Assembly: GCA_016870475.1 (NCBI GenBank)
Contig: VGBO01000015.1
Span: 1 to 43,628 of the forward strand
DNA length: 43,628 nucleotides
From: Actinomycetota bacterium
GTDB lineage: Bacteria; Actinomycetota; Acidimicrobiia; Acidimicrobiales; CAIXPF01
Direction of reading: 5' to 3'
Shown: piece by piece, positions 1 through 43,628 of the stretch
Position numbering within the stretch: position 1 is the first letter of the stretch
How the letters are laid out: every line of letters starts with the position of its first letter
The notes under the pieces: generated by a model
Told to the model about the DNA's origin: nothing
What the model saw: only the letters and a program-made list of their open reading frames with translations
Databases searched by the model: none
Program-made: the position numbers and the translations under genes

Positions 1-722
1 GTGGCTCGCGGGTATGGAGTTCCCCCGCTACGTGAGACAGGGGTGGTTGTCAGATCAGGCCGCTACGGTGTGCCGCTGATGTGGCAGGCCCTACGCGACC
101 GCAGCCTGGTCGTGAACCGGAAGCGGGTCGTGCGGCTGATGCGCCGCCATGGCATGGCCGGCCGGCACATTCGACGCCGGGTCCGGACCACGACTGCGGG
201 CGAGGACGGGTTCTTCATCCCGGATCTGGTCGGTCGGCGCTTCGACGTCGGCACACCCGACCGAGCCTGGGTACAGGACATCACCTACCTCGCGACCGGT
301 GAGGGATGGTTGTACATGGCGTCGGTGCTCGATCGAAGTTCGCGTCACCTGCTGGGCTTCGCGCTCGACGATCACCTGCGCACCGAGCTCGTCTTGCGTT
401 GAAGATGGCGATCGGCGCCCGGGGCGGAGAGGCCCGCGGCGTGCTCGCGCATGCGGACCGTGGCACCCAGTACACGAGCTACGACTACCTTGAGTTCTGC
501 GCTGACAGCCATGTGCGTGCGTCGGTGGGTCGGACCGGGATCTGCTACGACAACTCCGTCGCCGAGTCGCTCTGGGCGTCGCTGAAGCGGGAGTGCATCA
601 AGGGCCAACGGTTCGCGACCCGAGCCAAGGCCCGCCGCGCGATCCTCCGCTGGATCAACTGGTACAATACGGAACGGATCCACACCACCCTCGACGGGCA
701 ACCACCCGTCAAGTACGAATAG
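1..722 (+). pseudogene. IS3-family transposase (OrfB, DDE/rve integrase core), frameshifted and 5'-incomplete at window edge
   Basis: Frame 1 (1-402) carries the HTH-like N-part and the first catalytic Asp (WVQDITYLATGEGWLYMASVLDRSSRHLLGFALDD). Frame 3 (to 722) carries HADRGTQYTS, NSVAESLWASLKRE and WYNTERIHTTLDGQPPVKYE. The frame break is near 394-402, between the first and second catalytic Asp. Confidence 0.85.
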
Positions 723-833
723 CAGTACCTTCAAGCCTCATAAACCCCGTCCGGTCCGCGGGGAGATGCCCAACCAACCCGCAAGCCCTAGCCCCGGGAC
801 CAAATCAAGCGAGCACACTGGGGCCAATCCGAG

Positions 834-891
834 TTGACACACTCACTCCGTGGTTGTGTCACAGTGTGTCCCGACCCGAGGAGGTTCAACC
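834..891 (+). promoter_or_regulatory. Possible promoter (-35-like TTGACA at 834-839) and Shine-Dalgarno (GAGGAGG, 878-884) upstream of rhodopsin
   Basis: TTGACA is an exact consensus match but no good -10 hexamer is visible at 16-18 bp spacing. GAGGAGG lies 7 nt upstream of GTG at 892. Confidence 0.35.
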
Positions 892-1602
892 GTGAATGAA
901 GTCATGTTGACGGCCGACAACTACACACTCGTGTACAACGCCCTGTCCTTCGGCACCGCAGTCATGCTCGGTGCGTTCGTCTATTTTCTCACGCAGATCA
1001 ACAGCGTGGCCAAGGCCTACCGATCCGCTATCGCCGCGTCGGCGGTCGTCGTCGGGATCGCCGGCTACCACTACTTCCGGATCTGGTCCGGGTTTGCCGA
1101 AGGCGAGCTGAACGAGGGCTACCGCTATGCGGACTGGCTCATCACCGTTCCGCTACTCGTCATCGAGCTGCTCATCGTGCTCGGTGTGGCGAACGAGCTC
1201 CGCAAGAAGCTGATGATCCGGTTGGTTCCCGCCACCGTTGCGATGATCGCGCTGGGCTATCCGGGCGAGATCTCCACCGACAACGGCACGAAGTGGCTGT
1301 TCTGGGCGCTGGCGATGATTCCGTTCCTCTACATCCTTTGGGAGCTGAGCGGGCAGCTGCGAGCGGCGGCGTCTCGTGAATCGGGGCCGGTCGCCCGCGC
1401 AATCAAGAACGCCACCCTGGTGTTGCTCGTGACCTGGTGTGTGTATCCGATCGCGTATCTCTTCCCGGTCTTCGATTCGTCCTCGGAGGGTCTCGAGGTC
1501 CTGCGCCAGGTCGGCTACACCGTGGCCGACATCACGGCGAAGGCGCTGTACGGCCTGATGATCCTCGGCATCGCAAAGGCGCGAACGGCTGCAGAGGAAT
1601 GA
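892..1602 (+). CDS. Microbial rhodopsin, xanthorhodopsin/proteorhodopsin-like outward proton pump
   Basis: Helix C RYADWLITVPLLVIE (D/T/E pump motif), helix B GYHYFRIW (conserved His), IALGYPGEIS, helix F WCVYPIAYLFP, helix G YTVADITAKALYG (Schiff-base Lys). GTG start at 892 with strong SD; the ORF track extends upstream to 850. Confidence 0.95.
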   Translation: MNEVMLTADNYTLVYNALSFGTAVMLGAFVYFLTQINSVAKAYRSAIAASAVVVGIAGYHYFRIWSGFAEGELNEGYRYADWLITVPLLVIELLIVLGVANELRKKLMIRLVPATVAMIALGYPGEISTDNGTKWLFWALAMIPFLYILWELSGQLRAAASRESGPVARAIKNATLVLLVTWCVYPIAYLFPVFDSSSEGLEVLRQVGYTVADITAKALYGLMILGIAKARTAAEE

Positions 1603-1649
1603 AGCGTTCCGGGATTCGTGGTGGCTCTATTCCTTGAGAGGATGGAGCA

Positions 1650-1976
1650 ATGCCCAACCATGGGAAGTACCCCGACGAGCTGCGTGAGCGTACAGTGCGG
1701 ATGGTCCTAGATCGCGGTCACGAGTGCGGGTCGCAGTGGGCAGCGATCTGCTCTGTCGCCGAGAAGCTGGGACCGAAGCCGGAGACCGTGCGGTTGTGGG
1801 TCCGTTAGGCCGAACGCGTTAGCGGTCGTCGGCCTGGAGCCACGACGGATGAACTCGCTGAGCTGAAGCGCTTGAAGCGTGAGAACGCCGAGTTGCGCCG
1901 TGCGAACGAGATCCTGAAGGCGGCCGTCCGTTTCTTCGGGGCGGAGCTCGACCGCCAGTCGAAGAAGTGTTCCGGT
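1650..1976 (+). pseudogene. IS3-family OrfA (HTH plus leucine zipper), interrupted by in-frame TAG at 1806-1808
   Basis: MPNHGKYPDELRERTVRMVLDRGHE...[57 protein letters not shown]. The reading frame continues with clear homology after the stop. Confidence 0.85.
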
Positions 1977-2919
1977 TCATCGACGAACACCAGGATCGGC
2001 GCAGCGGTCAGCCGCGTTGGGGAATCGAGCCGATCGCCAAGGTGCTTTGCATCGCCCCATCGACGTATCACCCTGCGAAGAAGCGACCGCCGTCCGCGAG
2101 AGCGGTCCGGGCGCGGAACTCCAGCCGCAGATCCTGCGTGTATGGGAACAGAACCTTGCGGTCTACTGCGCCGACAAGATCTGGCATCACCTGAAACATG
2201 AAGACGGTGTGCGCGTCGCACGTTGCACCGTCGAGCGGCTGATGGCCGACATGGGCCTGCAGGGCTGCCGGCGGGGCCGGGTGTGGATTCGCACCACCGA
2301 AGGCGACGTCCGCCTCGTCCGACCGGCCGACCTGGTCGAGCGTCAGTCCCGAGCCCCGTCACCGAACCGGTTGTGGGTCGCGGACCTGACCTACGTCAAG
2401 ACACACTCGGGCTGGGTCGACGTCGCGTTCATCGTCGACGTCTACTCACGCGTGGTCGTCGGCTGGCAAGCCTCACGCTCACTGCGTAGCGATCTGGCGA
2501 TCGGCGCGCTCGAGATGGCCGTGTTCAACCGCCGCTGTCAGGGCGCAGACCTGTCCCAGCTGACGCACCACAGCGATAGGGGCGTTCAATATCTCAGCGT
2601 GCGCTACTCCCAGCGACTCGCCGACAACTCGATCGTCGCGTCGGTCGGGTCGAAGGGCGACAGCTTCGATAACGCCATGGCCGAATCGTTCAATGGTTTC
2701 TACAAATGGGAGTTCATCTACCCGAAAGGCCCCTGGCGCGGCCTCGACGACGTCGAGTTCGCCACCCTCACCTACGTCGACTGGTTCAACCACCGTCGCC
2801 TTCACGGCGAAATCGAACCCGGCCCCGGCTTCACAACGCCAGCAGCATTCGAGGCCGCCCACTACGGTCAACAGAATTCAGCCGACCAGGCCGAGACTCA
2901 AACCACCGAGCCTCTATGA
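1964..2919 (+). pseudogene. IS3-family OrfB transposase (DDE), one frameshift near 2105-2120
   Basis: Frame 2 [49 protein letters not shown] continues in frame 1 [26 protein letters not shown]...RLWVADLTYVKT...HHSDRGVQYLS...NAMAESFNGFYKWE...WFNHRRLHGEI. Confidence 0.85.
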
Positions 2920-3033
2920 GACCCGGGGTAGCTGATGGTGAGCATCCTTCGAGCGGCACCTTCCGGCACCACAGATCAGATGTCACCGGATCACGCGGCA
3001 GTCCCAGGCCCTCCCCCGTGGGGTACGGGTGCG

Positions 3034-3117
3034 TGTCGGAGGGGGGACTTGAACCCCCACGTCCTTGCGGACACTAGCCCCTCAAGCTAGCGCGTCTGCC
3101 TATTCCGCCACTCCGAC
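3034..3117 (-). tRNA. tRNA-Leu (anticodon GAG)
   Basis: Reverse complement GTCGGAGTGGCGGAATAGGCAGACGCGCTAGCTTGAGGGGCTAGTG...GTGGGGGTTCAAGTCCCCCCTCCGACA. Acceptor GTCGGAG/CTCCGAC, anticodon stem CTAGC/GCTAG with loop TTGAGGG, long variable arm, T-arm GGTTCAAGTCC. Confidence 0.93.
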
Positions 3118-3207
3118 ATGATCCGCCGCCCGAGGGCAGCGGAGGGAAAACTTAGCAAGCCGAGCCCACCCGGTGCGACCCGGCAGCAGCCCGCAGGCCG
3201 CCACCGC

Positions 3208-3441
3208 TCACAGGTCGAGCAGCAGCGCCGTACCCATGGTCGCGAACACGAACACGAGCGCCACGACGATCGTGAGCCGGTCGAGGTTCCGTTCCATCAC
3301 CGTGGAACCGGCAGCGTTCGCCGAGCCCTGACCGCCGCCCAACAGGTCGGACAGACCACCGCCCCGCCCGCTGTGGAGCAGCACGAGGAACAACAGGGCG
3401 ATCGCCGACAGGATCTGCAGCGGCAGCAGCAGGTAGAGCAC
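3208..3441 (-). CDS. secG: Preprotein translocase subunit SecG
   Basis: 77 aa with two TM segments, LLHSGRGGGLSDLLGG motif, location downstream of tpiA. Confidence 0.92.
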   Translation of the reverse strand: MLYLLLPLQILSAIALLFLVLLHSGRGGGLSDLLGGGQGSANAAGSTVMERNLDRLTIVVALVFVFATMGTALLLDL

Positions 3442-3450
3442 CGGCGGAGC

Positions 3451-4236
3451 CTACCCCTGCGGCGCAGCGAGCCGGAACTGCACGATCGCCGCGAAGCTCT
3501 CCGCCTCGAGCGCCGCACCGCCGACGAGCGCACCGTCGATGTCCGGGCAGGCCATGAGCGCCGGGGCGTTGTCGCCCTTCACCGACCCGCCGTACTGGAT
3601 CCGCACCGACTCGGCCGCCGCCGCACCCCACTTGCCGGCGACCGTGCGGCGCAGCAGACCGCACACGGCCTGCGCGTCCTCCGCGCTGGCGGTGCGGCCG
3701 GTGCCGATCGCCCAGATCGGTTCGTAGGCGATCACGAGCCCGCCGACCACATCGGCCTTCAGCCCGTCGAGGCCGGCGAGCACCTGGCCGGTGACCTTTG
3801 CGTCGGTGCCGCCCGCCTCACGCTCCTCGAGCGTCTCGCCGCAGCACAGGATCGTGGTCATCCCCGCCTTCAGTACCGCCTTCACCTTGCGGTTCACGTC
3901 GTCGTCGGTCTCCCCGAACAGCTCACGCCGCTCCGAATGCCCGACGATCACGTACCGCACGTTCAGCTTCGCGAGCATCGGCGGCGCCACCTCGCCGGTG
4001 AACGCCCCCTTCTCCTCCCAGTGGCAGTTCTGCGCACCGAGCGCGATGCCGATCTTGTCGGACTCGAGCACCGTCTGCACCGACCGCAGGTCGGTGAACG
4101 GCGGGTGCACCGATACCTCGACCGCTTCGAGGTCGTCCTTGCCCAGCACGTACCCCAGCTTCTGCACGAGCGCGATCGCGTCGAAGTGGTTGTGGTGCAT
4201 CTTCCAGTTGCCCGAGATCAACGGCATGCGAGCCAT
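3451..4236 (-). CDS. tpiA: Triosephosphate isomerase
   Basis: ISGNWKMHHN, VIVGHSERRELFGE, IAYEPIWAIGTGRTA, QYGGSVKGDN. Confidence 0.97.
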   Translation of the reverse strand: MARMPLISGNWKMHHNHFDAIALVQKLGYVLGKDDLEAVEVSVHPPFTDLRSVQTVLESDKIGIALGAQNCHWEEKGAFTGEVAPPMLAKLNVRYVIVGHSERRELFGETDDDVNRKVKAVLKAGMTTILCCGETLEEREAGGTDAKVTGQVLAGLDGLKADVVGGLVIAYEPIWAIGTGRTASAEDAQAVCGLLRRTVAGKWGAAAAESVRIQYGGSVKGDNAPALMACPDIDGALVGGAALEAESFAAIVQFRLAAPQG

Positions 4237-4247
4237 GAGCTCCCCCT

Positions 4248-5387
4248 TCAGGCGTTCGGCGCCTGGCGGAGCGCCGCGAGGCCCGGCAGGTCACCCTGCT
4301 CGATGAGTTCCAGCGACGCACCGCCGCCGGTGGAGACATGGTCGATGCGGTCCTCGAGACCGAACTCCGCGACCGCAGCCGCCGAATCGCCGCCGCCGAT
4401 CACCGTGAACCCACCGCAATCCGCCACCGCCTCGGCGACCGCACGGGTACCCGACGCAAACCGCGGGTCCTCGAACGCCCCCATCGGTCCGTTCCACAGC
4501 ACCGTGCGGGCCTCGCGGATCACGTCGCCGTACGCCGCGGCCGTACCCGGCCCGACATCGACGCCCATCCACCCTTCCGGCAGCGACGCACCGGTCTGGC
4601 GCACCTCACCACCGGCCGCAGGGTCGAACAGCTTCCCGCCCGGCCCGAGCGCGGTCACGTCCTCGGGCAGCAGCAACCGGTCCCCCGCCTTGGCGAGCAG
4701 GTCACGGCAGGTGTCCAACATGTCGGTCTCGCACAATGACGAACCGACCGACCGGCCCTGCGCGGCGAAGAACGTGAAACACATCGCCCCACCCACGAGC
4801 AACGTGTCGCACACGTCGAGCAGCGCCTCGATCACCCCGAGCTTGTCCGACACCTTCGACCCGCCGAGGATCGCCACGAACGGGCGCCGCGGCTCGTTCC
4901 GCACCCCGAGCAGCACCTCGACCTCACGGGCGAGCAGCCGACCGGCCGCCGACGGCAACGTGCGCGGCGGCCCGACGATGGAGGCGTGCGCACGGTGCGA
5001 CGCACCGAACGCGTCGTTCACGTACGCGTCGAACCCCTCGACGAGACGCGCCGCGAACGCCGGGTCGTCGGCCTCCTCACCGGCGTCGAACCGCAGGTTC
5101 TCCGCGAGCTCCACCCCGGGGGCGAGCTCCGCCAGGCGGGCACGCACCGGATCCATCGAGAACGCCGGATCCGGCTTCCCCTTCGGACGGCCGAGGTGCG
5201 AACACGCCACGACCCGCGCCGCGCCCTGCGCCTGCAACCACTGCAGGGTCGGCGACGCGGCGCGGATGCGCAGGTCGTCGGTGATCACCCCGTCCCGGAT
5301 CGGGACGTTGAAATCGACCCGCACGAGCACCGACCGGCCGGCGAGCGGCGGCAGGTCCTCGAGCGTGGGGACGCCGAAGACGGCCAC
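4248..5387 (-). CDS. pgk: Phosphoglycerate kinase
   Basis: VRVDFNVPIRDG, CSHLGRPKG, FVAILGGSKVSDKLGVIEALL, WNGPMGAFE, HVSTGGGASLELIE. Confidence 0.97.
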   Translation of the reverse strand: MAVFGVPTLEDLPPLAGRSVLVRVDFNVPIRDGVITDDLRIRAASPTLQWLQAQGAARVVACSHLGRPKGKPDPAFSMDPVRARLAELAPGVELAENLRFDAGEEADDPAFAARLVEGFDAYVNDAFGASHRAHASIVGPPRTLPSAAGRLLAREVEVLLGVRNEPRRPFVAILGGSKVSDKLGVIEALLDVCDTLLVGGAMCFTFFAAQGRSVGSSLCETDMLDTCRDLLAKAGDRLLLPEDVTALGPGGKLFDPAAGGEVRQTGASLPEGWMGVDVGPGTAAAYGDVIREARTVLWNGPMGAFEDPRFASGTRAVAEAVADCGGFTVIGGGDSAAAVAEFGLEDRIDHVSTGGGASLELIEQGDLPGLAALRQAPNA

Positions 5388-5391
5388 GAGG

Positions 5392-6537
<1,146 letters not shown>

Positions 6538-7389
6538 TCAGCGGTCGATGTCGCGGTGGCCCACCTGCGCCTGCACACCGAACGTCCCGAGCATCCGGCC
6601 GACCGCCTCGGCGACCGCGACCGACCGGTGGTGCCCGCCGGTGCACCCGAAGGCGATCGTGAGATACGCCTTTCCCTCCCGCACATAGGCGGGAACCAGC
6701 AACTCCAACAGCGCGCCGAGCCGCTCGAGGAACGCCGTCGTGTCCGGATGACCGAGCACGTGATCGCGCACCGTCGCGTCCGTTCCCCGCAACGGACGCA
6801 ACTCCGGCACCCAATACGGGTTCGGGAGGAACCGGCAGTCGATCACCAGATCCACATCGGTCGGCAAGCCCCACTTGTACCCGAAGGACACCACCGAGGT
6901 GCGCATGCGCTGGATCGCCTCGGAGGTGGCGAACGCCTCCTGCACCCGGGCCTTGAGCTGGTGCACGTTCAGCGACGACGTGTCGACGACCAGGTCGGCG
7001 TCGCCCTTCACCGACTGCAGGGCCTCACGCTCCGTGGCGATCGCCTGGGAGAGCGAACCCTCCGAGAACGGGTGCCGGCGACGCGACTCCCGGTACCGGC
7101 GCAACAACACCTCGTCGCTCGCCTCGAGGAACAGGATCCGCACCGCCGTCCCGTCATGGCGCAACGCCGCCAACGCGGGCGCCACCTCCGGCAGCTCCGG
7201 CGACGCGCCGACCACCAACGCCACCCGGTCGAAGTGCGACCCCGGCGCCCCCGCGGCCAGCTCGGCGATCTTCGGGATCAACGCCGCCGGCAGGTTGTCG
7301 ACCACGAACCAGCCAAGATCCTCGAACACGTCCGCCGCGGTCGAACGACCCGCACCGGACATGCCCGTCACCACCACGAGCTCAGGCAC
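6538..7389 (-). CDS. rapZ: RNase adapter / nucleotide-binding protein RapZ (YvcJ)
   Basis: VVVTGMSGAGRSTAADVFEDLGWFVVDNLP, FLEASDEVLLRRYRESRRRHPF, SFGYKWGLPTDVDLVIDCRFLPNPYW, IAFGCTGGHHRSVAVAE. Confidence 0.95.
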   Translation of the reverse strand: MPELVVVTGMSGAGRSTAADVFEDLGWFVVDNLPAALIPKIAELAAGAPGSHFDRVALVVGASPELPEVAPALAALRHDGTAVRILFLEASDEVLLRRYRESRRRHPFSEGSLSQAIATEREALQSVKGDADLVVDTSSLNVHQLKARVQEAFATSEAIQRMRTSVVSFGYKWGLPTDVDLVIDCRFLPNPYWVPELRPLRGTDATVRDHVLGHPDTTAFLERLGALLELLVPAYVREGKAYLTIAFGCTGGHHRSVAVAEAVGRMLGTFGVQAQVGHRDIDR

Positions 7390-8125
7390 CGGCCCCGCCC
7401 TCCCGTTCGGTCGCGAGCACCAACAACCGCGGGATCGACGCCGCCTCGGCGTACTCCGCCGCGAGCGCGAGGAACCCCGGCGGCGGCGCCGGCTCGTGCA
7501 TGCGGACGATCCGCAGCCCCGCGTCCGCGAGAGCGTTCACGTACCGGCTCAGCGGACGGTGGATGAACGGGATGAACACGTCCTTCTGCACCTCCTCGAC
7601 GCTCTGCTGCTCGACCAGGTACGGACCGATCCGCCAGTACTGCTCCGGCGGGTCGAGGACATGGTCATCGATCCAACCCGACCCCGGCGTCTGCAACAAC
7701 GGGTGGTTCAGGAAGAACACGAACCGCCCACCCGGCTCGAGCACCCGGGCGACCTCGGCGATTGCGTCGTCGACCGCCTCGATGTGCTCGAACACCAGGC
7801 ACGCCACCACCGTGTCGAAGGAGCCGTCGCGGAAGGGGAGCGTCGCCGCCCCGCTGCGGGCGTACGCCGGCCCGCCCGCCCGCTCGACCGCGACACGGAC
7901 CTGCGCCCACGTCGGGTCCACGCCGACGACCACCTCGGCACCGCACCGCACCGCGAGCCGTGCCACCTGGCCCTCGCCGCAGCCGACGTCGAGCACGCGC
8001 CGCGACCCGGCGAGATGGTGCGCGGCGAGGGGCAGGATCTGCTCCTCGTACTCCGGGTCGGCGCCGTCGGTGAACCCGTCCTGCCACCAACCGGCGTGCG
8101 TCTCCCACAGATCCGCCTCGCTCAC
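7382..8125 (-). CDS. Class I SAM-dependent methyltransferase
   Basis: VLDVGCGEGQVARLA, VVGVDPTWAQV, FRDGSFDTVVACLVFEHI, VARVLEPGGRFVFFL. Start overlaps the rapZ 5' end. Confidence 0.85.
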   Translation of the reverse strand: MSEADLWETHAGWWQDGFTDGADPEYEEQILPLAAHHLAGSRRVLDVGCGEGQVARLAVRCGAEVVVGVDPTWAQVRVAVERAGGPAYARSGAATLPFRDGSFDTVVACLVFEHIEAVDDAIAEVARVLEPGGRFVFFLNHPLLQTPGSGWIDDHVLDPPEQYWRIGPYLVEQQSVEEVQKDVFIPFIHRPLSRYVNALADAGLRIVRMHEPAPPPGFLALAAEYAEAASIPRLLVLATEREGGAGA

Positions 8126-8207
8126 CGCGCCCCCCGCACCGCACCGCACACCGTCATGCGCACAGCGTTGCGCGCCGGGCGGGCGCACACGCGGACCCCG
8201 GCCACAC

Positions 8208-10076
8208 TCACGACCGCCCCCGCGGCTGGCGCGCCCGCTCCACGATCGCCTCCGCGACCGTGTCCGGCAGCCACGACAGCGCCTGCAACTCCTCGAGCGT
8301 CGCCCGGCGCACCGCCGTCACCCCGCCGAGCTCACGCACGAGTCGGCGCCGACGCGCCGGACCGAGGCCGGCGACGTCGTCGAGCCAGGAACGGGTCATC
8401 CGCGCATTGCGCAACTGCCGCTGATAGGAGATTGCCACCCGGTGCGACTCGTCCCGCAACCGCTGTAGCAGGTAGAGCGCGTCCGACTGGCGGGGCAACC
8501 GCACCGGGTCCGCACGTCCCGGCAGGTACACCTCCTCGAACTGCTTCGCGAGCGCGCACACGGGGATGTCGTCACGGAGCCCGAACTCGTCGAGGACCCG
8601 GACCGCCACGCCGAGCTGCCCCTTCCCGCCGTCGACGACGAGCAGTTGCGGCGGGTACTGGAACCGGCCCCGCTCGGCGACCGGGCGCTCGCGATCCTCG
8701 ACGTACGCGCCGAGGCGGCGCCGGAGCACCTCCTCCATCGCGGCGAAGTCGTCGTTGCCCGGCACGTCGCGCAACCGGAACTTCCGGTACTGCCCCTTCG
8801 CCGGGAGGCCGTCCTCGAACACCACCATCGACGACACGTAGTCGGTGCCCGACAGGTGGGAGTTGTCGTAGCACTCGATCCGCAACGGCGCCGCCGGCAG
8901 GTCGAGGTACCGGGCGAGCTCCTCGAGCGACCGCGACCGGGCGTTGATGTCGGCCGCGCGACGCATCCGGTGCCGGGTGAACTCCTCGGTTGCGTTCCGG
9001 GTGACCGTCTCGAGCAGCTCGACCCGCTCACCACGGCGCGGCACCCGCACCGCCACCTTCGACCCCCGCGCGTCGGCGAGCCACTGTTCGTACAGCTCCG
9101 GGTCGTCGGGAAGGTCCGGCACGAGCACCTGCTTGGGATACCCCTGCAACGGCTCCTCGGCGTACAACCCTTCGAGCACCACCCCGACGAGCTCACCCCG
9201 CGACAGCGCCTCGACCTTGTCGAGCACGAACCCCCGGCGCGCCACCACACGACCACGGCGCACCACGAACACCTGCACCGCCGCCTCGAGCTCGTCGTCC
9301 GCGATGCCGATCACGTCGAGGTCCTCGTCGCGCTGGCCGACGATCTGCTGGCGCTCGATCGCCTTGTGCACCGACGCCAGCCGGTCACGCAGACGGGCGG
9401 CCCGCTCGAACTCGAGATCGGTCGCCGCCGCACGCATCTCGGCCTCGAGCCGCTCGACGACCCCGTCGGTGTCGCCCTCGAGGAACTGCAGCAGCTCACG
9501 CACCAGCTCGCCGTAGGCGTCCTCCGTGATCGCCCCCACGCACGGACCCGAGCACTTCTCGATGTGGAACAGCAGACACGGCCGTCCGAGCCGCTCATGC
9601 GCGGCGAACTTGTGGTCCCGGCACGTGCGCACCGGGAACGTGCGCAACAACAGGTCGAGCGTCTCCCGGATCGCATACGCGTGCGTGTACGGCCCGAAAT
9701 ACCGCACGCCCTTGCGCTTCTGGCCCCGCACCACCGCCGGCCGGGGCCACCGGTCCTCCACGGTCACCGCAAGGAACGGGTACGACTTGTCGTCCACCAT
9801 CCGCACGTTGAAGCGCGGACGGTGCTCCTTGATGAGGGAGAACTCCAACAGGAGCGCCTCGACCTCGTTGCGGACCTGGATCCACTCCACCGTCTCCGCC
9901 GCCGCGACCATCGCGGCGGTGCGCGGGTGCAACTGGTCGGGATGCTGGAAGTAGTTCCCGACCCGCTGCCGCAACGAGCGGGCCTTCCCCACGTACAGCA
10001 CCCGACCCTCGGCGTCACGGAACTGGTAGGAGCCCGGCGCGTCGGGGATCGTCCCCGCCGGCGGACGCTGGACCAC
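8208..10076 (-). CDS. uvrC: Excinuclease ABC subunit C
   Basis: GIY-YIG N-terminus PDAPGSYQFRDAEGRVLYVGKARSLRQRV; UVR motif; IECYDNSHLSGTDYVSSMVVFEDG; C-terminal HhH. Confidence 0.97.
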   Translation of the reverse strand: MVQRPPAGTIPDAPGSYQFRDAEGRVLYVGKARSLRQRVGNYFQHPDQLHPRTAAMVAAAETVEWIQVRNEVEALLLEFSLIKEHRPRFNVRMVDDKSYPFLAVTVEDRWPRPAVVRGQKRKGVRYFGPYTHAYAIRETLDLLLRTFPVRTCRDHKFAAHERLGRPCLLFHIEKCSGPCVGAITEDAYGELVRELLQFLEGDTDGVVERLEAEMRAAATDLEFERAARLRDRLASVHKAIERQQIVGQRDEDLDVIGIADDELEAAVQVFVVRRGRVVARRGFVLDKVEALSRGELVGVVLEGLYAEEPLQGYPKQVLVPDLPDDPELYEQWLADARGSKVAVRVPRRGERVELLETVTRNATEEFTRHRMRRAADINARSRSLEELARYLDLPAAPLRIECYDNSHLSGTDYVSSMVVFEDGLPAKGQYRKFRLRDVPGNDDFAAMEEVLRRRLGAYVEDRERPVAERGRFQYPPQLLVVDGGKGQLGVAVRVLDEFGLRDDIPVCALAKQFEEVYLPGRADPVRLPRQSDALYLLQRLRDESHRVAISYQRQLRNARMTRSWLDDVAGLGPARRRRLVRELGGVTAVRRATLEELQALSWLPDTVAEAIVERARQPRGRS

Positions 10077-10085
10077 CGTCGTCCC

Positions 10086-13010
10086 CTACCCGGCCCGTCG
10101 ACGGCGCGCCGGGCGCTTCGGCTCGGGATCTGCCACCACGTCGAGCAACGGCCGCAGGAACCGGCCGGTGTGGCTCGTCGGGTGCGCGGCGATGTCTTCC
10201 GGGGTGCCGGCGGCGACCACCCGTCCACCGCCGCTCCCGCCCTCCGGACCGAGGTCGATCACCCAGTCCGCCGTCTTCACGACATCGAGGTTGTGCTCGA
10301 TCACGAGCACCGTGTTCCCGGCGTCGACGAGCCGCTGCAACACGCCGAGCAGCTTGCGCACGTCCTCGAAGTGCAACCCGGTCGTCGGCTCGTCGAGCAG
10401 GTAGATCGTGTGCCCCGTCGACCGCTTCGCGAGCTCCGTCGCGAGCTTCACGCGCTGCGCCTCACCGCCCGACAGCGTCGGCGCCGACTGCCCGAGCCGC
10501 ACGTACCCGAGCCCGACGTCGACGAGGGTCTCGAGGTACCGCACGATCGCCGGCTGGTTCGCGAAGAACTCCACCGCCTCCGAGCACGGCATGTCGAGCA
10601 CCTCGGCGATCGACCGCCCCTTGAACGTCACATCGAGCGTGTCCCGGTTGTAACGGGCGCCCTTGCACACCTCGCACGGCACGTACACGTCGGGCAGGAA
10701 GTGCATCTCGATCTTGATCGTGCCGTCACCCGCACAGTGCTCGCAGCGGCCGCCCTTCACATTGAAGCTGAACCGGCCGGGCTGGTAGCCGCGGACCTTC
10801 GCCTCCGTCGTCGTCGCGAACAGCTTCCGCACGTGGTCGAACACGCCCGTGTACGTCGCCGGGTTCGACCGGGGGGTCCGACCGATCGGCGACTGGTCGA
10901 TCGCGATCACCTTGTCGAGGTGCTGGAGTCCGGTGATCGAACGGTGCAGCCCCGGCGGCGTGCGCGACCCGTAGATCCGGGCCATCAACGCGTGCAGGAG
11001 GATGTCGTTCACGAGCGTCGACTTGCCGCTGCCCGACACCCCCGTCACCGCGACGAACACCCCGAGCGGGAACTCGACGTCGATGTCGGCGAGGTTGTTC
11101 TCGCGCGCACCCTTCACGACGAGCCGCTGCGCACCGGGGGTCCGGCGATCGGTCGGCACCTCGATCCGGCGACGACCCGACAGGTACTGCCCGGTCACCG
11201 AGTCCGGGTGCTCGAGCAGACCGGGCACCGGCCCCGAGTACACGACCGTGCCGCCGTGCTCGCCCGCCCCCGGACCGACGTCGACCACCCAGTCCGACAC
11301 CTTGATCGTGTCCTCGTCGTGCTCGACGACGAGGACCGTGTTGCCGAGGTCACGCAGGTGCTCGAGGGTTCCGATCAGCCGGTGGTTGTCACGCTGGTGC
11401 AACCCGATCGACGGTTCGTCGAGCACGTAGAGCACACCGACGAGCCCGCTGCCGATCTGGGAGGCGAGCCGGATCCGTTGCGCCTCACCGCCTGCGAGCG
11501 TCGCCGCCGAACGCCCGAGCGACAGGTAGTCGAGCCCCACGTCACACAGGAACCGCAGGCGGGCGTTGATCTCCTTCAGGATCCGCTCGGCGATGAGCTG
11601 CTCCCGGTCGGTGAGCTCCAACGCAGCGATCACCCCGGTCGCCTCGCCGATGGACATCGACGACAACTCGGCGATGTTGTGCCCGCCGACCGTCACCGCG
11701 AGCGGCAACGGCGCCAGACGGGCGCCCTCGCACACGTGGCACGCCACCTCGCGCATGTAGCCCTGGATCACCTCGCGCTGCGCGTCGCTCTCCGACTCCG
11801 TGTACCGCCGCTGCAGGTAGGGGATCACCCCTTCGTACCGGGCCTGGAACGAACGACGACGGCCGTACCGGTTGCGGTACTGCACCTGCAGGCGCTCACC
11901 GTCGGGCACGCCGTGCAGCAGGATCTTGCGGGCCTTCGCCCCGAGCTTCGACCACGGCTCGTCCATCGGGATGCCCCGGTCCTCGGCCACCGTCGAGATG
12001 AGCAGCTGGAAGAACCGGGCGTGGCCGCTCGCCCACGGGGCGATCGCACCGTCCGCCAAGGACAGATCGGGGTTCGGGACCACGAGCTCCGGGTCGACCT
12101 CGTAGCGGGTACCGAGGCCGTCGCACGTCGGACACGCCCCGTACGGCGAGTTGAAGCTGAAGTTCCGGGGGGCGAGCTCCTCGAAGCTCTTCCCGTCGGA
12201 GGGCCGGGCGAGGTGCTCGGAGAACACCAGCGTCTGCGGGTCGGCGTCCTTCGGCACGAGCTCGACCTCGGCGACCCCCTCGGCGAGCCGCAACGCCGTC
12301 TCGAGCGACTCGGTGAGCCGCCGCTCGATCCCCTCCCGCAACACCAAGCGGTCGACGATCACCTTGATGTCGTGCACCTCGTAGCGGGCGAGCTTCAGCT
12401 CCGCGCTCCCCCCGACCACATCCGCGAGCTCGTAGGGGGCACCGTCGACGATCACCCGGGCGAACCCGTCACGGGCGAGGTCCTCGAAGACCTTCTCGTA
12501 GGTCCCCTTGCGTCCACGGACCACCGGCGCGAGCACCTGCAGGCGGGTGCCCTCGGGGAGCTGCAGCACGTGGTCGACGATCTGCTGTGGGGACTGGCGG
12601 ACGAGCCGCTCCCCCGTCTCGGGGTCGTGGGGGATCCCCACCCGGGCGAAGAGCAGCCGCAGGTAGTCGTAGACCTCGGTGATCGTCCCCACCGTCGAAC
12701 GGGGGTTCCGGGACGCCGTCTTCTGGTCGATCGAGATCGCCGGGGACAAGCCCTCGATCACGTCGACGTCGGGCTTGTCCATCTGCCCGAGGAACTGCCG
12801 GGCGTAGCTCGACAACGACTCGACGTACCGGCGCTGGCCCTCGGCGTAGATCGTGTCGAACGCCAGCGACGACTTCCCCGACCCGGACAGTCCGGTGAAG
12901 GTGATCAGCCGGTCGCGCGGCAGGTCGAGCCCGACGTTGCGGAGGTTGTGCTCACGGGCGCCTCGCACCACCAGCCGGTCACTCACGGGAGCGGACACTA
13001 CCGGGGTCAC
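10086..13010 (-). CDS. uvrA: Excinuclease ABC subunit A
   Basis: ARENNL/AREHNL, two Walker A sites ([27 protein letters not shown]), Zn-finger CPTCDGLG and [20 protein letters not shown]. Confidence 0.97.
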
Positions 13011-15058
13011 GCCAGGTGGCCGACGTCGCGGAGGTCTCGCTTCAGCTCCTTGATCTCGTCGCGGAGACGGGCCGCATACTCGAAGCGCAGGTCGGCGGCT
13101 GCTTCGGCCATCTCGTCCTCCAAGGTGCGGATCAACCGCTCGAGATCACCCTCGGGGAGGTCACGCGCCGCATCGACCCGTTCGCCGACCCGACGTGCCC
13201 GCTCGGCCGCCTTCGCCGTGAGCCGCTCCGGCACCGGCGCCGACGCCGACGCACCCCGCAGGTGGGCGAGGATGTCCGACACCGCCTTGCGGATCGTCGT
13301 CGGGTTGATTCCGTGCTCCGCGTTGTAGGCGGTCTGCACCATCCGCCGGCGCTGCGTCTCGCCGATCGCCCGCCGCATCGAGTCCGTCACCGTGTCGGCG
13401 TACATGACCACCCGACCGTCGACGTTGCGCGCCGCACGGCCGATCGTCTGGATCAACGACGTCTCCGACCGCAGGAACCCCTCCTTGTCCGCGTCGAGGA
13501 TCGCAACGAGGGTCACCTCCGGCAGGTCGAGGCCCTCGCGCAGCAGATTGATGCCGACCAGCACGTCGAAATCGCCGAGCCGCAACCCGCGCAGGATCTC
13601 GATCCGTTCGATCGTGTCGATGTTCGAGTGCAGGTACCGCACCCGCACCCCGAGCTCGAGCAGGTACTCGGTGAGGTCCTCCGCCATCTTCTTCGTGAGC
13701 GTGGTGACGAGGACCCGGTTCCCCTTGCCGACCTCACGGTTGATGTCCTCGAGCAGATCGTCGATCTGTCCCTTCGTCGGCCGCACCTGGATCTCCGGGT
13801 CGACGAGCCCCGTCGGCCGCACGATCTGCTCCACCACGCGCGAGGAGACGCGCAGCTCGTAGTTGCCCGGCGTCGCCGACATGAAGATGCACTGCCGCAC
13901 CCGGTCCTGCCACTCCTCGAACCGCAACGGCCGGTTGTCGGCCGCCGACGGCAACCGGAACCCGTGCTCGACGAGGGTCATCTTCCGCGAACGGTCGCCC
14001 TCGTACTGGCCGTGGATCTGGGGCACCGCGACGTGCGACTCGTCGATCACCATCAGGAAGTCGTCGGGGAAGAAGTCGATCAGCGTCGACGGCGGCTCAC
14101 CCGGCGCCCGGCCGTCGATCGGCGCCGAGTAGTTCTCGATGCCCGAACAGAATCCGACCTCCGCCATCATCTCGAGGTCGTACTGGGTGCGCATGCGCAG
14201 ACGCTGCGCCTCGAGGAGCTTCCCCTCCGCCTCGAACCGGCCGAGCTGCTGCTGCAACTCCACCTCGATGCGTTCGATCGCCCGGCGCATCCGTTCAGCG
14301 CCCGACACGTAGTGCGTCGCCGGGTACACCACGAGCTCGTTGCGCGCAGCGATCCGCTCGCCGGTGACCGGGTCGACGACGGAGATCTCCTCGATCTCAT
14401 CGCCGAACATCGTGATCCGCACGATCGTCTCGTCGTAGGCGGGGTGCACCTCGATCGTGTCGCCACGCACCCGGAACTTGCCGCGCACCAGGTTCGCGTC
14501 GTTGCGCTCGTACCGCATGTCGACCAACCGCCGCAGCACATCACGCTGGTCGACCGAAGCGCCGACCTGGAGGATCAGCAGGTTCTCCCGGTACTCCTCC
14601 GGTGAGCCGAGGCCGTAGATCGCCGACACCGACGCCACCACGATCGTGTCCCGACGGGTGAGCAACGCCTCCGTCGTGGAGTGACGCAACCGGTCGATCT
14701 CGTCGTTGATCGTCGCGTCCTTCTCGATGTAGGTGTCCGAACTCGGGAGGTACGCCTCGGGCTGGTAGTAGTCGTAGTAGCTCACGAAGTACTCGACCCG
14801 GTTGTTCGGGAAGAACTCCTTGAACTCGTTCGCGAGCTGCGCCGCCAAGGACTTGTTCGGTGCGAGCACGAGCGTCGGCTTCTGCACCGCCTCGATCGTC
14901 CAGGCGATCGTCGCACTCTTCCCCGAGCCGGTGATCCCAAGGAGGGTCTGGAACCGCTCCCCCGCCTCCACGCCCGCGACCAGACCGGCGATCGCCTGCG
15001 GCTGGTGGCCGGCGGGCCGGAAGTCGGAGACGACTTCGAAACGGGGCATGACGGCCAT
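13007..15058 (-). CDS. uvrB: Excinuclease ABC subunit B
   Basis: [54 protein letters not shown]-terminal UVR motif. Stop overlaps the uvrA start (GTGA). Start may be 15058 or 15049. Confidence 0.96.
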
Positions 15059-15121
15059 GCTACGGAGGCGGCACGATCCGACGGTTCCGGCCTCGCGGCC
15101 CGGACCGTGGCCGAGGCGACC

Positions 15122-15406
15122 GACGCCGTCGGCGTGTACCGGGTCGCTGCCGTGCGCACCCCCCGCCGCACCGAAGTGCGGGCCGCGCTCACCGAAGCCG
15201 GGATCGAGACTCGGATCCCGTGGGCGACCCCGTGCCACCTGCTCGCACCGTTCGCCGCCCAACGCGTCAGCCGACTCCCCGTGAGCGAGGAGGCCGGCGA
15301 GCAGCTCCTCGCCCTCCCGCTCCACCCCCACCTCACCACCGACGACGTCGACCGCGTGTGCGCGGTACTCGCCACCGCGCTCGAACGGAGCACGGTCGCC
15401 GCCTGA
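15122..15406 (+). pseudogene. C-terminal remnant of DegT/DnrJ/EryC1-type aminotransferase
   Basis: [87 protein letters not shown] matches the C-terminal end of the family as I know it. The PLP-lysine and N-terminal domain are absent. Confidence 0.65.
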
Positions 15407-15423
15407 ACCGACCGGCGTGGCGG

Positions 15424-16092
15424 CTAGGACGCCGGCGGCGTCTTCGCGAACGTGTCCGGATCGGGGATCGACACCTCGGGCCGGTCGCCCATCCACTCCC
15501 AGCAGGCGTCGACGGCAGCGTCGAGAGCGTCGGGTGCGCCGCTGTTGTCGACCACGAAGTCGGCGAGCGCCCGACGCTCCTCGCGGGTCGCCTGGTTCGC
15601 GATCCGGGCCCGGGCGTCGTCCTCGGTGAAGTTCCGGTGCTGCATCAGGCGCTGCACGGCGACGTCGACCGGCACGTCGACGACGATCACGCCGGACCAC
15701 TCGATGAGCCGGTACTGCGGCCCCTCGGTGAACAACGGGATGTCGAGCACCGTGCAGTTCCCCGCCCGACCCGACTCGACCGTGCGCCGTGCGAGCTCGC
15801 GGCGGATCGCCGGGCCCATGATCCCGTTCAGCGTCGCCAACGCGTCCTTGTCGTTGAACACGATCGCCGCGACCGCAGCCCGGTCGAGCGCGCCGTCGGC
15901 GCCCACGATGTGGGCGCCAAACGCGTCGACCATCTTCTGCAGCGTCGGGGAACCGGCCGCCTGCAGCTCACGGACGATGAGGTCGGAATCGACCACCGTC
16001 GCCCCGCGCGCCTCGAGCCGCGACGCGACCGACGACTTCCCGGAACCGATCCCGCCGGTGAGGGCGAACAACGCCATCGTGGTGCGCATCAC
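15424..16092 (-). CDS. coaE: Dephospho-CoA kinase
   Basis: [57 protein letters not shown]; location next to rpsA. Confidence 0.93.
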
Positions 16093-16124
16093 CCTCCCCC
16101 CGATCGGTGGACCCGGCGGACCGG

Positions 16125-17513
16125 TCAGGCCTCGCCGGCGGCGTCGCCCTCGACGGTGACCTCGGCCTCGGCTGCGACCTCGGCGCCGCCTTCGGCACCG
16201 GCCTCACCCTCGTCACCGTGCTCGGCGTAGTACTCCTCCCACGCCTGCTGTGCCTCGGTCGTCGCGCCCTCGGCGTACTCGTAGGTGCCGCCGATGTAGT
16301 TGCCCTGGTCGTCGTACATGTGGGCGCCGAACGCCTCCTGGTACTCCGCCGCCACGACGCCACCCTCGGCCGCCTGCTTGATCGACAGGCTGATGCGCCG
16401 CCGCTGCAGATCGAGGTCGATGATCTTCACCCACAGCTCCTCGCCGGGGGTCACGACCTGCTCGGGCAACTCCACGTGGTGCGAGGACATCTCCGAGATG
16501 TGCACCAGACCCTCGATGCCGTCGCCGACCTGGACGAAGGAACCGAACGGGACGAGCTTGGTGACCCGGCCGTAGACGAGCTCGCCGACCCGGTGGTTCG
16601 ACGCGAACTCCTGCCACGGATCCTGCTGGGTCGCCTTGAGCGAGAGGCTGATCCGGTCGCGGTCGAGATCGACCTCGAGGACCTGCACCTGCACCTCGTC
16701 GCCGACCTGCACCACCTGGGAGGGATGGTCGACGTGCTTCCAGGACAGCTCCGACACGTGGATGAGGCCGTCCATGCCGCCGAGGTCGACGAACGCACCG
16801 AAGTTCACGACCGAGGACACCACACCACTGCGGACCTCGCCCGGCTTCAGGTTGGCGAGGAACTCCTCGCGCTGCTCCTTCTGGGTCTCCTCGAGCCACT
16901 GCCGGCGGGAGAGGACGACGTTGTTGCGGTTCTTGTCGAGCTCGATGATCTTCGCCTCGAGCGACCGGCCGACGTACGGCGCTAGGTCCCGCACTCGACG
17001 CAGCTCAACGAGCGACGCCGGGAGGAACCCGCGCAGGCCGATGTCGATGATGAGGCCGCCCTTGACGACCTCGATGACCGGGCCGGCGACGTAGCCGTCG
17101 CTCTCCTTGATCGCCTCGATCTTGCCCCACGCCCGCTCGTACTGGGCCCGCTTTTTCGACAGGATCAGCCGGCCGTCCTTGTCCTCTCGCTGCAGCACGA
17201 GGGCCTCGACCTGCTCGCCGAGCTTCACGACCTCTGAAGGGTCGACGTCGTTGCGGATCGACAGCTCACGCGCCGGGATCACGCCCTCCGACTTGTAGCC
17301 GATGTCGAGGAGGACCTCGTCGCGATCGACCTTCACGACCACGCCGTCGACGATCTGGCCGTCCTCGACCTCGACCATGGTCGACGCGTACACGTCGTCC
17401 ATGGACATGCCGGCGAGATCGTTCTCGGTCACCCTGCGGGGCGTGTACTCGCCGCTCTCGTCGAAGGTGCCCATGCCGGGCGTGGTTGCGATGTCGATGG
17501 TCTGGTCGGTCAC
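16125..17513 (-). CDS. rpsA: 30S ribosomal protein S1 (four S1 domains)
   Basis: Repeated S1 domains (DGVVVKVDRDEVLLDIGYKSEGVIP; GPVIEVVKGGLIIDIGLRGFLPASLVE; SGVVSSVVNFGAFVDLGGMDGLIHVSELSWKHVDHP; YGRVTKLVPFGSFVQVGDGIEGLVHISEMS). Acidic C-terminal tail. GTG start at 17513. Confidence 0.95.
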   Translation of the reverse strand: MTDQTIDIATTPGMGTFDESGEYTPRRVTENDLAGMSMDDVYASTMVEVEDGQIVDGVVVKVDRDEVLLDIGYKSEGVIPARELSIRNDVDPSEVVKLGEQVEALVLQREDKDGRLILSKKRAQYERAWGKIEAIKESDGYVAGPVIEVVKGGLIIDIGLRGFLPASLVELRRVRDLAPYVGRSLEAKIIELDKNRNNVVLSRRQWLEETQKEQREEFLANLKPGEVRSGVVSSVVNFGAFVDLGGMDGLIHVSELSWKHVDHPSQVVQVGDEVQVQVLEVDLDRDRISLSLKATQQDPWQEFASNHRVGELVYGRVTKLVPFGSFVQVGDGIEGLVHISEMSSHHVELPEQVVTPGEELWVKIIDLDLQRRRISLSIKQAAEGGVVAAEYQEAFGAHMYDDQGNYIGGTYEYAEGATTEAQQAWEEYYAEHGDEGEAGAEGGAEVAAEAEVTVEGDAAGEA

Positions 17514-17641
17514 GGGGTGGGTCGTCTCGTTCGGGGAGCCGGGGTCGACTCCGGGTTGATGCACAACAGTCGCCGAGCCCACGACGCGCGGAAGGCGCAC
17601 CACGAACGGGCGAGCGCCGATAGTAGCAGCGCCGGGGTCGC

Positions 17642-18373
17642 TCATCCCAAGGGACGACGGGCGAGCACGAGGAACTCCGGCGTGTCCGTCGTGGGCGCGA
17701 CCTCGGCGTACGCACCCGGCGTGACCGACCACACCGCCTCCACCTCGAGACCCACCGCATCGCAGAGGAGCCGCAGCTCCCGCGGCGTGTAGCACGCCGT
17801 CCACAGGTCGGTCTCCACCCGCTCGCCCGGCGGTGACCGCAGCTCCGTCACCTCGCGGTTCACGCCGGTCGCCGCGTCGAACACGTCACGCTCCGGCTCG
17901 AGGTACCGCACCTGGAAGTACGCCGAGAACGCCGACAGGGCGAGCCGTCCCCCCGGACGCAGCGCCGCGGCGACCTCGCGGAGCACCGCGCGGTCCTCCG
18001 CGAGCGCCCGATCGGGGTCGGGAAGGCCGAACCCGCCCTGGCACAGGGACACGGCCGCGTCGAAGGACCCGGGACGCACCGGGAGCCGTCGGGCGTCGCC
18101 ACGCACCACCCGCAACCCCGCGGCGACAGCGATCCCGACGAACGTGCGGGAGATGTCGACCCCCACCACCTCGACGCCACGGTCCGAGAACTCGGCGACA
18201 TGACGCCCCGGACCACAGCCCACGTCGAGCAACCGTGAACCCGGACCGAGCCCGAGCACCGTCGACAGGAAGTCGACCTCCTGGCGCGTCCCCCGGGTGA
18301 AGGAATAGCGGAGGTACGACTCCCCGAGGTGGTCGGCCACCTCCTCGAACCAGTGCGCACGCCGCACGGTCAC
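17642..18373 (-). CDS. Class I SAM-dependent methyltransferase
   Basis: [63 protein letters not shown]. Confidence 0.85.
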   Translation of the reverse strand: MTVRRAHWFEEVADHLGESYLRYSFTRGTRQEVDFLSTVLGLGPGSRLLDVGCGPGRHVAEFSDRGVEVVGVDISRTFVGIAVAAGLRVVRGDARRLPVRPGSFDAAVSLCQGGFGLPDPDRALAEDRAVLREVAAALRPGGRLALSAFSAYFQVRYLEPERDVFDAATGVNREVTELRSPPGERVETDLWTACYTPRELRLLCDAVGLEVEAVWSVTPGAYAEVAPTTDTPEFLVLARRPLG

Positions 18374-18380
18374 GCGACCG

Positions 18381-21098
18381 TCACTTCGCGTCGGCCCACG
18401 TCCGCCCGTTCGAGAGGTGCACGGCGAGCGGCACCCGCAACGCGAACGCCCCCGCCATCGTCTCCACCACGAGGGACTCCGCTGCGTCGAGCTCGTCCGG
18501 AGGGACCTCCACGATGATCTCGTCGTGCACCTGCAGCACGATCCTCGACACCATCGCCCGGTCCTCGAGCGCCGCATCGAGGCGCACGAGCGCCACCTTG
18601 AAGATGTCCGCCGCGAGCCCCTGGATCCCGGCGTTCATCGCCTGCCGCTCACCGGCCTGACGGATCCGGAAGTTCGACGACGCCAACTCTGGGATCTGTC
18701 GCCGTCGACCGAAAAGTGTCTCCGTGTACCCGCGCCGACGGGCCTCCTCGACCGTGCGCTCCATGTAGGCGTGCACCGCCGGGAACGCACCGAAGTAGGC
18801 GTCGAGGATCCCGGCCGCCTCCGACGTGGGGATGTTCAGGCGCTGCGCGAGGCCGTACGCCTCCATCCCGTAGGCGAGGCCGTAGGAGACCATCTTCGCC
18901 CGGGACCGCTGGTCGGCGTCGACGTCGGCCTCCGCCACCCCGAAGACCCGCGCCGCCGTCGCCGTGTGCACGTCGCGACCCGACTCGAACGCGTCGATGA
19001 GCCCCGGGTCCTCCGCGAGGTGCGCGATGCACCGCAGCTCGATCTGGTTGTAGTCGGCGACGACGAGCAGATGGCCGGGAGCAGCGACGAACGCCGAACG
19101 GAACCGCCGCCCGAGCTCGCTGCGCACCGGAATGTTGTGCAGGTTCGGTTCCTCGGAGCTGAGCCGGCCGGTGCGCGCCACCGTCTGGTTGAACGTGGCG
19201 TGGATCCGACCGTCGGCCGCCACCTCGGCGAGCAACCCCTCCCCGTAGGTCGACCGCAGCTTCTCGACCTCGCGGTACCGCAGCAGGTGCTCCACGATCG
19301 GGTGCGCACCGACGAGCTTCTCGAGCGTCGCCGCATCGGTGGAGAAGCCGGTCTTCGTCTTCTTCTGGGGCGCGAGACCGAGCTCGTCGTAGAGCACGGT
19401 GCGGAGCTGCGGCGTCGAGTTCACGTTGAACTCGTGGCCGGCGTCCTCCCAGATGCGAGCGGTGAGGTCGGTCGCCTCCTCAGCGAGCTCCTTCCCGAGC
19501 CGCAGCAACGCATCGCTGTCGACGGCGATGCCGAGCTGCTCCATGCGGGCGAGCACCCGCACGAGCGGCACCTCGACCTCGTCGTGCAGACGCCGCAGAC
19601 CCTGTGCGTCGAGTGCTGCGAGCAACGGTTCGACGAGCGCAGCGACCGCCGCCGCCTCGAGCGCCGCGGGACGGGCGTCGTCGACCGCACCGACCGAGCC
19701 GAAGTCGAGCATCCCCTGCGCCGTCGCCTCGGCCGAGGTCTCGAGCGACACGCCCGCATACCGGTCGACGACCGCACCGATCGGGTACCGCGCCTCGGCC
19801 GGATCGAGCAGGTAGGCCGCGATCTGCGTGTCGAGCGCCAGGGTCTCCACGTCGACCCAGCGGTCGAGCAGCACGCGCAGAAGCCGCTTCGCGTCGTGCG
19901 CCACGACCGGTCGGCCACCGGGCCCGACCAGCGCGACGAGCGCGGCCCGCACGTCGGGGTCGTCGAGCATCCGTACCGGGAACCACGACACCGCCACCGG
20001 GCCGACGCCGTCGGGCGGTCCGGCGTCGAGGAACGCCACCCCGTCGAGCACGGCGCGCCGCCCCACCGTCGCCCACGACCCCGCCACCGCGACCGGCACC
20101 GCCGGCGACGACGCCGCCGCACGCAACCGCTGCGCCACCGCAGCGGGGTCGTCGAGCGCGTCGACGGTGACCTCGAGCGACGCCGGCGGGACAACGGCGG
20201 CCACATCGGGATCGACCTGACCGAGCGAGGCGAGCGCCTCGACGAGACGGTCGAAGAGCGAACGGAACTCCAGGAAGTCGAAGAGCCGGCGGACCTCCGC
20301 CAGATCGACCGCACCGAGGTGCAGGTCGGCGAGGGGGACCTCGAGGGGGACGTCACGGACGAGCCGCATCATGAACAGGTTCGACCGCACCTGCGCCTCG
20401 TGCTCGGCGAGACCGGCACGGACCTTCGGTGTCTGTGCGTCGAGGGCGGCGTAGATGCCGTCGACCCCACCGTGCGCGGTGACGAGCTTCGCTGCCGTCT
20501 TCTCCCCCACGCCCGGCACGCCCGGCAGGTTGTCCGACGGATCGCCGCGCAACGCCGCGTAGTCGACGTACTGCGCGGGCGTCACCCCCGTCCGATCGAA
20601 GATCCCCGCCTCGTCGTAGAGCACGTAGTCCGACACGCCCCGGCGGTTGTAGAGCACCCGCACGTGCGGATCCTCGACGAGCTGGTAGGCGTCGCGGTCG
20701 CCGGTCACGACGATCACGTCGTCACCGTGGTCGCGCGCCCGGGTCGCGAGCGTCGCGATCAGGTCGTCCGCCTCGTACCCCGGCAGCTCGAGGGCCGGCA
20801 CACCGATCACCTCCACGACCTGGCGGACGAGACCGAGCTGCTGGCGGAGGATGTCCGGCGCCTCCTCACGGTGGGCCTTGTAGGTCGGCGTCGCCTCGTG
20901 CCGGAACGTCGGCTCCGGACGGTCGAACACCACGGCGATCCCGTCGGGCCGGTGGTCGCGCAACAGGTTCACGAGCATCGACGTGAACCCGAACACGGCG
21001 TTCGTGACCTGACCCGACGCCGTCGCCATGTCGGTCGGCAACGCGAAGAACGCCCGGTAGGTGAGCGAGTTCCCGTCGACGAGGAGGTAGGTCGCCAC
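18381..21098 (-). CDS. polA: DNA polymerase I
   Basis: N-terminal 5'-3' exonuclease (YLLVDGNSLTYRAFFALP; GDRDAYQLV). Polymerase motifs DYNQIELRCIAHLAEDPGL, RSRAKMVSYGLAYGMEAYGLAQRL, VLQVHDEIIVEVP. Confidence 0.96.
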   Translation of the reverse strand: MATYLLVDGNSLTYRAFFALPTDMATASGQVTNAVFGFTSMLVNLLRDHRPDGIAVVFDRPEPTFRHEATPTYKAHREEAPDILRQQLGLVRQVVEVIGVPALELPGYEADDLIATLATRARDHGDDVIVVTGDRDAYQLVEDPHVRVLYNRRGVSDYVLYDEAGIFDRTGVTPAQYVDYAALRGDPSDNLPGVPGVGEKTAAKLVTAHGGVDGIYAALDAQTPKVRAGLAEHEAQVRSNLFMMRLVRDVPLEVPLADLHLGAVDLAEVRRLFDFLEFRSLFDRLVEALASLGQVDPDVAAVVPPASLEVTVDALDDPAAVAQRLRAAASSPAVPVAVAGSWATVGRRAVLDGVAFLDAGPPDGVGPVAVSWFPVRMLDDPDVRAALVALVGPGGRPVVAHDAKRLLRVLLDRWVDVETLALDTQIAAYLLDPAEARYPIGAVVDRYAGVSLETSAEATAQGMLDFGSVGAVDDARPAALEAAAVAALVEPLLAALDAQGLRRLHDEVEVPLVRVLARMEQLGIAVDSDALLRLGKELAEEATDLTARIWEDAGHEFNVNSTPQLRTVLYDELGLAPQKKTKTGFSTDAATLEKLVGAHPIVEHLLRYREVEKLRSTYGEGLLAEVAADGRIHATFNQTVARTGRLSSEEPNLHNIPVRSELGRRFRSAFVAAPGHLLVVADYNQIELRCIAHLAEDPGLIDAFESGRDVHTATAARVFGVAEADVDADQRSRAKMVSYGLAYGMEAYGLAQRLNIPTSEAAGILDAYFGAFPAVHAYMERTVEEARRRGYTETLFGRRRQIPELASSNFRIRQAGERQAMNAGIQGLAADIFKVALVRLDAALEDRAMVSRIVLQVHDEIIVEVPPDELDAAESLVVETMAGAFALRVPLAVHLSNGRTWADAK

Positions 21099-21106
21099 GA
21101 CCGGAC

Positions 21107-21688
21107 TCAGCCGACGGGTGGCCGCAGGTCGCCGTCGACAACACGCTGGGCGACGGCCCGCATCGTCGACCGCTCCGCCATCGCGGTGGTCTGCACGAAC
21201 CGGAACGCCGCCTGCTCGGCGAGACCGCACTCGTCCATGAGCAGACCCTTCGCCCGATCGAGCAGCTTGCGGGTCTCGAGGCGATCCTCGAGGTCGCCGA
21301 CCTGGTCGTGCAGCGCCTTCATCTCGGCGAACCGGCCGAGCGCCACCTCGATCGCCGGTACGAGGTCGGAGCGCTGGAACGGCTTCACGAGGTACGCGAG
21401 CGCTCCGGCGTCGCGCGCCTGCACGATCAGGTCCCGCTGACTGAACGCCGTCAGGATCAACGTGGCCGCAAGCCGCTCCTCGTTGACGAGGCGCGCCGCG
21501 GCGATGCCGTCGAGCCCCGGCATCTTCACGTCGAGGATCACGAGATCGGGTTCGAGCGTCCGCACGAGATCGAGCACCTCGTCGCCTCGGCCCGTCTCGC
21601 CGACGACCTCGTAGCCCTCGTCCTCGAGGGACTCCCGCAGGTCGAGACGGATGATCGCCTCGTCCTCTGCGATCACGATCCGCGTCAT
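21107..21688 (-). CDS. ANTAR-domain response regulator (PdtaR-like antiterminator)
   Basis: Receiver: RIVIAEDEAIIRLDLRESLEDEGY, DLVILDVKMPGLDGI, LVKPFQ. C-terminal ANTAR: RKLLDRAKGLLMDECGLAEQAAFRFVQTTAM. Confidence 0.92.
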   Translation of the reverse strand: MTRIVIAEDEAIIRLDLRESLEDEGYEVVGETGRGDEVLDLVRTLEPDLVILDVKMPGLDGIAAARLVNEERLAATLILTAFSQRDLIVQARDAGALAYLVKPFQRSDLVPAIEVALGRFAEMKALHDQVGDLEDRLETRKLLDRAKGLLMDECGLAEQAAFRFVQTTAMAERSTMRAVAQRVVDGDLRPPVG

Positions 21689-21716
21689 CGCGCTACCTTA
21701 CGCGCCATCACCGTCG

Positions 21717-21797
21717 TGCCCGGGGCGGGACTCGAACCCGCACGCCTTGCGGCAAGGGATTTTGAGTCCCCCGTGTCTGCCATTCCACCACCCGGGC
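21717..21797 (-). tRNA. tRNA-Leu (anticodon CAA)
   Basis: Reverse complement GCCCGGGTGGTGGAATGGCAGACACGGGGGACTCAAAATCCCTTGCCGCAAGGCGTGCGGGTTCGAGTCCCGCCCCGGGCA. Acceptor GCCCGGG/CCCGGGC, loop CTCAAAA. Confidence 0.92.
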
Positions 21798-21969
21798 GGG
21801 CAACCGGATGCTACCGGTCCACCATCGGGACACCCTGCCCCTGCAAGGCTGTGGCCGAAGTCACGCCCCGGATGAACGATTTCCGTCCGAGGAGTGAAAC
21901 CTCACCGCACCGCACGAGGTCGGAACAGTCGACCATCGTCCACCCCCCCCTCGGAGCCGACCGGACCCC

Positions 21970-23160
21970 ATGATCGCCTTCACCTTCCCCGGCCAGGGAT
22001 CGCAGCGTCCCGGCATGGGCGCGCCCTGGCGGGATGACCCGTCGTGGGCGCTGGTGGAACGTGCGAGCACCGTCGCCGGACGGAACGTCGCCCAACTCCT
22101 CCTCGAGGCCGACGCCGACGAGCTCAAGCTCAGCCACAACGCGCAGCTCTCCACGTTCGTGTTGAGCCTCGTCGTCCACGACGCCGCGGTGCGCTCCGGC
22201 CTGCGGGCCGACGCCGTCGCCGGGCACAGCCTCGGCGAGTACAGCGCCCTCGTCGCCGCCGGCGCGATCAGCTTCGACGACGGCGTGCGCCTCGTCGCAG
22301 AACGGGGCGACGCGATGCGCGCCGCCTGCACCGCCCATACCGGCACCATGGCCGCCGTCCTCGGCGGCGACGACGCCGACGTCGAAGCCGCCTGCGCCGA
22401 GGTGCGCTCCGACGGCGGCGACGTCTGGGTGGCGAACCTCAACGCCCCCGGCCAAGTCGTCATCGCCGGAGAACCCGACGCCCTCGCCCGGGCCGGTGAG
22501 GCGTGCAAGGCCCGCGGCGCGAAGCGGGTCATGCCCGTCGCCGTGTCCGGCGCCTTCCACACCCCCTACATGGCTCCGGCCCAGGAACGGCTCGACGCCG
22601 TCCTCGCCGCGACATCCTTCGCCGGTGCAGTCGTGCCGGTCGCGGCGAACGTCGACGCCGCCCTCCACCGCGACGCTACCGCCTGGCAGCAGCTCCTTTC
22701 GCGGCAGCTCTGCTCGCCGGTCCGGTGGAGCCACCTGCTCGGCACCCTCGACACCGAGGGCGTCAGCACCCTGATCGAGCTCGGACCCGGCACGGTGCTG
22801 TCGGGGATGGGCAAGCGCACGCTCGAGGGTGCCATCAGCCTCGCCGCATCGACACCGGCCGAGGTCGCCGACCTCGCCACCCGAATCGCACAGGAGGAAG
22901 CCAGAGTGGCCGCCAACACCACCGCCGTCGAGGGTGAACAGCTCTACGCCGCCGAACGACTCGTCGTCAGCCCCGCCGCGGGCGTGTTCGAACCGGTCGA
23001 CCTCGCCGACGGCACCCCCATCGAGGTCGGTGACCTCGTCGGCCGCGTCGGCGAGCACGAGGTGCGCGCCCGGTTCGCCGGCTGGGTCATGGGCCACCTC
23101 GCCCACCGCGGCGAACGGGTCACCCCGCGTCAGCCCGTCGCCTGGATGCGCATCGCCTGA
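21970..23160 (+). CDS. fabD: Malonyl-CoA:ACP transacylase with C-terminal lipoyl/biotinyl-like barrel domain
   Basis: FTFPGQGSQRPGMG, VAGHSLGEYSALVAAG, SGAFHTPYM, LIELGPGTVLSGM. About 70 extra C-terminal residues: ERLVVSPAAGVFEPVDLADGTPIEVGDLVGRVGEHEVRARFAGWVMGHLAHRGERVTPRQPVAWMRIA. Confidence 0.93.
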   Translation: MIAFTFPGQGSQRPGMGAPWRDDPSWALVERASTVAGRNVAQLLLEADADELKLSHNAQLSTFVLSLVVHDAAVRSGLRADAVAGHSLGEYSALVAAGAISFDDGVRLVAERGDAMRAACTAHTGTMAAVLGGDDADVEAACAEVRSDGGDVWVANLNAPGQVVIAGEPDALARAGEACKARGAKRVMPVAVSGAFHTPYMAPAQERLDAVLAATSFAGAVVPVAANVDAALHRDATAWQQLLSRQLCSPVRWSHLLGTLDTEGVSTLIELGPGTVLSGMGKRTLEGAISLAASTPAEVADLATRIAQEEARVAANTTAVEGEQLYAAERLVVSPAAGVFEPVDLADGTPIEVGDLVGRVGEHEVRARFAGWVMGHLAHRGERVTPRQPVAWMRIA

Positions 23161-23228
23161 CCGCGCCGTGCGGCATGATCGGTGCCCACGGGCACCCCGT
23201 GGACAACACCGCTGAACTGGAGGGTCGG

Positions 23229-24158
23229 ATGAGCGGCATGGTGATCCGGGGCGTGGGCTCCTGCCTCCCCGCGCAGCGACTCACGAACGTCGACCTCGAG
23301 TCGATGATGGACACCACCGACGACTGGATCGCCGACCGCACCGGGATCCGGGAACGGCGCATCGGCGGGTCAACCTCCGACATGGCGATCGAGGCGTCCC
23401 GCATCGCGATCGAACGATCCGGCATCGACCCGGCGACCATCGAACTCGTCGTGCTGTCGACGACCACACCCGACCAGCAGGTCCCCGCCACCGCACCCAC
23501 CGTGCAGGCCGCGCTCGGACTCAACTGCGGCGCTATCGACGTGAACGCCGCCTGTTCCGGCTTCACCTACGGCCTCATCGCGTCGGCGGGCATGATCGCA
23601 CTCGGCTCCGGACCCGTCCTCGTCGTCGGATCCGATGCGCTCTCCCGCATCACCGACTACCACGACCGCGGGACCGGCATCCTGTTCGCCGACGGCGCCG
23701 GCGCAGCCATCGTCACCCCCGTCGACGGACCGGGCAGCCTCCTCGGCTGGGACCTCGGCACCGACGGGTCGGCCCGCGGCATCCTCTACGCCGACATCGG
23801 GTCGGTCCTCAAGATGGACGGCAAGGAGGTGTTCCGTCGGGCGGTGCGCGTCATGGCGTCGTCCGCGGAGAACGCCATGCAACGGGCAGGCGTCACCATC
23901 GACGACATCAGCCTGTGCATCCCCCACCAGGCGAACATCCGCATCATCGACGCCGCCATCCAGCGCCTCGGCATCCCGATGGAGCGCACCGTCACCAACC
24001 TCGAGCGCGTCGGCAACACCTCGTCCGGATCGATCCCGCTCGCACTCGACGAAGCCGTGCAGGCCAGCCGCATCGCCGACGGCGACCTCGTGCTCGTGTG
24101 CGGGTTCGGTGCCGGCATGACCTGGGCGTCCTGCGTGCTGCGTTGGGGTGCGGCATGA
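23229..24158 (+). CDS. fabH: 3-oxoacyl-ACP synthase III
   Basis: IRGVGSCLPAQRLTN, DDWIADRTGIRERRI, DVNAACSGFTYGL, CIPHQANIRIIDA, NLERVGNTSSGSIPLAL. ATG at 23229. Confidence 0.95.
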   Translation: MSGMVIRGVGSCLPAQRLTNVDLESMMDTTDDWIADRTGIRERRIGGSTSDMAIEASRIAIERSGIDPATIELVVLSTTTPDQQVPATAPTVQAALGLNCGAIDVNAACSGFTYGLIASAGMIALGSGPVLVVGSDALSRITDYHDRGTGILFADGAGAAIVTPVDGPGSLLGWDLGTDGSARGILYADIGSVLKMDGKEVFRRAVRVMASSAENAMQRAGVTIDDISLCIPHQANIRIIDAAIQRLGIPMERTVTNLERVGNTSSGSIPLALDEAVQASRIADGDLVLVCGFGAGMTWASCVLRWGAA

Positions 24159-24865
24159 GCGGCCGCGTCGTCCTCGTCACCGGCGGCAACCGCGGCATCG
24201 GCCGCGCCTGCGCCGAGGCGTTCCGCGACGCCGGCCACCGGGCGGCGATCACCTGCCGGGGCGACGACCCCGGTATCCCGGGCGTCCTCGCCGTCCGCTG
24301 CGACGTCACCGACACCGCCGCCGTGGACGCAGCGTTCGCAACGGTCGAGGCCGAACTCGGTCCGGTCGAGGTGCTCGTCTCCAACGCAGGCATCACCCGG
24401 GACGGCCTCGTGGTGCGCATGAGCGACGACGACTTCACCGCCGTCCTCGACGCCAACCTGACCGGCGGCTTCCGCGTGGCCCGTCGCGCCGTCAAGACGA
24501 TGATGAAGGCGCGCTGGGGACGGATCGTGTTCATCTCCTCCGTCGTCGGGCAGGTCGGCCAGGCCGGACAGGCCAACTACGCCGCCTCGAAAGCCGGCCT
24601 CGCCGGCATGGCACGGTCACTCGCCCGCGAGTTCGCGTCGCGTAGCATCACCGTCAACGTCGTCGCCCCCGGACCGATCGCCACCGACATGACCGATGCC
24701 CTGAACGACGCCCAGCGCGCCGCGATCGGCGAGAACGTGCCGGCCGGACGGTTCGGGACCGCCGAGGAGGTCGCGGCCGCCGTGACCTTCCTGGCGTCCG
24801 ACGCCGCAGCCTTCATTACCGGCATCGTCCTGCCGGTCGACGGTGGACTCACCATGGGTGCCTGA
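24155..24865 (+). CDS. fabG: 3-oxoacyl-ACP reductase (SDR)
   Basis: VVLVTGGNRGIGRACAEAF, LVSNAGITRDGLVVRM, YAASKAGLAGMARSLARE, GIVLPVDGGLTMGA. Confidence 0.93.
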   Translation: MSGRVVLVTGGNRGIGRACAEAFRDAGHRAAITCRGDDPGIPGVLAVRCDVTDTAAVDAAFATVEAELGPVEVLVSNAGITRDGLVVRMSDDDFTAVLDANLTGGFRVARRAVKTMMKARWGRIVFISSVVGQVGQAGQANYAASKAGLAGMARSLAREFASRSITVNVVAPGPIATDMTDALNDAQRAAIGENVPAGRFGTAEEVAAAVTFLASDAAAFITGIVLPVDGGLTMGA

Positions 24866-24912
24866 CACCCCCGGCACCCGATCAACCCAACCCCGAACGA
24901 AAGCGAGCAGCC

Positions 24913-25146
24913 ATGGCCGACAACTTCGAACGCTTCCAGCAGTGTGCGGTGAACGTCCTGTCCGTCGACGCCGCCAAGGTCACCCTCGAGGCATCCTTCG
25001 CCGACGACCTCGACGCCGACAGCCTCGACCTCGTCGAGCTGGTCATGGCGCTCGAGGAGGAGTTCGACGTCACCGTCGAGGAGTCCGAGCTCGAAGGCAT
25101 CGGCACCGTGCGCCAGGCCTACGAGCTCATCACGTCCAAGCTCTGA
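24913..25146 (+). CDS. acpP: Acyl carrier protein
   Basis: 77 aa, phosphopantetheine site DADSLDLVELVMALEEEFDV. Confidence 0.95.
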   Translation: MADNFERFQQCAVNVLSVDAAKVTLEASFADDLDADSLDLVELVMALEEEFDVTVEESELEGIGTVRQAYELITSKL

Positions 25147-25172
25147 CCGGTCACCCGACCAGGAGGAACCCT

Positions 25173-26351
25173 GTGCCCGACCGTCGCGTCGTCGTCACCG
25201 GAGCCGGGGTCGTCGCGCCCTGCGGGATCGGCCGGTCCGCCTATTGGGACGGCCTGCTCCGCACGCCCGCCGAAGGGCTCCGCCGTATCGAGGACTTCGA
25301 CCCGGAGCCCTACTTCGAGAACCCGAAGGAGGCCCGGCGCAGCGACCGCTTCACCCAGTTCGCACTCGCCGCAGCCGCCGAGGCGCTCGAACACTCGGGC
25401 CTCCAGGCCGACCCCGCACGGGTCGGGGTGAACATCGCAACCGGTGTCGGCGGGCTCGGCACCCTCGAGGAACAGATCCTCGTCAACTACGAGAAGGGCT
25501 CCCGACGGGTCTCCCCCTTCCTCGTCCCGATGATGATGGGCAACGCCGCGTCGGCCGCCGTGTCGATGCGGCACGGCTTCCAGGGGCCCTGCGAGACCAC
25601 GGTGACCGCCTGCGCTGCCTCGACGCACTCCATCGGCTCGGCGATGCGCTACATCCGCTGGGACCTCGTCGACGTGATGGTCGTCGGCGGCGCCGAAGCG
25701 GCGATGACCCCGACCGCGCTCGCCGGGTTCGGGAACATGACCGCCCTCTCCAACAGCGGCGTGTCCCGCCCCTTCGACGCCGGCCGTGACGGTTTCGTCA
25801 TGGCGGAGGCCGCCGGCGTGCTCGTCCTCGAGGAACTCGGGCACGCCCGCCGCCGCGGGGCGAACATCATCGGGGAGATCCTCGGCGCGGGGAACAACGC
25901 CGACGCCCACCACATCACCGCACCCTCTCCCGGCGGGGTCGGCGCGATCCGCTGCATGCAGCTCGCCCTCGCCGATGCCGGCCTCACCACCGCCGACATC
26001 ACCCACATCAACGCGCACGGCACGTCCACACCGCTGAACGACGCCGCCGAAGCCGACGCCATCGGCGTCGTGTTCGGTGCAGACGGGCCGGCGGTGACTT
26101 CGACCAAGGGCGTCACCGGCCATGCGCTCGGCGCCGCCGGCGCGATCGAGGCGATCGCCGTGCTGCTCGCCATGGAACACCGGACCATCCCGCCGACGGC
26201 GTGCACCTCCACCGTCGATCCGGAACTGTTCCCGATCGACCTCGTGCTCGGCAGCCCGCGCCCCTGGGAACCCGGCTACGCGCTGTCGAACAGCTTCGGG
26301 TTCGGCGGGCACAACGGCTCGCTCGTCATCGGGCCGCCCCCGGTCGACTGA
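25173..26351 (+). CDS. fabF: 3-oxoacyl-ACP synthase II
   Basis: RRVVVTGAGVVAPCGIG, TVTACAASTHSIGSAM, NAHGTSTPLNDAAEADAI, KGVTGHALGAAGAIEA, SNSFGFGGHNGSLV. AGGAGG SD before GTG at 25173. Confidence 0.95.
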   Translation: MPDRRVVVTGAGVVAPCGIGRSAYWDGLLRTPAEGLRRIEDFDPEPYFENPKEARRSDRFTQFALAAAAEALEHSGLQADPARVGVNIATGVGGLGTLEEQILVNYEKGSRRVSPFLVPMMMGNAASAAVSMRHGFQGPCETTVTACAASTHSIGSAMRYIRWDLVDVMVVGGAEAAMTPTALAGFGNMTALSNSGVSRPFDAGRDGFVMAEAAGVLVLEELGHARRRGANIIGEILGAGNNADAHHITAPSPGGVGAIRCMQLALADAGLTTADITHINAHGTSTPLNDAAEADAIGVVFGADGPAVTSTKGVTGHALGAAGAIEAIAVLLAMEHRTIPPTACTSTVDPELFPIDLVLGSPRPWEPGYALSNSFGFGGHNGSLVIGPPPVD

Positions 26352-26368
26352 GCGAACCGATCGACGTC

Positions 26369-26384
26369 GGCAGCGCCGGCTGCC
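26369..26384. terminator. Hairpin between convergent fabF and fabZ (possible bidirectional terminator)
   Basis: GGCAGC-GCCG-GCTGCC perfect 6-bp stem, 4-nt loop, partly extendable by flanking TCGACG/CGTCGA. No U-tract. Confidence 0.4.
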
Positions 26385-26816
26385 TCAGGCGTCGACGATC
26401 ACGAAGAACAGCTCGGCCTCACAGGCCAGCTCACCGCCCACCTCGGCGCGCCCCGTTCCCTTGCCGGCGCGGGCCGACAGGCGACCCATCTCGAAGTGCA
26501 GGTCGACGACATCACCGGGGCCGACCTGACGCCGGAACCTGGCACGTTCCACGCCGCCGAACAGGCCCAGCTTCCCGGCGAACCGGTCGTCGCCCCACAG
26601 CGTGAGCCCGCCGCACTGTGCGATCGCCTCCACCTGCAGGACACCCGGCAACACCGGACGGCCGGGAAAGTGACCGGCGAAGAAGAACTCGTCGCCACGC
26701 AGACGCCAACGCGCCTGCGCCGAACGACCCGGCTCGAGCGCCAGGATCTCGTCGACGAACAGGAACGGATCCCGGTGCGGGAGGACGTCGGTCGGGAGCG
26801 GAAGGGCTGCGGCCAT
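26385..26816 (-). CDS. fabZ: 3-hydroxyacyl-ACP dehydratase FabZ-like
   Basis: LPHRDPFLFVDEILALEPG, FFAGHFPGRPVLPGVLQVEAIAQCGG. Confidence 0.88.
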   Translation of the reverse strand: MAAALPLPTDVLPHRDPFLFVDEILALEPGRSAQARWRLRGDEFFFAGHFPGRPVLPGVLQVEAIAQCGGLTLWGDDRFAGKLGLFGGVERARFRRQVGPGDVVDLHFEMGRLSARAGKGTGRAEVGGELACEAELFFVIVDA

Positions 26817-26827
26817 GGCCGCCGAGC

Positions 26828-27286
26828 CTACGACCGCAGCGCGGCGAGCAGGTTGCGCGGCGTGTCCTTCGGCGACACCTTCGGCCACGCGTGGGTCAGC
26901 GTGCCGTCCGGCCCGACGAGGAACGCCGACCGGATCACGCCCTGGTAGGCCTTGCCGTACATCTTCTTCTCCCCCCAGGCGCCGTAAGCGCTCGCGACCT
27001 CGTGGTCGGGATCGGAGAGGAGCGTGAAGTTCAGGTCGTACTTCGTCGCGAACTTGCGCAACGCCTCGGGCTTGTCGGGGCTGACGCCGAGGATCACCGT
27101 GTCGCCGATGTCGCCCGCGATGTCGCGCAGGCCGCACGCCTGCGTCGTGCACCCCGGCGTGTCGGCCTTCGGGTAGAAGTAGACGAGGACCCGCCGCCCG
27201 GCGAGATCACCGAGATCGACGGGGGCCCCGTCCTGGTCCAACAGGCGGAACGTGGGAGCGGACGAACCCGGGGTCGGCGAGGTCAT
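26828..27286 (-). CDS. bcp: Thioredoxin-dependent peroxiredoxin (Bcp/PrxQ type)
   Basis: APTFRLLDQDGAPVDLGDLAGRRVLVYFYPKADTPGCTTQACGLRD. Confidence 0.92.
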   Translation of the reverse strand: MTSPTPGSSAPTFRLLDQDGAPVDLGDLAGRRVLVYFYPKADTPGCTTQACGLRDIAGDIGDTVILGVSPDKPEALRKFATKYDLNFTLLSDPDHEVASAYGAWGEKKMYGKAYQGVIRSAFLVGPDGTLTHAWPKVSPKDTPRNLLAALRS

Positions 27287-27717
27287 GACCGAACGCTATG
27301 CGGTCCGTCACGGTTGACCATCGCCGTGGCGGACCGTTCGAAGTAGTCGAGCAACATCCTCCGCACCTCGGGGTGCGGGTCCATCCCCTCGACCGCCGCC
27401 GTCATGTGACGCATCCAACGATGCCGGGCGTCGAGATCGATCGGGAAGGGGAAGTGCCGGGCGCGGAGCCGAGGGTGTCCCCGCTCCCGGCTGTAGTCGT
27501 CCGGTCCGCCCCAGAACTGCACGAGGAACCCGCAGAGGCGCTCCTTCGCCGGGCCGAGGTCGTCCGCGGGGTACATCGGGCGCAGCACCTCGTCGGCCTC
27601 GACGCCGGAGTAGAAGCGGTCGACGAGCTCGACGAAGAACGGGCGACCGCCGACGAAGTCGTGGAGCGTGACCCGGAACTCCTCCTGCTCCTCGGCGTCG
27701 CTCGACGGTTCGCTCAC
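27283..27717 (-). CDS. Truncated hemoglobin, group II (GlbO-like)
   Basis: FYSGVEADEVLRPMYPADDLGPAKERLCGFLVQFWGGPDDYSRERGHPRLRARHFPFPIDLDARHRWMRHM. Confidence 0.88.
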   Translation of the reverse strand: MSEPSSDAEEQEEFRVTLHDFVGGRPFFVELVDRFYSGVEADEVLRPMYPADDLGPAKERLCGFLVQFWGGPDDYSRERGHPRLRARHFPFPIDLDARHRWMRHMTAAVEGMDPHPEVRRMLLDYFERSATAMVNRDGPHSVRS

Positions 27718-28085
27718 AGGGTCTCCCGGACGCCGCCCACCCCACCGTTGTAGCGGGACGGCCGGGACTCCCACCGGCGCGACGACCAGGCACGGTCACG
27801 GGCGTGGGCGTGGAAATGCGACGGGATCTGCCGCATCACCCTGTCGATCCGGAACGCGTCGACACCGTCGCCGAAGCGGACCACGCCCGCCTCGGAGAGA
27901 CGGGCGACCATGTGGTCGACGTCGGCGGGATCGGGGGCGACCCCGTGCAGCTTCCACACCACCATCGGGCAGTCGCACGCCTCACAGTCGGCCACCCAGC
28001 ACACGTCGTCCTCGTAGTACCAGTGGGTGAACCGCGCCGCCTCGCACAGCTCGCAGTCCTCGACCGGAGCGGCCCCGTCCCCCAC
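27714..28085 (-). CDS. Hypothetical Cys-rich protein with HIT-like HxHxH motif
   Basis: CELCEAARFTHWYYEDDVCWVADCEACDCPMVVWKLHG...IPSHFHAHARDRAW. Stop overlaps the globin GTG start (GTGA). GTG start at 28085. Confidence 0.7.
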   Translation of the reverse strand: MGDGAAPVEDCELCEAARFTHWYYEDDVCWVADCEACDCPMVVWKLHGVAPDPADVDHMVARLSEAGVVRFGDGVDAFRIDRVMRQIPSHFHAHARDRAWSSRRWESRPSRYNGGVGGVRETL

Positions 28086-28087
28086 GG

Positions 28088-28870
28088 TCAGCCTTCGTCC
28101 AGGGCCCGCCGCACGCTTGCGACGTAGGCGCCCAGATCGGTGACGCTCGTGCCCTCGAGACGCATGCGCATCAGCACCGACGCCATGATCACGCCGTCGG
28201 CGACCGCGCACGCCTCGACCGCCTGCGCGGCGTTGGAGATCCCCACACCGACGAGCACCGGCAGGTCGGTCACCGCCTTGAGCCGCTCTGCCATCACCGT
28301 CGCGGTGGCTGCGAGTTCGGTGCGCTCACCCGTCACCCCGAGGAGCGACACGGCGTACACGAACCCCCGCGACCGAGCGCAGATGCAAGGGAGTCGCTCG
28401 TCCGGCGCCGTCGGTGCGGCGAGCAGCACCGACGCAACGCCCGCACGGTCGGCCGCCTCCGCCCAGGGGCCGACCTCCTCGAGCGGCAGGTCGGGCAGGA
28501 TCGCCCCCGACACCCCGGCCTCCGCGAGCTGCTGCGCGAACCGCACGTCGCCCGCCCGGTAGGCGAGGTTGTAGTAGGTCATCACGACGATCGGGACGCC
28601 CGTCTCGTCCGCAACGCCACGGAGGTCGTGCAGCACCGACGTCGGCGTCGTGCCACGACCCAGCGCCACCACGGACGCCTCCTGGATCGTCGGACCGTCC
28701 ATGACCGGATCCGAGAACGGGATCCCGACCTCGATCGCATCGGCGCCCGCATCGGCGAACGCCCGCACCAGGTCGACCCACTCGTCGTCGAGCCCGCCGG
28801 ACACGTAGGGCACCAGCAGCTTCCGACCCGCCGAGCGCGCCGCGCGGAGGTGCGCCTCGAGGTCGATCAC
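28088..28870 (-). CDS. trpA: Tryptophan synthase alpha chain
   Basis: [74 protein letters not shown]. Confidence 0.95.
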
Positions 28871-30084
28871 GACACGCCGCCGATCCCGCCCGCCTCGAGG
28901 ATCTCCTGCACCTGCGCCACGTCCTTGTCGCCGCGGCCGGACAGGTTCATGATCACCGTCTGCCCGCGCAGGGACTCGCGCTCCTGCACGATCCAGGAGA
29001 GGGCGTGCGCGCACTCGAGCGCGGGGATGATGCCCTCCGTCCGGGCGAGGAGCCCGAACGCGTCGAGCACCTGGGCGTCGGTCACCGGGTGGTACTCGGC
29101 CCGACCCGTGTCGGCGAGATGGCTGTGCTCCGGCCCGACGCCGGGGTAGTCGAGCCCCGCCGACACCGAATGGGCCTCCTGGACCTGGCCGAACTCGTCC
29201 TGCAACAGGAAGCTCACTGACCCGTGCACCACACCCGGGATCCCACGGCTCGCCGCCGCACCACCCGCAGGTTCCACGCCGATGAGCCGGACGTCGGGGA
29301 GCTCCGCGAACCCGGCGAAGATCCCCGCCGCGTTCGACCCGCCGCCCACACACGCGACCACCACGTCCGGATCGCCACCGGTCATCTCCCGGCACTGCTC
29401 ACGCGCCTCGTCGCCGATCACCCGGTGGAACTCGCGCACCATCCACGGGTAGGGGTGCGGGCCCATCACCGAACCGAGCAGGTAGTGCGACCGCTCCACG
29501 TCGGCGACCCAGGCACGCATCGCCTCGTTCACCGCGTCCTTCAGCGTCCGGCTGCCGCTCAGCGCCGGCACCACCCGGGCACCGAGGAGCCGCATGCGGA
29601 ACACGTTCAGCGCCTGACGGGCCATGTCGACCTCGCCCATGTACACGGTGCACTCGAGGCCCAACAGCGCCGCAGCGGTTGCGGACGCCACGCCGTGCTG
29701 GCCGGCGCCCGTCTCGGCGATCACATGGGACTTGCCCATGCGCTTCGCGAGCAACGCCTGGCCGAGCACGTTGTTGATCTTGTGGCTGCCCGTGTGGTTC
29801 AGGTCCTCCCGCTTGAGCAGGAGCCGGAGCCCGAGCTCCTCCGACAGGCGGGACGCCTCGTACAGCAACGACGGGCGACCGGCGTAGGTGCGCCCGAGAT
29901 GGTCGAGCTCCCCACGGAACCCGGGATCGGCCCAGGCGGTCCGGAACGCCCGCTCGAGCTCGGCGCAGGCCGGCACGAGCGTCTCGGGGACGAACCGCCC
30001 GCCGAACCGGCCGAACCTGCCCGTCGGATCGGGCTCACCCATCACCCGGGACGCACCCGGCATCGTCGGTTCGCTCAGTGCCAT
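28867..30084 (-). CDS. trpB: Tryptophan synthase beta chain (TrpB1 type)
   Basis: [81 protein letters not shown]. 4-bp overlap with trpA. Confidence 0.96.
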
Positions 30085-30149
30085 CGACGCATCCTGCCAT
30101 GCGGTACCGGCGGCCCGGCCAGTCGGGTCGGACTGCGGACCCGGATTCC

Positions 30150-30818
30150 TCAGTCGACCTGCCAGTCGAAGGGCGCCGCACCGTCCGAACGGCGCGGCTT
30201 GGGCGCAGCACCCGCCGGCGCAGCAGCCTTGGCGGCGTCGATGAACCGCCGCAACAGGACCGCGTCCTTCCGGCCCGGCTCCGCCTCGACCCCGGTGGAG
30301 ACGTCGACACCCCACGGCCGCACCCGGGCGATCGCGTCGGCGACGTTGTCGGGGGTGAGGCCACCGGCGAGCAGCACCTTGCGGTGCATCGGCGCACCCT
30401 CCGCGAGCGACCAGTCGAACACCCGACCCGACCCGGGCGACGGCGAATCGACGAGCGCGACATCGGCCCCGTAGCGGTCGAACTCCGCAAGCGCCGGATC
30501 GCCTGCGGCGAACCCCTTGATGACGAGCTGGACCCGCTGTCGGACCCACTGCGTGTCCGCGATCGATTCGTGACCGTGCAGCTGTGCCGCCGACAGGCCC
30601 GCCTCGTTCACGATCTCGACGACCCGTCGAGCCGGGTCGTTGCGGAACACCCCGACCGTCAGCACATCCGGCGGGAGCCGCCGGGCGACGTCACGCGCGA
30701 CCGCGACGGTGACCTGCCGGGTCGACGGAGCGAAAACGAACCCCACGGCGTCCGCGCCGAGAGCGACCGCCAGCAGGGCGTCCTCCTCGTTCGTGATCCC
30801 GCAGATCTTGACGAACAT
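30150..30818 (-). CDS. trpF: Phosphoribosylanthranilate isomerase
   Basis: [75 protein letters not shown]. Confidence 0.95.
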
Positions 30819-30883
30819 CGCCCACCGACCCTACCCGGGAGACCCCCGCAGGTCGGGGACCTCCCGGAGCGGTCGGACCGGGC

Positions 30884-32140
30884 TCAGTCGACCATCCGGC
30901 CGTGCAGGTAGTCGTCGTAGGCGGCGAGATCGAGGTGCCCGTGCCCGCAGTAGTTGAACAGGATCACCTTCTCCTCACCCGACTCCTTCGCGGCGAGGGC
31001 CTCGTCGATCGCAGCACGGATGCCGTGCGACGCCTCGGGGGCGGGGACCTTGCCCTCCGTCCGCGAGAACAGCAGCGCCGCCTCGAAACAGGCCGTCTGC
31101 GGATAGGCGACCGCCTCCATGCGACCGTCCTTCACCAACTTCGACACGATCGGCGCATCACCGTGGTAGCGGAGCCCGCCGGCGTGGATCGTCGGCGGGA
31201 TGAAGTCGTGGCCGAGCGTGTACATCGGCAGCAGCGGGGTCATGCCCGCGGTGTCGCCGAAGTCGTACTCGAAGCGACCCTGCGTGAGCGTCGGGCACGA
31301 CGACGGCTCCACGGCCAGCAGACGCACCTCGGTGTCCTCGTAGAACGGCAACGCCAGGCCGCCGAGGTTCGAACCTCCACCGCAGGGGGCGATCACCACG
31401 TCGGGCAGCTTCTCCCCCGCGATCTTCAACTGGTCGCGGGCCTCGAGACCGATGACGGTCTGATGGAGGAGCACGTGGTTCAACACGGAACCGAGCGCGT
31501 AGTGGCTGTCCTCCCGTGCCACGGCGTCGGCCACGGCATCGGAGATCGCCGTGCCGAGCGAACCCGGATGGTTCGGGTCGGCCACCGGCGACGGCAGGAC
31601 CTGACCGCCCCAGACCTCCATCATCGTCTTGCGGTACGGCTTCTTCTCGAAGCTCGTCCGCACCATGTACACCATGCACTCGATGTCGTACTGGGCGCAG
31701 GCGAAGGACAACGCCGTGCCCCACTGCCCGGCACCCGTCTCCGTCGTCAGGCGGCGGATCCCGTCCTTCGCGTTGTAGTACGCCTGCGGCACCGCCGTGT
31801 TCGGCTTGTGCGAACCCGCCGGCGACACCGACTCGTCCTTGAACCAGATCCGCACACGGTCCGGCAGACCGAGCGCCGCCTCGAGCCGGGTCGCCCGCAC
31901 GAGCGGCGTCGGACGCCACAACCGGAGGATGTCCACCACCTCACCGGGAATGTCGATCCACGGCTGCGGCGACATCTCCTGCTCGATGAGCGACATCGGG
32001 AACAACGGGGCGAGATCGTCCGGGCCGACCGGCTCCCGGGTGCCCGGGTGCAACGGCGGATCCATGGGCGAGGTCAGCCGCGGCAGCACGTTGTACCAGG
32101 CGGAGGGGATCTCGGTCTCGGGGAGGTTGACGCGCGTCAT
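30884..32140 (-). CDS. TrpB2-type tryptophan synthase beta-like PLP enzyme
   Basis: Longer TrpB with TrpB2 features: [106 protein letters not shown]. Confidence 0.92.
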
Positions 32141-32155
32141 ACCCGCATCTTGCCA

Positions 32156-32953
32156 TCACCTCGCCGGACGTGCCGCCTCCCGCAATGCCGCAACACCACC
32201 GGCCGGGTCCGCCGACCGGACGAGGGACTCGCCGACCAGCAGCGCGTCGTAACCCGCTGCAGCGAGCCGCGCCGCGTCCGACGGCCCGCCGATGCCCGAC
32301 TCCGCCACCCGCACCACACCCGACGGGATGAGCGGCGCCATGCGGACCGCACGATCGGTGTCGACGGCGAAGGTCACCAGATCACGCTGGTTCACCCCGA
32401 CGAGATGCGGATCGACCCGCAACGCCCGCTCGAGCTCGGCCTCGTCGTGGATCTCCACGAGGACGTCGAGGCCGACATCGACCGCTCGGGCGTGGAACTC
32501 GGCGAGCTCGGCGTCGTCGAGCGCCGCAGCGATGAGGAGCACTGCGTCGGCGCCCATCAACCGGGCGTCGTAGACGTCGTGCGCACAGACCGTGAAGTCC
32601 TTGCGGAGCACCGGCAGCCCACACGCGCCACGTGCCGCCCGGAGATCCTCCGGGGATCCGCCGAAGTGCGCCACATCGGTGAGCACCGACAGGCACGACG
32701 CACCACCGCGTTCGTAGTCGACCGCGAGCGACGCCGGATCGAGATCGGGAGCGAGCGGGCCCTTCGAGGGAGACCGACGCTTCACCTCCGCGATGACCGC
32801 AACGCCCTCCGCCGCCCCGCGACGCAGCGCCGCCGCGAACCCGCGGGGCTCCGGCGCCTCCGCCGCCCATGCGGCGAGCTCGCGCAGGTCGCGGCGGTCC
32901 ACCGCCGCCGCAGCGCGGTGGGCGTCGAGGATGCGGTCGAGGTAGGTGGCCAC
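32156..32953 (-). CDS. trpC: Indole-3-glycerol phosphate synthase
   Basis: VIAEVKRRSPSKGPLAPDLDPASLAVDYERGGASCLSVLTD, LPVLRKDFTVCAHDVYDARLMGADAVLLI, VGVNQRDL, VAESGI. Confidence 0.95.
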   Translation of the reverse strand: MATYLDRILDAHRAAAAVDRRDLRELAAWAAEAPEPRGFAAALRRGAAEGVAVIAEVKRRSPSKGPLAPDLDPASLAVDYERGGASCLSVLTDVAHFGGSPEDLRAARGACGLPVLRKDFTVCAHDVYDARLMGADAVLLIAAALDDAELAEFHARAVDVGLDVLVEIHDEAELERALRVDPHLVGVNQRDLVTFAVDTDRAVRMAPLIPSGVVRVAESGIGGPSDAARLAAAGYDALLVGESLVRSADPAGGVAALREAARPAR

Positions 32954-32966
32954 GTCGGCCCGAGGA

Positions 32967-33281
32967 TCAGAGCGCGATGCCCTTGCCCGCCACCGGGGTC
33001 AGACGGAACAGCTCGGCCCGGCCGGCGAGCACGGTGGCGAACTCGGCGCCGATCTTCGCCATCATCTCCGACCCGCCGTGCGTCTTGAGCGCGTCGCCGT
33101 CGGTGTAGAGCTCGTAGAACCACGCGACGTTCGGGTCCTTGTCGTCGGTGTGCAGCGCGTACACCTCGGTGCCGGGCTCCGACGCCTGGACGTAGTCGAT
33201 CATCTTGCGGGCCATCGCGACGAACTCGTCACGCTTTCCGTCCTGACAGGTGAGCTTGGCGATCAGTGCGGGCTTCGACAT
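32967..33281 (-). CDS. Antibiotic biosynthesis monooxygenase (ABM)-domain protein
   Basis: ALIAKLTCQDGKRDEFVAMARKMIDYVQASEPGTEVYALHTDDKDPNVAWFYELYTDGDALKTH. Confidence 0.8.
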   Translation of the reverse strand: MSKPALIAKLTCQDGKRDEFVAMARKMIDYVQASEPGTEVYALHTDDKDPNVAWFYELYTDGDALKTHGGSEMMAKIGAEFATVLAGRAELFRLTPVAGKGIAL

Positions 33282-33291
33282 GGCCGTCACC

Positions 33292-33942
33292 TTAGCGGCG
33301 CCCACCCGATCCACGCCCGTGTGCCCGGGCCAGGCGACGACGTTCACGAGCCGAACGACCGACCCGACGACCACCACGCGGATCCGAGCGACGCGTCCGC
33401 GACGCACGGGCCATCACCCAGATCGGCAGCATGAAGAACCCCGCCGCGGCCACCACGCTCGCCACCACCGCGATGCCGAGGAACGGCGGCCACCCGATCA
33501 GACCCCACGCCGCCACGCAGAGGACGGCGGACCCGAGGAACCCGGCGGGGGCGAGCACGACGATCTGCTCGGCGACCGACCGGGGTCCCGCCGTCGGAGC
33601 CCCGCCCGACGCGGCGTACGCCCGCCAGTCGCGCACCTCCTCCGACGGTGCCGGCGCCGCCCAACGCGCCCGGTCCGAGGAGGTCGGGGACGACGACGGG
33701 CGGGGGGCGGGCCTGGTGGGCACCACCTGTGACCGGTCGTAGGCGCGCCGGCGCTCCGCGTCGCCGAGCACCGCCCAGGCGTCGTTCACCGCCCGCATCC
33801 GCCGCTCCGCCTGCGCCTTCGTCGCCGCATCGGACCCGACGTGTCGATCCGGGTGATGCCGACGCGCCGCAGCGAGGTAGGCGGCCCGCACCTGCGCCGC
33901 CGTAGCGTCCGGCCGGATACCGAGCACGTCGTAGTGGGACAC
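33292..33942 (-). CDS. J-domain protein with C-terminal TM segments
   Basis: SHYDVLGIRPDATAAQVRAAYLAAARRHHPDRH (HPD motif). C-terminal hydrophobic stretches VLAPAGFLGSAVLCVAAWGLIG and FLGIAVVASVVAAAGFFMLPIWVMA. Confidence 0.85.
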   Translation of the reverse strand: MSHYDVLGIRPDATAAQVRAAYLAAARRHHPDRHVGSDAATKAQAERRMRAVNDAWAVLGDAERRRAYDRSQVVPTRPAPRPSSSPTSSDRARWAAPAPSEEVRDWRAYAASGGAPTAGPRSVAEQIVVLAPAGFLGSAVLCVAAWGLIGWPPFLGIAVVASVVAAAGFFMLPIWVMARASRTRRSDPRGGRRVGRSARERRRLARAHGRGSGGRR

Positions 33943-33959
33943 GACGACGCGCGGCGACC

Positions 33960-34844
33960 TCAGCCCGCAGCCCGAACGGGCTCGGCGTCCTCCGCCACGG
34001 CGGTGCATCCCGCAGCGGCGCCCCCGTCGACCCGGACCAGGTCGCCCACCTCGACGGAACGGTGCACCACCGCGAGCGCTACCGGCTCCCCGTCGACCGT
34101 CGTGCCGACCCGGCCCACCGCACGATCGCCGACGAAGAGCGCGGCGCCGACGTGCTCGGCACGGAACCCGCCTTCGACGGAGCGCAGGCGACGCAGCCGG
34201 TGCGGCGTGTTCGACCCGCGCGCGTCGACCCGCGCCACCAGCTCCTGGCCCGTGTAGCAGCCCTTCGTGAAGCTCACCGCCACACCCATCAGCCAGGCAC
34301 CGCCCTCGGCCGGGATCGTGTCCTCGCCGAGCTCCGCACCCATCGCCGGGACGCCCTCCCGGATCCGCAGCCGGGCGAGGTCGTCGGACGAACCCTCCAG
34401 CACACCGGCCGGCAGCACCGGATCGACACCGAGCAGGTCCACCGCGTCGCCGGACGGCCACGACGCAGCGACCCGCAGCATCCCCGGCGGGGTAGCGACA
34501 CCGTCGGCACCGGGACCGCGCACGGCGAGCAACGACCACCCCTCCTCGGGCGTCAGGTCGCAGAGGGTTCGGAGCTTGAACCGCTGCAGCCGAGTGACGA
34601 GCTGCTCCGCGCACCCCGCATCGAGATCGAGGAGCAGGTCGTCCTCGCCCGTGCGCGTCACGCGCAGGAAGCTGACGAGGCGACCCGAGGGCTCGAGGAC
34701 CATCGCCCAGGCCGACGCACCCACGGCGAGCGACGCGACGTCCTGGGTGCACTGACCCTGCAGGAACGTGCGAGCGTCCGGACCGGAGGCCCGAACCACG
34801 TCGCGGGGAACCCGGACACCGATCGGCGCGGCGTTCACCGACAC
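33960..34844 (-). CDS. ygfZ: Folate-binding protein YgfZ
   Basis: [16 protein letters not shown]; signature [19 protein letters not shown]. 10-bp overlap with trpEG. Confidence 0.9.
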
Positions 34845-37033
34845 AGGAACCGCACCGCGGCGCGGACGAGCTGCATCCCGACATCATCGCCCAGGGACAT
34901 GATCGACTCCGGGTGGAACTGCACCGCCGCGACCGGCAGCGAACGGTGCTCCACCGCCATCACCACCCCGTCGTCGCTGCGCGCCGTCACCGACAGGGCC
35001 TCCGGCACGGCGTCGTCGAGCGCGAAGAGCGAGTGGTAGCGCCCCGCCGTGAACCGGGCGGGCAGCCCGGCGAAGAGCCGACCCGGCTCGGTGACGAACA
35101 CCTCCGACGGCTTGCCGTGCATCGGCGGGTCGAGCGTCCCGAGGACCCCGCCGAAATGCTCCACGATCCCCTGCAACCCGAGGCACACGCCGAACACCGG
35201 GAGACCGCGTTCGAGCGCAGCACCGACCGTCGCCGACACGCCGAAGTCCTCCGGTCGACCCGGGCCCGGCGACAGGACCACGAGATCCGGGCGGAACCGG
35301 TCGATCTCCTCGCCGTCGAGGCCCGCTCCGTCGGGGGTGACCCGCAGCGTTCGCACCTCCGCACCCGTCGCCCGCAGGTAGTTCGCGAGCGTGTGCACGA
35401 AGCTGTCCTGGTGGTCGACGAGCAGGACCCGTCGCCCCACTCCGACCGCCTCGCCCGCGGCGTCCATCGCCGCAGGCCGACCGAGGTTCGCGATCCGGAT
35501 CGCGTCGAGGAACGCCGACGCCTTCAGCCGGGTCTCCGCCTCCTCGTCGTCGGGGTCGGAGTCGTAGAGCAGCGTCGCCCCGACGCGCACCTGCGCTGCG
35601 CCGTCCTTCACCCGGATCGTCCGCAACGTCAGGCCCGTGTTCATGTTCCCGTCGAACCCGACGAGTCCGATCGCCCCGCCGTACCAGGCCCGCGGGCTGC
35701 GCTCGTGCTCCTCGATCCACTGCATCGCCCACGCCTTCGGTGCACCCGTCACCGTCACCGCCCACGTGTGGGAGAGGAATGCGTCGAGAGCGTCGAACCC
35801 GGGTCGCAACCGACCCTCGACGTGGTCGACCGTGTGGATCAGGCGCGAGTACATCTCGATCTGCCGTCGGCCGATCACCCGGACCGAACCTGGCACGCAG
35901 ATCCGCGACTTGTCGCTGCGGTCGACGTCGGTGCACATCGTCAGCTCCGACGCGTCCTTGTCGGAGTTCAGCAGCGTGAGGATCTGTGCGGCGTCGGAGA
36001 TCGGGTCGGTGCCACGCTGGATCGTGCCGGAGATCGGGCACGTCTCCACCCGATCCTCCTCCACCCGCACGTACATCTCCGGTGACGCGCCGACGAGGTA
36101 CTCGGCGTCACCGAGATTGATGAGGAAGCCGTAGGGGGCCGGGTTGCGGGATCGCAGACGACGGAACAACTCCGACGGCGGCGCAGGACAGGGCTCGGTG
36201 AAGCACTGACCGGGCACCACCTCGAAGAGGTCGCCACGACGGAACGCGACCTTCGCCTCGTCGACCATCGCCGCGTACTCGCCCGGTTCGTGATCGCAGG
36301 AGGCCACCACCGTCGGATCCGCCACGTACGGCGACGCCACGCCGGTCCGCGCCATGCCGGCGGTCGAACGCTCCCCCACCGCGAAGTCGTACCGCCGCAA
36401 CTCCGCCAGATCACGCCGGTGGTCGACGACGAGCAGTTCATCGGGCAGGAAGAGCACCAGGTCCCGCTGGTCGTCCGGACGATCGAGCCGCAGACGACAC
36501 GGCTCGAACTGGAACGCGAGGTCGTACCCGAACGCGCCGTACAACCCGAGATGCGGGTCGTCCGGCGACCGGAACAACTCGACGAGCGCCCGGACCACGG
36601 AGAACACCGACGGCTGCCGGCTCCGCTCCTCCTCCTCGAACCGACGCTCCGCCGGCGCGACCCGCAACTGCAGCGCGGCCGCCCCCGCACCCGCCGCAGC
36701 GGGCGCGACGTCGAGCACGTGCGGATGGGCCGAGAGCGCGCCCTCGACCGCACCGAGCAACACCAGCCCACGGTCGTTGCAGGCCTCCACCCGCACGGCA
36801 CGGTCACGCGTGGTGATCGCCAGCGGCGGATCGACGAACCCGAGATCCCAGCGCGTGTACCGCCCCGGGTACTCGTAGCTCGAGGACAGCAACACCCCAC
36901 GCCGCGCGTCGAGGCCGTCGATCAGGGCCGCGACCGCAGGCCGCGGCGCCACGAGCGAGACCGACCGGTCGACCCGCACCCCGCCGGCGGTCACGTAGAC
37001 GTCGGACACCACGTCACCCACCGAACCGCTCAC
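34835..37033 (-). CDS. trpEG: Fused anthranilate synthase TrpE-TrpG (component I plus glutamine amidotransferase)
   Basis: N-terminal [28 protein letters not shown]; chorismate-binding [77 protein letters not shown]-terminal GATase [38 protein letters not shown]. Confidence 0.95.
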
Positions 37034-37326
37034 AGATACAGCCCCGGAGCGCTCTCCTGGAGACGCTCCGCAGCGACCGCGTGGACGTCCCGCTCCCGCA
37101 GGATGATGTAGTCGTCACCCCGGACCTCGACCTCGTAGCGGTCCTCGGGGTTGAACAGCACCTTGTCGGAGGCCTGCACGGTCCGGACCCCCGGCCCGAC
37201 CGCCACCACCGTCGCCCACGACAGGCGCTTGCCCACCTGGGCCGTGGCCGGGATGAGGATGCCGCCCGACGAGCGGCGCTCGCCTTCGGCCTGCTCGATC
37301 TTCACCAGGATGCGGTCGGCCAGCAT
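37030..37326 (-). CDS. GroES/Cpn10-like protein (annotated start could extend to 37413)
   Basis: [90 protein letters not shown] mobile-loop motif present. Confidence 0.88.
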
Positions 37327-37415
37327 CGTGATGGGCAGGCCCTCGTCGAGCCTGCCACGCGTCCTCGCGGCGCTTTCCGAGGGGGTCACGGCGCGCGACG
37401 CTAGCTTCGCCACCC

Positions 37416-38039
37416 ATGACGACGGAACCCCGGATGCTCACCACCGTCGACGGCGTCGAGCTCGAAGCCGAATTCGCCGTGCCCGACGCCGCGTGGGGGG
37501 TCGTCGTCGCGACCCACCCCCACCCCCTCTACGGGGGCACGATGCGCGACGGGATCCCCGACGTGCTCTACCGGACGCTTCCCGGCCGCGGCCTCGCCGT
37601 CGCCCGGTTCAACTTCCGGGGCGTCGGCCGTTCCGGCGGCACCCACGACGACGGCGTCGCCGAACGCGACGACGTCCGTGCCGCCCTCGACGCCGCCCGC
37701 GCCGCCGTGCCCACCGGGCCGCTCGTCGTGGCCGGCTGGTCCTTCGGCGCCGACGTCGCCCTCGCTGTCGGCCACCCGGCGATCGACGGCTGGTGTGCCG
37801 TGGCGCCGCCGCTGCGGATCGTCGACCCCGCCACGATGCCCGCCGCGACCGATCCCCGACCGGTCCTGGTGCTCTGCCCCGAGAACGACCAGTACCGGCC
37901 GCCGGCCAGCGCAGCCGAGATCGTGGGGGCCTGGACCACCACGGAGCTCCGAACCGTCGCCGGGGCCGACCACTTCCTGTGGGGCCACGGCGGCGAGGTC
38001 GCGGACGCCGTCGAGGCGTTCACCCGCACCCTCACCTGA
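37416..38039 (+). CDS. Alpha/beta hydrolase
   Basis: VVVATHPHPLYGGTMRDGIPDVL, FNFRGVGRSGG, VVAGWSFGADVALAVG. Confidence 0.88.
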   Translation: MTTEPRMLTTVDGVELEAEFAVPDAAWGVVVATHPHPLYGGTMRDGIPDVLYRTLPGRGLAVARFNFRGVGRSGGTHDDGVAERDDVRAALDAARAAVPTGPLVVAGWSFGADVALAVGHPAIDGWCAVAPPLRIVDPATMPAATDPRPVLVLCPENDQYRPPASAAEIVGAWTTTELRTVAGADHFLWGHGGEVADAVEAFTRTLT

Positions 38040-38810
38040 TCAGTCGACCGGACGAACCGACACCCCACCAGCCGCGAGCACGGCCTTCGCCTCGGCGACG
38101 GAATGCTCGCCGAAGTGGAAGATCGACGCCGCCAGCACGGCGTCCGCATGACCCTCGACCACCCCGTCCACGAGATGGTCGAGCGAACCGACCCCGCCCG
38201 ACGCGATCACCGGCACCCCGACGGCGCCCGCGATCGCCCGGGTGAGCGGCAGGTCGAACCCGTCCCTCGTGCCGTCCCGGTCCATCGACGTGAGCAGGAT
38301 CTCCCCCGCACCGCGCCGCTCGGCCTCGACCGCCCACGCAACGGCGTCGAGCCCCGTCGGCGTGCGTCCGCCGTGCACGAACACCTCGAACCCGCTCGGT
38401 GTCGACGCCGAACGCTTCGCATCGACCGCGACCACCACGCACTGCACGCCGAACTCCGCGGCCAGCTCGTCGATCAGCCCGGGACGCTGTACTGCGGCCG
38501 TGTTCACCGACACCTTGTCCGCACCCACCCGCAGCAACGCCCGCGCATCGTCGACGCTGCGGATCCCGCCACCGACGGTGAAGGGGATGAACACCTGCTC
38601 CGCCGTGCGACGGGCCACCTCGACGATCGTGCCCCGCGCATCGGAACTCGCGGTGATGTCGAGGAACACCAGCTCGTCCGCACCCTCGGCGTCGTAACGG
38701 GCCGCCAGCTCCACCGGATCCCCGGCATCACGCAGATCGACGAAGTTCACGCCCTTGACGACACGACCGCCGTCGACGTCGAGGCAGGGGATCACCCGCA
38801 CGGAACGCAC
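38040..38810 (-). CDS. hisF: Imidazole glycerol phosphate synthase cyclase subunit HisF
   Basis: [76 protein letters not shown]. Confidence 0.96.
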
Positions 38811-38819
38811 CGGGCGACC

Positions 38820-39581
38820 CTACCGGCCACCGTCGAGGGCGCCCGGCCCGGCGACGGCCGCCAACGCGTCCTCGACCGTGCACGCGCCGTCGTAGATCGC
38901 CTTGCCGACGATCGCACCGGCGAGACGTCGACCACCCACCTCGAGCGCCGCGAGCGCCGCGAGGTCGGCGGCACGGCCCACCCCACCCGACGCGATCACC
39001 TCGACCGACGTCGCCGCCAGCAGCTCCCGGTAGAGCCCGAGGTCCGGACCGGCGAGCGTGCCGTCGACCGCGATCTGGGTGGCGACCACGGCGTCGAGCG
39101 ACGCCGGGTCGAACCCGGCGAGCACCTCGAGGATCGACCGGCCGCTCGAACGTTCCCACCCGCGCACGGCGACGTCACGACCGTGGACGTCGAGACCGAG
39201 CACCACACGTCCGGACGCGGCGATCGCCGGCACCAACTCGGGGGTCTCGATCGCCGCAGTGCCGACGACCACCCGACGCACGCCGGCATCGAACAGGGCG
39301 GCAGCGGCCTCGACCGACCGGACCCCGCCACCGGTCTGCACCGCCACCCCGTCGACTGCGAGCGCCGCCGCGATCGCCGCGATGACCGGGCGGTTCGTCG
39401 GCTCACCCGACCGGGCCGCGTCGAGGTCGACGACGTGCACCCAACGGGCACCCGCATCGGCGAACACTCGGGCCTGACGCACCGGATCGTCGCCGTAGAC
39501 GGTCTCCCGGTCGTAGTCGCCCTGCGTCAACCGCACGCACCGGCCGCCGCGGAGGTCGATCGCCGGGAAGAGCGCGGTCAC
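38820..39581 (-). CDS. hisA: Phosphoribosylformimino-5-aminoimidazole carboxamide ribotide isomerase HisA
   Basis: [66 protein letters not shown]. 4-bp overlap with hisH. Confidence 0.94.
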   Translation of the reverse strand: MTALFPAIDLRGGRCVRLTQGDYDRETVYGDDPVRQARVFADAGARWVHVVDLDAARSGEPTNRPVIAAIAAALAVDGVAVQTGGGVRSVEAAAALFDAGVRRVVVGTAAIETPELVPAIAASGRVVLGLDVHGRDVAVRGWERSSGRSILEVLAGFDPASLDAVVATQIAVDGTLAGPDLGLYRELLAATSVEVIASGGVGRAADLAALAALEVGGRRLAGAIVGKAIYDGACTVEDALAAVAGPGALDGGR

Positions 39582-40210
39582 GCCGCCCCCGCACAGATGT
39601 CGACGAAGGACCCCAACAGCGCGAGCCCGTTCCGACCCGACTTCTCCGGGTGGAACTGACAGGCCCACACCGACCCGCGCTCGACCGCGGCGACCACCGG
39701 GCCGCCGTAGTCGCACCGGGCGATGGCATGCGTCTCGTCGTCGGTCGCGTAGGAGTGCACGAAGTAGACCCACGGATCGACCGGCAGCGACGCCATCAGT
39801 GGCGACGGCCGGAGCAGCTCCAGCCGGTTCCACTGCATCTGCGGCCGCTTCACCCCGTCGGGAAGTCGCCGCACCGTGCCCGGCAACACACCGAGCCCCG
39901 CCACTCCTGGCGACTCCTCCGAACCCTCGTACAGGAGCTGCAGTCCGACACAGATCCCGAGGAACGGTCGACCCGACGCCGCCGCGTCGACCGCGACCTC
40001 GTCGAGGCCGCGAGACCGCAGCTCGTCCATGCAGCGACCGAACGCGCCGACACCGGGAAGCACGACACCCGCCGCCTCGCGCACGAGACCACGATCATCG
40101 GTGAGGCGCGCATCGGCGCCGACCCGTTCGAGCGCCTTCTGCGCCGAACGGAGGTTGCCGATCCCGTAGTCGAGGACGGCGACGAGCGGCGCCGACCCGG
40201 ACCGGCTCAC
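39578..40210 (-). CDS. hisH: Imidazole glycerol phosphate synthase amidotransferase subunit HisH
   Basis: VLDYGIGNLRSAQKALERVG, LPGVGAFGRCMDELRSRG, FLGICVGLQLLYEGSEE, WACQFHPEKSGRNGLALL. Confidence 0.96.
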   Translation of the reverse strand: MSRSGSAPLVAVLDYGIGNLRSAQKALERVGADARLTDDRGLVREAAGVVLPGVGAFGRCMDELRSRGLDEVAVDAAASGRPFLGICVGLQLLYEGSEESPGVAGLGVLPGTVRRLPDGVKRPQMQWNRLELLRPSPLMASLPVDPWVYFVHSYATDDETHAIARCDYGGPVVAAVERGSVWACQFHPEKSGRNGLALLGSFVDICAGAA

Positions 40211-40803
40211 GCCAGCACGCCCTTCGTGGACGGCACCTCGCCCCCCTCGATCCGCACCGCGTCGCGCAACGCCCGCGCCACGCCCTTGAAGATCGACTCG
40301 ACGATGTGGTGGGTGTTGTGGCCCCGCTCGCGGGTGACGTGCAACGTGATCGCCGCCGACGTCGCGAACGCCCGGAAGAACTCCTCGGCGAGCTGCGCGT
40401 CGAACGGCGGGCTGCCCTCGATCACCGGGTGGGCGGGGAACTCCACCTCCCAGTGCAGGAACGGGCGTCCCGACAGGTCGAGCACCACGTCCGCCACGGC
40501 CTCGTCGAGCGGCACCCGCACCGAGGCGAACCGGCGCACCCCGGCCCGGTCACCCCATGCCTCGGCGAAGACCGCGCCGAGCAGGATGCCCGTGTCCTCG
40601 ATCGTGTGATGGGTGTCGACCACCAGGTCGCCCGTCGCTCGCACCGTGAGATCGAACGAACCGTGGCGGGCGAGCTGGTCGAGCATGTGGTCGAAGAACG
40701 GCACGCCCGTCGCCACGTCGGCGACACCGGACCCGTCGAGATCGACGCGGACCTCGATCGCGGTCTCCTTCGTCGTGCGGGAACGGGCGGCGGAACGGCT
40801 CAT
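40207..40803 (-). CDS. hisB: Imidazoleglycerol-phosphate dehydratase
   Basis: TKETAIEVRVDLDGSGVADVATGVPFFDHMLDQLARHG, DTHHTIEDTGILLG, HNTHHIVESIFKGVARALRDAV. Confidence 0.96.
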   Translation of the reverse strand: MSRSAARSRTTKETAIEVRVDLDGSGVADVATGVPFFDHMLDQLARHGSFDLTVRATGDLVVDTHHTIEDTGILLGAVFAEAWGDRAGVRRFASVRVPLDEAVADVVLDLSGRPFLHWEVEFPAHPVIEGSPPFDAQLAEEFFRAFATSAAITLHVTRERGHNTHHIVESIFKGVARALRDAVRIEGGEVPSTKGVLA

Positions 40804-40818
40804 GGAAACCCTCGAGGA

Positions 40819-41904
40819 TCAGGCGGCCGTCGCGGCACGCAGAGCGGACAGGAACGTATCGTTCTCCTGCACGGTACCGACCGTCACGCGCAGACACCCA
40901 CCGAGACGGGGCCACGACGCACAGTTGCGCACCAGTACGCCCGCGCCGAGCAGGCGCTGCCACACACCGTCGCCGTCGCCGTCGGCCGGACGGAACAACA
41001 CGAAGTTCGCACCCGACGGCCAGACCCGCACCCCGAGCGCGCCCATCGCCGCGACCAGCCGCTCCCGCTCCGCGACGATCTGCCCGACCCGGTGCTCCAT
41101 CGCCCCGGCGTGACGGAGCGCCAAGGACCCGGCGATCTGCTTCACCGCATCGAGGTGGTAGGGCAGGACCACCTTCTCGAGCTCCGCCACCACCCACGCC
41201 GGGCCGACCGCATAGCCGAGGCGCGCCGCGGCCATCGACCACGTCTTGGAGAACGTCCGGCTCACCACCAGCGGCAGATCGTCCGACAGCAGCGACACCG
41301 CCGACCACGGGGCGAACTGCCCGTACGCCTCGTCGACGACGAGGAGCCGCCCCTCCTCCGCGCACCGCTCCGCCACCGCGCGCACCAGCTCCGGCGGGTC
41401 GACCAGCCCGGTCGGGTTGTTCGGCGAGCACAGGAACACGACCTGCGGGTCGCCCTCGTCGAGCACCCGCCGCACCTCGTCCGCGCCGAGCACGAACCCT
41501 TCGTCCCGTTCCCCCTCGACCACCGACGCACCCGTCAGACGGGCGATGTGGCCGTGCAGCGCATAGGTCGGCTCGAACGTCGCCACCCGGCGGCCGTGCC
41601 CGGCGTAGGCGAGCAGGATCGTCTGCAACACCTCGTTCGAGCCGTTCGCGGCGAAGACCTGCTCGGCACCGAGCCCGTGCAAGGCGGCGATCCCGTCGCG
41701 TAACACCGTCGCCGCACGATCGGGGTACCGGTGCCATGCCAGCCCGTCGAGCGCCGCAGCGAGCTCGACCCCAAACTCCGCCGGCGGCGGGAACGGCGAC
41801 TCGTTCGTGTTCAGCCGGACCGGGACGGTGACCTGCGGCGAGTGGTACCCCTCCATCGCCACCAGATCGGGGCGCACCGACGGACGACGCCGGTCGGCGC
41901 TCAC
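40819..41904 (-). CDS. hisC: Histidinol-phosphate aminotransferase
   Basis: VRLNTNESPFPPP, ANGSNEVLQTILLAYAGHG, CSPNNPTGLV, VVDEAYGQFAP, RTFSKTWSMAAARLGYAVG. GTG start overlaps the hisD stop. Confidence 0.95.
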   Translation of the reverse strand: MSADRRRPSVRPDLVAMEGYHSPQVTVPVRLNTNESPFPPPAEFGVELAAALDGLAWHRYPDRAATVLRDGIAALHGLGAEQVFAANGSNEVLQTILLAYAGHGRRVATFEPTYALHGHIARLTGASVVEGERDEGFVLGADEVRRVLDEGDPQVVFLCSPNNPTGLVDPPELVRAVAERCAEEGRLLVVDEAYGQFAPWSAVSLLSDDLPLVVSRTFSKTWSMAAARLGYAVGPAWVVAELEKVVLPYHLDAVKQIAGSLALRHAGAMEHRVGQIVAERERLVAAMGALGVRVWPSGANFVLFRPADGDGDGVWQRLLGAGVLVRNCASWPRLGGCLRVTVGTVQENDTFLSALRAATAA

Positions 41905-43196
41905 CGGGGCGCCGTCCGCATCTCGACCGACCGGGCGTGCGCGTCGAAGCCCTCGGCGCGGGCGAGCGCCGCGACGTGGGGGGCGACCCGGGCGAGACCC
42001 TCGTCGGACACCTCGACCAGGTGCATGTGCTTGCTGAAGTCGTCGATCGTCAACGCCGAGGCGAACCGGGCCGTACCCGATGTCGGCAGCGTGTGGTTCG
42101 GACCGGCCAGGTAGTCGCCGATCGACGCCGCACCGTTCCGACCGAGGAACACCGCGCCGGCATTGCGCACCCGCCCGACCTCCGCCACCGCCGCGTCGCA
42201 GAGCAGTTCGAGGTGCTCCGGAGCGAGCACATTCGCCACCTCGATCGCCTGGGCCGCGTCGTCGCACACGACCGCGAACCCGCTGTGGTCGAGCGTGGCG
42301 AGGATCTCCGCCTTCCGGGGCGCCTCCTCCACGAGACGGCGCATCGCCGCCTCGACGGCGTCGGCGACCGCCGGCGACCAGCACAGGAGCCACGCAAGCC
42401 CGTCCGGGCCGTGCTCGGACTGCACGATCAGGTCGATCGCAGCGAACTCGGCGGGCACCGTCTCATCGGCGACCACGACGACCTCGGAAGGACCGGCGAA
42501 CGCAGACGGCACACCGACGAGACCGCGCCCGGAGACCTCCCGCTTCGCGACCGCCACATAGACGTTGCCCGGCCCGACGATCACGTCGACCGGACGCACC
42601 GAAGCGGTGCCGAACGCCATCGCCCCGATGGCCTGGGCGCCACCGATCGCATACACCTCGTCGACACCCGCCACGGCCGCCGCGGCGAGGGTCACCGTCG
42701 GCACCCGACCGGACCGGTCCGGCGGCACGCACAGCACCACCTCGGCGACCCCGGCCACCCGCGCCGGGATGGCCGTCATCAACACGGTCGAGGGGTACCG
42801 GGCCCGTCCGCCCGGCACGTAGCACCCGGCCCGGGCAACCGGCTCGGTCCACGCCCGCACCCGCACCCCGCCACGCTCGTGCACGTGCTCGGGACGGCGC
42901 TGGGTCGCATGGAACGCCCGGATGGACTCGGCGGCCTCGGTCAGCGCCGCTCGCACGTCGTCGCCGACCTCGACGAGCGCAGCGTCGAGCTCGGCCTGCG
43001 GCACCCGGAACGAATCCGTCCGAACCCCGTCGAAGCGCTCGGTGTAGTCGCGTACGGCGTCGTCGCCACGGGCCTCCACGTCGGCGAGGATCTCCCGCAC
43101 GGCCGCGACCGGCCCCTCACCGACCGTGCCGGCCTGCGGCAACAGGGAACGGAGCCCGCCGGAGGGGACGCCACGGACGTCGAGACGCTGCAACAT
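41901..43196 (-). CDS. hisD: Histidinol dehydrogenase
   Basis: CYVPGGRARYPSTVLMTAIPARVAGV, YAIGGAQAIGAMAFGT, VGPGNVYVAVAKREV, LIVQSEHGPDGLAWLL, EHLELLCD, GPNHTLPTSGTARF. Confidence 0.96.
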   Translation of the reverse strand: MLQRLDVRGVPSGGLRSLLPQAGTVGEGPVAAVREILADVEARGDDAVRDYTERFDGVRTDSFRVPQAELDAALVEVGDDVRAALTEAAESIRAFHATQRRPEHVHERGGVRVRAWTEPVARAGCYVPGGRARYPSTVLMTAIPARVAGVAEVVLCVPPDRSGRVPTVTLAAAAVAGVDEVYAIGGAQAIGAMAFGTASVRPVDVIVGPGNVYVAVAKREVSGRGLVGVPSAFAGPSEVVVVADETVPAEFAAIDLIVQSEHGPDGLAWLLCWSPAVADAVEAAMRRLVEEAPRKAEILATLDHSGFAVVCDDAAQAIEVANVLAPEHLELLCDAAVAEVGRVRNAGAVFLGRNGAASIGDYLAGPNHTLPTSGTARFASALTIDDFSKHMHLVEVSDEGLARVAPHVAALARAEGFDAHARSVEMRTAPR

Positions 43197-43260
43197 GACC
43201 TCGTCAGGCTATTGCCTCCGGCCCGACACCGTGCCATCGCACCCCCCTAGGGTGCGGGGC

Positions 43261-43455
43261 GTGCCCCGACCCGCAGCCGAGCTCGGATCGATCGCCACCA
43301 CGCTCGACGAACTCGCCCGCCGCATCCGGGCCCTCGCCGACGACCACCACGGCCGCAAGGACGAGGAGACCGGGATCGAACTCGACGAAATCGAACGGTC
43401 GCTCGCGAGCGGCCTCCGACGCCTCGAACGGCTCGTCCGCACCCTCGGCGGCTAG
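43261..43455 (+). CDS. Hypothetical small protein (64 aa, charged, probable coiled coil)
   Basis: GTG-started ORF PRPAAELGSIATTLDELARRIRALADDHHGRKDEETGIELDEIERSLASGLRRLERLVRTLGG between divergent hisD and convergent nth; no recognised family. Confidence 0.5.
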   Translation: MPRPAAELGSIATTLDELARRIRALADDHHGRKDEETGIELDEIERSLASGLRRLERLVRTLGG

Positions 43456-43628
43456 ACCGACGCCGACGGACACAGGTCGGCCAGCGGGCACTCGCCGCAC
43501 CGCGGTCGGCGGGCGGAACACACCCGGCGACCGTGCAGGATCAACCGGAGACTGAACGGTCCGAGCTCCCCCGGCGGGAGCATGCGGTTCACCTCGTGTT
43601 CGATCCGCACCGGATCCGTCTCCGTCGT
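43452..43628 (-). CDS. nth: Endonuclease III, C-terminal part (truncated by window end)
   Basis: Minus-strand translation TTETDPVRIEHEVNRMLPPGELGPFSLRLILHGRRVCSARRPRCGECPLADLCPSASV* ends with C-x6-C-x2-C-x5-C, the Nth [4Fe-4S] motif. This ORF is not in the supplied track because the window cuts it. Confidence 0.8.
   Translation of the reverse strand, partial: TTETDPVRIEHEVNRMLPPGELGPFSLRLILHGRRVCSARRPRCGECPLADLCPSASV

Follow-up and report, generated by a model that had tools for sequence, protein, structure and literature searches.

A lysine-less BCCP-like domain, fused to FabD or encoded beside it in many actinobacteria, suggests an adaptor at the malonyl-CoA hand-over to fatty-acid synthesis

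Acetyl-CoA carboxylase (ACC) and the malonyl-CoA:ACP transacylase FabD are usually seen as separate soluble enzymes that are linked only by free malonyl-CoA. The carboxyltransferase makes malonyl-CoA, FabD transfers the malonyl moiety to the acyl carrier protein (ACP), and FabH consumes the malonyl-ACP. Barrel-sandwich domains that remain unmodified are present in YqeB, RnfC, NqrA, and HlyD and are not known to have an attachment lysine. Plants have BADC proteins, homologues of the biotin carboxyl carrier protein (BCCP) lacking the biotinylation motif, for which two roles have been proposed, inhibition of ACCase and service as assembly glue (PMC11926652). No report of a BADC fusion to a malonyl transacylase was found, and the open-access literature yielded no FabD or fab operon joined with such a domain, which constitutes weak evidence of absence. 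Lysine-less BCCP homologues are known from plants; the fusion of such a domain to FabD and the existence of an actinobacterial family of such domains in fab operons are, as far as checked, apparently undescribed.

The window, i.e., the whole stretch of DNA analyzed, comprises 43,628 nucleotides of an actinobacterial genome. Positions 21970-23160 (+) form a single unbroken open reading frame (ORF) of 396 amino acids (Table 1). As stated in the initial annotation, this ORF runs in frame from FabD into a C-terminal tail; the tail delimited there as 22938-23160 approximately coincides with the barrel mapped here. The catalytic region scores 280.6 bits against the FabD equivalog model TIGR00128 (curated cut-off 260.9), which identifies the protein as a member of this family, and its active site (S87 within GHSLG, R112, and H197) is intact and invariant in 18 homologues. 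The protein thus shares catalytic domain and catalytic residues with ordinary FabD but carries an extra C-terminal domain, here termed pseudo-BCCP. Upstream of the fab cluster, a response regulator with an ANTAR RNA-binding domain (21107-21688, minus strand) adjoins polA.

Table 1. Coordinates of the fused FabD, its parts, and the downstream fab genes in the window
Feature	Position	Strand	Evidence or remark
FabD (malonyl-CoA:ACP transacylase) catalytic domain, aa 1-285	21970..22824	+	TIGR00128
FabD C-terminal end and variable linker, aa 286-320	22825..22929	+	Pairwise identity
Lys-less BCCP-like barrel (pseudo-BCCP), aa 321-396	22930..23157	+	Family profile vs PDB, hhalign, Lys column
Shortened hairpin VGEHEVRA, aa 360-367	23047-23070	+	Within pseudo-BCCP barrel
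fabH (KAS III), next gene after fabD	23229..24158	+	Pfam ACP_syn_III, ACP_syn_III_C
fabG (3-ketoacyl-ACP reductase)	24155..24865	+	Pfam adh_short_C2
acpP (acyl carrier protein)	24913..25146	+	Pfam PP-binding
fabF (KAS II), cluster end in window	25143..26351	+	Pfam ketoacyl-synt N and C domains

Mean pairwise identity among 18 fused homologues amounts to 0.61 in the catalytic domain, 0.45 at residues 286-303, 0.19 in the linker (304-320), and 0.53 in the barrel. Conservation of the barrel nearly matches that of the enzyme and drops in the linker between them, a pattern that indicates two domains joined flexibly rather than a disordered extension. Taken alone, the window barrel matches Pfam Biotin_lipoyl (PF00364 clan) with an E-value of 0.03-0.06, below the Pfam gathering score, and the NCBIfam model YqeB (TIGR03309) with 1e-5 (best value among family members, 3e-8). 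Because the single window sequence matches only weakly, the barrel was assigned by way of family profiles. The best PDB matches to a profile of 37 tails (A1) are carriers of the biotinyl and lipoyl types (E 6.8e-5), a profile built from 28 diverse members (A5) retrieves barrel-sandwich carriers with E-values of 4e-13 to 5e-9, and a profile of 25 members partly overlapping those of A5 (A8) reaches 5e-14 against PDB barrels. The leading PDB matches, 1a6x, 1bdo, and 4hr7 among them, are biotinyl/lipoyl-type barrels only. At the profile level, the barrel fold initially proposed for the tail is therefore borne out, and family profile matches together with an identity of 0.53 mark it as a real second domain. 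That the tail is merely a disordered extension common among FabDs, or resembles a barrel by chance, has a negligible probability: the weak single-sequence scores might be cited in favor, but the profiles match barrels with E-values of 1e-8 to 1e-14, the tail is strongly conserved, and free-standing barrel genes exist. AlphaFold, run on the full protein and on the domain with a two-sequence alignment only (window and L107), returned models with mean pLDDT values of 56.5 and 38.5, the latter of which failed on the known FabD part as well.

Comparison of A5 with thumb-bearing AccB-type BCCPs by hhalign gave a probability of 98.9% and an E-value of 1.5e-17 over 77 of 85 columns; the alignment extends nearly end to end, the thumb of A5 being three residues shorter. 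Profile-profile E-values are 4e-16 for A8 against AccB-type BCCPs and 6.7e-10 for A5 against BCCPs of the AccA3 type from the same genome. The kinship with biotinyl/lipoyl barrels put forward earlier thus stands, but a generic lipoyl domain does not describe the tail, since AccB-type BCCPs are its closest relatives. With AccB, the BCCP of heteromeric acetyl-CoA carboxylase, the pseudo-BCCP shares a whole-domain profile match including the shortened thumb. Unlike AccB, it has no biotinyl lysine, MKM motif, or N-terminal region, sits with fabD and fabH instead of biotin carboxylase, and is often fused to FabD. The unmodified domains of YqeB (TIGR03309), RnfC, NqrA, and HlyD display weak sequence likeness, but these proteins differ in full-length architecture and pathway, and the scores fall far below their cut-offs. 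Judged from these comparisons, the tail is probably a pseudo-BCCP that is descended from, or most similar to, the thumb-bearing BCCP of the AccB type.

The carrier-lysine column was read from an alignment of 107 unique stretches and four genuine biotinyl domains. It contains a gap in 45 stretches, glycine in 38, other residues in 20, and lysine in only four (L188, L194, L195, and L196), so that the carrier lysine is missing in 103 of 107. The four exceptions all lie beside biotin carboxylase; they are real BCCPs and serve as a built-in positive control. None of the 103 relatives outside these BCCPs has a biotinylated lysine in an (A/S)MK(M) hairpin, and in the neighborhoods read only the four lysine-bearing matches adjoin a biotin carboxylase gene; by either mark, the relatives are not functional BCCP/AccB proteins. 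No lysine at all is present in 59 of the 107 stretches. The window hairpin, already described as lysine-free in the initial annotation, lies in a barrel with zero lysines anywhere, and the loss throughout the family supports the accompanying claim that the domain is unmodifiable. Having lost the biotinylated lysine, a pseudo-BCCP would be unable to carry CO2. Compared with that of BCCPs, the hairpin of the fused order-level clade lacks 4-5 residues; free relatives mostly keep the BCCP-length hairpin, with the lysine replaced mostly by glycine. The lysine-bearing domains of the window's genome are mostly found in BC-BCCP type proteins, and none of its PF00364 biotin/lipoyl domains is located on the window contig. 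Two other contigs of this genome (C25 and C62; loci L055 and L056) feature open frames of 1147 and 1167 amino acids, and L055 combines a biotin carboxylase, a biotinyl, and a carboxyltransferase part within a single chain.

A survey with the family profile covered the phylum Actinomycetota; a HlyD-like match (L101) and an orphan (L123) were excluded as possibly unrelated. The domain occurs fused to FabD, as a free protein of ~90-140 amino acids encoded between fabD and fabH, or encoded before fabH without fabD. Among the sampled loci, partly picked by barrel matches, it directly follows fabD in 18 of 20 further loci of the phylum, and the loci collected for a FabD tree comprise 54 fused FabDs, 29 with the barrel as the next gene, and 24 without a barrel. 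The barrel-bearing loci (54 fused and 29 separate) represent 57 family codes and one named record. Searching for the same fusion in other genomes, as suggested at the outset, thus did recover it, but not as the oddity of one protein: the domain forms a phylum-wide family and is often encoded by a separate gene. A frameshift or an assembly artefact as the source of the fusion is ruled out by the 54 fused cases. Most FabDs in the window's order bear the tail, one named relative, from an Acidimicrobiales MAG (L107), was retrieved by a genome-collection scan, and no relatives were found in viral contigs. Barrel-less FabDs are also numerous within the same class. In the FabD tree, 16 barrel-less FabDs of the class form one clade (SH-aLRT 97) with fabH directly after fabD. 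On the free tree, the fused label requires six changes, but a single origin of the fusion is only marginally rejected (AU p 0.044). Within the window's order, five loci of family f23 (L133, L135, L136, L176, and L177) display the arrangement fabD-fabG-acpP-fabF without fabH and without a barrel, and genomes of family f20 gave no FabD match at all.

Gene neighborhoods of up to 19.5 kb were read. An acyl-CoA carboxylase carboxyltransferase gene is present in 21 of 36 barrel-bearing versus 2 of 18 barrel-less fabD clusters (Fisher p 0.001, not corrected for shared ancestry). In all eight class members with a separate barrel (L147-L152, L178, and L179), the order is fabD-barrel-fabH-fabG-acpP-fabF-carboxyltransferase, and eleven loci from other groups have a carboxyltransferase gene after fabF too. 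The encoded protein is of the acyl-CoA carboxylase/decarboxylase type, its best NCBIfam match being TIGR01117 with a score below the cut-off of that model. In a single case, L159, a barrel ORF (13136-13501) is directly followed by a carboxyltransferase starting at 13505, and fabD was not found within the 16.5 kb examined. The carboxyltransferase gene is absent from the cluster in the fused loci of the window's order, the window's own locus among them (0 of 7 extended loci), in five loci of other classes (L153-L157), and in L197-L199. Its presence in the cluster of many relatives agrees with the initial proposal of a tie to malonyl-CoA supply. Two barrel-less loci from ~1-Mb genomes (L170 and L171, family f123) carry carboxyltransferase and biotin carboxylase genes directly upstream of fabD.

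All neighbors of the barrel work at, or adjacent to, a single step of the pathway. A BCCP-like domain that can no longer carry CO2 and yet is conserved and joined to FabD is best read as an adaptor that docks where malonyl-CoA changes hands. From profile-level homology, lysine loss, conservation, fusion, and gene order, we infer binding to ACC or its carboxyltransferase and a role in channeling or assembly. The non-biotinylated pseudo-BCCP would act as a protein-protein adaptor at the transfer of malonyl-CoA between acyl-CoA carboxylase and FabD (and FabH). In the window's order, it is part of the FabD chain; in many relatives, it would act in trans as the small protein encoded between fabD and fabH. 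Docking of its BCCP-like surface onto the carboxyltransferase or onto ACC as a complex could place FabD near freshly made malonyl-CoA. An adaptor role at this step that involves ACC in one way or another is about evenly poised between true and false. The version with docking on ACC, which derives from gene order and from the resemblance to a domain that naturally partners with ACC enzymes, can be put forward only tentatively; with the same reserve, the family may be regarded as a bacterial link between ACC and the type II fatty-acid synthase, with FabD docked at the carboxyltransferase in cis or in trans. Against this reading speak the lack of a clustered carboxyltransferase gene in the window's own order and in the other loci named above, and the many barrel-less FabDs of the class. 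Docking via the hairpin face may be lost in the fused order-level clade, where the hairpin is shortened.

Much of the gene order would also suit a scaffold acting inside type II fatty-acid synthesis only, in which the domain would keep FabD beside FabH, or would present AcpP, and leave ACC untouched. Most loci have the barrel between fabD and fabH; it directly precedes fabH even where fabD is elsewhere (L037, L180-L183, L186, L187, L191, and L192), and FabD is the sole fusion partner seen. This alternative is nevertheless less likely than not, since the barrel stays beside FabD although fabH is absent from the cluster in five fused loci and L139, and since at L159 it adjoins a carboxyltransferase alone. 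Moreover, the domain is acidic on average (mean net charge -3.0), so that a site for the acidic ACP is not favored.

A BADC-like regulator, competing as a lysine-less domain with the real BCCP in ACC and throttling or tuning malonyl-CoA synthesis by the amount of FabD, would accord with the partly kept AccB-like thumb and with the inhibitor role proposed for the lysine-less BCCP homologues of plants (PMC11926652). The same paper, however, favors assembly over inhibition in plants, and the predominance of BC-BCCP type proteins in the window's genome leaves no clear AccB subunit to displace, which renders such competition improbable. Still less probable is an intramolecular stabilizer of FabD that has no partner. 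While the domain is fused to FabD and an acyl hydrolase of the same fold needs a helical C-terminal extension in order to fold (PMC11775670), the hypervariable linker, the common occurrence of FabD without a barrel, and the existence of the free protein away from fabD (L037, L180-L183, and L159) all speak against it.

Should the adaptor at the malonyl-CoA hand-over exist as proposed, malonyl-CoA supply and use would be coupled, and bacteria would possess a counterpart of plant BADC hard-wired into the fab operon. BADC represents the nearest functional analogue, the analogy being drawn for function only. Both are BCCP homologues without a biotinylation motif and tied to the ACC/fatty-acid step, but BADC are plastid proteins, are longer, and bind BC and BCCP (PMC11926652). 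Found across many actinobacteria, the family suggests an undescribed adaptor at this step; with a conserved, non-catalytic, carrier-like domain at the junction of ACC and FabD, bacteria would permit a direct test of whether malonyl-CoA supply is coupled to its use. Such a domain would also offer a bacterial system for the role of lysine-less BCCP homologues, which is debated for plant BADC. As the domain is found both fused and free, the two forms lend themselves to comparison in assays of binding and activity.

The linker of the window FabD contains a perfect AGGAGG located 8 bases before an in-frame GTG (22891-22908; V313, GTG at 22906). A 6-base Shine-Dalgarno sequence with a start codon is present in the linkers of the five genomes of family f1, in two different places, and is missing from the remaining 49 linkers of fused FabDs (background 1.5%); relatives from the same family as the window have a similar motif elsewhere in the linker, and other families have none. 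Going by these signals, the barrel might additionally be produced from the linker GTG as a separate protein of ~84 residues.
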